Of a stretch of 64,000 nucleotides of DNA, positions 1 through 64,000 are shown in pieces. The stretch comes from Sporosarcina oncorhynchi (GTDB lineage Bacteria; Bacillota; Bacilli; Bacillales_A; Planococcaceae): assembly GCF_033304615.1 (NCBI RefSeq), contig NZ_CP129118.1, positions 1,236,001-1,300,000 of the forward strand. The letters are read 5' to 3'. Made by a program: the position numbers and the translations under genes. The notes beneath the pieces are model-generated. The model was not told the DNA's origin, made no database searches, and saw nothing but the letters and a program-made list of their open reading frames with translations. Position 1 is the stretch's first letter. Each line of letters starts with the position of its first letter.

Positions 1-47
1 TGAAGTTCAATAAAGCATCCATTGTTAACAGTGCAAAATAATAACCG

Positions 48-76
48 TTGACAAAAGGTGATGAAGATGGTAAAGT
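48..76 (+). promoter_or_regulatory. Probable sigma-A promoter of the infC operon
   Basis: A perfect -35 TTGACA (48-53) is followed after 17 nt by TAAAGT (71-76), a 4/6 match to the -10 consensus. It is the only good match upstream of the leader and infC. Transcription would begin near 83, giving a leader of about 370 nt. Confidence 0.5.
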
Positions 77-94
77 TATAAAGGTTAATGAATA

Positions 95-455
95 CAGTTT
101 GTGGTACAAGAAGGAGCTGCCCGCTTCTCACCTATTCGACGCATCAAGTTGTTGATAGGTAAGCACACATTAGTGAACGTGCCGTACATTTATGTACGTA
201 CACATAAGCGGGTAGACAAATTTCATATTTGTCTACCTTTTTTATTGTCCGGATTACGGGCACCAGTCCCTCGGAATTGCTACGTTCCTAAAGGAAATTG
301 CATGATAGCTGTTTGTTACAGGTTATTGGCCGTATTTCTGAACGTTCCGGTGCCCTGTGCTCTTCTTAATCGAATGGACTATGGGACTCCGCCGGAATTG
401 TGGGCGGTATACCCAAACCGTGTATTCGCGAGACAACATTCGGAGGTGGATTACT
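95..455 (+). promoter_or_regulatory. infC-rpmI-rplT leader (L20-type autoregulatory leader)
   Basis: The stretch before infC has no convincing gene but is rich in secondary structure: a small GTACAT/ATGTAC hairpin (184-197), an intrinsic terminator at 211-243 and a GC-rich hairpin near 391-410 just before the ribosome binding site. In Bacillus the same operon is repressed by ribosomal protein L20, which binds the leader and favours premature termination. The position, operon and internal terminator fit that mechanism. Assignment to the L20-leader family is inferred from context, not from a covariance match. Confidence 0.6.
211..243 (+). terminator. Intrinsic terminator (attenuator) in the infC leader
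   Basis: Ten-base stem GGTAGACAAA (211-220) pairs with TTTGTCTACC (228-237) around a 7-nt loop and is followed by six T. It sits more than 200 nt upstream of infC, with no gene before it, so it is best read as an attenuator. Confidence 0.8.
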
Positions 456-974
456 ATTAGCAAAGACATGTACGTAAATGAGGGCATTCGTGCCCGCGAG
501 CTTCGCATGATTGACCACAACGGCGACCAGCTTGGAATTAAATCACGCACTGAGGCGCTTGAAATTGCACAACGCGCGAACTTGGACCTCGTCCTAGTCG
601 CTCCAACTGCAAAGCCGCCGGTAGCTCGAGTTATGGACTACGGGAAATTCAAGTTTGAGCAACAAAAGAAAGAACGCGAAGTCAGAAAGAATCAGAAAAT
701 CATCACTACGAAGGAAGTACGTTTAAGCCCGACGATTGATGAACATGATTTCCAGACAAAACTTCGTAACGGTATCAAATTCCTGGAAGCAGGAGACAAA
801 GTGAAAGCGTCTATCCGTTTCCGTGGTCGTGCAATTACGCACAAGGAAATCGGTCAACGTGTTTTGGATCGCTTTGCAGAAGCATGTAAGGACGTATCAA
901 CGGTCGAAGTCAGACCTAAAATGGAAGGCCGGAGCATGTTCCTAATACTTGCCCCGACTGCCGAAAAACAGTAA
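456..974 (+). CDS. infC: Translation initiation factor IF-3
   Basis: IF-3 binds the 30S subunit, blocks premature 50S joining and checks the start codon. The 172-residue product has both family halves: the N-terminal domain with NGDQLGIKS and the [16 protein letters not shown] linker, and the C-terminal domain with [14 protein letters not shown] and [10 protein letters not shown]. No ATG, GTG or TTG is suitably placed; GGAGG at 442-446 lies 9 nt before ATT at 456, so an ATT start is chosen (first residues [10 protein letters not shown]). AUU starts are known for infC in Escherichia coli and Geobacillus, where IF-3 represses its own translation. It heads the operon with rpmI and rplT. Confidence 0.95.
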
Positions 975-1000
975 CATCGACGATTTAGGAGGAACAGATC

Positions 1001-1201
1001 ATGCCAAAAATGAAAACTCACCGCGGATCCGCAAAACGTTTCAAAAAGACAGCAACTGGTAAATTGAAACGCGGCCGTGCTTATACAAGTCACCTTTTTG
1101 CTAACAAGTCTACAAAAGCTAAACGCCACTTGCGTAAAGCTTCACTTGTTTCTTCTGGAGACTACAAACGTATCCGTCAAATGCTCACATACATGAAGTA
1201 A
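1001..1201 (+). CDS. rpmI: 50S ribosomal protein L35
   Basis: A 66-residue, very basic protein beginning [17 protein letters not shown], the family signature, with normal L35 length. It binds 23S rRNA in the large subunit. It starts 26 nt after infC behind AGGAGG (near 989), so it is cotranscribed with infC and rplT. Nothing unusual is seen. Confidence 0.97.
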
Positions 1202-1318
1202 GATTTACAAAACCGTTCACAGTGGGACATGTACAAAGCAATGACGACATGCGTCAGCCGAAATTCCCTGTGAACCACTACTAAAACATTCTTTAGAAAT
1301 AGCAGGAGGTCATGAACT

Positions 1319-1678
1319 ATGCCACGCGTAAAAGGTGGAACAGTGTCGCGCAAGCGCCGTAATCGAGTATTGAAACTAGCCAAAGGTTACTTTGGTTCAA
1401 AACATAGACTTTATAAAGTAGCAAACCAGCAGGTCATGAAATCATACAACTATGCATACCGTGACCGTCGCCAGAAGAAACGTGAATTCCGTAAACTTTG
1501 GATCACACGTATTAACGCGGCAGCACGCATTAACGGTCTTTCATACAGCACACTAATGCACGGATTGAAATTGTCCGGTATCGAAGTAAACCGTAAAATG
1601 TTGGCTGATCTTGCAGTAACAGATGCACAAGCATTTGCTTCACTTGCAGACACAGCAAAAAAATCAATCGCAAAATAA
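1319..1678 (+). CDS. rplT: 50S ribosomal protein L20
   Basis: A 119-residue basic protein with the L20 pattern: PRVKGG at the start, then [17 protein letters not shown] and the conserved [13 protein letters not shown] segment. L20 is an early 50S assembly protein and, in Bacillus, the autogenous repressor that acts on the infC leader. The start ATG follows AGGAGGTC by about 8 nt. The 117-nt gap after rpmI has no terminator; the gene is the last of the operon before the strong terminator at 1693-1733. Confidence 0.97.
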
Positions 1679-1692
1679 GCGATGATCGAATA

Positions 1693-1733
1693 AAAGCCAT
1701 ACAGCCGACTCTCGTCGGTTGTATGGCTTTTTT
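1693..1733 (+). terminator. Terminator of infC-rpmI-rplT
   Basis: A 17-bp stem (1693-1709 with 1714-1730, some wobble) around a TCTC loop, followed by a T run. The strength of the stem marks the end of the translation operon, and the repeat array begins just downstream. Confidence 0.9.
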
Positions 1734-1759
1734 GAATTTGCAAGATCAGTGGATTACTC

Positions 1760-2166
1760 TACGTTTCGATACGCGAGCTTTACGTTGTGTTACGAGGCGT
1801 TTACGTTTCGATACGAGGAGTCTACGTTGTGTTGCGGGGAGTCTACGTTTCGATACGAGCCTTCTACGTTGTGTTACGCCGTCTACGTTTCGATACGCGG
1901 TCTCTACGTTGTGTTGCGGGGAGTCTACGTTTCGATACGAGCCTTCTACGTAGTGTTACGCCGTCTACGTTTCGATACGAGAGCTCTACGTTCTGTTACG
2001 AGGAGTCTACGTTTCGATACGAGCCTTCTACGTTTCGATACGCGAGCTTTACGTTCTGTTACGCGGCGTTTACGTTTCGATACGAGGAGTCTACGTTGTG
2101 TTGCGCCGTCTACGTTTCGATACGAGAGCTCTACGTTGTGTTACGGGGAGTCTACGGTTCGATGCG
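1760..2166 (+). repeat. Repeat array 1: 20 units of a 14-bp core with 7- or 5-nt spacers
   Basis: Twenty direct copies of a 14-bp core can be placed without gaps. Two core types alternate almost strictly: TACGTTTCGATACG (A) and TACGTTGTGTTACG or close variants (B). Only one A-A pair breaks the alternation (2008 and 2029). Spacers are 7 nt (such as AGGAGTC, AGCCTTC, AGAGCTC, CGAGCTT, GGGAGTC), giving a 21-bp period. After three B units (1865, 1947, 2092) the spacer is the 5-nt CCGTC. Units 4-6 and 8-10 repeat as an 82-bp block. The last unit (2153-2166) is degenerate. All three forward frames stay open because 21 is a multiple of three, but no frame has a ribosome site, and the 19-nt units shift frame. 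The array fills the rplT-ysdA gap. Confidence 0.92.
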
Positions 2167-2259
2167 AAAGGACCACATTAAAATCACACGAAATTTCAAA
2201 TATAAAATCTCACTTTCCCCAGCCATTCCGGTGTAGAATAGTAGGAGGGAGTTGAGTGT

Positions 2260-2550
2260 ATGAATGAACTGATCATTAGCTGGATCATCTTCATGTCGGT
2301 TTGGTCGTTTGCTGCGATGGGGTTTGATAAGAAACGGGCAAAGAAACGCGGACGTAGAGTTTCCGAAAAGAATCTATGGTTACTTGCAATAATGGGTGGA
2401 GGTATTGGGGCATATTTGGGTATGATTTTCTTCAAACATAAAACGAGAAAGACCGGCTTCCGAATTGGCTTTCTACTTCTGGCAGCAATCTATATTTTAC
2501 TCATCATTTTCGCGTTGGGAATAGACTTATCTTTTATTAATATTGCCTAA
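2260..2550 (+). CDS. ysdA: DUF1294 membrane protein (YsdA-like)
   Basis: A 96-residue integral membrane protein. It has hydrophobic segments near residues 1-20, 42-58 and 70-95, and the DUF1294 signature: FDKKRAKKRGRRVSEK, then LWLLAIMGGGIGAYLGM and FFKHKTRKTGF. The molecular role of DUF1294 is not known to me. Its place after rplT matches ysdA of Bacillus subtilis. The start ATG lies 10 nt after AGGAGGG (2242-2249). It is read in the same direction as rplT but separated from it by the repeat array. Confidence 0.85.
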   Translation: MNELIISWIIFMSVWSFAAMGFDKKRAKKRGRRVSEKNLWLLAIMGGGIGAYLGMIFFKHKTRKTGFRIGFLLLAAIYILLIIFALGIDLSFINIA

Positions 2551-2582
2551 AAAAAAGCCCGTGTTGAATCTCAACGGGCTTT
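2551..2582 (-). terminator. Terminator of ysdB
   Basis: GC-rich stem AAAGCCCG / CGGGCTTT with an inner TTGA/TCAA pairing. Read on the minus strand it is followed by a run of T (plus-strand A run 2551-2556). The ysdB stop codon lies inside the hairpin. It may also stop transcripts coming from ysdA. Confidence 0.75.
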
Positions 2583-2954
2583 CATTAATTGTTCAATTGG
2601 ATTTTTCCAGCTGATTTCAGCCTGTGGATAATTAGAATTGATCTCAGAGGATAGGAAATGAAAATCGTCTTTTGTGAAGCCTTGAAGTTTCGTTTCATCT
2701 TTCACCCATACAAAGATTGAGACGACTTCAAATGCGTCTTCGGTAGTTCCTAAGTATTTCTCGCCCTCAAACATGGCACCTTTATAAGTGATGAAAAAGT
2801 TCTTGCGTACATTTTTCACATCATCATAAAAGTAATAAGACTCTTTTTCATGAGCTTCGTCCAATTTTCGTTTAGGGTCTACCAAGTAACGGATTCCCCG
2901 ATAAAACAAATAAACGATGAAAGCGATTATGACAATCCGAATAACGAACCCCAT
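2571..2954 (-). CDS. ysdB: Sigma-W pathway protein YsdB-like
   Basis: A 127-residue protein with one N-terminal membrane segment (about residues 3-20) and a cytoplasmic part containing VDPKRKL, KNVRKNFFITYKGAMFEGEKYLGT and FVWVKDE, which I recognise from YsdB. In B. subtilis YsdB was linked to the sigma-W regulated cell-envelope stress pathway; its mechanism is unclear. In B. subtilis it follows ysdA. Here it is inverted and convergent with ysdA, so the pair has been kept together but rearranged. The start is ATG 2954 behind AAGGGG. Confidence 0.8.
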   Translation of the reverse strand: MGFVIRIVIIAFIVYLFYRGIRYLVDPKRKLDEAHEKESYYFYDDVKNVRKNFFITYKGAMFEGEKYLGTTEDAFEVVSIFVWVKDETKLQGFTKDDFHFLSSEINSNYPQAEISWKNPIEQLMKAR

Positions 2955-3239
2955 ACAAGCATCCCCTTACAATAAAATATAGTTACTCTTTTATACGGAT
3001 GAGAATTGGTTTGGTTTCAAGATATATTAAAATATTTACATGTTCGTGACGTTTAGCCAAAATGTGTAGAGGATATATACTTTTTAGTACGAGCTGCCTC
3101 AAATCAATGAATTTATTAGCTTGCTCAACATACAATTTATTTGAAAATGAATCATTCAAACTCGCATGAAAAAAATAATAGGTTATAATTAAACTAATTG
3201 CTATGATTTCAAGATAGATATTGTTACGGAGGTTTATTA

Positions 3240-3725
3240 ATGAATTTAACAACATTATTCACGATGCAAACTGGTTTGGATTCTTACATAAAAGAGAACC
3301 AGGAGATTGGCAGCGACGTATTTAAGGAGAAAGGGTTGGCGCTTCTTGTAGAACTCGCTGAATTAGCAAATGAAACAAGATGCTTCAAATTCTGGAGTAC
3401 GAAAGGACCGTCTGACCGATCAATCATCTTGGAAGAGTATGTCGATTCAATCCACTTCCTGTTGTCTCTCGGCATCGAAAAAGGGTTAGATTCGCTTGAA
3501 GAATGGCCTGTGGCTGAATTGCAAGATGATTTGACAGGGCTGTTCATCAGGACTTTTGAAGCAATCCACTTATTCTTACTAGACCCAGAAATGTCGAAAT
3601 ACAAACAACTATGGGTTCATTACGGAAAAATTGCTGATGGTCTTGGTTTTTCGTATAAAGAAATTATGGATGCGTATGTTGAAAAGAATGACGAAAACTA
3701 TAAGAGACAGCAAACAGGTTACTAA
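3240..3725 (+). CDS. Dimeric (MazG-like) dUTP diphosphatase
   Basis: A 161-residue all-alpha protein of the dUTPase_2 family, which hydrolyses dUTP to dUMP and pyrophosphate, keeping uracil out of DNA and feeding dTMP synthesis. The metal-binding helices are visible as ELAELANETRCFKFWS and LEEYVDSIHFLLSLG. Acidic residues in these two motifs coordinate magnesium in known members. It is unrelated to the trimeric dUTPases. ATG 3240 follows GGAGG by 7 nt. It is a single gene, followed about 85 nt later by an XRE regulator. Confidence 0.85.
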   Translation: MNLTTLFTMQTGLDSYIKENQEIGSDVFKEKGLALLVELAELANETRCFKFWSTKGPSDRSIILEEYVDSIHFLLSLGIEKGLDSLEEWPVAELQDDLTGLFIRTFEAIHLFLLDPEMSKYKQLWVHYGKIADGLGFSYKEIMDAYVEKNDENYKRQQTGY

Positions 3726-3811
3726 AAGTTTAATAGAAAAATAACTTTGTCATTGACAGTAGAGCAAAAAAAAAATAATATAGAGATAAGTATATTGGAG
3801 GGGGCATAAAG

Positions 3812-4306
3812 GTGAACGACTGGAGTAAAGAGGATTTCGGCATAAGACTAAAGTCATTAAGAGAGCAAAGAGGTTTATCTATGATGGCCTTCGGGGCTGC
3901 AATCGGCACTTCTGCAAGTAGAATAAAAGATTGGGAAAAAGGCAAGAATGCCCCTTCGGCAGCTTGGATTGCAAAAATATCGGAGCGATTCACGATTTCG
4001 ACGGATGAACTTATCCTCGGAGATCCTAAAACTTCTCGTGCTTTCACACAGAGTGGCACGTCGAACGTCGATATGCTTTATGAACGTCTTCGTGAAAATC
4101 TTATCATCGGTAAAGATGAAGAAAAACAGGATGAGAAGACTGAAGGCTTATACAATGCAATTGATGCGGAAAATAAAGAACGATATCGGAGTGGACGTGG
4201 AAGACGTCTTGCTGAGCGGGAATTGTTGACGCTTCTAACCGAATTGCCGAAAAAAGATTTATTGGAGTTATTGGAAGTCGCGAAGATAAAAAAACGTTGG
4301 TTATAA
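3812..4306 (+). CDS. XRE-family helix-turn-helix regulator
   Basis: The 164-residue product starts with a typical XRE/Cro helix-turn-helix (about residues 8-65, with LREQRGLSMMAFGAAIGTS and IKDWEKGKNAPS). The C-terminal half is charged, with a predicted helical segment RRLAERELLTLLTELPKKDLLELLEVA that may mediate oligomerisation. The target is unknown. The GTG start at 3812 is chosen because TTGGAGGGGG lies about 7 nt before it. A strong terminator follows at 4353, so it is monocistronic. Confidence 0.8.
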   Translation: MNDWSKEDFGIRLKSLREQRGLSMMAFGAAIGTSASRIKDWEKGKNAPSAAWIAKISERFTISTDELILGDPKTSRAFTQSGTSNVDMLYERLRENLIIGKDEEKQDEKTEGLYNAIDAENKERYRSGRGRRLAERELLTLLTELPKKDLLELLEVAKIKKRWL

Positions 4307-4352
4307 AATTAAAATAGAGAAAATAAAACGGTTCATTTCTATGGATTCGATT

Positions 4353-4385
4353 AAAGGTACAAAGAGAATACTCTTTGTGCCTTTT
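4353..4385 (+). terminator. Terminator after the XRE regulator
   Basis: A 14-bp stem AAAGGTACAAAGAG / CTCTTTGTGCCTTT with loop AATA and a trailing T run. Confidence 0.85.
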
Positions 4386-4482
4386 TAGTGCATTTCATCA
4401 ATATGAAAATATTCGGAAAGTATTGTATGATAGATAATGAAAAGGCATAATAAAACGTGAAATCATAGATTGGGGGCTAATG

Positions 4483-5466
4483 ATGAAAGCGCTTATTCAT
4501 GTAAATGGGAATTTGAAGATTGAAAGTGCAAACGAGCCAATTGCAAAAAGTGATGAAGTGATCGTTGCTATTCATGCGGCAGGTCTAAACCGCAGAGATT
4601 TAATGGTACCAACACGCCGAGGAGACGTGAAGGAACCATTAATCTTAGGGTCGGATGGCGCAGGCGTGATCGAGTCGATTGGTGAGAATGTGGAAGGTTG
4701 GTCAATCGGTGATGAAGTGATCATCAATCCATCTCTTCGCTGGTTTGATAAAAGTGCATTTCCACCAAAAGATTTCGATATTCTTGGAATGCCTGACAAC
4801 GGGACGTTTGCTGAAAAAATCGCAATCTCAGCTGAACAGCTGGAAAAGAAACCATCACATTTGTCGATGGAGGAAGCGGCTGTAATTGCGTTATCGGCGT
4901 TGACAGGCTATCGTGCTCTATTCACGCAAGGGGAATTAAAAAAGGGAGATACGGTTTTCATACCTGGAGCCGGAAGTGGGGTAGCTACCTATCTTATTCA
5001 GTTTGCTAAAAATAGCGGGGCACGGGTTATCGTAAGTTCCCGTGCAATAGAGAAGCGGCAAAAAGCCCTGGAACTCGGTGCAGACGTTGCAATCGATACG
5101 AAGGGTAATTGGCAAGATGAACTGGCAGACGAAGAAATCGATCTAGTTATTGAAAGCGTTGGTAGGGCGACATTTAATCGTTCGCTTGATGTGTTAAAAC
5201 CTGGCGGGAAAATCGTCGTGTTCGGTGCAACTACGGAAGATGTCGTTGAATTGGATTTACGCAAGTTCTTCTATGGTCAATACAAATTGTTCGGTTCTAC
5301 GATGGGAAGCCGAGAAGAACTCAGGGAAATGCTAGGACATATAGAGCTGTATGGCATAAAACCTGTCATTGACAAAGTCTATCCGCTTTCAGAGGCATTG
5401 ACAGCGTTCGAGGCATTGAAAAATAGTGAGCAGTTCGGGAAACTTGTCCTACAGATTAAACGATAA
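4483..5466 (+). CDS. Zinc-type alcohol dehydrogenase-like (MDR) oxidoreductase
   Basis: Medium-chain dehydrogenase/reductase of about 327 residues: an N-terminal GroES-like domain (AAGLNRRDLMVPTRRG, LGSDGAGVIESIGENV) and a Rossmann domain with the nucleotide loop GAGSGVATYLIQFAK near residue 165. The catalytic and structural zinc cysteines of true alcohol dehydrogenases are absent, so it is more like a quinone oxidoreductase using NAD(P)H. The substrate cannot be deduced. Two ATG codons lie in tandem (4480 and 4483) behind a weak GGGGG; the second is preferred by spacing. It resembles B. subtilis YogA-type proteins. Confidence 0.8.
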   Translation: MKALIHVNGNLKIESANEPIAKSDEVIVAIHAAGLNRRDLMVPTRRGDVKEPLILGSDGAGVIESIGENVEGWSIGDEVIINPSLRWFDKSAFPPKDFDILGMPDNGTFAEKIAISAEQLEKKPSHLSMEEAAVIALSALTGYRALFTQGELKKGDTVFIPGAGSGVATYLIQFAKNSGARVIVSSRAIEKRQKALELGADVAIDTKGNWQDELADEEIDLVIESVGRATFNRSLDVLKPGGKIVVFGATTEDVVELDLRKFFYGQYKLFGSTMGSREELREMLGHIELYGIKPVIDKVYPLSEALTAFEALKNSEQFGKLVLQIKR

Positions 5467-5561
5467 ATCGAAAAACTGTCATGAACTCGTCGTAATCTGT
5501 CAGATTTTTCATTAAGCAATATATTATACTATAGACGTAAATAAGAAAGGTGGAGGCTATT

Positions 5562-7241
5562 TTGACAGAAAAAGCGAAACCATTAACGGATTTGGCAATT
5601 GCTAATGCGGCAGTCATGCAACCGATTGGAGATATTGCAGCTAATGCAGGTATTCCAGAAGAAGCCGTTGAGCGTTATGGGCGGTATAAAGCAAAAATTG
5701 ATGTTACTAAATTGCCGGTCGCTAAATCATTTGGAAAAGTAGTACTTGTTACTGCTACAAGCCCGACGCCCGCGGGAGAAGGAAAGTCGACTGTCACGGT
5801 CGGACTTGCCGATGCTTTGGCGAGACTCGGTCAAAAATCGATGATTGCTTTACGTGAACCTTCACTCGGACCTGTCATGGGGGTCAAAGGAGGAGCTGCT
5901 GGGGGCGGATACGCACAAGTGCTCCCGATGGAAGAAATCAATCTTCATTTCAACGGAGACATTCATGCAATCACGACAGCGAACAATGCATTAAGTGCCA
6001 TGATTGACAACCATATTCATCAAGGAAACGTTCTTCAAATTGATCCTAGAAGGATTACGTGGAAGCGAGTATTGGATATGAACGACCGTGCACTTAGACA
6101 TATTACAATCGGACTTGGCGGGCCGGGACAAGGGATTCCGCGTGAAGACGGATTCGACATTACAGTTGCTTCTGAAATCATGGCTGTTTTTTGCCTTGCG
6201 ACAAGTTTAACGGATTTGAAAGAGCGTTTATCTGAAATGGTAATCGGCTATACATATGGCCGTGAAGCTATTACAGTAAGAGATTTAGGTGTCCAGGGCG
6301 CTTTGACATTATTGCTGAAGGAAGCATTCAAACCGAACCTTGTACAGACGATTGAAGGTACGCCTGCTTTAATTCATGGCGGACCATTTGCCAACATTGC
6401 ACATGGCTGTAACTCCCTTATAGCGACGAACACTGCGCGACAACTGGCAGATATCGTCGTGACGGAAGCTGGTTTCGGTTCCGATCTTGGGGCAGAGAAA
6501 TTCATGGATATTAAAGCAAGAAAAGGTGGCTTTTCACCAGATGCGGTTGTTGTCGTCACGACTATTCGTGCATTAAAAATGCAAGGTGGCATAGCAAAAT
6601 CTGATTTGGGCGAAACGAATGTCCAAGCGGTACAAAGCGGAATCGTCAATCTACAAAAACATGTTGAAACCATCCGGGCTTTCGGTGTACAACCGGTCAT
6701 CGCATTGAATAGATTCATCACTGACTCCCAGGCCGAACTTGACTTTGTTTTACACTGGTGTGAAGAAAATGGCGTACGTGCTGCTTTGACAGATGTGTGG
6801 GGGCTTGGCGGAGCAGGTGGAGAACAATTGGCGAAACACGTTCTTGAAATATTAGAAGAACCGAATGATTTCGCACCGCTTTATGATGTGGAGCAACCTG
6901 TCATTGATAAGATTACGACAATTGTCCAGAAAGTCTATGGAGGAAAAGGTATAGTTTTGACAGATAAAGCACGCAAGGATTTACTGCAAATCGAACAGAA
7001 CGGTTGGGGTATCTTACCGATTTGTATGGCCAAAACTCAATACTCATTCTCGGATGATCCGAAAAAATTGGGCAGACCAGATGATTTTACAATTACAATT
7101 AGGGAAATCATTCCGAAGCTCGGCGCAGGCTTCCTCGTCTGTCTGACTGGTGATATTATGACGATGCCAGGATTGCCAAAAACGCCTGCGGCTCTCAATA
7201 TGGATATTGACAGTGATGGAAATGCAGTCGGTCTCATGTAA
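5562..7241 (+). CDS. fhs: Formate--tetrahydrofolate ligase
   Basis: ATP-dependent formation of 10-formyl-THF from formate and THF in one-carbon metabolism. The 559-residue product has the nucleotide loop [18 protein letters not shown], the [20 protein letters not shown] segment and [12 protein letters not shown], all diagnostic, and full family length. An ORF extends upstream to a GTG at 5550, but GGAGG at 5552-5556 lies correctly before TTG 5562, giving [11 protein letters not shown]. It stands alone between an oxidoreductase and a terminator. Confidence 0.95.
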
Positions 7242-7291
7242 GGTGGTTTTCTAAAAAAAATTACGGATTATCATTGTTTACTATCATTAAT

Positions 7292-7329
7292 AACGACTGA
7301 CCATTTATTAACAATGGCGGTCGTTTTTA
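7292..7329 (+). terminator. Terminator after fhs
   Basis: AACGAC + CCATT pair with AATGG + GTCGTT around an inner loop, followed by a T run (7324-7328). Confidence 0.8.
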
Positions 7330-7446
7330 TTTGTGTGAAATAGGCATATATGAAATGACATTAGTGTGAAATGCATATCTTTATGTCATAGTTTGGTATA
7401 CAATGTATCTAATGGCATATAAAGATGAGAAGGAGTAAGAGGTACG

Positions 7447-8916
7447 GTGAACTATATAAGAGTAAAACTGACTGTTGTCTTACTCGTTTTTTCGCTCCTT
7501 CTATCCCTGGTGATAGCAGTAGTGGACTATGACAAACTGAGGGAGACAGTCCTGCAGAGTCAAGCAACAGAAATTCATTTTGCAGAAGATAAAATCATAC
7601 ATAATTTGTCCACCATCGATAAAGTGTACAACCTATTTGACGTTGAAATGGCTGAAAAAATGAAAACTATTTCGATGGAGCTATTAGTGAAATATGAAAG
7701 AGAACCGGATTTTGGTAGTTGGGATTTTGATGTTTTGAAGGAAGAATACGATATGGATATTTTTATTCTGGACGAGACGAATACAGTGATTTACAGTAGT
7801 TTCGAAGAAGATATCGGACTTGATTTCAAAGCTTGTTGCAGCGGATTTTCAAAATTACTCGATCAGCGTAGAAAAGAAGGGGAGTTCACTCATGATGGAC
7901 TGGATTTGCAATCCAAAACGGGTGAGTTTAAGAAGTTCAGTTATATGCCGACGCCTGATCAACACTATTTAATTGAATTAGCTGTTCTTTTAGAAGACAA
8001 GGAAATTTATAAGCAATTCAACTTTATGGACACAATTGAATCATTGCTGCAAGAATACGACATTATCGAAGCAATCGATGTCTATAATTCGGGGGGCAAT
8101 TTGTTAGGCGTCAAGACAAAAGGTTTTAAAATGAATATGATTAATGAACGCTTTTTGGATGTATTCGAACAGGTAAGAAAAAAAGGTGAGACCGAAGAAG
8201 TGTTCGTGTCTGAAAATGGTGAGAAATTGACCTATCGTTTCATCCCCTATCAGGCAGATGAAATGAGAGGTTATTCAACAAAGAGGGTTGTGGCAATCGC
8301 CTATAATAATGATATTGTTGCTGGGATGCTATCGGAATACAAAAATCAGTTTTTCCGTCAGCTTATCGTTATTCTTATTGGTGTAATCGCACTATCTTTC
8401 ATCATCGCACGGATTGTATCTAAGCCAATCCATTTAGCATTCCATGATAGCTTAACCGGTTTGAGCAATCGAGCGGCTTTTGAAGATGAACGACAGAAAA
8501 GGGTTCATCGCAATAAAAAGCACGCGTTAATGATGATTGACCTGGATGATTTCAAATCGATTAATGACCAACTTGGCCATGTTGAAGGGGACAAAATTTT
8601 GAAAGTCTTTGCTTCAACAATAAAGGATATTATCAGTCCCGGTCATTTGGCTGCCCGTGTTGGTGGCGATGAATTCCTCGTTCTCTTGGATACCGATGAA
8701 ACCGAAAACATAGAAAAAAATGCAAAATTACTAATAAAGAAGTTTAATAATAGAATGGACGAGTATAGCTTTGACAAAGGAATGCGGACATCGATCAGTA
8801 TCGGTATTGCTTCCTCTTTAGAGAAGGAGCCATTTGATGAATTGTACACAAGAGCGGATCAAGCATTATACAAATCAAAGATGAACGGCAAAAATCAATA
8901 CAGCATTTCAGAATAA
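7447..8916 (+). CDS. Membrane sensor diguanylate cyclase (GGDEF)
   Basis: 489 residues: an N-terminal membrane helix (about 8-27), an extracytoplasmic sensor of about 270 residues with cache-like character and a Cys-Cys pair (FKACCSGF), a second helix (about 305-325) and a GGDEF domain with HDSLTGLSNR and an intact GGDEF signature at residues 406-410. It should make cyclic di-GMP in response to an external signal. The inhibitory RxxD site usually found just before the signature is SPGH here, so product feedback is probably missing. The GTG start follows AGAAGGAG by about 8 nt. Single gene with its own terminator. Confidence 0.88.
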   Translation: MNYIRVKLTVVLLVFSLLLSLVIAVVDYDKLRETVLQSQATEIHFAEDKIIHNLSTIDKVYNLFDVEMAEKMKTISMELLVKYEREPDFGSWDFDVLKEEYDMDIFILDETNTVIYSSFEEDIGLDFKACCSGFSKLLDQRRKEGEFTHDGLDLQSKTGEFKKFSYMPTPDQHYLIELAVLLEDKEIYKQFNFMDTIESLLQEYDIIEAIDVYNSGGNLLGVKTKGFKMNMINERFLDVFEQVRKKGETEEVFVSENGEKLTYRFIPYQADEMRGYSTKRVVAIAYNNDIVAGMLSEYKNQFFRQLIVILIGVIALSFIIARIVSKPIHLAFHDSLTGLSNRAAFEDERQKRVHRNKKHALMMIDLDDFKSINDQLGHVEGDKILKVFASTIKDIISPGHLAARVGGDEFLVLLDTDETENIEKNAKLLIKKFNNRMDEYSFDKGMRTSISIGIASSLEKEPFDELYTRADQALYKSKMNGKNQYSISE

Positions 8917-8927
8917 TAAGAGAAAAG

Positions 8928-8968
8928 AAAAGGTGGAAAAAGGGAAATACCCTAATTCCACTTTTTTG
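8928..8968 (+). terminator. Terminator after the diguanylate cyclase gene
   Basis: AAGGTGGAA pairs with TTCCACTT with an inner GGG/CCC helix, followed by T6. It may also serve pepF from the other strand, where the signal is weaker. Confidence 0.75.
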
Positions 8969-8981
8969 CTATGAAAATTTC

Positions 8982-10679
8982 TTATAGATTTTGATCATCT
9001 ACATCATCAAGCCATGATTCAATGGATCCGACTACAGATTCCACGCAACCGTCCTCAAAAGGAGAAATGAGATTCGCTTCAGCAACCAGCTCTGTAAACG
9101 GCTTCGAGCCACCTAACTTACATAAATGTAAATAATCATTCCAAGCCTCTTCACGATTTTCAAAAGATCTCTTCCAAAATTGGAATGCGCAAATCTGAGC
9201 TAATGTGTAATCGATATAGTAGAAAGGCGCTTGATAAATATGTGATTGTCGTTGCCACACTCCACCTGCTTCAAGGAAAGAGATACCGTCATAATCTCTC
9301 ATCGGCATATAAATCTTTTCGATTTCTTTCCAAGCCTGTTTACGCTCAGCAGGAGTCATGTCCGGGTTTTCATAAATCGTATGTTGGAATTCATCAACCG
9401 CAACACCATATGGCAAGAAGAGCAAACCGCTACTCAAGTGCGCAAACTTGTACTTCTCTGTCTCGTCTTCGAAAAATAATTCCATCCATGGCCATGTGAA
9501 AAACTCCATACTCATCGAGTGGATTTCAGCGCCTTCATTTGTCGGCCAGACGTATTCGGGAATTCCGATATTTCGGCTTGAATAGACCTGGAATGCGTGC
9601 CCTGCTTCATGTGTAAGGACGTCAATATCCCCCGAAGTGCCATTGAAATTGGAGAAGATGAAAGGCGAATCGTAATCATCGATGAATGTACAATAACCGC
9701 CAGATTCCTTTCCTTTTTTCGCTTCTAGATCAAGAAGATGTTTATCGGTCATATATTTGAAGAAGACATCCGTTTCAGGAGACAACTCCGAATACATTTT
9801 CTTACCGTTTTCAAGAATCCAATCTGCTGAACCTTTCGGTGTAGCATTTCCGCTCAGGAAGTCCAACGATTGATCATAAAACTTTAGCTCGTCAATGTGA
9901 ATACGTTTTGCTTGCCGCTCATATAACTTGGTCGCAATCGGAACGATATGATCACGGACTTGATTTCTGAAATTCTTCACCATTGCTGCATCATAACCAA
10001 TTCGGTTCATCCGTACATATCCGAGCTCGACAAAATTAGTAAAGCCCAATTTTTTCGCAATCTCATGTCGCACTTTTACAAGGTCATCGTATATACGGTC
10101 GAATGTCTCTTCGTTTTTAGCGTAAAATGAATAACTTGCCTCCATCGCGGCTTTTCTCATATTCCTGTCTGTCGATTCCGCATATGGGCCCATTTGCGCG
10201 AGGGTCAATGTCTTTCCATCAAATTCAATCTGTGCAGACGCGACGAGTTTGGAATACTCCGATGATAGTTTGTTCTCTTGTTGGAGAAGTGGAAGCACTT
10301 CATCCGAGTAAGACTTAATGGCATTATCGGCAAGAGCAAACAATTGGGTACCCCATTTTTCTTCAAGATCTTTCCTGAATGGCGTAGCTACGAGTTCTCT
10401 ATAGAAAGCTGTACCTAACCCTTGGAATTCCGGATCGATTTCATCGAAGTAATCTCGTTCTTTGGAATAGAACGCATCGTTCGTGTCAATTGAAGAACGG
10501 ATGTAGACTAGATTAGATTGAGTCGAATAGTCGGAACCAATTTGGTTGACCTTTTCAATGATTTCATTTTGTTCATTAAATGAGGATGCATTTCGGAAAT
10601 GATCTAGTAACTTATGGAAATCCTCTTTCATTTTCCTGATATCAGGTCTTTTGTACTCGTATTCTTCGAATGTTAGCAT
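8982..10679 (-). CDS. M3-family oligoendopeptidase (PepF-like)
   Basis: Zinc metallopeptidase of about 565 residues that degrades oligopeptides in the cytoplasm. The thimet motif HEAGH is at residues 357-361, with the downstream glutamate ligand in EGAEIHSMSMEFF. The ORF extends upstream to 10733, but AAGGGAG (minus strand, about 10687-10693) lies 7 nt before ATG 10679 and too close to the earlier ATG. The resulting N-terminus MLTFEEYEYKRPD is typical of the Bacillus members. It is divergent from the small DUF6509-like gene and convergent with the diguanylate cyclase gene. Confidence 0.9.
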   Translation of the reverse strand: MLTFEEYEYKRPDIRKMKEDFHKLLDHFRNASSFNEQNEIIEKVNQIGSDYSTQSNLVYIRSSIDTNDAFYSKERDYFDEIDPEFQGLGTAFYRELVATPFRKDLEEKWGTQLFALADNAIKSYSDEVLPLLQQENKLSSEYSKLVASAQIEFDGKTLTLAQMGPYAESTDRNMRKAAMEASYSFYAKNEETFDRIYDDLVKVRHEIAKKLGFTNFVELGYVRMNRIGYDAAMVKNFRNQVRDHIVPIATKLYERQAKRIHIDELKFYDQSLDFLSGNATPKGSADWILENGKKMYSELSPETDVFFKYMTDKHLLDLEAKKGKESGGYCTFIDDYDSPFIFSNFNGTSGDIDVLTHEAGHAFQVYSSRNIGIPEYVWPTNEGAEIHSMSMEFFTWPWMELFFEDETEKYKFAHLSSGLLFLPYGVAVDEFQHTIYENPDMTPAERKQAWKEIEKIYMPMRDYDGISFLEAGGVWQRQSHIYQAPFYYIDYTLAQICAFQFWKRSFENREEAWNDYLHLCKLGGSKPFTELVAEANLISPFEDGCVESVVGSIESWLDDVDDQNL

Positions 10680-10857
10680 ATTCATACTCCCTTCAAAATA
10701 GCGCGAAACATGTTCGCTATCTTCATTGTTCATGAAAGAAATGAGAAATGCAAAGGAAAAATGAAAACTTTCGAAAAATAAATGAGTTCAGTAAACATCC
10801 CTTTTCGGAAATATACTGTAGAATAAGAATGACTAACAAAATGTGAGGGTGATGAAC

Positions 10858-11142
10858 ATGGAGATTATAGAATATAGTGTTGTTGAAATGACCGATCCTA
10901 CGGGAATCTTAACAGGTAAGCGGTATGAATTCCGTCTCTACGTGAAGTTTGACGAAGAGGATGAGTTGTATACGGAAGAGGGAACTGGCATCCGTGCCAT
11001 ATATGTCGTGGACGGCGATAATGAAAAAGTGGCTTCTTATCATTTATTTGACCGCAGTACTGAGAGTCGTCTCGATTTTGCGCTTGATGAAGATGAAGAG
11101 GCGGCACTTGCTGCCTTCTGTAAAGAGGAATTACCGGTGTAA
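10858..11142 (+). CDS. Small acidic protein, DUF6509-like
   Basis: A 94-residue acidic protein starting MEIIEYSVVEMTDPTGILTGKRYEF, with DEEDELYTEEGTGIR and a C-terminal DEDEEAALAAFCKEEL. I associate this pattern with the DUF6509 family of short cytoplasmic Bacillales proteins; no function is known to me. Start choice: GAGGGTGA lies about 7 nt before ATG 10858, while in-frame GTG/ATG codons at 10843-10854 overlap that ribosome site. Confidence 0.65.
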   Translation: MEIIEYSVVEMTDPTGILTGKRYEFRLYVKFDEEDELYTEEGTGIRAIYVVDGDNEKVASYHLFDRSTESRLDFALDEDEEAALAAFCKEELPV

Positions 11143-11155
11143 GTGTCTTATAAAG

Positions 11156-11192
11156 AAGAAAAAGCGGAGCATATTGACATGCTCCGCTTTTT
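11156..11192. terminator. Bidirectional terminator between the DUF6509-like and chemoreceptor genes
   Basis: AAAAAGCGGAGCAT / ATGCTCCGCTTTTT is a near-perfect palindrome with loop ATTGAC. It has A and T runs on either side, so it can end both convergent transcripts. Confidence 0.9.
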
Positions 11193-11209
11193 CGTTGAAA
11201 TCTATTGAA

Positions 11210-12898
11210 TTAAAACGTAAAACGGTTGACTTCCTTCTGCAAGTTCTCAGCAAGTCCCGCAAGTGTTTGTGAGCTTGTTGAAATTTCTTCATTGACCGCA
11301 AGCTGTTCTTCCGTTGCAGCACTTGTCTCTTGTGCTGTGAAAGCGGTAGATTCTGCAAGCTTGCGCACTTGGACAGCCGACTGGGAAATCGTTTCTGTCA
11401 TGGTGCGAATTTGTTCTATCGCCTCTGTCACAGTCACTACGTTATCGTTTACTGCTTGTACAGAGTGCTCGATTTCGATGAATGTCTGTTTGGATTCTGC
11501 AGTCGCGGTCAAGCCGTCCTTCATGCTAACACTTCCGGAATCAATCGCTTGTACAGCAAGCTTTGTAGCCTCCTGGATGGAATGAATCATATGTCCAATC
11601 TCTGCTGCTGACGATTTTGATTGCTCTGCCAAGTTGCGGACTTCTTCAGCGACAACAGCAAAGCCTTTCCCATGCTCTCCTGCTCGTGCTGCTTCAATTG
11701 CAGCATTCAGTGCTAAAAGATTCGTCTGCTCGGAAATAGCAGTAATGAGTGACGTCACTTGCTGGATCTCGTTGGATTGCTTAGCCATTGACTGAATAAT
11801 GACCGCAGCTTCTTGGATAATAGTGTCTGTGTGTGTCATTTGTCCTGAAAGCTCCTCAACTGTGGACGATCCCGTACTAACATGTGCAATAACGGTGCGC
11901 ATTGCTTCAAGCATATTCGTGTTGCTTGCTGCAATCTGATTTACATCCAATGTCAATCTGGAAACGGACGTAACGGTTTCTTCAACCAGTTCGGATTGGT
12001 CTTCACTGTCCTGCATATTTTTCTGTGAAGAGGATGCTACCATTTCTGAAGAAGCAAGACTTTCTTCGGAACTTGCCGATAGTTGTTCGGCCTGTGCTGC
12101 AAGCTGATGCGAAGAAAAGCGAATTTGTTCAAGCAGACTTCTTAAATCGTCGCTCATCTGATTGAAAGCATTGGCCATCAAACCGATTTCATCTTTGTTT
12201 TTGATTGTAACGTGTTCGACAGTCAGATCACCGTCAGCAATACGTTCCATTGCTTGAGTTATCGTTCTGACCGGTGCTCCGATACTTCTGCTAATCTTAG
12301 CTGCAACAATGAGAGAGATGATAATTGCAGTTGCAATGAATAGTAAAGTAAGTATATGAATGAAGTTCGTCAAATCTGCGATTTCATCCCGTGATTGCTT
12401 CATCTCTTTGTATTGCCGATCTTTCAATTCGGTCGCTTTTTCCATGATTTGAAGATTGACAAGATTTGCTTCTCTTAAAAGATTGCGGTTCTGTGTATCA
12501 TTTGCTCGCATGAGACTGTAACTGAGTTCATCTACAAGTTCACTGAACTCTACATGCAACACGCTGATTTCGTCGACAATTTCCTTGTTCGCAGAACTTG
12601 TGAAGGAATCATCAAGGCGGTCAATAAGCTCTGTAGCCTGCGCAGAAGATTCATCACGTTGCGCAACGAATTCCTGCGTCTTGAAAAGAACATAACTGCT
12701 TATTGCGATGTATCTTTCTTTTTGAGCACTAATCAATTCATCAGACAAATTGACCTTATGTGCCCGGTCATCGAGCAACATAGCATACTCATCGTTCAAT
12801 TTTTTCGTGGCGAAGTAGGAAGACCCCCCCATTATTAGCATAATCGCTAAAAGGATAGAAAACCCTGTCCAAATCTTTTTTGTTACAGATAACCTCAT
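11210..12898 (-). CDS. Methyl-accepting chemotaxis protein
   Basis: 562-residue chemoreceptor: membrane helix about 9-29, a four-helix-type periplasmic-side sensor to about 180, second helix about 183-205, HAMP domain, then the cytoplasmic signalling rod with the hairpin tip ([19 protein letters not shown]) that binds CheA/CheW. The ligand is not predictable. The minus-strand start ATG 12898 follows AGGGGGTT by about 8 nt. It is monocistronic and distant from any che gene in this window. Confidence 0.93.
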
Positions 12899-13168
12899 GT
12901 CATTCGAACCCCCTGAATCTAATCTATACAGTACGTATAACCTATTATACTAGTTTGAGAAAATAATACTATAGAAAGATTACAAAAGTTAAGCGCTTTC
13001 AAAAAAATAACAACGAAATTTTGTATATAATGTAAAAATGGGTTTCATATAAAACAGATTATGTGATTTTTATTGAAAAATAGTAGATAATGTGTAGAGT
13101 AGAAATAAGGAATCAGAAAAATATTTTTCTCGGAAAGATTAAATTCATAGAAACAGGAGTGTTCATAG

Positions 13169-14152
13169 ATGAATAATGAAATCGTCGATATTACGATTAT
13201 TGGTGGGGGACCCACAGGCTTGTTTGCTTCCTTCTATGCAGGTATGCGTGAAATGTCCGTAAAAATAATCGACAGCCTTCCGCAACTTGGCGGCCAGCTG
13301 ATCGAATTGTATCCTGATAAATATATATATGATGTTGGAGGATTTCCGAAAATTCTTGCTAAGGATCTCGTCGCTAATCTTGTCACGCAGGCACATTACG
13401 CAAAACCCGAAATTCTGCTAGGTGAAACAGCGATGTCCGTTACACGTGACGGTGATCATTTCATCTTGACGACTGATAAAGGTACGCATTTAACCCGTAC
13501 AATCTTGTTGACTGCTGGTATCGGTGCTTTCCAACCGCGTAAGATCGGTTTACCTGAAGAGACCCATTTTGAAGGGAAGACCTTACATTACGGCATCAAG
13601 GATCTCAATTTATTTAAAGATAAAAATGTTTTAGTATGTGGCGGAGGGGATTCTGCTGTGGACTGGGCGATGATGCTCGAAGACATAGCGGCGAATGTCT
13701 CACTAGTTCACAGACGGGAACGTTTTACGGCCCATGAAACGAGTGTCAATCAGTTACTGTCATCGAAAGTGAACGTCTATACTTCCCGAGGAGTCAAGAC
13801 CATTCTTGGAGAAGATGGCACTGTAAGTGAAGTTATTATTACTCAGAAAGATGGTACGGAAGAAACGATAGCAGTCGATCATCTTATCGTGAATTATGGC
13901 AATATCTCTTCTCTTGGTGCTATCAAAGAATGGGGACTTGAAATGGATCGCAATTCCATTCTCGTTAATTCGCGAATGGAAACAAATATTGAAGGGATAT
14001 ATGCAGCAGGTGACGTCACGAATTATGACGGCAAGGTTAAACTGATTGCTGTAGGTTTAGGCGAGGCGCCAATCGCTGTAAACCATGCAAAAGCGCATAT
14101 TGACCCGAAAGCAAGACTTCAACCATTGCACAGTACAAGCGTATTCAACTAA
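13169..14152 (+). CDS. Ferredoxin--NADP+ reductase (thioredoxin-reductase-like type)
   Basis: 327 residues with an FAD-binding GGGPTGLFASFYAG loop near the N-terminus, an NADPH-binding CGGGDSAVDWAMML near 155 and a C-terminal AAGDVTNYDGKVKLIAVGLGE. It resembles thioredoxin reductase but lacks the CxxC redox pair, which defines the YumC/YcgT class of ferredoxin reductases in Bacillus. It passes electrons between NADPH and ferredoxin or flavodoxin. ATG 13169 follows ACAGGAGTG by about 7 nt. Single gene with its own terminator. Confidence 0.92.
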   Translation: MNNEIVDITIIGGGPTGLFASFYAGMREMSVKIIDSLPQLGGQLIELYPDKYIYDVGGFPKILAKDLVANLVTQAHYAKPEILLGETAMSVTRDGDHFILTTDKGTHLTRTILLTAGIGAFQPRKIGLPEETHFEGKTLHYGIKDLNLFKDKNVLVCGGGDSAVDWAMMLEDIAANVSLVHRRERFTAHETSVNQLLSSKVNVYTSRGVKTILGEDGTVSEVIITQKDGTEETIAVDHLIVNYGNISSLGAIKEWGLEMDRNSILVNSRMETNIEGIYAAGDVTNYDGKVKLIAVGLGEAPIAVNHAKAHIDPKARLQPLHSTSVFN

Positions 14153-14165
14153 TACACATCTATAA

Positions 14166-14207
14166 AATAGGTAGAGCAGGGGATTTTTCTCCTGCTCTAC
14201 CTATTTT
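14166..14207. terminator. Bidirectional terminator after ferredoxin reductase
   Basis: A long stem, AATAGGTAGAGCAGG with CCTGCTCTACCTATT, then T's. Convergent genes end on both sides. Confidence 0.9.
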
Positions 14208-14216
14208 TGTTACAAA

Positions 14217-15323
14217 TTATAACAGTAACGAAATAACCAAAATGATAATTAATGGAATGAAAATCACAAGATAGCCAATCGGATTTCCGAAGTTCAATGT
14301 CCAACCAACTCCAAATCTTTTTTCAACGAATATAGAAGGATCCTTGCGGTTTACATAAAACACGCCAGCCTTCCAATAAGTATCTTCATCCGTATCCGTT
14401 ATGCCAGGCGCTTGTTGATCGATAACTTCAACATTGACCCGCGCTCCGCCCTGCCCGACTTTAAAAGCATATAATGCGGTTATCAATAAAATGATGACAA
14501 AAGATCCTAAAGGTACAGTCATCATAAGGATAGGACCCACAAGAGTGCTATGAATTGTTGTCAATTGGAAAAAACCGAAAAGAATAGTAAGTAGAATCGT
14601 AAGGAAAAACAAAAGCCAGCTTGTATACTTTCTAAAAGTTAATTGTTGAATCCGTGATGAATTTCTTTTTGCGACATTCAATTTTATGCCTGACTTTTTC
14701 GTGAATATATTGATGCTCAACATCATGAGTTGCATGGTTAGAAGAATTAATAAAAGTGCAACAACTGAAAAAGGATTCTTCTCACTAAAAGCATCTGGTG
14801 TACCATTTGGACCCCAGTGTGTAGGAATTAAATCAGGCATTATGGAATATTGTGTACCCGTATAAGCGATTAAGCCAATCGTAATAAAGATTGGTAATAC
14901 AAAGAAAAGGGAAGGTAACATTTCATCGGCTGATCGGGTCGACAGATCAGCGATGCGAACTTTTTTTAAATCCGAACCCCAATTATTATCTCTTTTTCTA
15001 TTAGTTGTTTTAACATGAAAAATGAGATAAAGGACCATACTTATGAGTAATAACAAAAATTGAATAAGTAATGCTCTGAATACCACAGTTTCTTCATCCA
15101 GATAGTCGGATGAACTGAAAGTCATAAAGTATATCAAACCTATCAGTCCAGAAAGGAAGATAATGGCGGAATATGTTTTTTTATAATTTGCGAGAACAGG
15201 ATCAGATGCATTTTCTTCCGGGATTGTTACGCCAAAGACAACTGACTTTTTGAGTAAAAAGGGTATTGCTGCCTGCATGATCGTTAAAAAAGAAATGATA
15301 ACGAGAAATAAGATGAAAACCAT
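14217..15323 (-). CDS. DUF1648 / DUF5808 multi-pass membrane protein
   Basis: A 368-residue membrane protein with about eight hydrophobic segments. It contains the DUF1648 signature (LIPTHWGPNGTPDAFSEKNPF near residue 165, as in SdpI-type proteins) and a C-terminal DUF5808-like part (YWKAGVFYVNRKDPSIFVEKRFGVGWTLN...). SdpI-related proteins act in immunity or signalling, but no activity is known for this architecture. It lies 4 nt after a GntR regulator gene, its ribosome site lies in the 3' end of that gene, and the two are surely cotranscribed, as in many Bacilli. Confidence 0.8.
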   Translation of the reverse strand: MVFILFLVIISFLTIMQAAIPFLLKKSVVFGVTIPEENASDPVLANYKKTYSAIIFLSGLIGLIYFMTFSSSDYLDEETVVFRALLIQFLLLLISMVLYLIFHVKTTNRKRDNNWGSDLKKVRIADLSTRSADEMLPSLFFVLPIFITIGLIAYTGTQYSIMPDLIPTHWGPNGTPDAFSEKNPFSVVALLLILLTMQLMMLSINIFTKKSGIKLNVAKRNSSRIQQLTFRKYTSWLLFFLTILLTILFGFFQLTTIHSTLVGPILMMTVPLGSFVIILLITALYAFKVGQGGARVNVEVIDQQAPGITDTDEDTYWKAGVFYVNRKDPSIFVEKRFGVGWTLNFGNPIGYLVIFIPLIIILVISLLL

Positions 15324-15327
15324 ATGT

Positions 15328-15705
15328 TTAGCCCTCCTTATATTCTGAAAACAGTAATGAAGCTAGCGATACTATTTCTTCTTCTTGCATACCATAAACG
15401 ATGGATTCGGCAATAATTGGTTTCAATAGTTGTGTTATAGTGGAAATTTGTTGTTCGGTTGGTATTTTTAAATCGTTGACGACAGCGCCAGACTTCGGAA
15501 TGATTTTTAAGATGTTTTTGCGTTCAAGCTCATGATACGCTTTGTTCACGGTATGCATGTTGACACCGAGATCGGCAGCTAATGAGCGGACGGAAGGTAA
15601 AGGCTCATTAGGCTTTAATATGCCAGCCGCTATCAATCCGATTAGTTGGTTGACTAATTGTGTGTATATAGGAATGTCAGAAGTCGTTTCAATTTCAATA
15701 AACAT
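15328..15705 (-). CDS. GntR-family regulator, YtrA type
   Basis: 125 residues: an N-terminal winged helix-turn-helix (IPIYTQLVNQLIGLIAAGILK, LPSVRSLAADLGVNMHTVNKAYHELE) and only a short C-terminal helical tail, the compact YtrA subfamily layout, which usually represses its own operon of membrane-protein genes. An ORF extends to 15720, but that ATG overlaps the GGAGG; ATG 15705 sits 7-8 nt after it. The partner is the downstream DUF1648 gene. A palindrome overlaps the promoter. Confidence 0.88.
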   Translation of the reverse strand: MFIEIETTSDIPIYTQLVNQLIGLIAAGILKPNEPLPSVRSLAADLGVNMHTVNKAYHELERKNILKIIPKSGAVVNDLKIPTEQQISTITQLLKPIIAESIVYGMQEEEIVSLASLLFSEYKEG

Positions 15706-15720
15706 TATTGCGGCCTCCAT

Positions 15721-15764
15721 TCTGTTCTAATGTTATTATAACAGAGATAGAAGTATGCATGCAA
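15721..15764 (-). promoter_or_regulatory. Promoter and candidate GntR operator
   Basis: On the minus strand, -35 TTGCAT (15759-15764) and a perfect -10 TATAAT (15735-15740) are 18 nt apart. An inverted repeat, TCTGTT (15721-15726) and AACAGA (15740-15745), spans the -10 and the start site. YtrA-type repressors bind such palindromes, so autorepression is likely (inference). Confidence 0.65.
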
Positions 15765-15806
15765 AAAAAGAAAACGGTCAGAGAAGTATTCTCTTGACCG
15801 TTTTCT
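15762..15806. terminator. Terminator downstream of the polysaccharide deacetylase gene
   Basis: Stem GAAAACGGTCA + GAGAA with TTCTC + TGACCGTTTTC. On the minus strand it is followed by a T run (plus A run 15762-15768). It lies just upstream of the GntR promoter and separates the two transcription units. Confidence 0.85.
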
Positions 15807-15829
15807 TCTTTATTGAGGATATATGGTAC

Positions 15830-17344
15830 TCATCGGTTGTTCAATTCGGCAACCGTCACAAATGAATATCCTTCTTTTTCTAAATAAGTGAGCACGCTAT
15901 CAAGCCCATCTGCTGTCGATTGATGAATGTCATGCATTAAAATTGTGCTGCCATCTTTCGTGTTTTGCTGGATAATTTCTAGTAGTTTGTTAGCATCTCT
16001 GAATTTCCAATCCAATGTGTCGACATCCCATAATACGACAGGCATCGAAGTCTGATTACGAACATTTTTATTGACCGCTCCGTACGGAGGTCTGAATGAC
16101 TGCGGTTTTTCACCGGTCACATTTTCAATAATTGACGATGTGTTGTTGATTTCTTTGCTAATGCGATCTGCGCTCAATTTAGTAAGGTCTGCGTGATTCC
16201 AAGTGTGGTTTCCTAACTCATGTCCAGCCGCCTGTACTTCTTTCGCGACCTCTGGATAGTATTCGACCCTGCTGCCCAACATGAAGAAAGTCGCTTTCGC
16301 ATCATGTTTCTTCAAGACATCAAGTATTTGTCTTGTCACTTTTGGATCAGGTCCATCATCGAAAGTGAGTGCAACGACTTTTCCTGCAACTGGCGGTGTT
16401 TCGGTAGTTGAATCTCCTTTAGAAACAGGTTCATCAACATTCTTGCTACCATCATCTGTACTTTGCTGATCGTCTACCGTTTCTTCAGTGGAAGGTTTGT
16501 CAGCTATTAAACTCTGATCCTTCTCAATTTCAGGTTTAAACTTATCGGATAACAGACCTCCAACATCCTCGATTGGCAACCGGATAATTGTGGGTCCAAG
16601 GATCTTCTCGGCAATAGTATTTTCATCAAAATAGAAAATAAGAGCCTCATCTGAAATTGCATAATTACTATAGTTTTTCCAGAGTGAGGCAGTGTGCGTA
16701 TCAATTTCATCTTGCAATAGATGCTCCGTCAGTGAATCATCGTGCTCAATGGCATTACGGACTAATGACGCCACCTTATCCAATTTGTTCGAGTCATGGT
16801 CGAGTAGATCCACTAGTGTGAAACTCTCTCCACTTTCAGGTGCCAAATGGAAAGAACGGATTTCCATTGAGCCTAGAGTATTCTCCCCGACATTACTAGT
16901 CGTTACAAATACAAACGAATAGTTTCCTGAATGATGGCTGATCGTTTCAAAAGAAATGTTCAATTCTCCAATGACATTTTCGTCGAGCTTTCTTTCCTTG
17001 TTGATGAGATCGATATAATTTGTCTGTGCCTTTGTAATATATTCCACAATTTCTTCATTGAAAGAGTTATGTAAGCTTTGCGGGTACTGAATGGCAAAAG
17101 GAGCATTAAGGTCATTTGAAGTCTTTGTCACGATTTTGACACCAGGATAATTGGAATCGATTTCTTCAATGAGAACGGGTGGATTTGAGTTGACTTTCTC
17201 TTTTTGCGGCACTTCTGTCGCTTCTTGTCTCTTTTCCGATGAAAATAACAGAAGAATAGTAGATAGTGTCAATAAGATAATAGTGATGGAGAATGTGATA
17301 TCAATCCAGACATTGGAACGAAACTTACGGTTTGTTTTTTTCAT
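15830..17344 (-). CDS. Membrane-anchored polysaccharide deacetylase with DUF4163/DUF3298 region
   Basis: 504 residues: an N-terminal membrane anchor (about 13-34), an extracellular region of about 240 residues that looks like the DUF4163/DUF3298 module also found in RsiV-type proteins (YITKAQTNYI, SFETISHHSGNYSFV, IRSFHLAPESGESFTLVDLL), an acidic Ser/Thr linker, then a NodB deacetylase domain with TFDDGPDP, HTWNH, RPPYGA, LWDVDTLDW and LMHDIH. All metal and catalytic motifs are intact. It should de-N-acetylate a cell-wall polymer, probably peptidoglycan. RsiV binds lysozyme through the equivalent module, so a role in muramidase resistance is conceivable (inference). ATG 17344 follows AGGGAG. 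Confidence 0.88.
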   Translation of the reverse strand: MKKTNRKFRSNVWIDITFSITIILLTLSTILLLFSSEKRQEATEVPQKEKVNSNPPVLIEEIDSNYPGVKIVTKTSNDLNAPFAIQYPQSLHNSFNEEIVEYITKAQTNYIDLINKERKLDENVIGELNISFETISHHSGNYSFVFVTTSNVGENTLGSMEIRSFHLAPESGESFTLVDLLDHDSNKLDKVASLVRNAIEHDDSLTEHLLQDEIDTHTASLWKNYSNYAISDEALIFYFDENTIAEKILGPTIIRLPIEDVGGLLSDKFKPEIEKDQSLIADKPSTEETVDDQQSTDDGSKNVDEPVSKGDSTTETPPVAGKVVALTFDDGPDPKVTRQILDVLKKHDAKATFFMLGSRVEYYPEVAKEVQAAGHELGNHTWNHADLTKLSADRISKEINNTSSIIENVTGEKPQSFRPPYGAVNKNVRNQTSMPVVLWDVDTLDWKFRDANKLLEIIQQNTKDGSTILMHDIHQSTADGLDSVLTYLEKEGYSFVTVAELNNR

Positions 17345-17599
17345 GTTGCTGAACTCCCTTTGTTAGATGCTAGTTTTCTGTTTAATGATCAATTGATCTT
17401 CCTGTAATAATAGACGGACAGGTAAGGGAAATAGTTTGAAAGATGTCGATTCTTGTATCTTTCTAGTATACAACAATTTCTCTATAGATTGAGTGGAATA
17501 AAAAACATTGGTGCGTATATACTATGCGGTCTGAAAATGTATGGATAAAAAGATTTAGGGTTTTCCCGCTTTTTCATACTATGCATTTATGGTATACTG

Positions 17600-17835
17600 T
17601 CTGATGCCTGGATCTTGCAAATACAGGTGAGTTTTTATCTTCATTCAGCAGAAGACGCCCGACTACACAGGTTTGGTATGTATTCCGTTTTCACTTTATT
17701 GTTCAGTAAGTGTTAAGCGGCTGTTAAACGAAGATAAAGCCTCCGGCGGATGTCACAGATTTTTCAACTGAATGAATCGAGCCTGCCCGATTCAAAATCT
17801 GGACGCGATTACGCCAAGGCGTAATTGATGTGTTT
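17600..17835. other. Structured noncoding region upstream of trhO, possible dispersed repeat
   Basis: The 565-nt gap before trhO holds no supported gene in 17345-17909. Its second half is structured. CAGATTTT (17756-17763) pairs with AAAATCTG (17794-17801), enclosing GAATC (17774-17778) / GATTC (17789-17793). A perfect 8-bp palindromic hairpin, ATTACGCC-AA-GGCGTAAT, follows (17808-17825). No T run follows either. The GC-rich words around 17740-17830 resemble intergenic elements I recall from related genomes, but the repeat status is unverified. Confidence 0.5.
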
Positions 17836-17909
17836 ACAATCGAATATTGTTAAACCGATCTAGCTGTTATTTCTATTGCAAAGAAAACAAACAGAAGGTG
17901 GTCGAAGAA

Positions 17910-18887
17910 ATGGAAACAGGAGCATATCGGATATTGTTGTACTATAAATACGTACACATTGAAGATCCGGAAACGTTTGCTGCCGAACATTTGGCATTTT
18001 GTAAGGAACTAGGATTGAAAGGTCGAATTCTTATCGGTGAAGAAGGCATTAATGGTACATGTTCAGGCACAGTCGAACAGACGAATGCTTACATGGAAAT
18101 GATGCATAGCGACGAGAGATTCAAAGATCTTTGGTTTAAGATTGATGAAGCGGATGGACACGCATTCAAGAAAATGCATGTGCGTCATCGCGATGAAATC
18201 GTGAACTTGAACCTCGAAGATGATATTAACCCGTTGGAATTGACTGGTGAATATTTAAAACCTGAAGAATTTTTCAAACAGATGCAAGACGAGAACACAG
18301 TTGTGTTCGACACGAGAAATGATTATGAGTATGATCTTGGTCATTTCAGAGGTGCAATCCGACCAGATATTGAGAATTTCCGGGATCTTCCTGAATGGGT
18401 CAGGGACAACAAAGAACTTTTCGAAGGTAAAAAAGTTCTTGCATATTGCACGGGCGGCATCAGATGTGAGAAGTTCACAGGTTGGATGAAGCGAGAAGGA
18501 TTTGACGACGTTGCACATCTTGAAGGTGGAATTGTCACGTATGGTAAAGATCCGGTAGCAAAAGGTCAGCTATGGGATGGTCAGTGTTATGTATTCGACG
18601 AAAGGATTGCGGTGCCTGTGAATCAGGTGGAGCATGTTATAGTCGGCCGTGATCATTTTGACGGAACACCTTGCGAACGCTATGTGAATTGTGCAAATCC
18701 TGAATGTAATGCTAAAATCCTTTGCTCTGAAGAGAATGAACATTTATATATGAGAAGTTGCTCAGATGAATGTCGGGTGCATCCTCGCAACCGTTATTTC
18801 ACAGAGAATTCCTTGACGGTCGAAGAGTTTGACGAACGTCTTGCGAAAATTGAAGAGGTACGCAGTGAAACAGCTGTAACAAACTAA
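17910..18887 (+). CDS. trhO: tRNA uridine(34) hydroxylase TrhO
   Basis: 325-residue protein with an N-terminal acylphosphatase-like domain ([14 protein letters not shown]) and a central rhodanese domain with the catalytic loop [11 protein letters not shown] (about residue 180), followed by a cysteine-rich C-terminal tail ([17 protein letters not shown]) that could bind metal. TrhO introduces 5-hydroxyuridine at the wobble position of some tRNAs using oxygen. The ORF extends to 17847, but AAGGTGG (17895-17901) sits 8 nt before ATG 17910, and the translation before it is atypical. Monocistronic. Confidence 0.92.
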
Positions 18888-18901
18888 TAGACACATATAA
18901 G

Positions 18902-18935
18902 AGCCAAAGCGGTTTACGTATCGCTTTGGCTTTTT
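18902..18935 (+). terminator. Terminator after trhO
   Basis: AGCCAAAGCG / CGCTTTGGCT, 10-bp stem, loop of 10 nt, then T5. Confidence 0.88.
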
Positions 18936-19083
18936 GGTTATTTAGAAAATCTATCACAAGGTATTTAGCATAAAGTAATTGCCTTGCTGTTGTGCGCATA
19001 CCCTCCGTACTGCTAATTCTCCCGCGTATGCTAAGGGAGAGGGATTTGGAGATTCCTTGCTAATTGAAGTACCGGAGGGGGGA

Positions 19084-19275
19084 ATGGACATGTTGTTTTA
19101 TGAAGATGAGATACGGAAAGTAAGTAAAATTGTCGGTCCCGATGGATGGAGCACGATGCGATTGCAAGATCCGCGTGTAAATGGTCAATTACGCAAAGAT
19201 CAGATGACGAGGGAAGCAGAAGCGAAGAACGTAGCTCATCGTCGAAAACGTTTATTAAACGGTTATGACTGGTGA
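19084..19275 (+). CDS. Small basic protein, unknown
   Basis: A 63-residue protein, strongly charged, starting MDMLFYEDEIRKVSKIVGPDG and ending in RREKxL-like basic residues (AHRRKRLLNGYDW). The very strong ribosome site GGAGGGGGG (19074-19082) just before two in-frame ATG codons (19084, 19090) supports real translation; the second ATG is equally possible. I do not recognise the family. No membrane segment or cysteine is present. It lies alone between trhO and the EAL gene, with a bidirectional terminator after it. Confidence 0.6.
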   Translation: MDMLFYEDEIRKVSKIVGPDGWSTMRLQDPRVNGQLRKDQMTREAEAKNVAHRRKRLLNGYDW

Positions 19276-19314
19276 ATTCATACAGCATAAATGATTTCTC
19301 CTAATAAAGTACTA

Positions 19315-19357
19315 AAAAAGCGGCGAATCGTTCACTAGGAACGATTCGCCGCTTTTT
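19315..19357. terminator. Bidirectional terminator
   Basis: A perfect 18-bp inverted repeat, AAAAAGCGGCGAATCGTT and its complement, around CACTAGG. It serves the small gene on the plus strand and the EAL gene on the minus strand. Confidence 0.93.
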
Positions 19358-19359
19358 AC

Positions 19360-20088
19360 TCATTGTACAAATTCAATTCTAGACTGTTTGAGAAGAGGCA
19401 GTACCTCAGTAGGAGGTAGTGGTTTAGAATAGAAGAAACCTTGTACATAATTACAGTTTTCCTTTTTTAACCATTCGACTTCTTCGTATTGTTCGACGCC
19501 TTCCATCAGTACCTGGAACTTCAAATTATGTCCAAGTTGAATGATTGAGCGTACAATCGCTTCTTGTTCGACATCTCCAAGGACGTTTTGTAAAAAAGAA
19601 CGATCAATTTTTAGTGTGTTAATCGGAAGTTGTTTTAAAACACTGAAAGACGAATAACCTGTTCCAAAGTCGTCCAGTGAAATTTGAATGCCAAGGTTTC
19701 TAATTTGATTTAAAACCTTATTCGTTTTTTCTTCAAATCTGAAAGAGGAGGACTCTGTTATTTCTAATTCTAAATACTGTGGGTCCATATTGGTTTCTTC
19801 TAAAATCTTCACTAACGATGAATAAAAGTCATCCTTTGTCAATTGAATCGGTGAGATATTCACTGCGACAACGGGGCGGATTTTGTGCTTCACATTCCAG
19901 TGGACCCATTGCAAACATGCTTCTTTTACTACCCAATCGCCAAACTTATGGATAAAACCTTTCTCTTCCGCTATTGGGATGAATTCAACAGGTGAGACAG
20001 AACCGAAAACGGGGTGCTGCCATCGTAACAGAGCTTCCACTCCATCAATACTACCTGATTGTAATTTTACTTTTGGCTGATAATGCAA
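19360..20088 (-). CDS. EAL-domain c-di-GMP phosphodiesterase fragment
   Basis: About 242 residues forming a complete EAL domain: YQPKV, EALLRWQHP, ITESS, DDFGTGYSSFSVL and a late GVEQYEEVEWL...QGFFYSKPL. All metal and catalytic motifs look intact, so it could hydrolyse cyclic di-GMP. It begins in the same reading frame immediately after the TAG (20089-20091) that ends the MHYT-GGDEF reading frame; TTG 20088 is the first possible start, with GGTGAG about 6 nt before it. It is therefore either the separated tail of one disrupted MHYT-GGDEF-EAL gene or a translationally coupled second gene. Confidence 0.75.
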   Translation of the reverse strand: MHYQPKVKLQSGSIDGVEALLRWQHPVFGSVSPVEFIPIAEEKGFIHKFGDWVVKEACLQWVHWNVKHKIRPVVAVNISPIQLTKDDFYSSLVKILEETNMDPQYLELEITESSSFRFEEKTNKVLNQIRNLGIQISLDDFGTGYSSFSVLKQLPINTLKIDRSFLQNVLGDVEQEAIVRSIIQLGHNLKFQVLMEGVEQYEEVEWLKKENCNYVQGFFYSKPLPPTEVLPLLKQSRIEFVQ

Positions 20089-21717
20089 CTACAACTCACC
20101 ATTTTCAATGGCCGTTGATAGTGCATTTTCGATTTGCAACATCCGGTAATGCTTTTCTTGGAGTATGAAGTTAAATGCAGTTGTTTGGTTTTTACCATTC
20201 TTTTTAGATTCTAACATTGCCCAATCGGCAAATTGTATCAATTCGGCAGTAGTAGATGCTTCATTGGGATACGTACAAGTTCCTGCGCTTACTGTTATCG
20301 TGCTGCTTAATCGATTTAGTATAATTGGATTTCGGATTGCAGTGATCGTATTCTCTGCAATTGTCTGGATTTTTTGTACCCGATCACCTTTAACGAGTAT
20401 GACAAACTCATCACCTTCGACTCTCGCCAGAAAATCATCAGTTTCTAAAGTTGCTAGTAATTTGTCGGATACAATTTTCAATAACTGATCCCCAACATCA
20501 TGTCCCAATGTGTCATTGGTGAACTTCATTCGATCAATATTAAGTTTGATACACCCAATTGCTGCTGATGATCTATTCCACTCATCTAGAATTATGTGCA
20601 ATTTATGGCGGTTAGGCAAGTTAGTAAGCGGATCGTGATAGGCCATAAATGTAATTTGCTGCTCTCTTAAAATTCTTTCCGTTATGTCACTGATGAACCA
20701 TAAATAATGATTCATCTCTTCATCAAGAACAGGTCTGCGTTTTACGTCAAAGATAATCTTCTCAATTTCAATCTGCCGATTTAGGCTTTCTCCGGAACCA
20801 ATTGAAAAGTCAGGATGATAGTTAGCTATGCTCGGGTAATGTTTTTCAATTCCTGCATCTCTCATCAATTGCTGGAAAGTTGAATTAGTATGGAGAATCA
20901 TTCCATGCTGATCCGTTATAACAATTCCGTCAGCGACTGAATCCAGGAGTATGTTTTGAACTAGTCCTCGTTTCCGCCACATACGATCGAATGTAATGGT
21001 AAAGAAAAATAGAGTGAACATGAGTAGTGTCACACCCGCTACAATCCATGCTAGGAGAGTTGAATTCATAGTTGCTCTAAAATCTTCAATCTCCCGACTG
21101 TTTGAAAAGTCTGCTGCCGCCATTCCGGTATAATGCATACCTGTAATAGCAATCGCCATAATCAATGAAAAAACGACTTTTAATTTCCAAGACATTTTTT
21201 TACGTGCATAAGGAGATAGAAAACCAATCCATAACGCGGCCCAAGAAGCAAAAATTGCGATGGCTACTGAAATGAAGAATAATAATGGATTATATGTAAT
21301 AACAATGGGGTTAATGGCGATCATGCCTACGTAATGCATGGATGCAATCCCGGCACCCATTAATAATCCTGCGAGCAGGAAACGTTGTATACAATAATCT
21401 TTTGTTGCGAGCAGATAAAAGCCTGCATAACAACCGATAATCGCTATAAAGACTGAAATGATCACGAGCGTTGTATTATAAAATACAGGGACAGGAAAAT
21501 GGTAAGATAACATAGCGATGAAATGCATTGACCATATACCTGTCCCGAGTGTCGCGCCTCCGGATATCAGCCAGAAAAACTTTGCGTTACGACCGGAAGC
21601 AGAAACTCTTTTCGCAAGATCAATTGAAGCATAAGCTGAAATTGTCGCTATGAGATAGGAGAGGATAACCAGATAGGGATTATGATAAGCGTGCATTTCT
21701 AAAATTGAATGATCCAC
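20089..21717 (-). CDS. MHYT-PAS-GGDEF membrane protein, truncated before its EAL domain
   Basis: Seven N-terminal membrane helices contain the three MHYT motifs (MHFIAML, MHYVGMI, MHYTGMA), thought to sense a small ligand such as O2, CO or NO through bound metal. A PAS-like region (SVADGIVITDQHGMILHTNS) and a GGDEF domain follow (HDPLTNLPNRH; signature EGDEF instead of GGDEF; the RxxD inhibitory site is ETDD). The frame ends ...STAIENGEL, exactly where such proteins normally run into an EAL domain, because of an in-frame TAG. The ORF reaches GTG 21726, but GAGGTG there is the likely ribosome site, so GTG 21717 is chosen. Confidence 0.85.
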   Translation of the reverse strand: MDHSILEMHAYHNPYLVILSYLIATISAYASIDLAKRVSASGRNAKFFWLISGGATLGTGIWSMHFIAMLSYHFPVPVFYNTTLVIISVFIAIIGCYAGFYLLATKDYCIQRFLLAGLLMGAGIASMHYVGMIAINPIVITYNPLLFFISVAIAIFASWAALWIGFLSPYARKKMSWKLKVVFSLIMAIAITGMHYTGMAAADFSNSREIEDFRATMNSTLLAWIVAGVTLLMFTLFFFTITFDRMWRKRGLVQNILLDSVADGIVITDQHGMILHTNSTFQQLMRDAGIEKHYPSIANYHPDFSIGSGESLNRQIEIEKIIFDVKRRPVLDEEMNHYLWFISDITERILREQQITFMAYHDPLTNLPNRHKLHIILDEWNRSSAAIGCIKLNIDRMKFTNDTLGHDVGDQLLKIVSDKLLATLETDDFLARVEGDEFVILVKGDRVQKIQTIAENTITAIRNPIILNRLSSTITVSAGTCTYPNEASTTAELIQFADWAMLESKKNGKNQTTAFNFILQEKHYRMLQIENALSTAIENGEL

Positions 21718-21934
21718 TTCTGACACCTCTGAATTTATTGTATACAGTGTATATCGGTTTAAATGAAGTGAATATAAGTTAAGAAACTACACAACCAATT
21801 TCAAATAGAATAAAGATTGCAAAACAACTCGCTTTGTCTAATAAAGTATTCGGACATTGCATTTAATATGGTTCAGCTATATTGGAAAATGGTATACTAC
21901 TCTCATTGACACACTAATTGGAGGATCAACAGTT

Positions 21935-22744
21935 ATGGAATGGAAAAATATTTATCGTGGATTCTTAATGGGAGTCAGCGATTTGATTCCAGGTGTAAGT
22001 GGCGGAACAATTGCGTTCCTTCTTGGTATATATGATCGGTTATTAACATCGATCAGCGGTTTTTTCAGCCGTGAATGGAAAAAGCATCTTGGTTTTTTAG
22101 TCCCCTTGGCAATTGGGATGGGTATTACAATTGTAGTTTTTAGCCGAGTCATCGACTATTTATTGAAAAACTATGAACAACCGACACATTTCTTCTTTAT
22201 CGGTTTAATCATCGGTGTCATTCCGTTCATTACCAAACAGGCGGGTGTGAAGAAAAACTTCAAAATTGGCCATTTTCTATTGCTCTTTGTTGTGGCTGTA
22301 GCGTTGGCAACGACAAATTTCATCAAACCTGTCGACGTGACAGTGATTACAACATTGAGTTTTCAAAATGCGCTAGGATTGTTTTTTGCTGGTTGGCTCG
22401 GAAGTATGGCGATGCTTTTGCCTGGAGTGAGCGGTTCTTTTATCCTGTTATTGCTTGGCGTCTATGCAACTGTGATAAATGCGTTATCGACGTTTAATTT
22501 GCCGATTATCATCACTGTCGGGGCAGGAGTGGCGGTTGGGTTTATCGTTAGTAGCAAGGCGATTCATTATTTGTTGACCCATTATACACACAGCATGTTT
22601 GCTGTTATCATAGGCCTCATTATTGGCTCAATTGTTGTCATTTATCCAGGATTGCCGGAAAGCGGAACGCCATTTGTCATGAGCATCATTGCATTGATTA
22701 TGGGACTTATCGTTGCCAACATGTTCGACAATGTTAAACAGTAA
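21935..22744 (+). CDS. DUF368 undecaprenyl-phosphate translocase family protein
   Basis: A 269-residue membrane protein with about eight to nine helices and the duplicated DUF368 motifs MGVSDLIPGVSGGTIAFLLG and AMLLPGVSGSFILLLLG. DUF368 proteins (PopT) were shown to return undecaprenyl phosphate, the carrier lipid of cell-wall synthesis, across the membrane, in parallel with DedA proteins (UptA). The ORF extends to 21857, but GGAGG (21920-21924) lies 10 nt before ATG 21935. A DedA gene occurs 2.8 kb downstream. Confidence 0.88.
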   Translation: MEWKNIYRGFLMGVSDLIPGVSGGTIAFLLGIYDRLLTSISGFFSREWKKHLGFLVPLAIGMGITIVVFSRVIDYLLKNYEQPTHFFFIGLIIGVIPFITKQAGVKKNFKIGHFLLLFVVAVALATTNFIKPVDVTVITTLSFQNALGLFFAGWLGSMAMLLPGVSGSFILLLLGVYATVINALSTFNLPIIITVGAGVAVGFIVSSKAIHYLLTHYTHSMFAVIIGLIIGSIVVIYPGLPESGTPFVMSIIALIMGLIVANMFDNVKQ

Positions 22745-22753
22745 GCGTTTAAC

Positions 22754-23095
22754 TCATCTGAATGCAGCGATAATGACAACCCAGTAGATATGCAAGCTAA
22801 GAACGAATAAGTAAAGTATGAGAGAGAAAATGGTCATCTGCCTAATAACTGTAGAGGGTTTCATGAAATATACCATTATCAACAGGGAAGTCGGCAGTAG
22901 AATCTTAAACGCATAAAATCCGATGATACTCCAGTTGTAAATGAGGCTCATGAATGGGTTTGCTTCTTGTATGTGACCTTGACGAATACCAAAATCCGTG
23001 AAAAATGTATCGATTACACATAGGCATACGAGAAGAAAGCATGAATGCACCATTGTATTCTTCCTTACGGGTTGTGCTGTGTTGACAGTTTCCAA
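22754..23095 (-). CDS. Small membrane protein, DUF5658-like
   Basis: About 113 residues with three to four hydrophobic segments and the pattern VIDTFFTDFGIRQGHIQEANPFM, which resembles DUF5658 (D..T..G...G...E.NP). Function unknown. The ORF runs to 23164, but the first 23 codons look untranslated: TTGACA lies within them, and GGAG precedes TTG 23095 by about 10 nt, giving a start M-ETVNTAQPV. Start choice is uncertain. It is convergent with the DUF368 gene, with only 9 nt between stops. Confidence 0.6.
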   Translation of the reverse strand: METVNTAQPVRKNTMVHSCFLLVCLCVIDTFFTDFGIRQGHIQEANPFMSLIYNWSIIGFYAFKILLPTSLLIMVYFMKPSTVIRQMTIFSLILYLFVLSLHIYWVVIIAAFR

Positions 23096-23180
23096 GAAAT
23101 CACACTCCAGACATATTAATACGTATGTCAAATAGGATATGGAGTTTTGTCCTTGTTTATTCAATCTGTTACAACCAAAT

Positions 23181-23216
23181 AGAAACGCCGACGAATTTTC
23201 GTCGGCGTTTCTTATT
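23181..23216. terminator. Terminator of katA
   Basis: AGAAACGCCGACGAA / TTCGTCGGCGTTTCT, 15-bp stem with a 2-nt loop centre. It is weakly T-rich on the plus side. It lies directly after the katA stop on the minus strand. Confidence 0.8.
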
Positions 23217-23218
23217 TA

Positions 23219-24700
23219 TTATTCGGGAAAGACATCGTTCATAGGGATATTCAATGCGGCTGCTACACCTTCACCGTAGGCAGGGTCTGCCAGGAAACAA
23301 TGTTTGATATGACGGTGCTTAATGTGATCCGGAGCATCTGCCATATTACGGGCTGTGTTGCCGAATAGCACTTCTTTTTGAGCATCATCCATCAAGTTGA
23401 ATAGTTTTCCAGGTTGTGTGTAGTAATCATTATCGTCTTCGCGGAAATCCCAATGGGCCGCATCATCGTAAATTTTTAAAGGCGGTTCTTTGAAATCTGG
23501 TTGCTCTTTCCATTCACCGTAGCTGTTTGGCTCGTATGGCGTTCTGCTTCCGTGGTTGCCGTCTACACGCATTGCACCATCTCTATGGAAGCTATGGAAC
23601 GGACATTTCGGAGCGTTGACAGGAATCTGATGATGATTGACGCCAAGACGATAGCGTTGTGCATCGCCGTAAGAGAACAATCTTGCCTGCAACATTTTGT
23701 CAGGTGAGAAACCGATGCCCGGTACGATAGCAGCAGGTGTGAATGCAGCCTGCTCAACTTCAGCGAAATAGTTTTCAGGATTGCGGTTCAATTCGAATTC
23801 GCCAACTTCAATAAGAGGGAAGTCACCTTTGTACCAAACTTTTGTTAAGTCGAACGGATTATAAGGCATGTTCAGCGCTTGCTCTTCAGTCATCACTTGG
23901 ATGTACATCTTCCATTTAGGGAAGTTGCCGTTATCGATACTTTCCAACAAGTCTCTTTGGTGGGTTTCACGATCTGAACCGATCAAATCAGTCGCTTCAG
24001 CATCCGTCAGGTTTTCTATTCCTTGTTGGGAACGGAAATGGAACTTGACCCACACTCGTTCATTCGCAGCATTAATCATGCTGTACGTATGGCTACCAAA
24101 TCCGTGCATATGACGATATGTCGAAGGTATACCACGGTCACTCATAACGATAGTGACCTGATGCAAAGCTTCGGGAAGGGATGTCCAGAAATCCCAGTTG
24201 TTTGTAGCGCTTCTCATATTTGTACGGGGATCACGCTTGACGGCGTGATTCAAATCAGGGAACTGCAACGGATCACGGAAGAAGAATACGGGTGTGTTAT
24301 TTCCAACCATATCCCAGTTTCCTTCTTCGGTATAGAATTTAAGGGAGAATCCTCTAATATCACGTTCAGCGTCAGCTGCACCGCGTTCTCCTGCAACAGT
24401 GGAAAATCGTGCGAATAATTCCGTCTGTTTGCCGACTTCAGAAAACAGTTTCGCTCTAGTATATTGTGTAATGTCATTTGTTACGGTAAAAGTACCATAA
24501 GCCCCGGACCCTTTTGCGTGCATCCGTCTTTCTGGAATGACTTCACGATCGAAATGGGCAAGTTTTTCAATAAGCCACACGTCCTGCAAGAGAACCGGGC
24601 CTCTTGGACCTGCTGTCATGGAATTTTGGTTATCTACTACAGGAGCGCCTGCGGCTGTAGTCAATTTGTTTTGAGAATGATTATTATTATTATTCGTCAT
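23219..24700 (-). CDS. katA: Monofunctional heme catalase
   Basis: 493-residue clade-3-like small-subunit catalase that converts H2O2 to water and oxygen. The distal histidine lies in [14 protein letters not shown], the distal asparagine in [11 protein letters not shown], and the proximal heme tyrosine in [14 protein letters not shown]. Length and motifs are complete. ATG 24700 follows TAGGAGG by about 7 nt. The N-terminus is unusually rich in asparagine. A Per box-like site upstream suggests peroxide induction through PerR. Confidence 0.95.
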
Positions 24701-24743
24701 TGATATGCCTCCTACTAGTTATATTCTGTTATCTACACTACTA

Positions 24744-24794
24744 ATTATACCATAGGCGTTTATTGAATACTAGCCTTATTTATAATTATTATTG
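24744..24794 (-). promoter_or_regulatory. katA promoter region with Per box-like site
   Basis: A perfect TATAAT -10 on the minus strand (plus 24744-24749) lies 44 nt before katA. Farther upstream, TTATAATTATTATTG (24780-24794) matches the PerR consensus TTATAATTATTATAA at 13 of 15 positions. In Bacillus, PerR represses katA until peroxide oxidises it. The rest of the gap (to 25020) holds only AT-rich DNA and the dedA terminator. Confidence 0.6.
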
Positions 24795-24973
24795 ATAAGT
24801 AATCAATATCGTTTAAGAAAGATATTAAACTGTGTGCACTTTAAAAAGAATAATATATAGTGAAACTATTTATAGAATTGGTATTGAAGTCTTAGAATTC
24901 AGTATACACAATTTATTGGAGATGAAAAAGTATAACGATTATTCTGTTGTTGGGTACATCTTCTGTAAATCTA

Positions 24974-25023
24974 AAAAAGAGTGCCGCATTTGTGAATAAA
25001 TCACATTCGCGGCACTCTTTTTA
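24974..25023 (-). terminator. Terminator of the psd-dedA unit
   Basis: AAAAAGAGTGCCGC pairs with GCGGCACTCTTTTT, with a second TGTGA/TCACA helix inside. Both sides are A/T-tailed; it ends the minus-strand unit. Confidence 0.88.
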
Positions 25024-25506
25024 AAACGGTAGTTTCATAAGGTATCCAATTGACAGGAATGTTATTGAAGAAATAAAGGTGCCGATTGCTGCAAATAGCA
25101 GATATCTGCGTATACCCATACCTGAACTTCCCGACAGATAGCAAACGAGATGGCGCATGCCTGGTACAAAGTAACCGAGAGTGACAGCCCAAGAGCCGTA
25201 TTTGTCAAACCAGTTGTCAACACGTTGAAGCCGTTTAGGCGACAAGCTTATCCATTTCCCGTATTTCATGAGGAGAGGTTTTCCAACGGTGCGTCCGATA
25301 GTATAAGTGAATATCGTACCGGTCATAACACCAAGGACAGTTATGATAGCAGATAACTGATAGTTAAGTGCGCCGGTCGAAGATAAGTGACCGATGAACG
25401 CCACGACGATTTCGTCAGGCAAGGGTACTCCGAAAATACCAAGTGCAAGAAAAAAGAACACAGCAAAGTACCCGTAATGTACAACAAACTCTTGAAAATG
25501 GTACAT
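25021..25506 (-). CDS. DedA-family membrane protein
   Basis: 161 residues with four to five membrane segments and the DedA motifs GVPLPDE (near residue 28) and YFVPGMRH (near 113). DedA proteins such as UptA flip undecaprenyl phosphate; others act on phosphatidylethanolamine or are needed for membrane homeostasis. At 161 residues it is shorter than the usual 195-220. It lies 15 nt downstream of psd, so they are cotranscribed. In B. subtilis a DedA gene (ybfM) sits between pssA and psd, so this is a conserved phospholipid cluster. Confidence 0.85.
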   Translation of the reverse strand: MYHFQEFVVHYGYFAVFFFLALGIFGVPLPDEIVVAFIGHLSSTGALNYQLSAIITVLGVMTGTIFTYTIGRTVGKPLLMKYGKWISLSPKRLQRVDNWFDKYGSWAVTLGYFVPGMRHLVCYLSGSSGMGIRRYLLFAAIGTFISSITFLSIGYLMKLPF

Positions 25507-25521
25507 TTCAACCCCTCAATC

Positions 25522-26334
25522 TTAGCTAGTAGTTTGAATTTCTCCGAAGTCATGGGGTGTCAGCCATTCTCCAACCGATTGTCCCACTACGACTTCACTG
25601 TCTGAATGTACAGTCGGTTTGAAGGAATCGTTTTTCTCTATTAAAAGGATGACAGTTGAACCGAACGAGAAATGTCCAAACTCATCACCTTTTGTGCAGA
25701 CTGTTGAAGAGTCATTAATATGGATGCTGTTCACATTTAATGCTCCGACTTTGATCATTGCAATTTTACCATGTTTAGAATTGATTTCGGAGATTATCCG
25801 ATAATTTGTTTCAAATGGACGATCTCCATAATTTAAACCAAGATTATTAACAGGATAGGAAGTGCTGCCAAGCGCATACCTGTTCATTAATTGACCGTCA
25901 ACCGGATAGTGAAAGTGATGATAATGACTGGGAGAAAGATAAAAAATATAAAAGAATCCATCTTTATAGGGATTTGCTCTCTTTTCATCTCCCATAATTT
26001 GTTTTATACTATAAGAATGATCCTTTATGAAAAAGGTCTGATCGTCTTTGATTTTGCCAGCCGCATTAATATGTCCATCTACTGGTGAACTCAGTTGCGT
26101 CGGATCTATGTTAATTGCCCGTGAACCTTCTTTCAAGTTTCGCGTAAAATAAGCTTGTAAGCTTTCGTAATGACTGATTGGAAATTCCGCTTCCTCTTCA
26201 TTAATACGATATGTTCTAGAGAATGGTTTTATAAGCTTGCGGCTTACTGTTGAACTTGTAATTGTTTTTAAGATGGAAGAGGAAACCGGATGTCCGGTCA
26301 ATTCCGTAAAGTATTTGAATACTGTTTTTCTCAT
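25522..26334 (-). CDS. psd: Phosphatidylserine decarboxylase proenzyme
   Basis: 270 residues; converts phosphatidylserine to phosphatidylethanolamine at the membrane. Motifs include SPVDGHI (aspartate of the triad), FYLSPSHYHHFHYPVDG (histidines) and HFSFGSTVILL, whose Gly-Ser bond is the self-cleavage site that makes the pyruvoyl cofactor. Complete family length. ATG 26334 follows TAGGAGA. Divergent from pssA, which makes its substrate; dedA follows in the same unit. Confidence 0.94.
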   Translation of the reverse strand: MRKTVFKYFTELTGHPVSSSILKTITSSTVSRKLIKPFSRTYRINEEEAEFPISHYESLQAYFTRNLKEGSRAINIDPTQLSSPVDGHINAAGKIKDDQTFFIKDHSYSIKQIMGDEKRANPYKDGFFYIFYLSPSHYHHFHYPVDGQLMNRYALGSTSYPVNNLGLNYGDRPFETNYRIISEINSKHGKIAMIKVGALNVNSIHINDSSTVCTKGDEFGHFSFGSTVILLIEKNDSFKPTVHSDSEVVVGQSVGEWLTPHDFGEIQTTS

Positions 26335-26388
26335 TTTTACTGTCTCCTATGCTTTGAATAAAATTCCCTATAAAACGGAGGAATCATT

Positions 26389-26922
26389 ATGTTTTTATCG
26401 AGATACTTGGATTATACTAAATTCAAGGCACAATTAGCTAATGCAATTACTTTAACGAATTTGAGTTTCGGTATTATCGCTATCATTCTTATTTCGCAAA
26501 ATCTTGCCCATATGAGCCTGGTCTTCATATTTTTAGCCGCATTATTCGACCGTTTTGATGGTATGGTAGCAAGGCATTTCCATGCTGAATCACAGTTCGG
26601 TAAAGAATTGGACTCTCTAAGTGATCTTATATCATTCGGTGTCGCTCCTGCACTGTTAATCTACACGATTGATTTGGCAGAGATGTTGTGGGTGGGAATT
26701 GCAGCCACTATCTTCTTCATCGCGGCAGGTGCTGTACGACTTGCGCGGTATAATGTGAAGGAATTTGACGGCGTTTTTTACGGTTTGCCGATTACAGCGG
26801 CAGGCGTTGTGCTCACGTTGATGTACTTCCTAAGCCCGTATGTCGGCCCACCGTTTTTCGTCATCGCAATGGTCATTCTTGGTCTAGCGATGGTGAGTAA
26901 TATCCGTATATCAAAAGTTTAA
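26389..26922 (+). CDS. pssA: CDP-diacylglycerol--serine O-phosphatidyltransferase
   Basis: 177 residues with five to six membrane helices. The CDP-alcohol phosphotransferase signature D-G-x2-A-R-x8-G-x3-D-x3-D is seen as DGMVARHFHAESQFGKELDS followed by LSD. It makes phosphatidylserine from CDP-diacylglycerol and serine. ATG 26389 follows ACGGAGGA. It is divergent from psd with 54 nt between, which must hold both promoters; the two consecutive steps to phosphatidylethanolamine are encoded side by side. Confidence 0.94.
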   Translation: MFLSRYLDYTKFKAQLANAITLTNLSFGIIAIILISQNLAHMSLVFIFLAALFDRFDGMVARHFHAESQFGKELDSLSDLISFGVAPALLIYTIDLAEMLWVGIAATIFFIAAGAVRLARYNVKEFDGVFYGLPITAAGVVLTLMYFLSPYVGPPFFVIAMVILGLAMVSNIRISKV

Positions 26923-26943
26923 GTGTGTATCATAAGTGACGAT

Positions 26944-26974
26944 GGCTCCCGTGAAAGATATCGGGAGCTTTTTT
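26944..26974 (+). terminator. Terminator after pssA
   Basis: GCTCCCG / CGGGAGC with a 10-nt loop and T6. Confidence 0.88.
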
Positions 26975-27051
26975 CATGGTATTCACTTGGTCACAGGGAC
27001 AAATCTCTGTTATTCTATATGAAAGAGTTAAAATGAAAGGTTGGGTTATTC

Positions 27052-27465
27052 ATGTCAGGTCCAGCATTAAAACAACTTCACGCACATCGTTCAATTCATG
27101 AAGGTGGTCTGTCAGGGGCAGTCACTAAAACTGAACTGATGATTGAATTCTTGCAAGAAGGAGATATGAAATCCGCTGATCGCGCTGCGGATGAATTGAT
27201 CGAGTATTGGAAGTCACGTGTCATTAGTCACGCTGATGCAGAAGAAGAAGGACTCTATTTAGATATCAAAAAAGAGAATCCGGAACTTGAAACAGCAATC
27301 ATTCAATTGACAAGAGATCATGACCTAATCAGAATCATAGTGAAAGATATTGAAGAACTTCGGGAAACCGAAAAAATAAGCCCGACTGTCCTACAGAAGT
27401 TTTATGCACTTTTAGTTGTCAATGAAGTACATAGCCGGGATGAAGAACGGTTGTTATTGGAATAA
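27052..27465 (+). CDS. Hemerythrin-domain protein
   Basis: 137-residue helical protein with the HHE cation-binding pattern: HAHRSIHEGG near the N-terminus, HADAEEEGLY in the middle, TRDHDLI and a late NEVHSRDEERLLL. Such domains carry a di-iron centre that binds oxygen or senses or repairs under oxidative and nitrosative stress. The specific role is unknown. It lies between pssA and recQ with its own terminator. Confidence 0.82.
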   Translation: MSGPALKQLHAHRSIHEGGLSGAVTKTELMIEFLQEGDMKSADRAADELIEYWKSRVISHADAEEEGLYLDIKKENPELETAIIQLTRDHDLIRIIVKDIEELRETEKISPTVLQKFYALLVVNEVHSRDEERLLLE

Positions 27466-27474
27466 CGTCTTCAG

Positions 27475-27496
27475 AAGCACCCTGCAAGGTGCTTTT
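27475..27496 (+). terminator. Terminator after the hemerythrin gene
   Basis: AAGCACC / GGTGCTT, loop CTGCAA, then T's; short but GC-rich. Confidence 0.75.
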
Positions 27497-27525
27497 TTGA
27501 TCGATATAAACGAAAGACGAATGAG

Positions 27526-29304
27526 GTGAGCATAATCGAAAAAATTGTATCTGTTTTATCAAATCACTTTGGGTTTTCTTCCTTTCGGACAGGTCAGGAA
27601 CAGGCAATCCGCAATGTCCTTGATGGAAAAGACACATTATGCGTAATGCCGACAGGCGGCGGTAAATCTATCTGTTTTCAAGTTCCTGCGCTTGTTATGG
27701 AAGGTACTGTCCTCGTCGTATCACCGCTAATTTCACTGATGAAAGACCAAGTGGATGCATTGCATCAACTCGGGATATCCGCCGCCTACATCAACAGTTC
27801 ATTATCAAGCGAAGAATATTTTGGAGTTGTAGAAAATGCATTGGCAGGTAAATATGACTTATTATATGTAGCGCCTGAGCGGTTCGAGTCGGCTCCGTTC
27901 ATCCAGCAAATCAGCAAAATGAATATACCGATGATTGCTATTGATGAAGCGCATTGTATTTCTCAATGGGGTCATGATTTCAGACCAAGCTACAGAATGA
28001 TGAACAAAGTGATCGCTTCGTTTGAAAGAAAGCCAGTCGTCTTAGCTTTGACGGCTACAGCGACTCCTGCTGTGCGGGAGGATATACGTGCACAACTACA
28101 AATCGATGAGAATGCCACGGTTATGACAGGGTTTGAAAGAAGTAATCTTACGTTTTCTGTCGTCAAAGGGCAAGATCGCGAGAAATTCGTGAAAGATTAT
28201 GTGAATAAGAATGATGGTGAAGCAGGGATCATCTATGCAGCGACCCGGAAGGCAGTCGATCAGGTGCATGCAATGTTGGAACGCACAGGTGTGAAAGTCG
28301 CGAAGTATCACGCGGGTTTATCAGACAGTGTGCGTCAAGCGGAGCAAGATCGATTCTTAATGGACGAGGCGACAGTCATGGTTGCAACAAATGCATTCGG
28401 GATGGGAATAGACAAAAGTAATATCCGATATGTCATCCATTATCAGATGCCGAAAAATATGGAAAGTTATTATCAAGAAGCTGGCCGTGCGGGAAGGGAC
28501 GGCTTGGACAGTGACTGTACACTGTTGTTTTCGTCACAAGACGTTATTACGCAACGTTTCCTCATCGATCAGTCATTGGATACGTCGCGTATACCTGCTG
28601 AACTTGAAAAACTTCAATCTATGATTGATTACTGTCATACAGAATCCTGCTTGCAGAAATTCATCATTACTTATTTCGGGGAAACAAATGTAAAAATTTG
28701 CGGGAGATGTGCGAATTGTACGGATACAAGGGAACGGTTAGAAGTGACCGTTGACGTACAGAAAGTGCTTTCCTGCGTCATTCGGATGGGACAGCGATTT
28801 GGAAAAACGATGATTGCACAAGTATTGACAGGTTCACGGAATAAGAAAGTAATTGAATTCGGTTTTGACAAATTGTCAACGTATGGAATTCTAAAGGGGC
28901 AAAATACAAAAGCCGTGACAGACTTAATTGAATTCATCATCTCCGAAAACTACCTTGGGGTCGAAAATGGCCAGTTCCCGATCATCTATGTGACGGAACA
29001 AGGAAAAGAAGTATTGACTGGTAACATTCAAGTTTACCGCAAACAGACGGTTGAAACAAAACAGATTGCAAAAGATGATCCGCTGTTTGACCAATTGCGC
29101 ACATTGCGCATGCAATTGGCAAAGGAAGCAGGCGTACCACCGTTTGTCGTGTTTTCGGACAAGTCGTTACGTGATATGGCATCTAGAATGCCTGCAACAG
29201 AGGAAGAGTTCCTAGAAGTAAACGGTGTCGGAGCGGCCAAGTTGGAGCGCTACGGTGAAGCATTTCTAGAAGAGATTAAATCATTCAATGCCCAGCCAAT
29301 TTGA
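27526..29304 (+). CDS. recQ: ATP-dependent DNA helicase RecQ
   Basis: 592 residues with three parts: the helicase core with Walker A MPTGGGKS and box DEAHCISQWGHDFR; the RQC region with zinc cysteines YCHTESCLQKF...CGRCANC; and a C-terminal HRDC domain (MASRMPATEEEFLEVNGVG). It unwinds DNA 3' to 5' in recombination and fork repair. The length matches B. subtilis RecQ (not the shorter RecS). The best start is GTG 27526, itself inside GAGGTGAG, so initiation may be weak; no better in-frame start is near. Confidence 0.93.
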   Translation: MSIIEKIVSVLSNHFGFSSFRTGQEQAIRNVLDGKDTLCVMPTGGGKSICFQVPALVMEGTVLVVSPLISLMKDQVDALHQLGISAAYINSSLSSEEYFGVVENALAGKYDLLYVAPERFESAPFIQQISKMNIPMIAIDEAHCISQWGHDFRPSYRMMNKVIASFERKPVVLALTATATPAVREDIRAQLQIDENATVMTGFERSNLTFSVVKGQDREKFVKDYVNKNDGEAGIIYAATRKAVDQVHAMLERTGVKVAKYHAGLSDSVRQAEQDRFLMDEATVMVATNAFGMGIDKSNIRYVIHYQMPKNMESYYQEAGRAGRDGLDSDCTLLFSSQDVITQRFLIDQSLDTSRIPAELEKLQSMIDYCHTESCLQKFIITYFGETNVKICGRCANCTDTRERLEVTVDVQKVLSCVIRMGQRFGKTMIAQVLTGSRNKKVIEFGFDKLSTYGILKGQNTKAVTDLIEFIISENYLGVENGQFPIIYVTEQGKEVLTGNIQVYRKQTVETKQIAKDDPLFDQLRTLRMQLAKEAGVPPFVVFSDKSLRDMASRMPATEEEFLEVNGVGAAKLERYGEAFLEEIKSFNAQPI

Positions 29305-29312
29305 TAGTAATG

Positions 29313-29357
29313 AAAAAAGACAGGGAGTTATCATTTTTGATAACCTACCTGTCTTTT
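29313..29357. terminator. Bidirectional terminator between recQ and the MFS gene
   Basis: AAAAAGACAGG / CCTGTCTTTTT with an inner ATCA-TGAT helix. Convergent genes end on both sides. Confidence 0.88.
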
Positions 29358-29387
29358 TATGTCCGATTTGAATAACAAAGAAATGGA

Positions 29388-30545
29388 TTAAAGAGCTTCT
29401 GTTACATCAAGACTTTTCTTTAAACCAAGAACAGTAAATGCTGCGACGATGAGCAGGATGATACCTGTCAACATGAATCCGCCTTTAAATGAAAGATCCA
29501 AATACCCGATGACGCTTGAGCCGGCAACAACACCAATTGAGAAGAAACCATAGAAATAGCCGTATGCTTTGCCCCGGAAATCAGGTGTGGATGAGTCAAT
29601 TAGTAGTGAATTGATGGACGGGAAAAGAAAAGCAAAACCAATTCCGTAAAGTGACATCGCTAAAAATAGGAAGGGCAATTCAGACACTTGGCTCAAGAAA
29701 ATCATACATAACCCCATCATCGTAATGCCGAATGCCAATGTAATCATTGGTGCAACCTTATCAAAGATTTTGTTAATAGGGAGCAGGAAGATTAGAATCG
29801 CGACGACGCCGAATGAACTTAACAACATGCCGGTGATTTTCGTGTCGTACCCAAGCGCTTCGACTTTTAAAGGAAGGATTAGTGCCAAAACGCCTTGTGA
29901 GAACATAAGGAAAAAGGCGCCGGAAAATGCACGGATCATTCCAGGGTGCGTGAATAGAAAACGTACACGGAACTTTTTAGCTCCATCGTCTTTCACTTTT
30001 TTTACATATTGGAATTTCCGTAAAAGGAAAAAGGCACTTACAGCTATGATGAAAAAGATGACACCATTAACGGTCATTATGAAAGTTGGGCCGGTTTTCG
30101 AAGCGACGATTCCGCTATAAGCAGGACCGATAATTGCTGCCATACCGACAAACGCACCTGAAACAGCTACACTGCTTCCTCTTTTTGACTTTTCGGCACG
30201 GTTTGCTAGAAAAGTGAATGCGGCTGGAACGATTAGGCCCTCCATGAATCCATGAATGAATCGGATACCCAATAAGGAAGCAGGTCCCATTGCGAATGAA
30301 TAAAGAAGAAGTGCGACGGAAGATGCTAACAATCCGATGATTAACATTAGGAAAGGGCCTCTTCGGTCAGTCATGAATCCTGAAATTATATTGCCGATCG
30401 TGTTGGCGAATGAATAGATGCCGACTACAAGGCCAGTTAGAAACGAAGTGGCTCCTAAAGATAGAGCGAAAGGGCTCATAATTGGAAGTTGGGAAAATAA
30501 ATCGAAAAAAGAAAAGAAAACAATCAAATAAACTAAGGCGCGCAT
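29388..30545 (-). CDS. MFS transporter
   Basis: 385 residues and about 12 membrane segments. The major-facilitator motif A is seen as GFMTDRRGPFLM between helices 2 and 3, and a proton-antiporter-like GxxxGPxxG pattern as VGMAAIIGPAYSG in helix 5, which suggests drug or metabolite export. The substrate is unknown. ATG 30545 follows TGAGGA by 6 nt. Divergent from ddh. Confidence 0.88.
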   Translation of the reverse strand: MRALVYLIVFFSFFDLFSQLPIMSPFALSLGATSFLTGLVVGIYSFANTIGNIISGFMTDRRGPFLMLIIGLLASSVALLLYSFAMGPASLLGIRFIHGFMEGLIVPAAFTFLANRAEKSKRGSSVAVSGAFVGMAAIIGPAYSGIVASKTGPTFIMTVNGVIFFIIAVSAFFLLRKFQYVKKVKDDGAKKFRVRFLFTHPGMIRAFSGAFFLMFSQGVLALILPLKVEALGYDTKITGMLLSSFGVVAILIFLLPINKIFDKVAPMITLAFGITMMGLCMIFLSQVSELPFLFLAMSLYGIGFAFLFPSINSLLIDSSTPDFRGKAYGYFYGFFSIGVVAGSSVIGYLDLSFKGGFMLTGIILLIVAAFTVLGLKKSLDVTEAL

Positions 30546-30704
30546 ATGTAATCCTCATTTCAATTAATGATAAACCTTATTCTACTGTAACATTTAATTG
30601 AGAATAGGCAAAAGGACAGATTGTGAACAAATTATTTTAATAGCAATATTCGTATTTGGACGATAAACTGAGAGAATACTTTTACAAAAGGGATGGTGGC
30701 GTTT

Positions 30705-31688
30705 GTGGACAAAAAAATCAGAATTGGCATAGCGGGATACGGTAATTTGGGCAGAGGCGTGGAATACGCAGTATCACGTTGTGAAGATATGGAGCTTTCA
30801 GCTGTTTTCACAAGGAGAAGTCCTGAAGAACTGCAAGTTGCGAGTGGGACACAGGTCTATTCATTTACAGAAATTGAATCGCATGTCGACAACATCGATG
30901 TAATGATTCTATGCGGCGGTTCCAAAAATGATCTCCCTAAACAAGGACCAGAGCTCGCAAAATTTTTCAACACAATCGACAGTTTCGACACACATGCTAA
31001 AATCCCTGATTATTTTGAAGCGGTTGATGCATCAGCAAAGCCGAATGGTAAAACAGCAATCATTTCAGTCGGATGGGACCCGGGAATGTTTTCTATTAAC
31101 AGATTATATGGTGAGGCCATTCTTCCAGAAGGTGAAACATATACGTTTTGGGGGAAGGGGCTAAGCCAAGGCCACTCAGATGCGTTACGAAGGATTGAAG
31201 GTGTCCGAAATGCCGTTCAATATACGATTCCTGTAGACGAAGCTGTGGATCGTGTGCGCAGTGGGTTGCAACCTCAATTAACGACACGCGAGAAACATAC
31301 CCGTGAATGCTTCGTTGTACTTGAAGAAGGCAGCAACAAAGATGAAGTGGAACAGACAATTGTAACAATGCCGGATTACTTCGCAGATTATGATACAACA
31401 GTACACTTCATTGATGAAAAGCAGTTGAAAGAAGATCATAGTGCGATGCCACATGGCGGCTTCGTTATTAGAAGTGGAAAAACAGGTGACAATAACAATC
31501 AAGTGATGGAGTTTTCATTGGGGCTGGAAAGTAATCCTGAATTCACATCCAGCGTACTTGTTGCATACGCCCGTGCCGCATACCGCATGAATCGCGCAGG
31601 TGATACGGGTGCTAAAACGGTTTTCGATGTTGCACCAGGCTTGCTTTCCATTCAAAGTGCAAAGGAATTGCGCAAACACCTTCTATAA
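30705..31688 (+). CDS. ddh: meso-Diaminopimelate dehydrogenase
   Basis: NADP-dependent enzyme that interconverts tetrahydrodipicolinate plus ammonia and meso-DAP in one step, bypassing the acyl-DAP route of lysine synthesis. Motifs: IRIGIAGYGNLGRGVE, FDTHAKIPDYFEAVDASAK, SVGWDPGMFSINRLYGE and GKGLSQGHSDALRRI. Length 327 is very close to the Lysinibacillus enzyme. The ORF reaches ATG 30693, but GGTGG there is a better ribosome site for GTG 30705. Most Bacillus lack this enzyme, so it is a lineage marker. Confidence 0.93.
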   Translation: MDKKIRIGIAGYGNLGRGVEYAVSRCEDMELSAVFTRRSPEELQVASGTQVYSFTEIESHVDNIDVMILCGGSKNDLPKQGPELAKFFNTIDSFDTHAKIPDYFEAVDASAKPNGKTAIISVGWDPGMFSINRLYGEAILPEGETYTFWGKGLSQGHSDALRRIEGVRNAVQYTIPVDEAVDRVRSGLQPQLTTREKHTRECFVVLEEGSNKDEVEQTIVTMPDYFADYDTTVHFIDEKQLKEDHSAMPHGGFVIRSGKTGDNNNQVMEFSLGLESNPEFTSSVLVAYARAAYRMNRAGDTGAKTVFDVAPGLLSIQSAKELRKHLL

Positions 31689-31763
31689 TTGTGAAAACAC
31701 TTTCAATGGCGAGGGAAATCAATTATACTGAGTCTGTATTCTTTATTTAGGGGGTCGAAATAG

Positions 31764-32852
31764 TTGGTGAAATTAGATGAAACGTTACAAATGTTGAAAG
31801 ACTTAACGGACGCGAAAGGGATACCGGGCAACGAACGGGAACCACGCGAAGTTATGAAGAAATATATTGAGCCATTTTCCGATCAAATCGAGATGGATGG
31901 TCTTGGGTCGTTGATCGCAAGCAAAACCGGTGATTCAGAAGGTCCGCGTGTCATGGTAACAGGACATCTTGATGAAGTTGGTTTTATGGTAACGAAAATA
32001 GACGATAAAGGGTTCATTTCCTTCCAACCTGTAGGCGGATGGTGGTCTCAAGTCATGCTTGCCCAACGCGTCGATATCGTCACGCGTAAAGGTAATACCG
32101 TAACAGGGGTAATTGGTTCGAAACCTCCACATATATTGACTGCGGAAGCCCGTAAAAAACCAGTCGATATTAAAGACATGTTCATTGATGTTGGTGCAAC
32201 TTCTAAAGAAGAAGCGATGGAATGGGGAGTACTACCTGGGGATATGATCGTTCCTCATTTCGAATTCACAGTTATGAACAACGAGAAATTCCTTCTAGCA
32301 AAAGCGTGGGACAATCGTATCGGTTGTGCAATCGCGATTGATGTAATGAAAGCATTGAAGGACGAAAAACACCCGAATATCGTTTTCGGTGTTGGGGCAG
32401 TACAGGAAGAAATCGGTTTACGCGGAGCTAAAACGGCTTCTGCGAAAGTGCAACCGGATATTGGGATTGCGGTCGATGTCGGTATTGCTGGTGATACGCC
32501 TGGCGTCACGTCCAAAGAAGCGGCTAGCAAAATGGGCGATGGACCACAAATTCTATTATATGATGCCTCTATGGTTTCTCATAAAGGATTGCGCGACCTT
32601 GTTGTCGATACTGCTGAAGAGCATGGTATTCCTTACCAGTTCGAAGCGATTCCTGGTGGAGGAACAGATGCAGGCTCCATGCACGTTAGTGGAAACGGTG
32701 TACCTTCCTTAGCAATTTGTGTCGCTACACGTTATATCCATAGCCATGCAGCAATGTTGCACAGAGATGATTATGAAAATGCAGTGAAATTAATCGTAGA
32801 AGTCATAAAGAAATTGGACCGCGATACGGTGCATAAAATCACATTCGAATAA
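31764..32852 (+). CDS. ysdC: M42-family glutamyl aminopeptidase-like metallopeptidase (YsdC)
   Basis: 362 residues, a two-metal cytosolic aminopeptidase. Metal ligands are seen as GHLDEVGF (His, Asp), KAWDNRIGC (bridging Asp), [10 protein letters not shown] (catalytic and metal Glu pair), VDVGIAGD and the terminal IHSHAA. I recognise the sequence as close to B. subtilis YsdC, which follows ysdB there, so about 29 kb of other genes separate them here. TTG 31764 lies 9 nt after AGGGGG; GTG 31767 is an alternative. Confidence 0.9.
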
Positions 32853-32867
32853 AAAGCTGTAGTGTGG

Positions 32868-32898
32868 AGATCGTGCCTGAATAGGTGCGGTCTTTTTT
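32868..32898 (+). terminator. Terminator after ysdC
   Basis: AGATCGTGCCT / AGGTGCGGTCT with one G-T pair and T7. Confidence 0.8.
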
Positions 32899-32985
32899 TA
32901 TGCATTGAAACGTATAAAAAATGTATAAAGCGTCTAGAGTGTTATCCATTAAGTGCTCGCTGTATATAGTGTATGCATATTTAAA

Positions 32986-33031
32986 TATTTATAAAAATTC
33001 AATTGACTTTATAAATATGCATTAATATAAT
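32986..33031 (+). promoter_or_regulatory. argF promoter with two ARG box-like sites
   Basis: TTGACT (33003-33008) and TATAAT (33026-33031) are exactly 17 nt apart. TATTTATAAAAATTCAAT (32986-33003) matches the ArgR/AhrC box TNTGNATWWWWATNCANA with two mismatches and overlaps the -35. A weaker second box fills the spacer (33006-33023). The arrangement fits arginine repression. Confidence 0.7.
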
Positions 33032-33069
33032 AGTTTATACAAACACTAATAGAGATGGAGATGATTGTT

Positions 33070-34044
33070 TTGGTGAATTTGAAACTATCTACACTTTCGA
33101 CATTCGAGGAAATGGATTCCCAATTAAAAGGCCGGGATTTACTAACGCTACTGGACTATACAAGTGAGGAAATTACGTATTTATTGGAAAAAGCGTTAGT
33201 TATGAAGAAAGAGGCTGCTGCGGGGAATTTGCCGCCCATCTTGCCCGGAAAGACACTTGGAATGATTTTTGAAAAACATTCTACTCGTACACGGATTTCA
33301 TTTGAAGTCGGGATGATCCAGTTAGGTGGGCATGCGATGTTCATGAATGCAAAAGATTTGCAAATTGGGCGTGGAGAATCTGTCTACGATACAGCACTTG
33401 TGCTCTCCGAGTATTTGGACGGTGTGATGATTCGCGCGAACTCTCATGAAATGGTGAAGGAACTGGCGAAGCATTCAACCATCCCAGTCATTAACGGTTT
33501 GACAGATATCTTCCATCCGTGTCAGGCGCTCGCAGATTTATTGACGATAATTGAGGTGAAAGGGGCGCTTGCTGGTAAGAAGATAGCCTATGTTGGAGAT
33601 GGGAACAATGTTGCCCATTCACTTGTGATTGGTGCGGCCAATATGGGAATGGAAGTGGCGGTTGCAACACCTGAAGGATTCGAGTTCAATCAAAACCTGT
33701 TCGTAAAAGCACAGAAAATTGCTGCGTTGAATGGCGGATCGGTTATTCAGACATATGAGCCGCGTGAAGCAGTTGAAGATGCAGACGTTGTCTATACGGA
33801 TGTCTGGACGAGTATGGGGCAGGAAGAGGAATCGGCAGCCCGACTTGAAGCGTTCAAAGGATTCCAAATCAATGATCAGCTTGTAGCTCATGCGAAAGAG
33901 GATTATATGTTTTTGCATTGTCTGCCTGCGCATCGTGAGGAAGAAGTAGCGACTTCGGTCATCGATGGACCAAACTCGTATGTTTTCCAGCAAGCTGGTA
34001 ATCGACTACATGCACAAAAAGCTGTGTTGGCGACTTTACTATAG
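33070..34044 (+). CDS. argF: Ornithine carbamoyltransferase
   Basis: About 324 residues. It transfers a carbamoyl group to ornithine to give citrulline in arginine synthesis. Signature loops: EKHSTRTRISFE (carbamoyl phosphate), HPCQALADLLT, DVWTSMGQE and FLHCLPAHREEEV. The start is uncertain: GGAGATGA (33057-33064) favours TTG 33070; the later ATG 33112 would give a more typical N-terminus but has poor spacing. No other arg genes are nearby, so it is a stand-alone arginine gene with its own operator. Confidence 0.92.
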   Translation: MVNLKLSTLSTFEEMDSQLKGRDLLTLLDYTSEEITYLLEKALVMKKEAAAGNLPPILPGKTLGMIFEKHSTRTRISFEVGMIQLGGHAMFMNAKDLQIGRGESVYDTALVLSEYLDGVMIRANSHEMVKELAKHSTIPVINGLTDIFHPCQALADLLTIIEVKGALAGKKIAYVGDGNNVAHSLVIGAANMGMEVAVATPEGFEFNQNLFVKAQKIAALNGGSVIQTYEPREAVEDADVVYTDVWTSMGQEEESAARLEAFKGFQINDQLVAHAKEDYMFLHCLPAHREEEVATSVIDGPNSYVFQQAGNRLHAQKAVLATLL

Positions 34045-34133
34045 AAACTTAGGTCCTTCTTATTGCGCAGTAGAACAAGCAGTGGAATTGCTGTAGTATA
34101 TGTAACAAGAACGATACTACGGAGGATTTTTGG

Positions 34134-34580
34134 ATGGTAGAATATTTTTTGGTTTTTCTAGGGGCAGCAATACCGTGGTTTGAGATTGCATTAGTTATCC
34201 CGCTTGGCATTATTCGGGGACTTTCACCTATTTGGGTAATGATACTTGCGTTTGTCGGGAATATGTCGACTGTATTGATTGTCATATACGGATTTCAACG
34301 TGTGCAACAATGGATGGATAAGCGAATGGAAAAGAGCGGGAAGACTGCCACTAAAAGGACCGAGCGAGGGAAGCGCATTTGGAATAAATATGGGATGCCT
34401 GGGCTGGCGTTATGCGGACCGATTTTGATTGGAACACACATAGCAGCCTTCATCGGCCTTTTGTTCGGCGCTACGAAAACAAATACGACTATATGGATGA
34501 CAATTAGTATCGCTTTCTGGACGCTCGTTTTCGGCCTGGTGACTGCTGCAGGGTTTGATTTCTTTGTTAGAAACTTTTAA
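34134..34580 (+). CDS. Small multidrug export family membrane protein
   Basis: 148 residues with four to five membrane helices and the pattern GAAIPWFEIALVIPLGI, then GNMSTV and KYGMPGLALCGPILIGTH, which I recognise from the Sm_multidrug_ex family. Despite the name, the activity is poorly established. ATG 34134 follows ACGGAGG by about 8 nt. It ends just before a terminator and the second repeat array. Confidence 0.78.
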   Translation: MVEYFLVFLGAAIPWFEIALVIPLGIIRGLSPIWVMILAFVGNMSTVLIVIYGFQRVQQWMDKRMEKSGKTATKRTERGKRIWNKYGMPGLALCGPILIGTHIAAFIGLLFGATKTNTTIWMTISIAFWTLVFGLVTAAGFDFFVRNF

Positions 34581-34601
34581 TGTAGATATAAATTTGGTGT
34601 G

Positions 34602-34630
34602 CGCGCAACTTCTAGTTGTGCGTTTTTTTT
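34602..34630 (+). terminator. Terminator before repeat array 2
   Basis: CGCGCAACT / AGTTGTGCG, loop TCT, then eight T. Array 2 begins only 21 nt later, as array 1 begins 26 nt after the rplT terminator. Confidence 0.88.
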
Positions 34631-34651
34631 ATTTGGTGCGCCTGCAAAAAA

Positions 34652-35255
34652 TTCGTTACGACGAGGTTACGTTTCGATACGGAGCATCTACGTTTCGATA
34701 CGACGCAGTTACGTTTCGTTACGCCTGCTACATTTCGATACGGGACATCTGCGTTTCGATACGCCGTCTTTACGTTTCGTTACGCCTGCTACATTTCGAT
34801 ACGGAGCGTCTACATTTCGATACGAGGGATCTACGTTTCGTTACGACGCAGTTACGTTTCGTTGCGCCTGCTACATTTCGATACGGAGCATCTACGTTTC
34901 GATACGAGGGATCTACGTTTCGATACAACGCAGTTACGTTTCGTTACGCCTGCTACATTTCGATACGGGACATCTACGTTTCGATACGCCGTCTTTATGT
35001 TTCGTTACGCCTGCTACGATTCGATACGGAGCGTCTACATTTCGATACGAGGGATCTACGTTTCGTTACGACGCAGTTACGTTTCGTTGCGCCTGCTACA
35101 TTTCGATACGGCACATCTACGTTTCGTTACGAGGTATCTACGTTTCGATACGCCGTCTCTACGTTGTGTTGCGTCTGCTACATTTCGATACGGAGCATCT
35201 ACCTTTCGATACGAGACATCTACGTTTCGTTGCGCCGCAGTTACGTTGTGTTGCA
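34652..35255 (+). repeat. Repeat array 2: 29 full units and one partial of the array-1 family
   Basis: A partial unit (34652-34660) and 29 full 14-bp cores can be placed end to end up to 35255. Main cores are TACGTTTCGATACG, TACATTTCGATACG and TACGTTTCGTTACG; two late units (35160, 35242) have the TTGTGTT centre typical of array 1. Spacers are 7 nt (GAGCATC, GAGCGTC, AGGGATC, ACGCAGT, GGACATC, CCGTCTT), except a 5-nt CCTGC (once TCTGC) after seven units, always after a core with a GTT centre and always before a TAC(A/G)-ATTCG type core. Units from 34729 repeat at 34954, a 225-bp duplication of 11 units. Same strand orientation as array 1; flanked by two terminators facing inwards. Confidence 0.92.
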
Positions 35256-35274
35256 AACTATCCTAGTTATACGA

Positions 35275-35313
35275 ATAAAAACAGCCCGATGGATTGTCCC
35301 CCCATCGAGCTGT
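35275..35313 (-). terminator. Terminator of sspI
   Basis: ACAGCCCGATGG / CCATCGAGCTGT with a minus-strand T run (plus A run 35276-35281). It directly follows array 2. Confidence 0.85.
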
Positions 35314-35328
35314 CTTCGTACCAAGTCT

Positions 35329-35538
35329 TCATCCAGTAAATGCTTGTGCAAGTTCACCGGTGATCTTTGACTTCTCCTGCTCATCCGCATTAATCCATAA
35401 CTTTTCAAAAAACACGCCTAGACCGGGCAAAAGGTGTTCCTCGCCACGTTTTAGAGCATCTTCTACAACGTTCCGTATATCATCCGCGGAGTTATTTGTC
35501 ATGTTCGCGGTGATTGCGTCACGGATTTGAAAATTCAT
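35329..35538 (-). CDS. sspI: Small acid-soluble spore protein I
   Basis: 69-residue minor spore protein of the SspI family, starting MNFQIRDAITANMTNNSADD and containing the conserved EEHLLPGLGVFFE. It is made in the forespore and is distinct from the alpha/beta DNA-binding SASPs. The ORF extends to 35568, but AGGAGGA lies before ATG 35538. In B. subtilis it is likewise next to ysgA and pheST. No clear sigma-G promoter stands out in the 93-nt divergent gap. Confidence 0.9.
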   Translation of the reverse strand: MNFQIRDAITANMTNNSADDIRNVVEDALKRGEEHLLPGLGVFFEKLWINADEQEKSKITGELAQAFTG

Positions 35539-35631
35539 ACTATCAATCCTCCTGTAATCATTTTGCACAGAATCATCGCCAACTATACGGACATTTGTTA
35601 CACTGAGAAGAAAAAGGATGTCTTATATAAA

Positions 35632-36396
35632 ATGAAAAGAATCGAATCGACGCAAAATGGACTTATCAAACACTGGAAGAAGCTTGTCACATCTAAGAAA
35701 GATCGGGACAAATCAGAAGAATTCATTGTGGAAGGATTCCACTTAGTGGAAGAAGCATTGAAATCTACTGGCACTGTCATTCATTTAATCGTAAGGGAAG
35801 ATATTGAAATCCCTGAAGAGTGGGTAACTGAAAATCTTCAACTGATCGAAGTGACGCGTGCTGTTGCGAAAGAATTGATTGAAACAGAACAATCGCAAGG
35901 GATTTTTGCTCATTGCAGGCAACCAAAGTATTCAGAAGAAGCACCACAGTCATGGAAAAAGTATTTATTCATTGATGCCGTCCAGGATCCGGGCAATATA
36001 GGCACGATGATCAGGACAGCCGATGCAGCTGGAATCGACGCGGTTATATTAGGTAAAGGCTCTGCAGATCCATTCAATCCGAAAACGGTGCGGTCCGCGC
36101 AAGGGTCGCATTTCCATATACCTGTCGTCAAAGGCGAGTTGAGCGAGTGGATTGAGCAAGTGAAAAAAGAAAGTATCAAAATAATTGGCACTGGCTTACA
36201 TAATGCCTCTGATCATTACACAGTCGAACCGTTAGAATCATTTGCACTTATTGTTGGCAATGAAGGAAGTGGTGTAGCCGATGAATATCTGAAAGAAGCA
36301 AATGAAATCGTTAAAATCCCCCTGTACGGAAAAGCTGAGTCATTAAATGTCGCCATTGCAACGGGGATTCTGCTCTACGCTTACGGTAAACAATAA
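35632..36396 (+). CDS. ysgA: SpoU/TrmH-family RNA methyltransferase (YsgA)
   Basis: 254 residues: an N-terminal substrate-binding domain (EEFIVEGFHLVEEAL) and a SPOUT catalytic domain with the knot motifs DPGNIGTMIRTADAAG, LIVGNEGSGV and IPLYGKAESLNVAIA. It methylates a ribose or base in rRNA or tRNA using S-adenosylmethionine; the exact site is not known to me. The ORF reaches 35527, but family N-termini begin at MKRIES, i.e. ATG 35632; AAAGGA is rather distant (14 nt). Neighbours sspI and pheST match B. subtilis. Confidence 0.88.
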   Translation: MKRIESTQNGLIKHWKKLVTSKKDRDKSEEFIVEGFHLVEEALKSTGTVIHLIVREDIEIPEEWVTENLQLIEVTRAVAKELIETEQSQGIFAHCRQPKYSEEAPQSWKKYLFIDAVQDPGNIGTMIRTADAAGIDAVILGKGSADPFNPKTVRSAQGSHFHIPVVKGELSEWIEQVKKESIKIIGTGLHNASDHYTVEPLESFALIVGNEGSGVADEYLKEANEIVKIPLYGKAESLNVAIATGILLYAYGKQ

Positions 36397-36406
36397 CAAC
36401 ACGATG

Positions 36407-36435
36407 TTGAAGATTCATAAAGACTGAAGTATAAT
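36407..36435 (+). promoter_or_regulatory. pheST promoter
   Basis: TTGAAG (36407-36412), 17 nt, perfect TATAAT (36430-36435). Transcription would start near 36442, just before the T-box leader. Confidence 0.75.
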
Positions 36436-36449
36436 AAAAAAGAATATAC

Positions 36450-36707
36450 AATTTAAAAGCTGTGACCGGGAAAAGTAAACAGACGTTCACTTACAGGAAA
36501 TCCGCGCCTTGACTGCGAGCGCTGATAGGAAGAAACTGTTGAAGTTCACCCCGAGAGCTGCCGCTCGGACCAGTGAAAACTGTAAAGGCGTGCCGGTAGA
36601 GGGCCGTTAATCCAAATGAAGTGATTATGCGTTTTGTTGCATAATAATCAGGGTGGTACCGCGAACTCGTCCTCGTCCCTTTTTTAGGGGGCGGGGTTTT
36701 TTTATTT
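36450..36707 (+). promoter_or_regulatory. T-box riboswitch (phenylalanine) of pheST
   Basis: The leader contains the invariant T-box AGGGTGGTACCGCG (36650-36663). A Rho-independent terminator follows: CCTCGTCCC (36671-36679) pairs with the G-rich 3' arm before T7. The likely specifier codon is TTC (Phe) at 36545-36547, followed by ACC and a CCGAG hairpin, as usual at the 3' side of stem I. Uncharged tRNA-Phe would pair with the specifier and the T-box bulge and prevent termination, raising pheST expression. Confidence 0.93.
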
Positions 36708-36723
36708 TGAAAGGAGAATGACA

Positions 36724-37761
36724 ATGGAACAACAGTTGCAACTATTGAAAGAAGAAGCGTTGACGAAAATCGAGAATGCGATATCTGTCAAGGAATTGAA
36801 TGACGTCCGTGTATCGTACTTAGGTAAGAAAGGTCCAATCACCGATTTGTTAAAAGGGATGGGCAAACTACCTGCAGAAGAACGCCCGAAAATGGGGGCG
36901 CTCGTCAATGTCGTACGGGAATCCGTAACGGAATCGTTGGAAGCGAGAATGATTTTGCTTGAAGAACAAGCAATCAATGAACAGTTGGCCAAAGAGGCGA
37001 TTGATGTGACGCTTCCGGGTCGTCCGGTTCAAACTGGAAATCATCATCCGCTTACACGTGTTGTTGATGAGATTGAAGATTTCTTCATCAGCATGGGATA
37101 TGAAATCGCTGAAGGACCTGAAGTGGAGAAAGACTATTATAACTTCGAGGCACTTAATTTGCCGAAAGGTCACCCAGCCCGAGATATGCAGGACTCATTC
37201 TATATATCTGAAGATGTGTTATTGCGCACACATACATCACCTGTCCAAGCACGTACGATGGAAGCAAAAGGTGGGGAAGCGATTAAAATCATCTGTCCGG
37301 GCAAGGTTTATCGCCGAGATAGTGATGATGCAACCCATTCCCACCAATTCACGCAAATCGAAGGTCTCGTTGTAGGCGAAAATATCACGATGAGTGACTT
37401 AAAAGGGACACTTGACCTCTTTGCTAAAAAGATGTTTGGTGAAGAACGTGAAATTAGATTGCGTCCAAGCTTTTTCCCATTCACTGAGCCGTCAGTAGAG
37501 ATGGATATTTCCTGCTTCAAATGTGGCGGAGATGGATGTAATGTATGTAAGAAAACCGGCTGGATTGAAATTTTAGGTGCTGGAATGGTACACCCGAACG
37601 TTTTACGAATGGCTGGATATGATCCATCCGCTGTTACCGGTTTCGCTTTCGGCATGGGGCCGGAACGAATCGCAATGCTTAGATACGGTGTAGAAGACAT
37701 CCGCCATTTCTACACGAATGACATCCGGTTCATATCACAATTCCATCGGTCGGAAGCGTAA
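36724..37761 (+). CDS. pheS: Phenylalanyl-tRNA synthetase alpha subunit
   Basis: 345 residues: N-terminal coiled-coil arm (about 1-90) and a class II catalytic core with motif 3 [13 protein letters not shown] near the C-terminus. The cysteine-rich insert [17 protein letters not shown] is typical of the Bacillus enzyme. With PheT it forms the alpha2beta2 synthetase. ATG 36718 is too close to AAAGGAG; ATG 36724 has proper spacing. Controlled by the upstream T-box. Confidence 0.97.
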
Positions 37762-37773
37762 GGAGGAGAAAAC

Positions 37774-40182
37774 ATGTTAGTTTCAACGAAATGGTTAAAT
37801 GAGTACGTCAACATAAATGGTATTAAACCCGAAAATCTTGCGGAAAGAATTACACGTTCAGGCATCGAGGTCGATTCCATCATCGACCGTTCTCACGGTA
37901 TGACAAATGTAGTCGTCGGTTATGTAAAAGAATGTGTTAAGCACCCTGAAGCGGATAAATTGAATATTTGTCAAGTGGATGTCGGTGATGAAGTGACACA
38001 GATTATTTGTGGAGCACCGAATATTGCTGAAGGACAAAAAGTAATTGTAGCTCGCACAGGTGCTGTTTTACCTGGGAATTTCAAAATCAAAAAAGCGAAA
38101 CTGCGCGGTGAAGAATCGAACGGCATGATCTGTTCGCTTCAAGAACTGGGCATCGAAGGCAAGCATGTCGCAAAAGCATACGCGGAAGGGATCTATGTAC
38201 TTCCGAATGATGCACTTGTAGGTTCTGATGCGCTTCCTTTGCTTGGACTTGACGATACGGTTCTTGAATTCGATTTGACGCCTAATCGCTCGGACGCTTT
38301 GAGCATGCTTGGTGTTGCATATGAAGTAGCAGCGATTTTATCACAAGGGATTGCACTGCCTTCAATTACCTATAAAGAGTCCAATGAAAAAGCGTCTGAC
38401 GTATTGAAATTGCGTGTAGAAGCTGTGAAAGACAATCCGATGTATGTGGCGAAAGTTGTGAAAAACGTCAAGGTCGCTGAATCACCATTATGGTTACAAA
38501 ACTATTTAATGGCTGCAGGCGTCCGACCGCGCAATAACGTTGTCGATATTACGAATTATGTATTGCTGGAATATGGACAACCATTGCATGCATTCGATTA
38601 TGATCGTCTGAAAACAGGCGAAATCGTTGTCCGACATGCGGATGAAGGCGAAAAGATTACAACATTGGATGACACTGAACGTACATTGAATGCGCAGAAC
38701 CTCGTCATTACAAATGGCGAAGAAGCGGTGGCTCTAGCAGGTGTAATGGGTGGAGCTAATTCCGAAGTGCATGAAGGAACTACGACCGTTGTCATTGAAT
38801 CTGCTTATTTCGCAGCCTCTTCCGTCCGTCAAACATCGAAAGAAGTTGGACTCCGCAGTGATGCGAGTACGCGCTTTGAAAAAGGTGTAGATCCGAATCG
38901 TGTACAGGAAGCGGCAGAACGGGCTGCACAGTTGATGTCAGATATCGCTGGAGGGGAAGTGCTTGCGGGTTCCGTCATTTTCGATGAACTCGACAAGACA
39001 CCAGTACAAATCACCGTTTCACCGGATTATATCAACAATCGACTTGGTATGAAGATTTCCATGGATGAAATGCTATCAATTCTTGAGCGTCTACGAATTC
39101 CTACACAGGCAATCAATGGCAATCTTGTTATTGAAGCACCGACGCGTAGACAGGATTTGCGTATCAAAGAAGATATCATTGAAGAAATCGCTAGAATGCA
39201 CGGGTATGATGAAATTCCAAAAACAGTACCTGTAACAGAATCCAAACCAGGCGGTCTTACGCCTTACCAAGCGAAGCGCCGGATTGTCCGCCAATTCCTT
39301 GAGGGGGCAGGACTTCTTCAGGCAATCACGTATTCCTTAACATCCAAAGAGCAGTCACAAGCATTTGCGCTTGAGACGGCACCTGTCACTGAATTGCTTA
39401 TGCCAATGAGTGAGGATCGCGCGATTTTGCGTCAGAGCCTTATCCCTCATATGCTAGAAGCGGCGACGTATAATGTGGCTCGTCGTATCGACTCAGTCGC
39501 CATCTACGAAACGGGTTCTGTCTTCCTTGGAGTAGAAGAAGACGGTCTGCCTCGTGAAGTGGAACATGTCGCTGCGGTATTGACAGGCAAGTGGGTGGAC
39601 AACGCATGGCAAGGCGAGATGAAGAAAGTAGATTTCTTCGTCCTTAAAGGCATTATCGAAGGAATGATGGGCCGTCTCGGTATGTTGGAAAGCCTTTCAT
39701 TCGAACAAACAACCCTTGATGGTATGCATCCAGGCCGGACTGCATCAATTTTCTTGAATGGTGAAAATGTCGGTATGGTCGGTCAGGTTCATCCGACTGA
39801 ACAAAAGAAGCGGGACTTAAAAGAAACGTACGTCATGGAAATCAATCTTGAAAAAGTACTTTCGATGGAAACGGACGAGCTTTTATATGTACCAGTCCCT
39901 CGATATCCGTCTATGTCCAGAGATATCGCATTAGTTGTCTCAACTGAAACTTCTGCTGGTACGCTTGAAATGATCATCCAGCAAGCAGGCGGTAAATTGC
40001 TGAAAGACGTAAGACTCTTCGATTTGTACGAAGGGGACAATGTGGAAGATGGTAAAAAATCACTTGCCTTCTCATTGACGTATTTCGATGCAGAACGTAC
40101 GCTTACGGATGAAGAAGTTGTAAAAGCGCATGAGAAAGTGTTGAATGTATTAACAGAAGCGAATGCTCTATTAAGAGGCTAA
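37774..40182 (+). CDS. pheT: Phenylalanyl-tRNA synthetase beta subunit
   Basis: 802 residues with the expected order: EMAP-type tRNA-binding domain (about 40-150), B3/B4 editing domain, B5 domain (ITVSPDYINNRLG), catalytic-like core and a C-terminal ferredoxin-fold anticodon-binding domain (VPRYPSMSRDIALVV). It lies 12 nt after pheS with AAGGAGG before its ATG. It edits mischarged Tyr-tRNA and positions tRNA-Phe. Confidence 0.97.
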   Translation: MLVSTKWLNEYVNINGIKPENLAERITRSGIEVDSIIDRSHGMTNVVVGYVKECVKHPEADKLNICQVDVGDEVTQIICGAPNIAEGQKVIVARTGAVLPGNFKIKKAKLRGEESNGMICSLQELGIEGKHVAKAYAEGIYVLPNDALVGSDALPLLGLDDTVLEFDLTPNRSDALSMLGVAYEVAAILSQGIALPSITYKESNEKASDVLKLRVEAVKDNPMYVAKVVKNVKVAESPLWLQNYLMAAGVRPRNNVVDITNYVLLEYGQPLHAFDYDRLKTGEIVVRHADEGEKITTLDDTERTLNAQNLVITNGEEAVALAGVMGGANSEVHEGTTTVVIESAYFAASSVRQTSKEVGLRSDASTRFEKGVDPNRVQEAAERAAQLMSDIAGGEVLAGSVIFDELDKTPVQITVSPDYINNRLGMKISMDEMLSILERLRIPTQAINGNLVIEAPTRRQDLRIKEDIIEEIARMHGYDEIPKTVPVTESKPGGLTPYQAKRRIVRQFLEGAGLLQAITYSLTSKEQSQAFALETAPVTELLMPMSEDRAILRQSLIPHMLEAATYNVARRIDSVAIYETGSVFLGVEEDGLPREVEHVAAVLTGKWVDNAWQGEMKKVDFFVLKGIIEGMMGRLGMLESLSFEQTTLDGMHPGRTASIFLNGENVGMVGQVHPTEQKKRDLKETYVMEINLEKVLSMETDELLYVPVPRYPSMSRDIALVVSTETSAGTLEMIIQQAGGKLLKDVRLFDLYEGDNVEDGKKSLAFSLTYFDAERTLTDEEVVKAHEKVLNVLTEANALLRG

Positions 40183-40183
40183 A

Positions 40184-40222
40184 TGAAAGACCGTTTATGG
40201 ACATGTCCATAAACGGTCTTTT
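40184..40222. terminator. Bidirectional terminator after pheST
   Basis: AAAGACCGTTTATGGAC and its perfect complement around AT form a 17-bp stem with short T/A tails. It is shared with the convergent lipoprotein gene. Confidence 0.85.
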
Positions 40223-40226
40223 ACGA

Positions 40227-40769
40227 TTATTTGACTTGAAATCCAACATTAACATTCAAATCATACTTTGTCTCATTTTGATTAAATTGGGCTAAGCCTT
40301 TAACAACGTAATTTCCTATTGGAAAGCCTTTATCTCTAATCGTTTTTACAAACTCAATTGTTTGCTGATCATCTTGATCGCTATACCCACCGGCAAAAAA
40401 GTATTTCTCCTTAAATGGTATATCTTTTACAAGCGTTGTATGAATTTCGGGATCATTCATAGCATAATCAATTACTATTCCTCTTGTCTGCTCTTCAATT
40501 GGAAAGTAAAAAGGAGAAGCAGAATGCGTTATTTCAATTGATTCTTGCGCACCGACATATATGAGCTCAGCGTATACCGTAATCTCTTCGAATTCCTCAT
40601 ATACTTCTTTTTCCGTATACAATTTGTATATGAAGTCATCGGATTGAACAGAAGCTTCTTGCGGGTATTTGTCGTTTGTCGTTATTTTCTCCGTGGAATC
40701 AGACTTTATACTGATCCCGCATCCGGTCAATAACAAAGTCCATACAACTAACAGTAATATTCTATTCAA
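40227..40769 (-). CDS. Putative lipoprotein, unknown function
   Basis: About 180 residues. A signal peptide ends in the lipobox LLTGC (cysteine about residue 17), so it should be lipid-anchored outside the membrane. The mature part is acidic and beta-rich with YTEKEVYEEFEEITVYAEL and a C-terminal GLAQFNQNETKYDLNVNV, which suggests an immunoglobulin-like or BsuPI-like fold, but I cannot name a family. TTG 40769 is preferred because GAGGTG lies 6 nt before it; GTG 40778 overlaps that site. Confidence 0.72.
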   Translation of the reverse strand: MNRILLLVVWTLLLTGCGISIKSDSTEKITTNDKYPQEASVQSDDFIYKLYTEKEVYEEFEEITVYAELIYVGAQESIEITHSASPFYFPIEEQTRGIVIDYAMNDPEIHTTLVKDIPFKEKYFFAGGYSDQDDQQTIEFVKTIRDKGFPIGNYVVKGLAQFNQNETKYDLNVNVGFQVK

Positions 40770-40812
40770 TGCGTTCACCTCATAAGAATAGACGTCTATC
40801 TTGTATGCAAAG

Positions 40813-41754
40813 TTACTTCTTTTTCATCGCTGCAATTTTTTTGGCTTTCTCTGCATTGGCGAAATGCCATTTGGTCATCGATTTCAGTATATCTTCTCCG
40901 CTTTTCAATAAAATCTTGGCGGCAACTTGATCCACTTTCGGTCCAGCACCCTTTGGAAGTGTTATACCAGCACGCTCACTAAGGTTATCCATCTCTTCAA
41001 GAAATGCGACCCTTGCAATAATAGACGCGGCTGCGACCGCGACATGAAGGCCTTCCGCTTTAGTTGAAAAGAGCACATTTTCCCGGATAATTTCAGCTTC
41101 ATCCTTAATATGATTATAGTAAATGCGTCGTTCTGCAAACTGGTCAATTAAAATGAAATCCGGTTTTTCAGTATCCATTTTACGTAAAACATGCTTCAAA
41201 GCTTGATTGTGGAGCAGGGCTTTAATTTTGCCTTGTGACCATCCACTAGCTTGAACGTCGTTGTATTTTTCATTGGATAACGTAAGGACGCTATGAATAA
41301 GTGTTTTCTGCAAATCGGGAGCGATTGTGCGCATCCAGTCATCCGTCAACTGTTTAGAATCTTTAACGCCTAATTCCCGAACAAGTTCAATTTTTTCGGC
41401 AGGAACATAACAAGCAGCGACTGTCACTGGACCGAAGAAATCGCCTGTGCCAGTTTCATCAGATCCGAGGATGGATAGCTGAGCAAGTCCTGCGGGCAAA
41501 ACTTCACCGGCCGGTTTCGTAGACATCTTCGTTTTTGTAACACTGTTGCCCGTTCCATTCCAAATCGCAGCTTCACGCTCCGCTCCGCCGCCTTGAAACA
41601 GGACTTTCCCCGACTTATAGGCGGTGATTGCCGTGTCAGCTAGTTTCGCTGCAAACACGACGCCTGGTGCATTTCGAACAACTTTGAGCTGAGCATAATG
41701 ATTTGTGAGTTTGGCAAGAGTTAATGCATCCATTTGTATGACGCTTTGGCCCAT
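40813..41754 (-). CDS. rnhC: Ribonuclease HIII
   Basis: 313 residues, the same length as the B. subtilis enzyme. It removes RNA from RNA-DNA hybrids. An N-terminal TBP-like substrate domain (to about 80) is followed by the catalytic domain with LGSDETGTGDFFGPV (DEDE-type active site), LGVKDSKQL and FILIDQF. ATG 41754 is chosen because AAAGGATG lies 8 nt before it, although the frame is open to 41835. Divergent from zapA, as in B. subtilis. Confidence 0.94.
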   Translation of the reverse strand: MGQSVIQMDALTLAKLTNHYAQLKVVRNAPGVVFAAKLADTAITAYKSGKVLFQGGGAEREAAIWNGTGNSVTKTKMSTKPAGEVLPAGLAQLSILGSDETGTGDFFGPVTVAACYVPAEKIELVRELGVKDSKQLTDDWMRTIAPDLQKTLIHSVLTLSNEKYNDVQASGWSQGKIKALLHNQALKHVLRKMDTEKPDFILIDQFAERRIYYNHIKDEAEIIRENVLFSTKAEGLHVAVAAASIIARVAFLEEMDNLSERAGITLPKGAGPKVDQVAAKILLKSGEDILKSMTKWHFANAEKAKKIAAMKKK

Positions 41755-41926
41755 TCGACTCATCCTTTCCTGCATACTATCCTTATATTGTACAATAATC
41801 AATGAGTGTGGTGTGGCAACGAACATATTTTCCATCTAATTTCCTGAAACCGTCGCCATCTCTTTTCAACTAAAACTGTTTCATGGTATGATTGGGTACA
41901 TAGTTTTTAATTGGGAGGTTTCATCA

Positions 41927-42187
41927 TTGGCAGACGAGCAGAAGACGCGCCTTGCGGTTGACATTTATGGACAGACATATACAATTGTTGGCAGTGAAAC
42001 GAGCAGTCATGTTCGCCTTGTCGCTTCGATGGTTGATGAAAGAATGAGGGAAATCAGTTCGCGCAACCCTTATTTAGATAGTTCAAAAATAGCTGTACTC
42101 ACCGCAGTGAACAGCGTGCATGATTATTTGAAGTTACGTGAACGTATTGAGCAATTGGAAGAAGAATTGAATAAGCTGAAGGGTTGA
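41927..42187 (+). CDS. zapA: Cell division protein ZapA
   Basis: 86 residues; binds FtsZ and promotes bundling of the Z ring. The N-terminal part ([33 protein letters not shown]) and the C-terminal coiled coil ([15 protein letters not shown]) are typical. TTG 41927 follows GGGAGG by 8 nt. The next gene (yshB) begins directly after the stop codon. Confidence 0.93.
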
Positions 42188-42736
42188 ATGACGCATATGC
42201 TTGATTTACTTATTGTATTCCTGCTACTTGGGGGATTGATTACCGGATTTAGACGCGGTTTGATCGTGCAACTGATCCATATGACAGGCTTTATCATCGC
42301 ACTTATCATCTCCTACATATATTACAAACCGTTGGCCGAAAAGTTTGTATTATGGATTCCCTATCCGGGCGTAACGGCGGGATCCAAATTGGCATGGACG
42401 GTTGAACAACTTGATTTAGACCAGACATTTTATCGATTACTCGCATTTGTACTCATTTTTCTTGTAGTCAAGTTTGCATTGCAACTAATCGCTTCTATGT
42501 TCGATTTTCTTAAATATTTACCAGTGTTAGGCTTTGTCGCCCGTTTCGCTGGAGCGGCTCTCGGCTTCGTAGAGTTTTATATTCTTATTTTCCTTATACT
42601 CTATCTGTTGGCGATGCTTCCGATAGACTTTATCCAGAACATGATTGCTAACTCGATGTTGACAGAAGCGATGTTTGATCATACTCCGGTGTTCTCGGAA
42701 ATGGTCAAAAATTGGTGGTATATTTACACGAAATAA
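42188..42736 (+). CDS. yshB: CvpA-family membrane protein (YshB)
   Basis: 182 residues with four membrane helices and the CvpA pattern LLGGLITGFRRGLIVQLIHMTGFIIAL and FVARFAGAALGFVEF. CvpA is linked to colicin V production in E. coli and to envelope stress survival in pathogens; its biochemical function is unsettled. It is translationally adjacent to zapA (0 nt gap) and followed by a terminator. Confidence 0.87.
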   Translation: MTHMLDLLIVFLLLGGLITGFRRGLIVQLIHMTGFIIALIISYIYYKPLAEKFVLWIPYPGVTAGSKLAWTVEQLDLDQTFYRLLAFVLIFLVVKFALQLIASMFDFLKYLPVLGFVARFAGAALGFVEFYILIFLILYLLAMLPIDFIQNMIANSMLTEAMFDHTPVFSEMVKNWWYIYTK

Positions 42737-42755
42737 CGAAATTCAAACATTTTTC

Positions 42756-42786
42756 AGCTTCCCCCATTGCTCGGAGGGAAGCTTTT
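42756..42786 (+). terminator. Terminator after zapA-yshB
   Basis: AGCTTCCC / GGGAAGCT with a 12-nt loop and T5. Confidence 0.8.
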
Positions 42787-42826
42787 TCACAGAATACGAT
42801 TCTTCAGAATGGAGTAGTGATGCATT

Positions 42827-44533
42827 GTGAATAAAAAAACGATCATTCGCACGTTCGAAAAAATCGCTTTGTATATGGAATTGCTCGGAGAGAATCCTTT
42901 TAAAATCGGTGCATTTCGCAAGGCAGCGGGAGTACTAGAAACAGATGCACGCAGTTTGTCTGAAATGGATGACATTCTTGAATTGAAAGGAATCGGTAAA
43001 GGTACGGGTGCCGTCATCATCGATTTGATGGAGAAAGGCGAATCAGATTTGCTAAAAGAGTTGGAAGAAGAAGTACCAAAGGGCTTGATTCCTTTATTGA
43101 AAGTTCCGGGACTCGGAGGGAAAAGAATCGCGAAATTGAGAAAAGCGCTTGGCATCGATTCGGTGGAATCTTTGCGTGCGGCATGTGAATCGAACGAGGT
43201 AAGCAAGCTTCCGGGTTTCGGAAAAAAGACCGAAGAAAATCTATTGCATGAAATTGAATTGCTCGGCACGCGAAAAGGTAAACTACCTGTATGGCAAATT
43301 CAGACAATCGTCGCCTCAATTGAGGAAGAATTGAGAGAGATTCCTGAGATTACACGGTTTTCTGTAGCCGGAAGTTTCCGTCGAGCTGAAGAGATGAGCA
43401 GTGATGTGGATTTCATTATCGTCACCGAAGAACCAGCAACGGTCCGTGAGAAATTGTTAGAAGTGCTTCCGGTAGAGGAAACGGTTGCGGGTGGAGATGC
43501 CAAATTATCGGTATTGCTCGATATGACAGATCTTGTTGATGCAGACTTTCGTTTTGTGACGGATGCTCAATTTGCTTCAGCTTTGCATCATTTTACCGGT
43601 TCGAAAGATCATAATGTGAAAATGCGACAGCTTGCTAAGTCTAAAGGGATGAAAATCAGTGAATATGGCGTTGAATTGGAAGATGGCAGCGTCAAAACAT
43701 TTGATACGGAAGAAGCGTTTTTCGCGTTCTTCGATTTACCATTCATTCCACCATCTTTGCGTAAAGACGGACGCGAAATTGAGAGAGCACAAGAAATTGC
43801 GGGACTCGTCAAACCAGAAGATATTCGTGGCGATTTCCATATGCATACGACGTGGTCTGACGGTGGTTATTCCATCCGCGAAATGGTGGAAGCTTGTCGT
43901 GCAAAAGGGTATTCTCATATGGTTATTACAGATCATACGCATTATTTAAAAGTTGCAAATGGACTCACGCCTGAAAGACTTAGAGAGCAAATTGCCGAAA
44001 TCCGACAGTTAAATGAAGAGTTTGATGATATCGAAGTCTTCTGCGGAACAGAAATGGACATCCTTCCAGATGGAAGTCTGGATTTTGATGACGATTTACT
44101 GCAGGAGCTGGATTTTGTCATCGCATCCATTCATTCGAATTTCAATCAATCTCAAGAACAGATTATGGAGCGTTTACATGCTGCCTTGAAAAACCCTTAT
44201 GTTACAATGATTGCACATCCGACAGGGCGAATTGTCGGCCAGCGGGAAGGTTACAACCCTGATGTGCCGCAATTAATTGAATGGGCGAAGAAATACGACA
44301 AAATTCTAGAGTTAAATGGCAGTCCGCATCGATTTGATTTAGCAACAGATTATTTAGTTATGGCGCAGGAAGCCGGCGTGAAAATCGCTATTAACACAGA
44401 TGCACATGCCATTGATCAACTAGATCTGATGGATATAGGTGTGCGGTATGGACAAAAGGCGTGGCTGAAAAAAGAGACGGTCGTCAATACATGGCCACTT
44501 GAACAATTTATCCGTGAGATTATACGGAAATGA
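42827..44533 (+). CDS. polX: DNA polymerase X / 3'-5' exonuclease PolX
   Basis: 568 residues: helix-hairpin-helix and beta-type polymerase core (VAGSFRRAEEMSSDVDFI carries the catalytic aspartates) followed by a C-terminal PHP domain (DFHMHTTWSDGG, ITDHTHY, AINTDAHA) providing Mn-dependent exonuclease and AP-endonuclease activity. It works in base excision repair. GTG 42827 is the start; GGAG is 12 nt upstream, so initiation is probably modest. It is read with mutS2, as in B. subtilis. Confidence 0.94.
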   Translation: MNKKTIIRTFEKIALYMELLGENPFKIGAFRKAAGVLETDARSLSEMDDILELKGIGKGTGAVIIDLMEKGESDLLKELEEEVPKGLIPLLKVPGLGGKRIAKLRKALGIDSVESLRAACESNEVSKLPGFGKKTEENLLHEIELLGTRKGKLPVWQIQTIVASIEEELREIPEITRFSVAGSFRRAEEMSSDVDFIIVTEEPATVREKLLEVLPVEETVAGGDAKLSVLLDMTDLVDADFRFVTDAQFASALHHFTGSKDHNVKMRQLAKSKGMKISEYGVELEDGSVKTFDTEEAFFAFFDLPFIPPSLRKDGREIERAQEIAGLVKPEDIRGDFHMHTTWSDGGYSIREMVEACRAKGYSHMVITDHTHYLKVANGLTPERLREQIAEIRQLNEEFDDIEVFCGTEMDILPDGSLDFDDDLLQELDFVIASIHSNFNQSQEQIMERLHAALKNPYVTMIAHPTGRIVGQREGYNPDVPQLIEWAKKYDKILELNGSPHRFDLATDYLVMAQEAGVKIAINTDAHAIDQLDLMDIGVRYGQKAWLKKETVVNTWPLEQFIREIIRK

Positions 44534-44549
44534 AAGGAAGTGTAAGACA

Positions 44550-46904
44550 TTGGAAAACCGTGTCTTAAAAACACTTGAGTTTGATAAAATACGTGAAATC
44601 GTCGCTACCTATTGCACGTCTTCAGCAGGTAGAGCGCATATGGTTAATCTTGTACCAGTAACTGATTACAATGAAGTTGTTCGATTACTAGAAGAAACTG
44701 ACGAAGGACTATCGATATTGCGTGTTCGAGGCAATGTACCGATGGGTGGAATTAGTGATATACGGCCGCATGCAAAGCGCGCACAGATCGGAGGCGTACT
44801 CAGTGCATACGAATTGATGGAAATCGCCAATACGATTCGGGCTAGCAGAATCCTGCGCCAATTTATTGAAGCCATCGACGCCGATGAAGATATTGACATC
44901 CCGCATTTTTTGGCAAAAAAAGAAGGATTGCCTATACTTACCGGATTGGAACACGAAATCAGTGCTTCCATCGATGATAACGGATTTGTAATGGACAGTG
45001 CATCAGGCACTTTACGTTCCATCAGACAAAGCCTTCGAATGCAGGAAGGGCGCGTACGTGAAAAACTTGAAGGGTATACCCGTGGTAGAAATGCAACTAA
45101 GATGCTGTCCGACGCGATTGTCACCATTCGTAATGATCGTTTTGTCATTCCTGTCAAAGCAGAATACCGCTCACATTTTGGAGGGGTCATCCACGATATG
45201 TCTTCTTCTGGACAGACATTATTCATCGAACCTGATGCAGTCGTCCAAGCCAATAATGAAATACGCAACTTAAAGATGAAAGAGAAAGAGGAAATCGATA
45301 AAATTTTACTTGATCTGTCCTTGAAAGTGCAGGAAATCGCTCATGAGTTGTTCGTTCTAGTTGATATTTTATCTGAAATCGATATTATCCTTGCGAAAGC
45401 TAAATATGGAACTGCTCATAAATGCACAAAACCCGAAGTGAACAATGAAGGATATATTCGTCTAGCGAAAGCGAGACACCCGCTTTTGTCAATTGATGAA
45501 GCTGTTGCAAATACGATTGAATTTGGTAAGGACATTACGACAATTGTAATAACAGGTCCGAATACAGGTGGAAAGACCGTCACATTGAAGACGGTCGGTC
45601 TTTGTACATTGATGGCGCAAGCGGGCTTGCCGATTCCAGCGCTTGACGGATCTGAAATTGCGGTGTTTGAATCGGTTTATGCTGATATCGGTGATGAACA
45701 GTCGATTGAACAGAGTCTTAGTACATTTTCATCGCATATGGTGAATATCGTCGATATCCTGAAGAAATTTGATTCACAGTCATTACTAATCTTTGATGAA
45801 CTAGGTTCGGGAACCGATCCGCAAGAAGGGGCGGCACTGGCGATTTCCATATTGGATGAAGTGCATGGTACCGGCGCGAGAGTAATGGCGACAACACATT
45901 ATCCTGAATTGAAAGCTTATGGCTATAACCGTCCTGGGGTAGCGAATGCAAGTGTTGAATTTGATATTGATACATTAAGTCCAACATATCGCCTGCTTAT
46001 TGGCGTGCCTGGCCGAAGTAATGCTTTTGAAATATCGAAGCGTCTTGGTCTGCATACGCATGTCATTGACCGCGCCAAGAAGTTTACCGGAACGGATCGC
46101 GGAGAAGTAGACTCCATGATTGCTTCGTTGGAATCAAGTCGTGTTCAGTCTGAGAAGGATGCAGAGCAAACACATGCCGTATTGCTTGAAACGGAAAACT
46201 TGAAGCGCGAATTGGAAGCGAAGTTGTCCGACTTTGAAGAGATGAAAGAAAAACTTGTGGAAAAAGCTAAAGAAAAAGCGAAGAAAATCGTAGATTCAGC
46301 AAGAGTTGAATCGGAAGAAGTCATTTCGGATTTACGTGCTTTACGGATGCATGCAGGAGCGAATGTAAAAGAACATGAGTTGATTGAAGCACGTAAGAAG
46401 TTGGAAGAAGCCTCTCCAAAAGATAAAAAGAAGAAAATAGTTGCAAAAGCCGCCACACGTCCACTTGAAGTCGGAGACGAAGTGAAAGTCGTCACCTATG
46501 GACAAAAAGGAACACTGATTGAAAAGGTTTCAAATAAGGAATGGGTCGTCCAGATTGGTATCTTAAAGATGCGACTAGATGAATCGGTACTAGAGTTCAC
46601 GAAGCCTGAGAAAATGAAGGAAACGGTCGTTTCGGCATCTGTACGCGGAAGAGATTCACATGTGAAGCTTGAGCTCGACTTGCGCGGAGAACGTTATGAG
46701 GATGCTTTACACCGAACGGAGAAATATTTGGATGACGCCTTATTGTCCAATTATCATCAAGTTTCCATCATTCACGGCAAAGGTACGGGCGCTTTACGGC
46801 AAGGTGTTCAAACCTATTTGAAGAAGCATCCTCGCGTCAAAACCTATCGTTATGGGGAAGCGGGCGAAGGTGGACACGGCGTAACTGTCGTCGAATTAAA
46901 ATAA
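44550..46904 (+). CDS. mutS2: Endonuclease MutS2 / ribosome rescue factor
   Basis: 784 residues. MutS core and clamp, ATPase with Walker A GPNTGGKTVTLKT and Walker B LLIFDELGSGTDPQEGAAL, a long charged coiled coil (about 510-630) and a C-terminal Smr nuclease domain (LELDLRGERYEDAL, IHGKGTGALRQGV). MutS2 suppresses recombination in some bacteria, and in Bacillus it splits collided ribosomes. The start is TTG 44550 with AAAGGAAG 9 nt upstream; the frame overlaps the polX end if extended, which is not needed. Confidence 0.95.
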   Translation: MENRVLKTLEFDKIREIVATYCTSSAGRAHMVNLVPVTDYNEVVRLLEETDEGLSILRVRGNVPMGGISDIRPHAKRAQIGGVLSAYELMEIANTIRASRILRQFIEAIDADEDIDIPHFLAKKEGLPILTGLEHEISASIDDNGFVMDSASGTLRSIRQSLRMQEGRVREKLEGYTRGRNATKMLSDAIVTIRNDRFVIPVKAEYRSHFGGVIHDMSSSGQTLFIEPDAVVQANNEIRNLKMKEKEEIDKILLDLSLKVQEIAHELFVLVDILSEIDIILAKAKYGTAHKCTKPEVNNEGYIRLAKARHPLLSIDEAVANTIEFGKDITTIVITGPNTGGKTVTLKTVGLCTLMAQAGLPIPALDGSEIAVFESVYADIGDEQSIEQSLSTFSSHMVNIVDILKKFDSQSLLIFDELGSGTDPQEGAALAISILDEVHGTGARVMATTHYPELKAYGYNRPGVANASVEFDIDTLSPTYRLLIGVPGRSNAFEISKRLGLHTHVIDRAKKFTGTDRGEVDSMIASLESSRVQSEKDAEQTHAVLLETENLKRELEAKLSDFEEMKEKLVEKAKEKAKKIVDSARVESEEVISDLRALRMHAGANVKEHELIEARKKLEEASPKDKKKKIVAKAATRPLEVGDEVKVVTYGQKGTLIEKVSNKEWVVQIGILKMRLDESVLEFTKPEKMKETVVSASVRGRDSHVKLELDLRGERYEDALHRTEKYLDDALLSNYHQVSIIHGKGTGALRQGVQTYLKKHPRVKTYRYGEAGEGGHGVTVVELK

Positions 46905-46979
46905 TCAAGTAATTGATGAAACGTATTTGGCCTGAACACGTAAAAATCGGCCATAGCAATCCAAAAAGGAGACGAACTG

Positions 46980-47393
46980 ATGACTAAAACAGGATTTTGG
47001 AGCCATCCCCTAGTAGAAACTGCAGGCTATTTCAGCGTTGTCGTCCTCTGCCTCATCGTTTCGATGGTGCTGTTTGAAATTGTCACGAAATATAAGAATT
47101 GGGAAGAGATAAAGAAAGGGAATGTGGCAGTGGCGATGGCTACAGGTGGGAAAATATTCGGTGTCGCGAACATTTTCCGTTATTCCATTGAACAGCATAA
47201 TACGTTGCCCCAGATGATTGGTTGGGGATTATATGGATTTTTATTGCTTGTCATCGCTTACTGGCTGTTCGAATTCCTTACGCCCCAGTTTCATATTGAC
47301 AAGGAAATCGAAGCGGACAACCGTTCCGTGGGATTTATTTCATTGGCGATTTCAGTTGGTCTGTCATTTGTCATTGGCGCGAGTATAGCTTAG
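46980..47393 (+). CDS. yshE: DUF350 (UPF0719) membrane protein YshE
   Basis: 137 residues and four membrane helices with the DUF350 pattern (VVLCLIVSMVLFEIVTKY, GNVAVAMATGGKIFGVANI). The family has no established activity. Its position right after mutS2 is the same as in B. subtilis. It is followed by a tiny gene 10 nt later. Confidence 0.87.
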   Translation: MTKTGFWSHPLVETAGYFSVVVLCLIVSMVLFEIVTKYKNWEEIKKGNVAVAMATGGKIFGVANIFRYSIEQHNTLPQMIGWGLYGFLLLVIAYWLFEFLTPQFHIDKEIEADNRSVGFISLAISVGLSFVIGASIA

Positions 47394-47403
47394 GAGAATT
47401 GAT

Positions 47404-47490
47404 ATGGAGAAATTATCGAAAGTACTTATTGTTATATGTATATTATTCATAGTAGTAGGAGCCTATTGGTTATTTACGAACACGCCTTGA
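47404..47490 (+). CDS. 28-residue single-span membrane peptide
   Basis: ATG 47404 follows TTAGGAGA by 6 nt. The product is MEKLSKVLIVICILFIVVGA then YWLFTNTP: a positively charged start, one 18-residue hydrophobic helix and a short tail, a typical small membrane protein. The stop codon lies inside the following terminator, so it is the last gene of the mutS2-yshE unit. It is not a signal peptide of a longer gene since the frame ends here. Function unknown. Confidence 0.65.
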   Translation: MEKLSKVLIVICILFIVVGAYWLFTNTP

Positions 47491-47518
47491 CTGAAATCTG
47501 CCAGTCAAGGCATTTTTT
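47484..47518 (+). terminator. Terminator after the small membrane peptide gene
   Basis: GCCTTGACTG / CAGTCAAGGC with an 8-nt loop and T6. Confidence 0.9.
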
Positions 47519-47540
47519 ATAGGATTTTTTTCTTTTCTAA

Positions 47541-47569
47541 TTGAAAGCGGATTCATTTATCGATATAAT
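47541..47569 (+). promoter_or_regulatory. lcfA promoter with weak FadR-like site
   Basis: TTGAAA (47541-47546) and TATAAT (47564-47569) are 17 nt apart. TGAAAGC-GGAT-TCATTTA (47542-47559) matches the FadR half sites TGAATGA / TCATTCA at 11 of 14 positions and covers the -35 and spacer. Confidence 0.6.
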
Positions 47570-47620
47570 AAGTGAAGAAGGAATTTTCAAAGAATTATAA
47601 TGATAAAAGGGGGTTTTACA

Positions 47621-49318
47621 ATGAAGGAAAAACCTTGGTTGGATTTATATCCGTCAGAGATTCCAAAAACGATTGAATATGATCGGATTCCACTGCAACA
47701 ATTTTTGACGAATTCAAGTAAGAAGTTTCCGGGCAAAACTGCGATGCACTTCATGGGCAAAGACATCACGTTTGCTGAGTTCCATGAGTCCGCTTTAAAG
47801 TTCGCGAACTATCTTAAATCACTAGGGGTGGAAAAAGGAGACCGTGTAGCGATTATGCTGCCAAACTGTCCACAAAGTGCTATTGCTTACTACGGCATCC
47901 TGTACATCGGAGGCATTGTCGTCCAGACAAATCCGTTGTACACGGAAAGAGAATTATCGTATCAGATGTCTGATTCGGGCGCAAAAGTCATCATCTCTCT
48001 CGATATTCTTTATAGTAGAATATCAAATGTGTTGAAAGAAACGAAGCTGGAACACGTGATTATTACAGGCATAAAAGATTATTTACCATTCCCAAAGAAT
48101 CTTGTTTATCCATTCATTCAGAAAAAAGAATATGGTATTATTGTAAAAGTAGAACATAGAGGGATGAACCATCTATTCACGGAAATCATGAAAGTGGCAA
48201 AGCCTGATCCGGTTTCTTATGATTTCAACTTTGAAGAAGATATTGCATTGCTGCAATATACAGGTGGTACTACGGGACCTCCTAAAGGCGTCATGTTGAC
48301 TCATGCTAATTTAATCAGCAATTCGCAGATGTGCAATGCGTGGTTATACAAATGTGAAGCTGGAGAAGAGACAGTTATGGGAATCCTGCCATTTTTCCAT
48401 GTGTACGGTATGACGACAGTCCTTCTGCTCTCTGTTATGCAAGGCAATAAGATGGTGTTGCTTCCAAAATTCGACTTTGAAACAGCCTTGAAGACAATCG
48501 ACAAACAAAAACCTACGTTGTTCCCAGGCGCACCTACAATTTATATTGGTTTGCTGAACCATCCGAACCTATCCAAGTATGATTTGTCTTCCATCAAAGC
48601 ATGTATTAGCGGATCTGCTGCATTACCGGTCGAACTGCAAGAGGAATTCGAGCGTGTTACTGGTGGGAAACTAGTAGAAGGATACGGATTGACAGAAACG
48701 TCTCCGGTTGCTATTGCAAACTTCGTGTGGGAAAAGCGACGTGTAAGCGGATCAATCGGTGTTCCTTGGCCAGATACGGATGCACGCATTATTGGACCGG
48801 ATTCAAGCGAGCCTTTACCAAATGGTGAAGTGGGGGAGATTGCTGTAAGCGGACCTCAAGTGATGAAAGGCTACTGGAACAGACCCGATGACACGCGGGA
48901 GACATTCCGTGATGGCTGGCTGTTGACTGGAGATCTTGGATATATGGATGACGCAGGTCATTTCTATGTAGTCGATCGTAAAAAAGATATGATTATTGCG
49001 AGCGGTTTCAATATTTATCCACGTGAAATTGAAGAAATTTTATATGAGCATCCAGCGATTCAAGAATGTGTTGTTGCCGGTATTCCCGATCCGTATCGTG
49101 GGGAAACGGTTAAAGCGTATATTGTCCTTAAAGAGGGTAAACAAATCTCAGAAGAAGAGTTGGATAAGTATTGCCGTGAACAACTTGCAGCCTACAAAGT
49201 ACCTCGGAAGTATGAGTTCAGAAAAGAACTTCCAAAAACAGCTGTAGGAAAAATACTTCGTCGTACTCTTGTTGATGAAGAGAAAAAGAAAATGGAACAT
49301 GAACTGAAAACGTCATAA
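47621..49318 (+). CDS. lcfA: Long-chain fatty acid--CoA ligase
   Basis: 565 residues. It activates fatty acids to acyl-CoA via an acyl-adenylate. The AMP-binding loop YTGGTTGPPKGVMLTH, the GYGLTETSP motif and the C-terminal DRKKDMIIASGFNIYP and GKILRR lysine motif are intact. AAAGGGGG precedes ATG 47621 (the earlier in-frame ATG 47600 precedes that site). First gene of the beta-oxidation unit with fadR, fadB, etfB and etfA. Confidence 0.94.
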   Translation: MKEKPWLDLYPSEIPKTIEYDRIPLQQFLTNSSKKFPGKTAMHFMGKDITFAEFHESALKFANYLKSLGVEKGDRVAIMLPNCPQSAIAYYGILYIGGIVVQTNPLYTERELSYQMSDSGAKVIISLDILYSRISNVLKETKLEHVIITGIKDYLPFPKNLVYPFIQKKEYGIIVKVEHRGMNHLFTEIMKVAKPDPVSYDFNFEEDIALLQYTGGTTGPPKGVMLTHANLISNSQMCNAWLYKCEAGEETVMGILPFFHVYGMTTVLLLSVMQGNKMVLLPKFDFETALKTIDKQKPTLFPGAPTIYIGLLNHPNLSKYDLSSIKACISGSAALPVELQEEFERVTGGKLVEGYGLTETSPVAIANFVWEKRRVSGSIGVPWPDTDARIIGPDSSEPLPNGEVGEIAVSGPQVMKGYWNRPDDTRETFRDGWLLTGDLGYMDDAGHFYVVDRKKDMIIASGFNIYPREIEEILYEHPAIQECVVAGIPDPYRGETVKAYIVLKEGKQISEEELDKYCREQLAAYKVPRKYEFRKELPKTAVGKILRRTLVDEEKKKMEHELKTS

Positions 49319-49326
49319 TGTAAAAC

Positions 49327-49380
49327 TTGACGACAACAGGATAAAAGATTATTATGGAAATATGAATGAACAATCATTCA
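49327..49380 (+). promoter_or_regulatory. fadR promoter and FadR operator
   Basis: TTGACG (49327-49332) and TATTAT (49350-49355) are 17 nt apart. A palindrome, TGAATGA-ACAA-TCATTCA (49363-49380), with all 14 half-site bases of the Bacillus FadR box, begins at the predicted start site. FadR would shut off its own transcription until long-chain acyl-CoA binds. Confidence 0.8.
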
Positions 49381-49405
49381 TATTTCTTTTTTGGTGGTGA
49401 GAATA

Positions 49406-49987
49406 ATGAAACGAGACAAACCTAAGTATAAACAGATTGTGGATGCCGCTGTTATTGTCATTGCTGAAAACGGCTATCACCAGGCGCAAGTATCTAAAAT
49501 TGCCAAGGAGGCCGGTGTAGCAGACGGTACAATCTATCTTTATTTCAAAAATAAAGAGGATATCCTCATCTCTGTTTTCAGAGAGAAGATGGGCATCTTT
49601 GCCGAGAACGTGAAAGAAATCCTCGAAAAGGAGATTCCAGCCACGGAAAAACTCTACAAGATGATTGATAACCATTTCTCACTGCTTTACAATGATCGTC
49701 ATCTCGCCATCGTCACCCAGTTGGAATTGCGTCAATCCAACAAAGATCTGCGGTCCCAAATCAACGAAGTGCTTAAAGAATACTTAACTTTACTTGATTC
49801 GATTTTAAAAGAGGGAATCGATCAAGGTGAATTTGAAAAGGGGATCGACATACGTCTTGCCCGTCAAATGGTCTTCGGCACAATAGATGAAACGATTACT
49901 TCTTGGGTAATGAATGATCAGAAGTATGATTTGTTGAAGTTGGCACCAGAAGTCCATCGACTAATTTTAAAAGGTATGATAGGTTGA
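49406..49987 (+). CDS. fadR: TetR-family fatty-acid degradation regulator FadR
   Basis: 193 residues, close to B. subtilis FadR. N-terminal helix-turn-helix (IVDAAVIVIAENGYHQAQVSKIAKEAGVADGTIYLYFKNKEDIL) and a ligand-binding C-terminal half with LAIVTQLELRQSN and MVFGTIDETITSWVMN. It releases DNA when bound to long-chain acyl-CoA. ATG 49406 follows GGTGGTGAG. It lies between lcfA and fadB and has its operator at its own promoter. Confidence 0.93.
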   Translation: MKRDKPKYKQIVDAAVIVIAENGYHQAQVSKIAKEAGVADGTIYLYFKNKEDILISVFREKMGIFAENVKEILEKEIPATEKLYKMIDNHFSLLYNDRHLAIVTQLELRQSNKDLRSQINEVLKEYLTLLDSILKEGIDQGEFEKGIDIRLARQMVFGTIDETITSWVMNDQKYDLLKLAPEVHRLILKGMIG

Positions 49988-50063
49988 ATGAAATGGACGA
50001 CTCACTTGTCCATCTTTCAACCACATAGAATTGAACTTGAAGTTCCTGAAAGGATGGGATGAA

Positions 50064-50837
50064 ATGGAGTTCTTGAAGATCACTATTGAGGACAGTATTG
50101 CAACCGCTGTCATTAATAGACCACCAGCCAACGCCTTGTCGAGTGGCCTTATCAGGGAAGTTAATGAACTTCTCGATACGGTGGAACATGATGATGACGT
50201 CAGAGTAGTCGTGCTTCATGGTGAAGGTAAGTTCTTCTCTGCAGGCGCAGACATTAAAGAATTCACGACTGTGTCGTCAGGAGAAGAGTTTTCCAAACTA
50301 TCGTCGGCTGGGCAAGAGGTTTTCGAGAGATTGGAAAACTTCAGCAAACCGGTTATCGCAGCTATTCATGGCGCGGCTTTAGGCGGCGGACTTGAGCTAG
50401 CGATGGGATGTCACATCCGCTTTGTCACAGAAAAAGCAAAGCTTGGCTTGCCGGAATTGCAGTTGGGGCTCATACCAGGCTTTGCTGGAACGCAACGACT
50501 TCCACGCTTAGTAGGTGCTGCCAAAGCTGCAGAAATGCTCTTAACAAGTGATCCTGTTACAGGCGAACAGGCTGTCCGTCTGGGATTAGCAAACCAGGTA
50601 TTTTCTGATGAGGAACTGTTGCCTAAAACGATGGAAATCGCGAAGAAAATTGCGAAGAAAAGCCCGGTTGCGATGAAAGCAGCTCTTCGCATGCTGCAAT
50701 ATACGAAACATGAATCATTCCGTCAAGGTGTGAAGGCTGAAGCCGATTCGTTCGGAGAGGTCTTTGTTTCTGCAGACGCAAAAGAGGGCATTAGTGCATT
50801 TATTGAAAAAAGGGAACCGCATTTCACAGGAAAGTAA
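50064..50837 (+). CDS. fadB: Enoyl-CoA hydratase
   Basis: 257-residue crotonase fold. The CoA-binding/oxyanion segment SAGADIKEF, the first catalytic glutamate in [10 protein letters not shown] and the second in [18 protein letters not shown] are present, so hydration of trans-2-enoyl-CoA in beta-oxidation is expected. ATG 50064 follows AAAGGATGGGATG. In the same unit as fadR and the electron-transfer flavoprotein genes. Confidence 0.92.
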
Positions 50838-50859
50838 ATACGCTGAGGAGGTCTGGATT

Positions 50860-51633
50860 ATGAACATTTATGCATTGGTAAAACGGACATTTGACACAGA
50901 AGAGAGAATTACAGTTTCTAACGGAAAGATTGTTGAAGATGGAGCAGAGTTCATTATCAACCCATATGACGAATATGCAATTGAAGAAGCAATCCAAGTT
51001 CGGGACGCGAATGGCGGCGAAGTGACTGTCGTAACAATTGGCGGAGAAGAGGCGGAAAAGCAACTTCGCACAGCACTTGCTATGGGAGCTGACAAAGCTG
51101 TACTCATTAATACGGAAGACGATCTTGATGAGATGGACGAATTTTCCGCTGCGAAAATTATTGCTGAATATTTGAAAGACAAAGATGCTGATCTTATTCT
51201 TGCGGGTAACGTTGCAATCGATGGTGGTTCTGGTCAAGTCGGACCGCGTGTCGCAGAACTTTTGGGCATCAACTATGTAACAACAATTACAAACCTGGAA
51301 ATCGATGGGACATCCGTTAAGATTATTCGTGACGTAGAAGGCGATTCTGAAACAATCGAAACTTCCCTTCCATTGTTAGTGACTGCACAACAAGGATTAA
51401 ACGAACCACGTTATCCATCATTGCCAGGTATTATGAAAGCGAAGAAAAAGCCGCTTGAAGAACTAGAACTGGATGATCTGGATCTCGATGAAGATGACGT
51501 TGAAGCGAAAACAGAAACGATCGAAATCTACATGCCTCCACAAAAAGCTGCAGGGCGTGTACTAGAAGGCGACATTCCTGATCAAGTGAAGGAACTCGTT
51601 AACCTTTTGAATAAAGAAGCAAAAGTGCTTTGA
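50860..51633 (+). CDS. etfB: Electron transfer flavoprotein beta subunit
   Basis: 257 residues. The AMP-binding beta subunit pattern is visible in NPYDEYAIEEAIQVR, AMGADKAVLI, LILAGNVAIDGGSGQVGPRVAELLG and EPRYPSLPGIMKAKKKPLE. The heterodimer takes electrons from acyl-CoA dehydrogenases to the respiratory chain. ATG 50860 follows GAGGAGG; upstream codons overlap fadB and are not used. Confidence 0.95.
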   Translation: MNIYALVKRTFDTEERITVSNGKIVEDGAEFIINPYDEYAIEEAIQVRDANGGEVTVVTIGGEEAEKQLRTALAMGADKAVLINTEDDLDEMDEFSAAKIIAEYLKDKDADLILAGNVAIDGGSGQVGPRVAELLGINYVTTITNLEIDGTSVKIIRDVEGDSETIETSLPLLVTAQQGLNEPRYPSLPGIMKAKKKPLEELELDDLDLDEDDVEAKTETIEIYMPPQKAAGRVLEGDIPDQVKELVNLLNKEAKVL

Positions 51634-51666
51634 TGGCAATTTATCATGTAATGGGAGGGACTCTAT

Positions 51667-52641
51667 ATGTCTAAAAAAATATTAGTACTTGGTGAAGCTC
51701 GTGAAGGAGCATTGCGTAACGTATCATTCGAAGCGGTCGCGGCAGCGAAAACAGTATCAGGCGGTGGAGAAATCGTCGGTGTCCTGTTTGGAGATGCAGT
51801 ACAATCCTTAGGAGAAGAAATGATCAAATTTGGTGCGGATCGTGTAATCACAGTCGAGCATCCACATTTGAAACACTATACATCTGACGGCTATAGCCAA
51901 GCTTTTATGGCTGTATATGAGCAGGAAAAACCCGAAGCGATCGTTTTCGGTCATACTGCATTAGGAAAAGATTTGTCACCAAAAATTGCTAGTAAACTAT
52001 CAACAGGTTTAGTGTCTGACGTTACAGCAATCGAAGGTGAAGGAGATGACGCAATCTTCATCCGTCCAATCTATTCCGGTAAAGCATTTGAAAAGGTGAA
52101 GAACAAGGAAGGACTTTTGTTCATCTCAATTCGTCCGAACAATATTGCTCCACTCGAAAAGGATGAAGGTCGTTCAGGCGATGTATCTTCTATGTCAGTG
52201 GACATTACAAACTTGCGCTCTGTCATTAAAGATGTTGTCCGTAAATCTACTGACGGTGTCGATCTGTCTGAGGCTAAAGTCGTTGTTGCAGGTGGACGCG
52301 GTGTGAAAAGTGCAGAAGGCTTTGAACCTCTTGAGGAATTAGCGAAACTACTTGGCGGCGCAGTTGGCGCTTCACGTGGAGCTTGTGACGCAGATTACTG
52401 TGATTACTCACTGCAAATCGGTCAAACAGGTAAAGTTGTAACACCTGATCTATATATCGCGGCAGGCATCTCCGGCGCAATCCAGCACATGGCAGGAATG
52501 TCTAACTCGAAAGTAATTGTAGCAATTAATAAAGATCCTGAAGCAAATATCTTCAAAGTCGCGGATTACGGTATCGTCGGAGATCTATTCGAAGTTATCC
52601 CGATGATGATTGAAGAAATCAAAAAAGTGAAATCTAACTAA
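51667..52641 (+). CDS. etfA: Electron transfer flavoprotein alpha subunit
   Basis: 324 residues. The C-terminal FAD domain has [59 protein letters not shown] and [22 protein letters not shown] sits here, and the beta subunit lies 33 nt upstream. ATG follows TGGGAGGG. Last gene of the fatty-acid unit; a strong terminator follows. Confidence 0.96.
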
Positions 52642-52666
52642 TTTAGTCGATTAAGGTTATTATATT

Positions 52667-52718
52667 AAGACTGTTGGCAAACTCTTGAGTATAGAGAGTT
52701 TGCCAACAGTCTTTTTTT
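52667..52718 (+). terminator. Terminator after etfBA
   Basis: An 18-bp stem, AAGACTGTTGGCAAACTC with its complement, loop of 11 nt, T7. Confidence 0.95.
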
Positions 52719-52740
52719 CAATGAAATATATCCTGGAAAG

Positions 52741-52866
52741 TTGATTTTCGCTGCGAGCGGACGCTTTCCGAGGGGCTTGCTCTCAGCCGCATCCCTCGCT
52801 TTGCTCAGTCCAGGGTCTTCGAGCTTCGCTGATCTCTCTGGAGTCGCCGCTCTCCGCTACAATCAA
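52741..52866. repeat. GC-rich MITE-like intergenic element
   Basis: 126 bp bounded by TTGATT (52741-52746) and AATCAA (52861-52866), with imperfect inverted ends continuing inwards (TCGCTGCGAGCGG against CCGCTCTCCGCTA). It is clearly more GC-rich than its neighbours and holds no gene. Words such as GGAGTCGCCGCTCTCCGCT are familiar to me from intergenic repeats common in Bacillales genomes. No clear target duplication is seen. Confidence 0.6.
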
Positions 52867-52963
52867 ATAAACTCTTTGTTGAATAGATAATTACGGGTAA
52901 AGATGAAATTCTTACACGTTGTAATATTAATGAAGACAACATTCATTAGAAAATAGAATCTTA

Positions 52964-52996
52964 GTTGATTGAAGCGCCGCCCGGAACGGAAATCAT
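52964..52996. repeat. Internally deleted remnant of the same element family
   Basis: GTTGATTGAAGCG is directly joined to CCGCCCGGAACGGAAATCA. The left and right halves look like the two ends of the family represented at 52741-52866, with the centre missing. The copy lies about 100 nt upstream of trxA and might influence its promoter region. Confidence 0.4.
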
Positions 52997-53047
52997 CGTA
53001 CCCATTAGCACACATAAGCAGATGTTTAGCCGGCATCAATGGAGCCG

Positions 53048-53056
53048 TGCTATAAT
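53048..53056 (+). promoter_or_regulatory. trxA extended -10 promoter
   Basis: TGCTATAAT (53048-53056) is a perfect extended -10. No good -35 is seen at 16-18 nt. It lies 39 nt before trxA and next to a repeat remnant. Confidence 0.55.
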
Positions 53057-53095
53057 TTATATATAGTTCGATTTATCAAAAGGAGGCAACACAAA

Positions 53096-53410
53096 ATGGC
53101 AATTATTCATGCTACTGACCAAGATTTCAAAGATCAGACAAAAGAAGGACTCGTACTCGTAGACTTCTGGGCAACATGGTGCGGACCTTGTAAAATGATC
53201 GCTCCAGTCCTTGAGGAATTAGATGGCGACCTTGCAGGTAAAGCAAAAATCGTTAAAGTTGATGTCGACGAAAACCAATCTACAGCTGGTGAATACGGCA
53301 TCATGTCAATACCTACACTCGTTCTTTTCAAAGATGGCGAAATCGTAGATAAAGTTGTTGGTTTCCAACCAAAAGAACAACTTGCTGATTTGATCGAAAA
53401 GCATTCGTAA
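53096..53410 (+). CDS. trxA: Thioredoxin
   Basis: 104 residues with the redox motif WCGPC in VDFWATWCGPCKMIAPVLEEL and the cis-proline in MSIPTLVLFKDG. General disulfide reductase partner of thioredoxin reductase. ATG 53096 follows AAAGGAGG. It lies between etfA and uvrC, the same order as in B. subtilis, but carries its own promoter and terminator. Confidence 0.97.
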   Translation: MAIIHATDQDFKDQTKEGLVLVDFWATWCGPCKMIAPVLEELDGDLAGKAKIVKVDVDENQSTAGEYGIMSIPTLVLFKDGEIVDKVVGFQPKEQLADLIEKHS

Positions 53411-53421
53411 TGGATTACTTG

Positions 53422-53456
53422 AAACCGGGAACCTTAATAGGAACCCGGTTTTTTTG
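53422..53456 (+). terminator. Terminator after trxA
   Basis: AAACCGGG / CCCGGTTT with inner AACC/GGAA partial pairing and T7. Confidence 0.88.
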
Positions 53457-53470
53457 GTAGGTGAAGAAAG

Positions 53471-55276
53471 TTGAAAGAAGTAATCGAACATAAATTATCC
53501 TTATTACCGGACTATCCGGGCTGTTATTTGATGAAAGACCGTCAAGGTACAGTCATATACGTAGGAAAAGCAAAAGTGCTCAAAAACAGGGTACGCAGCT
53601 ATTTTACTGGATCACATGATGCGAAAACGCAACGTCTTGTAGGTGAGATTGAGGATTTTGAATATATCGTAACGGGTTCTGACATAGAAGCACTAATTCT
53701 TGAATTAAATCTCATTAAGCAATACGATCCAAAATTCAATATCATGCTTAAGGATGATAAAACATATCCGTATTTAAAACTGACTGCTGAACGTCATCCG
53801 AAACTAATTGTTACGCGCCAACTGAAAAAAGATAAAGGTAAGTATTTCGGACCTTATCCGAATGCTACGGCAGCGCATGAGACGAAAAAGTTGCTTGACA
53901 GGCTCTATCCTTACCGGAAATGCTATAAAATGCCTGATCGTGTCTGCCTTTATTATCATCTTGGCCAGTGTCTTGCCCCTTGTGTAAATGAAGTGAAAAC
54001 GGAAACGTACAAAGAAATGATCGATGATATTAGCCGTTTCCTCAATGGCGGCTATAAACATATGAAAAAAGAATTGACTGAAAAGATGTCGGTTGCTGCA
54101 GAAAATCTCGAATTTGAACGGGCGAAAGAATACCGCGATCAGATTTCAAACATTGAAGCCGTCATGGAAAAACAGACGATGATGATGAATGATTTCACGG
54201 ATCGTGATGTATTTGGTTATGCAGTTGAAAAGGGTTGGATGTGTGTCCAAGTCTTTTTTGTCCGTCAAGGAAAGCTGATTGAAAGAGATGTTTCTATCTT
54301 CCCCTTATACCAGGATCCCGAAGAAGAAATGCTCACATTTATTGGACAATTTTATGGCAAGACAGGTCATTTGTTACCAAAAGAAGTGTTACTGCCTGAA
54401 GGTATTAATCAACAGATCGTACAGGAACTATTGAAAGTACATGTCTATATCCCTCAACGAGGTAAAAAGAAAGATTTGCTGAAGCTGTCGATGAAAAACG
54501 CCGAGATTTCTTTAAGTCAGAAATTCCAATTGATTGAACGCCAAGAGCAACGTACAATTGGTGCATGTGAAGACTTGGGTGAAGCGATGAACATTTCAAC
54601 GCCCCTACGTATCGAAGCGTTTGATAACTCCCATACGGGTGGGGTGGATCCAGTTTCTGCAATGGTATCATTCATTGACGGAAAGCCAAACCGCAAAGAT
54701 TACCGGAAATACAAAACAAAAACGGCAGCCGCTCATGATGATTATGGAGCAATGCGTGAAGTCATTAGACGAAGATATACAAGAGTGTTAAAAGACGATT
54801 TACCACTGCCTGATCTCATTATTATTGATGGTGGAAAAGGGCAGATGGAAATAGCACGTGACGTGATTGAGGACGAACTGGGGTTATCCATACCCATTGC
54901 GGGCCTCGCTAAAGATGAAAAACACCAGACAGCCCAGCTGCTTTACGGTAATCCGATTGAAGTTGTTCCTTTGAAACGCACGAGTGAAGCGTTCTATTTA
55001 TTGCAACGCATACAGGATGAAGTGCACAGGTTCGTCATAACGTTTCATAGACAGCGACGAGATACTAATTCATTGACGTCAGTTTTAGACGAGTTGCCGG
55101 GTATTGGACCGAAACGGAAGAAACAGTTATTAAAGCATTTCGGTTCCATGAAGAAGATAAAAGAGGCCAATACGGAGCAGTTGATTGAAGCTGGTATGCC
55201 AGCAAAGGTCGCAGAATCAGTCATGAGTTATTTTAACGAAGAAATAATAGCGGAAGAAATTCAGGACGATCAATGA
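53471..55276 (+). CDS. uvrC: Excinuclease ABC subunit C
   Basis: 601 residues. N-terminal GIY-YIG nuclease ([20 protein letters not shown]), a cysteine cluster [21 protein letters not shown], the UVR helix (about 200-235), the RNase H-like nuclease with AFDNSHTGG and IIDGGKGQ, and C-terminal helix-hairpin-helix motifs ([18 protein letters not shown]). It makes both incisions around UvrB-bound lesions. TTG 53471 is preceded by GGTGAAG. Confidence 0.95.
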
Positions 55277-55308
55277 AAAAAGGACTACAACAGAAATCGT
55301 TGTAGTCC
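55276..55308 (-). terminator. Terminator of yslB
   Basis: GGACTACAA / TTGTAGTCC with a 9-nt loop. The T run is on the minus strand (plus A run 55276-55281). It may also weaken uvrC read-through. Confidence 0.75.
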
Positions 55309-55325
55309 GAAGCTTTTCAAGTAAG

Positions 55326-55742
55326 TTACATTTTTGTTTTTGAATCCCATTTGACAATGAAACGAATTTGTTTGTCTTTCAGCATTTTTTCACCGTAGCA
55401 TTCAGTGAGGAAGCCATTCAGTTTTTGGAACTGTTCAGCGATGAAACCAGCTTCGAGCTGATAGGATCTATTTTCAATTAAAGTAGTATCCTCTTCGTGG
55501 AGAGTCAACCAAACTTCATCTTTCGGCGTGCGTGTATCTGAAAAGGATAGCGGACCCCAACCGGCTTCTTGAAAAAAGTCCGGGATTTCATCGGATGAAA
55601 AAACAGGGAACTTCCTGGCAACGCTTTTTCCTGCCCAATATAGAATCTCGTCTTGATGTTTTCCAAGAATAGAAGGTAACACATGGTCTTTCAATATTTC
55701 ATAGCCAAGTCGGGTAGGGTGAATGTCAATTTCTTTAGTCAA
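55326..55742 (-). CDS. yslB: DUF2507 protein YslB
   Basis: 138 residues with the DUF2507 pattern (GYEILKDHVLPSILGKHQDEILYWAGKSVARKF and a later FIAEQFQKLNG). The fold is related to the V4R/4-vinyl reductase ligand domain; the role is unknown. In B. subtilis it lies between the uvrC/lysC region and sdhC; here it is on the minus strand. TTG 55742 is the start with AAAGGA 11 nt upstream. Confidence 0.82.
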   Translation of the reverse strand: MTKEIDIHPTRLGYEILKDHVLPSILGKHQDEILYWAGKSVARKFPVFSSDEIPDFFQEAGWGPLSFSDTRTPKDEVWLTLHEEDTTLIENRSYQLEAGFIAEQFQKLNGFLTECYGEKMLKDKQIRFIVKWDSKTKM

Positions 55743-55821
55743 CGAGTATGCAGTCCTTTCGGAGGAAAAATCAGATTGTTTCGGGTACTTTTCAAGACGG
55801 ACAAGAAAAGTTCACATCTCC

Positions 55822-55850
55822 TTGACCTCCTCAAAAGTGAGGAGTACAAT
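55822..55850 (+). promoter_or_regulatory. sdhCAB promoter with inverted repeat in the spacer
   Basis: TTGACC (55822-55827) and TACAAT (55845-55850) are exactly 17 nt apart. CTCCTCA (55827-55833) and TGAGGAG (55838-55844) form a perfect 7-bp inverted repeat that fills the spacer, a placement suited to a repressor or an MerR-like activator. No factor is known for this site. Confidence 0.65.
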
Positions 55851-55962
55851 GAACATGTTATCTTATTGTACCATGAAGGGGCATACCGTCAACGTTATCA
55901 TGAGTAGTACGAATGATGTGATTTGACCGGTATATCTCACTTAATAAGGGAGGGTAAAAGAC

Positions 55963-56571
55963 TTGTCGAGAGAATCAGATTTTTACTTGCGCCGACTGCA
56001 CTCATTGCTCGGAGTTATTCCGGTTGGGTTATTTGTCGCTCAACACTTGGTAATAAACCATTTTGCAACTCGCGGTGAAGAAGCATTCAATAACGCATCC
56101 AACTTTATGGGGAACTTGCCGTTCGTGCTGTTCCTGGAATGGTTCATCATTTATATTCCACTAATGTTCCATGCGTTCTATGGTGTGTACATAGCTTTCA
56201 CTGCGAAAAACAACGTTCAGCGATATGGTACGTTCCGTAACTGGATGTTCATGCTGCAACGTATTACAGGTGTGATCCTTGTCGTCTTCATCGCTTGGCA
56301 CATTTGGGAAACTAGAATCCAAAAAGCATTGGGCGCTGAAGTGAATTACGACATGATGGCTGAAATATTATCTAGTCCATTCATGCTTGTGTTCTACATC
56401 GTCGGTGTTCTTGCTGCGACATTCCACTTGGCAAACGGCCTATGGTCATTTGCTGTAACATGGGGAATCGCTCAATCTCCGCATTCACAAAAAATCGTGT
56501 CATACATTACAATTGTTGTATTCTTAGTGCTTTCTGTTATCGGCGTTCAAGCACTGCTTGCGTTCGTGTAA
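55963..56571 (+). CDS. sdhC: Succinate dehydrogenase cytochrome b558 subunit
   Basis: 202 residues with five membrane helices. Histidines for the two hemes are seen in RLHSLLGV, FVAQHLVINH, MFHAFYG, IAWHIWE and FHLANGLW. It anchors SdhA/B and passes electrons to menaquinone. TTG 55963 is preceded by AAGGGAGGG. First gene of the sdhCAB operon. Confidence 0.95.
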   Translation: MSRESDFYLRRLHSLLGVIPVGLFVAQHLVINHFATRGEEAFNNASNFMGNLPFVLFLEWFIIYIPLMFHAFYGVYIAFTAKNNVQRYGTFRNWMFMLQRITGVILVVFIAWHIWETRIQKALGAEVNYDMMAEILSSPFMLVFYIVGVLAATFHLANGLWSFAVTWGIAQSPHSQKIVSYITIVVFLVLSVIGVQALLAFV

Positions 56572-56628
56572 GACAAGCTTCGTAAGTCAGCGGTATAAGA
56601 ACATGTAAAATTTGAGGAGTGAAATATA

Positions 56629-58380
56629 ATGGCAAAAGGCAGATTGATTGTCGTAGGCGGCGGACTTGCTGGCTTGATGGCAACCATCAAAGCTGCGGAA
56701 GATGGGGTCGCAGTTGACCTATTCTCGCTCGTTCCGGTTAAACGCTCCCACTCCGTTTGTGCCCAAGGTGGCATTAACGGTGCAGTGAATACGAAAGGTG
56801 AAGGCGATTCACCAGCCATCCACCTTGATGACACTGTATATGGAGGAGACTTCCTGGCGAACCAGCCACCTGTTAAAATGATGACAGATGCTGCACCAGG
56901 AATCATCAGTTTACTGGACCGTATGGGTGTTACTTTCAACCGTACACCTGAAGGCCTTCTTGACTTCCGCCGTTTTGGTGGTACGTTGCATCACCGTACG
57001 GCTTACGCCGGCGCAACAACTGGTCAACAGCTTCTGTATGCATTAGATGAGCAGGTTAGACGTCACGAAGTGGCAGGACTTGTTCAAAAATATGAACACT
57101 GGGAATTCCTAGGTATCATTATGGATGACGAAGGTATTTGCCGCGGTATCAAAGCACAGAACATGAAATCGATGGAAATCAAAGCATTCCCGGGCGACGC
57201 AGTCATCATGGCTACAGGTGGTCCAGGAATCATCTTTGGTAAATCAACGAACTCTGTTATTAATACAGGTTCAGCGGCATCAATCGTTTATCAGCAAGGT
57301 GCGAAATATGCGAATGGCGAATTCATCCAAATCCATCCGACTGCGATTCCTGGAGACGATAAGCTTCGTCTCATGAGTGAATCTGCTCGTGGTGAAGGCG
57401 GACGGATCTGGACATATAAAGACGGTAAGCCTTGGTATTTCCTTGAAGAGAAATACCCGGCATACGGTAACCTAGTCCCTCGTGACGTTGCAACCCGTGA
57501 AATCTTTGATGTCTGTGTGAATCAAAAATTAGGCATCAACGGCGAGAATATGGTTTATTTGGATCTGTCACATAAAGATCCACACGAGCTTGACATCAAA
57601 CTTGGTGGAATCATCGAAATTTACGAGAAATTCACTGGGGACGACCCACGTAAATTACCAATGAAGATCTTCCCGGCTGTCCATTATTCAATGGGTGGAC
57701 TTTGGGTTGACTATAATCAGCACACAAGTATCCCAGGTCTATTTGCTGCGGGAGAATGTGATTATTCCCAACATGGTGCGAACCGTCTTGGAGCGAACTC
57801 ACTTCTATCAGCAATCTACGGCGGTATGCTTGCAGGACCGGAAGCGGTTAAGTACATGCGCGGCGTAAAACGTACAGCAGATGAACTTCCTTCTTCACTA
57901 TTCGATGCAGCCATCAAAGAAGAGCAAGAGAAATGGGATGCTACATTGAAAATGGACGGAACGGAAAATGCGTACATGCTCCATAGAGAACTTGGAGAAA
58001 TCATGACAGAGAACGTGACGGTTGTTCGTTATAATGATCGTCTTCAGAAGACGGACGACAAAATCGTTGAACTTCTTGAGCGTTATGAAAATATTAATAT
58101 CACCGATACACAACAGTGGTCTAACCAAGGTGCCACGTTCACACGTCAATTGAAAAACATGCTTTATCTGGCACGGGTTATCACTTTGGGTGCTCTTAAC
58201 CGTAATGAAAGCCGTGGTGCACATTACAAGCCTGACTTCCCGGAACGTGATGACGAAAACTTCTTGAAAACGACTATTGCAGAATTTGATGGTAAATCTG
58301 CACCGATCCTTTCTTATGAAGAAGTGGATGTATCTTTGATTCCGCCACGTAAACGTGACTATTCTGCGAAAGGAGATTGA
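56629..58380 (+). CDS. sdhA: Succinate dehydrogenase flavoprotein subunit
   Basis: 583 residues. FAD-binding VVGGGLAGLMATIKAAE, the SVCAQGGINGAVNTKGEGD segment, the active-site loops QIHPTAIPGDDKLRLMSESARGEGG and the terminal RGAHYKPDFPERDDENF are all present. It oxidises succinate to fumarate with covalent FAD. It lies 57 nt after sdhC with GAGGAG. Confidence 0.97.
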   Translation: MAKGRLIVVGGGLAGLMATIKAAEDGVAVDLFSLVPVKRSHSVCAQGGINGAVNTKGEGDSPAIHLDDTVYGGDFLANQPPVKMMTDAAPGIISLLDRMGVTFNRTPEGLLDFRRFGGTLHHRTAYAGATTGQQLLYALDEQVRRHEVAGLVQKYEHWEFLGIIMDDEGICRGIKAQNMKSMEIKAFPGDAVIMATGGPGIIFGKSTNSVINTGSAASIVYQQGAKYANGEFIQIHPTAIPGDDKLRLMSESARGEGGRIWTYKDGKPWYFLEEKYPAYGNLVPRDVATREIFDVCVNQKLGINGENMVYLDLSHKDPHELDIKLGGIIEIYEKFTGDDPRKLPMKIFPAVHYSMGGLWVDYNQHTSIPGLFAAGECDYSQHGANRLGANSLLSAIYGGMLAGPEAVKYMRGVKRTADELPSSLFDAAIKEEQEKWDATLKMDGTENAYMLHRELGEIMTENVTVVRYNDRLQKTDDKIVELLERYENINITDTQQWSNQGATFTRQLKNMLYLARVITLGALNRNESRGAHYKPDFPERDDENFLKTTIAEFDGKSAPILSYEEVDVSLIPPRKRDYSAKGD

Positions 58381-58385
58381 CACAA

Positions 58386-59183
58386 ATGACTCAGCAAACA
58401 GCTGTCCAAGAACAGCAAGTTGCAAGTAAAACAGTTAAATTTGAAATTCAACGACAAGACACGCCTGAATCAAAACCATATTTTGAAAGCTTCGAAATTC
58501 CATACCGTCCGAATATGAACGTCATTTCCGCTTTGATGGAAATCCGTCGTAATCCGGTAAATGCAAATGGCGAAAAAACAACACCTGTCAACTGGGATAT
58601 GAACTGTCTTGAAGAAGTGTGTGGAGCTTGCTCAATGGTCATCAATGGTCGTCCACGCCAATCGTGTACGGCATTGGTCGATCAGTTGACACAACCAATC
58701 AAACTTGAGCCTATGCGCACATTCCCTGTCGTACGTGACTTAGTAGTTGACCGTGAGTTCATGTTCGATTCCTTGAAACGAATCAAAGCATGGATTCCGA
58801 TTGATGGAACGTATGACTTAGGTGAAGGACCTCGTATGCCTGAGCGTAAACGTCAGTGGACATATGAACTGTCTAAATGTATGACTTGCGGTGTTTGTCT
58901 TGAAGCTTGTCCGAATGTGAACGACAAAACAAACTTTATCGGTCCTGCATTGTTATCACAAGTTCGTCTATTCAATGCGCATCCAACAGGTGCGATGAAC
59001 AAAGATGAGCGTCTAGCAACCTTAATGGCTGACGGCGGACTAGGCGAATGCGGTAATTCGCAAAACTGTGTTGTCGCTTGCCCGAAAGGCATTCCTTTGA
59101 CAACATCAATTGCTGCACTTAACCGTGACACGACAGTTCAAATGTTTAAAAACTTCTTCGGAAGTGACCATATGGTCGACTGA
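58386..59183 (+). CDS. sdhB: Succinate dehydrogenase iron-sulfur subunit
   Basis: 265 residues. Cysteines for the 2Fe-2S centre are in CLEEVCGACSMVINGRPRQSC (written here as C-x4-C-x2-C...C), and those for the 4Fe-4S/3Fe-4S centres in CMTCGVCLEACP and CGNSQNCVVACPKG. TTG 58377 overlaps the sdhA end but is too near AAAGGAG; ATG 58386 is better spaced. Completes complex II. Confidence 0.96.
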   Translation: MTQQTAVQEQQVASKTVKFEIQRQDTPESKPYFESFEIPYRPNMNVISALMEIRRNPVNANGEKTTPVNWDMNCLEEVCGACSMVINGRPRQSCTALVDQLTQPIKLEPMRTFPVVRDLVVDREFMFDSLKRIKAWIPIDGTYDLGEGPRMPERKRQWTYELSKCMTCGVCLEACPNVNDKTNFIGPALLSQVRLFNAHPTGAMNKDERLATLMADGGLGECGNSQNCVVACPKGIPLTTSIAALNRDTTVQMFKNFFGSDHMVD

Positions 59184-59198
59184 TTTCATTATCAGTGA

Positions 59199-59238
59199 AA
59201 GCCCTGCTCACAAGTCAAATTGTGTAGCGGGGCTTTTT
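59199..59238 (+). terminator. Terminator after sdhCAB
   Basis: AAGCCCTGCTCACAA pairs with TTGTGTAGCGGGGCTT with bulges; T6 follows. Confidence 0.88.
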
Positions 59239-59254
59239 TGTATGATTTGTGAGA

Positions 59255-59303
59255 TGAACATTTAGCAAATCTTTGCTATAATAAAAGAATGAATGTTCAT
59301 TCA
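59255..59303 (+). promoter_or_regulatory. ysmA promoter with FadR-like operator
   Basis: Extended -10 TGCTATAAT (59274-59282) with a weak -35 TGAACA (59255-59260). AGAATGA-ATGT-TCATTCA (59286-59303) matches the FadR half sites at 13 of 14 positions and lies at the expected start site, the same geometry as at fadR. Confidence 0.65.
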
Positions 59304-59324
59304 TTTTGAAAAGGGGCGTGTGAA

Positions 59325-59768
59325 ATGAGAATTTCGTATATTGAAGACATGGAACAATGGATGGAAGACTTTACTTTTTCAGTACCGGTGTCAGTTCGTT
59401 TTTCTGAAACGGATATGTATGGGCATCTGAACAATACGGTTCCATTTACGTATTTTGAATATGCACGCATCGAGTATTTGAAAACCGCTGGTCATATGGT
59501 TGACTGGTTAAATCCGAAAGGTACGACCATACCAGTCGTTGCAGATCTGCAATGCGATTATATGAAACAAGTATTTTTCGATGAAAAACTATCAATTTTC
59601 GTAAAAGCCGCCAAAATTGGCAATAGTTCTGTCGATATCCATTACATGGCGAAAAATTCAAAAGATGAACTTGTCTTTACCGGAAGGGGATCAATCGTCC
59701 AGATTAACCGGAAGACCGGAAAAGCGGTTCCTTGGAAAGAAGAAGAAAAAACAGGATTTTCTCTGTAA
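59325..59768 (+). CDS. ysmA: Hotdog-fold acyl-CoA thioesterase (YsmA)
   Basis: 147 residues of the 4HBT family. The active-site segment RFSETDMYGHLNNTVPFTYFEYAR has the catalytic aspartate and the usual GH.NN helix start. It should release free fatty acids from acyl-CoA. ATG 59325 follows AAGGGGCG by about 8 nt. Same order (sdhB-ysmA-gerE) as in B. subtilis. The FadR-like site at its promoter suggests induction with beta-oxidation. Confidence 0.86.
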   Translation: MRISYIEDMEQWMEDFTFSVPVSVRFSETDMYGHLNNTVPFTYFEYARIEYLKTAGHMVDWLNPKGTTIPVVADLQCDYMKQVFFDEKLSIFVKAAKIGNSSVDIHYMAKNSKDELVFTGRGSIVQINRKTGKAVPWKEEEKTGFSL

Positions 59769-59785
59769 AACATTGAGCGAGCCGG

Positions 59786-59814
59786 CACAGCCTACACCTT
59801 TTTCACATATTGTA
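59786..59814 (+). promoter_or_regulatory. Candidate sigma-K promoter of gerE
   Basis: CATATTGTA (59806-59814) fits the sigma-K -10 CATAnnnTA, and CACA (59786-59789) lies 16 nt upstream, where the short AC-type -35 is expected. gerE is a sigma-K gene in B. subtilis. Confidence 0.45.
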
Positions 59815-59843
59815 AAGTGAACGTGGATAGGAGGGGGCGCGTC

Positions 59844-60068
59844 TTGACTGGAGAAATGAAAAACCGTTCTTTACTAACGGCAAGAGAGCGGGAAATATTC
59901 GATCTTTTAGTGAATGACCATACGACGAAGGAAATCGCAGGGCGGCTCGGCATTAGCGAAAAAACCGTCCGGAATCATATTTCGAATACTATTCAGAAAT
60001 TAGGAGTTTCCGGAAGGGCACAAGCAATTGTCGAATTACTGCGATTAGGAGAACTGGAATTGAATTAG
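59844..60068 (+). CDS. gerE: Spore germination/coat regulator GerE
   Basis: 74 residues, exactly the B. subtilis length. It is a LuxR-type helix-turn-helix only (LLTAREREIFDLLVNDHTTKEIA, ISEKTVRNHISNTIQKLGVSGR). In the mother cell it controls late coat genes together with sigma-K. GGAGGGGG (59830-59837) sets TTG 59844 as the start, although the frame is open to 59817. Confidence 0.95.
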   Translation: MTGEMKNRSLLTAREREIFDLLVNDHTTKEIAGRLGISEKTVRNHISNTIQKLGVSGRAQAIVELLRLGELELN

Positions 60069-60236
60069 GCTTCATCATCACGAATATGTATGACCAATCC
60101 GTTACCTGCGCAAATCGATAGGAGAAAAACCCCCTGGAAACAATATATACTTATTTAACACTTAAAATTAGTTGCGTTATGTGCCAAAAAGGGTGACAAT
60201 AAGTAGACAGTATTCGTTTTCAGGGAGCTGGTAATT

Positions 60237-60695
60237 GTGACGGAATACAATGGGAATAATCTGGATGGTGCTGAAAACATCGCTCAGATGGAAAAAGAAC
60301 TTCGATATATATCTGGGATTATTAAACAACAAGGTCGCAAACTCTTAGGTAATTATTCAATCACGCCTCCGCAATTCGTTGCGCTACAATGGTTATTTGA
60401 GCATGGCGATATGACTATTGGTGATTTATCCAATAAAATGTATTTGGCGTTCAGTACGACGACAGATCTGGTCGATCGCATGGAAAACAATCAGCTGGTT
60501 AAGAGAGTGCGTGACGAACACGATCGTCGTGTCGTCCGTATCCATTTACTAGAAGAGGGCGGTAGGATTATTGAGGAAGTGATCAATAAACGTCGTAAAT
60601 ACTTGAATTCTGTCCTTGTCGATTTTTCTGAGAGTGAAATTACAGAATTCTCGCGTTTGTTGACGAAATTGCACGAAGAGATGATCAAAGAGTGA
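60237..60695 (+). CDS. ysmB: MarR-family regulator (YsmB)
   Basis: 152 residues with a winged helix-turn-helix: PPQFVALQWLFEHGDMTIGDLSNKM, STTTDLVDRMENNQLVKRVRDEHDRRVVRIHLLEEG. Ligand and targets unknown. Its stop overlaps the racE start by 4 nt, so they are translationally coupled, an order also seen in B. subtilis. GTG 60237 follows AGGGAG by about 9 nt. Confidence 0.88.
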   Translation: MTEYNGNNLDGAENIAQMEKELRYISGIIKQQGRKLLGNYSITPPQFVALQWLFEHGDMTIGDLSNKMYLAFSTTTDLVDRMENNQLVKRVRDEHDRRVVRIHLLEEGGRIIEEVINKRRKYLNSVLVDFSESEITEFSRLLTKLHEEMIKE

Positions 60696-61498
60696 ACACC
60701 TCAAAAAATTCACCAATCGGAGTGATCGATTCCGGAGTAGGCGGACTAACAGTTGTAAAGGAAATGCTTTCACTATTGCCTGCTGAAAAAATCATCTATA
60801 TTGGGGACGATGCGAGATGTCCATACGGGCCTCGATCAGTCGAAGAAGTGAGAGCCTTTACAATGGAAATGGCTCATGCTTTAAGTGCAAAGGGTATTAA
60901 GATGTTGGTCGTTGCTTGCAATACCGCAACAGCTGTAGCACTGGATGACTTGCGTGGTTTGTTTCCATTTCCAGTAATTGGGGTTATTGACCCTGGTGCT
61001 AGAGCTGCATTGCGTGTTTCAGCGACGGGTAAGATTGCGGTTTTAGGTACGGTAGGTACGATTAAAAGTTGTGCGTATGACAATGCGATTTCTGCATTAT
61101 CGCCTGATGCACGTATTATTTCTTTAGCGTGCCCTCATTTTGTACCGCTAGTCGAGAGTGGACAATATAAGAGTTTGGATATTAGTCCAATCATACAATC
61201 TTCATTGGAGCCCATCGTGCATTTGGAATTTGATACCGCTATTCTTGGCTGTACGCATTATCCACTATTACATGACGCCATCCAGCAGCAACTGCCTGCT
61301 AACGTGAATATCGTCTCATCTGCAAATGAGACTGTACTGGACGTCCTACTGACGCTGAGGAAGCTTGCACTTCTAAACGATTCTGAAGTGAAGGAAGCTC
61401 CATTGTTCTATACGACAGGAAAGTTGGACGTATTCAGTTCGATAGCAAAAGATTGGCTTGAAATCGATTTTCCCGATGTCCAATATATCGTTTTATGA
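60692..61498 (+). CDS. racE: Glutamate racemase
   Basis: 268 residues. It supplies D-glutamate for peptidoglycan. The two catalytic cysteines are in VVACNTATAV and LGCTHYPLL; GVIDSGVGGLTV and YIGDDARCPYGPRS are typical. GTG 60692 overlaps the ysmB stop (GTGA). Followed by a terminator. Confidence 0.95.
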   Translation: MNTSKNSPIGVIDSGVGGLTVVKEMLSLLPAEKIIYIGDDARCPYGPRSVEEVRAFTMEMAHALSAKGIKMLVVACNTATAVALDDLRGLFPFPVIGVIDPGARAALRVSATGKIAVLGTVGTIKSCAYDNAISALSPDARIISLACPHFVPLVESGQYKSLDISPIIQSSLEPIVHLEFDTAILGCTHYPLLHDAIQQQLPANVNIVSSANETVLDVLLTLRKLALLNDSEVKEAPLFYTTGKLDVFSSIAKDWLEIDFPDVQYIVL

Positions 61499-61531
61499 AA
61501 CCCGGATCTTTTCTAAGGCATCCGGGTTTTT
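61498..61531 (+). terminator. Terminator after ysmB-racE
   Basis: AAACCCGGAT / ATCCGGGTTT with a 12-nt loop and T5. Confidence 0.9.
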
Positions 61532-61592
61532 GCTATGATTAAATTGTGTGTGATAAGATAGAGCGGCATTCAAAAAGTGGAGGTTTTTAATT

Positions 61593-62351
61593 ATGAGACA
61601 TGATGGCAGAACTGAAAATACAGGAAGACCTGTATCAATAGAAACAGACTATTTAATACATCCGGAAGGATCCGTACTTATATCAGTTGGAAATACAAAA
61701 GTAATTTGTACTGCCACTATAGAAGAACGAGTACCTCCATTTTTACGTGGGAGTGGACAAGGGTGGGTCACGGCTGAATATTCCATGTTGCCCCGTGCAA
61801 CAGGACAACGGACACAGCGGGAATCTTCTAAGGGGAAAGTCGGCGGCAGGACAATGGAAATCCAACGTTTGATTGGACGTGCTCTGCGTGCAGTTATGGA
61901 TCTTGGAGCGCTAGGTGAACGAACTGTATGGATTGACTGTGACGTCATCCAGGCAGACGGTGGAACGCGTACAGCGTCCATTACCGGTGCATTCGTCGCA
62001 ATGTGTATGGCTGTTTCTAAATTGACAGCAGAAAAGAGCCTGAAGAATTTCCCGGTTAAAGATTATTTAGCAGCGATTAGTGTAGGGAAGACTCCAGAAG
62101 GAGTTCTTTTGTTAGATTTGGATTATCCTGAAGACTCCAGTGCTGCGGTAGATATGAATGTGGTCATGACAGGTGCAGGTGAATTTGTTGAATTACAAGG
62201 TACTGGAGAAGAGGCGACATTCACAAGACAGGAAATGAATGATCTTGTCGAATTGGCTGAACTCGGTATTCATCGCTTAATCGAGATTCAAAAGAATGTT
62301 TTAGGACCTATCACCGCACAAATCGACGTTAAGGAAGGCGATTTAAGATGA
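61593..62351 (+). CDS. rph: Ribonuclease PH
   Basis: 252 residues; phosphorolytic 3' exoribonuclease that trims tRNA precursors. Motifs [14 protein letters not shown], the arginine-rich phosphate site [24 protein letters not shown] and [19 protein letters not shown] are intact. ATG 61593 follows GTGGAGG. First gene of a tight unit with ysnA and ysnB (4-nt overlaps). Confidence 0.96.
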
Positions 62352-62962
62352 AGCAAGTTTTGATTGCAACAAACAATAAAGGGAAAGCGAAAGATTTTGA
62401 AGCGCTTTTCAATCCTCTTGGTGTAACTGTCATGACATTGAATGACTTGGAAGAAACAATAGATGTAGAAGAAACGGGCACTACATTTGAGGAGAATGCC
62501 ATTTTAAAGGCAGAAGAAGTTTCGAAGCTTTTGGGCGTTATCGTTATCGCTGACGATAGTGGCTTAGAAGTCGATGCATTAGATGGAGCTCCTGGCGTCT
62601 ATTCCGCTCGTTATGCGGGCTTAGAGAAAAATGATGATGCTAATATCGATAAAGTGCTTGAAGGGCTTACAGGCGTTTCTGATGAGGAACGTACTGCGCG
62701 ATTCCGATGTGTGCTTGCTGTTGCAGGGCCGGAAATGGAGACAGTGACTTTCTCTGGGAGCTGTGAAGGATCAATACTTCATGATAGAAGAGGAACGAAC
62801 GGCTTCGGATACGACCCTATTTTTTACACACCTATTAAGGAACGTGCCATGGCCGAATTGTCCGCTATTGAAAAGGGAGAAATTTCGCATCGTGGCGCTG
62901 CTTTAGCTCAATTGAAGGAGCACCTTCCCAAACTGATGGAATCATTTGGTGCTAGTAGATGA
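62348..62962 (+). CDS. ysnA: XTP/dITP diphosphatase (YsnA/RdgB)
   Basis: 204 residues of the Ham1 family; removes non-canonical purine triphosphates. [44 protein letters not shown] and [12 protein letters not shown] are all present. ATGA overlap with rph. Confidence 0.95.
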
Positions 62963-63459
62963 AAATTATAGTTATGAGTGATTCGCATGGTGACAAGGAA
63001 ACGGTGAGGACCGTTTCTGCGTTACATGCGGATGCCATTTTCCATTGTGGCGACAGCGAACTGACTGTCGAGGATCCAGTTTTGCAAGGTATGCATATTG
63101 TAAGAGGGAATTGCGATAGCGATCTGCGCTTTCCAAGCTCATTTGTCATTGAAGTCGGTGAAAAACGCGTGTTCGTTGTCCATGGCCACGAACATGATTG
63201 CAAAAGGACATTATTGCCATTGTATTATGCAGCACAGGAGGAACAAGCAGACATTGTTCTGTTTGGTCATTCACATCTATATGGAACAGAGATGAAAGAA
63301 GGAATCTTATTTTTGAATCCTGGCAGCACATTATTGCCGCGTGGAGGAAATGAAGCAACATTTGCAGTGATAGAATGGGATGAAACGATCCGGATTTCAT
63401 TCAAAAATCTTGCGCTTGAAACAATTAACGAAGTGGAAATAAAAAACTTTTTAAATTAG
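62959..63459 (+). CDS. ysnB: YfcE/MJ0936-type metallophosphoesterase (YsnB)
   Basis: 166 residues with the two-metal phosphoesterase motifs SDSHGD, HCGDSE, VRGNCDSD, VVHGHEHD and LFGHSHLYG. Substrate unknown; relatives hydrolyse phosphodiesters. ATG 62959 overlaps the ysnA stop by 4 nt. Last gene of the rph-ysnA-ysnB unit. Confidence 0.9.
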   Translation: MKIIVMSDSHGDKETVRTVSALHADAIFHCGDSELTVEDPVLQGMHIVRGNCDSDLRFPSSFVIEVGEKRVFVVHGHEHDCKRTLLPLYYAAQEEQADIVLFGHSHLYGTEMKEGILFLNPGSTLLPRGGNEATFAVIEWDETIRISFKNLALETINEVEIKNFLN

Positions 63460-63461
63460 CA

Positions 63462-63490
63462 TTGACTTATTTTTGAACCATGCCTATAAT
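63462..63490 (+). promoter_or_regulatory. tRNA-Arg promoter
   Basis: TTGACT (63462-63467), 17 nt, TATAAT (63485-63490). A TGCGAT / ATCGCA inverted repeat lies between the promoter and the tRNA. Confidence 0.8.
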
Positions 63491-63531
63491 AAGATTTGTC
63501 GTTTGCGATAACTAAATTGCAAATCGCACAT

Positions 63532-63605
<74 letters not shown>

Positions 63606-63638
63606 TACATAAAAGCGGTATGAACCGTGGTATATTAG

Positions 63639-63728
63639 CCTTCTAACGAAGTTGAAGCATCGGTCTATGAGCGGTCACACTACGCTTAATGGTTTTCCGA
63701 CTTCTACTCTACGTTAGGAGGTTTTTTT
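63639..63728 (+). terminator. Long structured terminator-like element after tRNA-Arg
   Basis: CCTTCTAACG (63639-63648) pairs with CGTTAGGAGG (63712-63721), just before T7. Inside, GAAG + TCGG pair with CCGA + CTTC, and AGCG with CGCT at the tip. The whole 83-nt structure ends in a T run, so it may be an unusually long terminator or a small RNA. The rest of 63729-63931 shows nothing recognisable. Confidence 0.6.
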
Positions 63729-63931
63729 ATTGCGTAACTTCAATTCAGATTTAATATATAAATTTTGCATAAAGACTATGTCCCTAACTCGACCTCATCA
63801 AACCGTATAACAGATTTATAAATAGAGAAGGTGTTGGAATACGTCATTAGATAAATTGCTGAATCTCTATTTTCTTCTCTATTCAGTTCTTTGTGAAATC
63901 GTTATAATTTGGTGTATTGGAGTTTGTTTTT

Positions 63932-64000
63932 ATGAAAAAAATCTATATTACATATGAGATAATTATGTTTATTCTTGTTCTCATATCACTGTTTTTCGCT
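63932..64000 (+). CDS. Start of a membrane protein, cut by the window edge
   Basis: 23 codons from ATG 63932, with GGAG about 9 nt upstream, encode MKKIYITYEIIMFILVLISL and continue FFA: a short basic start and a hydrophobic helix. The frame is open to the end of the window. Too short to assign. Confidence 0.5.
   Translation, partial: MKKIYITYEIIMFILVLISLFFA

Follow-up and report, generated by a model that had tools for sequence, protein, structure and literature searches.

Results

Array 2 and its neighbourhood

The window analysed in this work is a stretch of 64,000 nucleotides from Sporosarcina oncorhynchi (contig NZ_CP129118.1, positions 1,236,001 to 1,300,000). Array 2 (34652..35255, + strand) lies in this window between the two members of a convergent gene pair. 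The upstream gene (34134..34580, +) encodes a small membrane protein of 148 aa and ends at the array. The convergent gene (35329..35538, −) encodes, by its translation, a protein of 69 aa which we take to be an SspI-like small acid-soluble spore protein. The initial annotation had placed the array between two inward-facing terminators, and both are indeed present as the terminators of this gene pair. The intrinsic terminator of the 148-aa gene (34601..34633, +) was called by the terminator scan at 34601-34623 with a T-run. The terminator-like hairpin of the convergent gene (35276..35313, −) was read from the sequence, where ACAGCTCGATGG and CCATCGGGCTGT are followed by TTTTT; it is absent from the scan because of its 9-nt loop.

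Array 2 belongs to the TACGTTTCGATACG family and advances in steps of 21 and 19 bp. It consists of one partial unit (core TTCGTTACG, 34652-34660) and 29 full units whose starts range from 34668 to 35242, which agrees with the earlier count. A period of 225 bp was detected by TRF over 34668-35236. The first copy of this internal duplication (34729..34953, +) is 92% identical to the second (34954..35178, +), so that the recurrence of the units from 34729 at 34954 was correctly recognised. The 18 differences between both copies indicate that the duplication is real and not fresh.

Array 1 of the same family (1758..2167, +) is located between an L20-like ribosomal protein gene and a DUF1294-like gene, and its cores TTTCGATACG and GTGTTACG occur in alternation. 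The short spacer is CCGTC in array 1 and CCTGC in array 2 (six times, with TCTGC once), as had been noted from the window. The two cores of array 2 that had been assigned to the array-1 type, at 35160 and 35242, are both of the GTGTTGC type that is frequent in array 1. A TTGATTGTGTTGCG-type core that flanks the second NERD gene of Sporosarcina quadrami (L209 and L313) resembles the GTGTTGCG cores within arrays 1 and 2, which suggests from sequence resemblance that both arrays may be mosaics of two related families.

A protein-coding repeat was ruled out for array 2, as the mixed 21- and 19-bp steps break any frame. Three overlapping open frames on the + strand (271, 246, and 216 aa) traverse the array within 34555-35370; all three are open only because the unit contains no stop codons. 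Such spurious frames are an annotation hazard. A hairpin of RNA or DNA was rejected, as folding of the array is no better than that of shuffled sequences (z −0.57), and a search of the array with Rfam models gave no match.

The site of array 2 is also occupied in S. quadrami, where a contig starts inside an array at the same place. No such array was found at this site in 28 more distant genomes except G037. There, the same gene as at array 2 is followed by a 21/42-bp array (L283) whose core is unrelated, so that this site may attract arrays.

Dispersed core family in the S. oncorhynchi genome

The initial annotation had proposed a dispersed family from two arrays. This was right and understated, as the closed genome (3.48 Mb) carries 23 arrays of the TACGTTTCGATACG-core family with about 590 units. 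Each unit consists of a 14-bp core (TACGTTTCGATACG) and a spacer of 7 or 5 bp, which gives the 21- or 19-bp steps. Among 563 unit steps, 434 are of 21 bp, 123 are of 19 bp, and six are of other lengths. The commonest order of steps is 21-21-21-19, giving a higher-order period of 82 bp. The exact core pattern occurs 228 times in the genome while the reversed control occurs 0 times, which excludes a chance origin.

The core and the spacer differ in their conservation. In units with a 7-bp spacer, the information content is 1.1-2.0 bits at the 14 core positions and 0.2-0.7 bits at the spacer positions. The 5-bp spacers are 81% identical within arrays and 47% identical between arrays, a difference that was reached in 0 of 300 permutations. 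For the cores, identity is 86% within arrays and 84% between them. The local homogenisation that had been proposed for the family therefore holds for the spacers and fails for the cores. Since the spacers are private to each array and the cores are alike across arrays, something acts on the core genome-wide. A phage or plasmid origin of the arrays was rejected, as no array match was found among 50,697 phage and 72,556 plasmid records.

Comparison of arrays between species

The exact core pattern is abundant in only two of 68 genomes of the genus, S. oncorhynchi and S. quadrami. Most S. oncorhynchi arrays have a counterpart in S. quadrami at the same site and in the same orientation with a different number of units (39 and 19, 45 and 33, 29 and 15, and 22 and 28 units, respectively). 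These differences between orthologous arrays bear out the proposal that array 2 grew by block duplication together with turnover of units. As most array sites are common to both species, spread is slow; a precise pair of a filled and an empty site was not found.

Other species have arrays with diverged or unrelated cores and the same 21/19 steps. In families with unrelated cores, 735 of 1021 steps are of 21 bp and 184 are of 19 bp. Some families exhibit a strict 20-bp step instead, namely ACGCATAA and AAACTCCAAA (L164 of G009 and L269 of S. oncorhynchi). One array beside a NERD gene (L149, G198:C15:240800-243000) has a period of 112 bp, in which four steps of 21 bp are combined with one of 28 bp.

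Association of arrays with NERD-domain genes

The genes that adjoin arrays in different species were compared all against all, and one recurrent protein was identified, which carries a NERD domain. In S. oncorhynchi its gene is located at genome positions 764655-765662, bracketed by two arrays of the core family (764287-764611 and 765785-766026). This gene is about 0.5 Mb from array 2 and outside the window. The initial reading of the locus is partly supported: dispersal, block duplication, and turnover hold, and the main point, the NERD gene with its widespread link to arrays, was beyond the view of the annotation. Among the 68 genomes, this NERD ortholog is confined to the two with the abundant core pattern (identities of 100% and 91%; the next best match has 59%).

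NERD (PF08378) is the sole significant Pfam match of the protein (47.5 bits, with a gathering cutoff of 22.1), and its homologs score 44-64 bits. The alignment of 24 diverse NERD proteins exhibits invariant D89, E102, and K104 and four invariant Cys residues, with the caveat that the row of L269 lacks one match to the Cys spacing. The D, E, and K residues make up a PD-(D/E)xK-type nuclease motif and the cysteines a zinc ribbon, and the C-terminal region is conserved as well. Judged by these motifs, the protein is a predicted nuclease. Solved structures gave no useful match to it, and an AlphaFold model made without an alignment was set aside (pLDDT 37.5). NERD homologs were identified in 235 of 261 genomes of the family, often several per genome, and no relatives were confirmed in viral contigs. 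The NERD loci are syntenic within species groups even where the cores differ, which indicates vertical descent with drift of the core.

The flanks of NERD loci were scanned for arrays with a period of about 20.5 bp without the use of any core sequence. Such an array lies within 1.5 kb of 66 of 73 NERD loci of the family and in two of 76 random windows (Fisher p 2e-31). Within 300 bp, an array is present at 61 of 72 NERD loci, and the median distance is 59 bp among the loci with an array. Array density is higher near the origin, so random sites matched for position served as the control: of the origin-proximal random sites in S. oncorhynchi, 11% have an array within 300 bp (binomial p ~1e-46). 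Arrays of this period are found at two of 28 loci of a control gene and at 21 of 27 NERD loci from other families of Bacilli. Seven NERD loci of the family and six from outside it have no detectable array, and other TRF periods are not enriched near NERD loci. The pairing of NERD genes and arrays is general across Bacilli, with cores that are largely lineage-specific.

Core specificity

The comparison of cores was restricted to arrays whose units carry 15 bits or more. Among two-sided loci with clean arrays, 16 of 17 share one core on both sides, and in 15 of these 16 the two arrays point the same way. All four NERD genes of S. oncorhynchi have arrays, and the core differs at each of them. The core beside one of these genes (473680-474624) was used to predict a second dispersed family, and this family was found: its two-unit pattern matched 357 times, spread over more than a dozen places, and the control 0 times. 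Over all pairs, NERD protein identity and core similarity are weakly correlated (Spearman 0.14, Mantel p 0.003), and similarity of the cores is clear only above about 70% protein identity.

Discussion

Proposed mechanism and alternative explanations

We consider it probable that array 2 is a member of a dispersed family whose cognate protein is the NERD protein encoded at 764655-765662, and that this protein recognises the core and drives the turnover and spread of the arrays. Behind this reading stand the pairing of gene and array, the common core on both sides, the recurrence of the pairing with lineage-specific cores, vertical inheritance, the intact motif, and the turnover in array length. 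The NERD protein would bind its own 14-bp cores at sites about two helical turns apart, with the zinc ribbon and the C-terminal domain as the probable binding parts. The 21/19 rule fits such a spacing, and 20 bp is avoided in the core family. The nuclease domain may then nick or cut at the arrays, and repair would add, delete, and copy units and occasionally seed arrays in other intergenic sites. Recognition in trans would hold the cores uniform genome-wide while the spacers drift. Against this reading weigh the weak overall correlation of protein identity with core similarity, the NERD loci that have no detectable array, and the slow spread. Extended to the whole group, with moderate confidence, NERD-zinc-ribbon proteins would be sequence-specific, array-recognising nucleases of Bacilli at large, unrelated to transposases, of which several per genome would each maintain and spread their own satellite-like family with a geometry of two helical turns.

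The alternative that survives best, although we regard it as unlikely, is that the system serves the host in chromosome organisation. The NERD proteins would be DNA-binding organisers or segregation factors, the arrays would be clustered operator-like or centromere-like sites, and the nuclease fold would serve for binding or rare cutting. The arrays of several families do lie near the replication origin (seven of seven origin-proximal 20-kb samples against one of 13 others). The N3 family (core GCGCYCGTAA) fits this proposal as well: none of its listed arrays is farther than 0.49 Mb from the origin, and 15 of the 16 listed point with replication. Vertical inheritance of NERD and the array sites common to S. 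quadrami would also be expected. However, the core family of array 2 is neither significantly biased towards the origin (KS p 0.10) nor significantly polar (15 of 23 arrays). For a core cellular task, it would be odd to find several paralogs in one genome whose cores are unrelated and change fast, and the nuclease residues of NERD are invariant.

A role in defence or counter-defence is improbable; here the NERD nuclease would be directed against foreign DNA, with arrays that mark, titrate, or regulate it. Known defence proteins, PglW among them, do contain NERD domains, but comparison of the NERD protein with the PADLOC and NCBIfam defence models gave only weak, sub-threshold matches and no significant one. 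The spacers are not foreign-looking, and the phage and plasmid records searched hold no array match. Passive tandem repeats, with slippage and recombination as the only forces and NERD genes merely located in array-rich regions, are already disfavoured and hardly credible: gain and loss of units and block duplication are expected from slippage and local array density is high near the origin, but the cores are conserved genome-wide while the spacers diverge, NERD loci far exceed position-matched sites in their arrays, one core stands on both flanks of a NERD gene, and the core beside one such gene foretold a second dispersed family.

Comparison with known repeat systems

In the REP/RAYT system, a DNA-processing enzyme is encoded by a vertically inherited gene, and the repeat at the flanks of this gene occurs in scattered intergenic sites as well (PMC2817692, PMC8049555). 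The NERD-array system likewise has a single-copy, vertically inherited DNA-processing gene with cognate repeats, and the intergenic dispersal of the repeat is also found here. However, the enzyme is a NERD and zinc ribbon protein and not an IS200/IS605-type (Y1/HUH) transposase, the repeats are non-palindromic direct arrays and not palindromic, hairpin-forming REPs, and the arrays on the two sides of a NERD gene mostly point the same way, in contrast to the inverted REPs around rayt genes. There are also several paralogous NERD-array families per genome. Since the enzyme family, the palindromic repeats, and the inverted flanks all differ, the NERD-array system is not filed under REP/RAYT.

The NERD-linked arrays resemble plasmid iterons in their spacing. 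Iterons are direct repeats about 19-22 bp apart, or roughly two helical turns. Unlike iterons, the NERD-linked arrays are chromosomal, dispersed over many loci, and up to 59 units long. They have no adjacent replication initiator gene: array 2 lies between the membrane protein and SspI-like genes, and its proposed cognate locus is the NERD gene. VNTR-type arrays such as MIRU and STAR are intergenic and variable in unit number. The NERD-linked arrays share both features but differ in having a linked cognate gene, a core that is fixed genome-wide, the 21/19 step rule, and a sequence that is replaced between species. Short, regularly spaced repeats beside a nuclease-type gene also recall CRISPR. 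However, the spacers of 5-7 bp are too short to encode memory (CRISPR spacers are unique and about 25-40 bp), Cas proteins are absent, and the NERD-linked repeats evolve as unit families.

No description that links NERD to repeat arrays was found in the open-access literature. We rate the pairing as a gene-repeat partnership that is new in kind, with a precedent for its abstract logic in REP/RAYT. The NERD domain, which defines a large and poorly understood protein family, gains a concrete DNA partner, and bacterial satellite-like arrays would be explained by a cognate gene. The many paralogous pairs of protein and core are a ready set for decoding how NERD proteins read DNA. Should these proteins nick or cleave DNA at their cores, they would represent natural enzymes that process DNA sequence-specifically and whose targets can be read; should their role lie in chromosome organisation, the arrays would show where it takes place.

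Other repeats in the genome

The origin-proximal third of the S. oncorhynchi genome (20-kb samples L372-L375 and L389-L391) is crowded with arrays of about 20-21 bp period that carry further cores such as AACCGCTCAAC and AAGCGGTGATAGAC. Arrays of this period are nearly absent from the samples away from the origin (L376-L388). A conserved 23-nt element found near some arrays is absent from the arrays of the array-2 core family. A conserved element near ATTTGTCAAAAGCATTCAGCGCGA, in contrast to the fast-changing cores, adjoins arrays from several families and occurs in two species (L269, L270, L373, and L375; L105 and L164 of G009). Repeats with a period of 120-121 bp that are not obviously of the 20.5-bp type were also identified in the S. 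oncorhynchi genome at 1751417-1751768, 3454911-3455407, 99305-99569, and 91929-92183.
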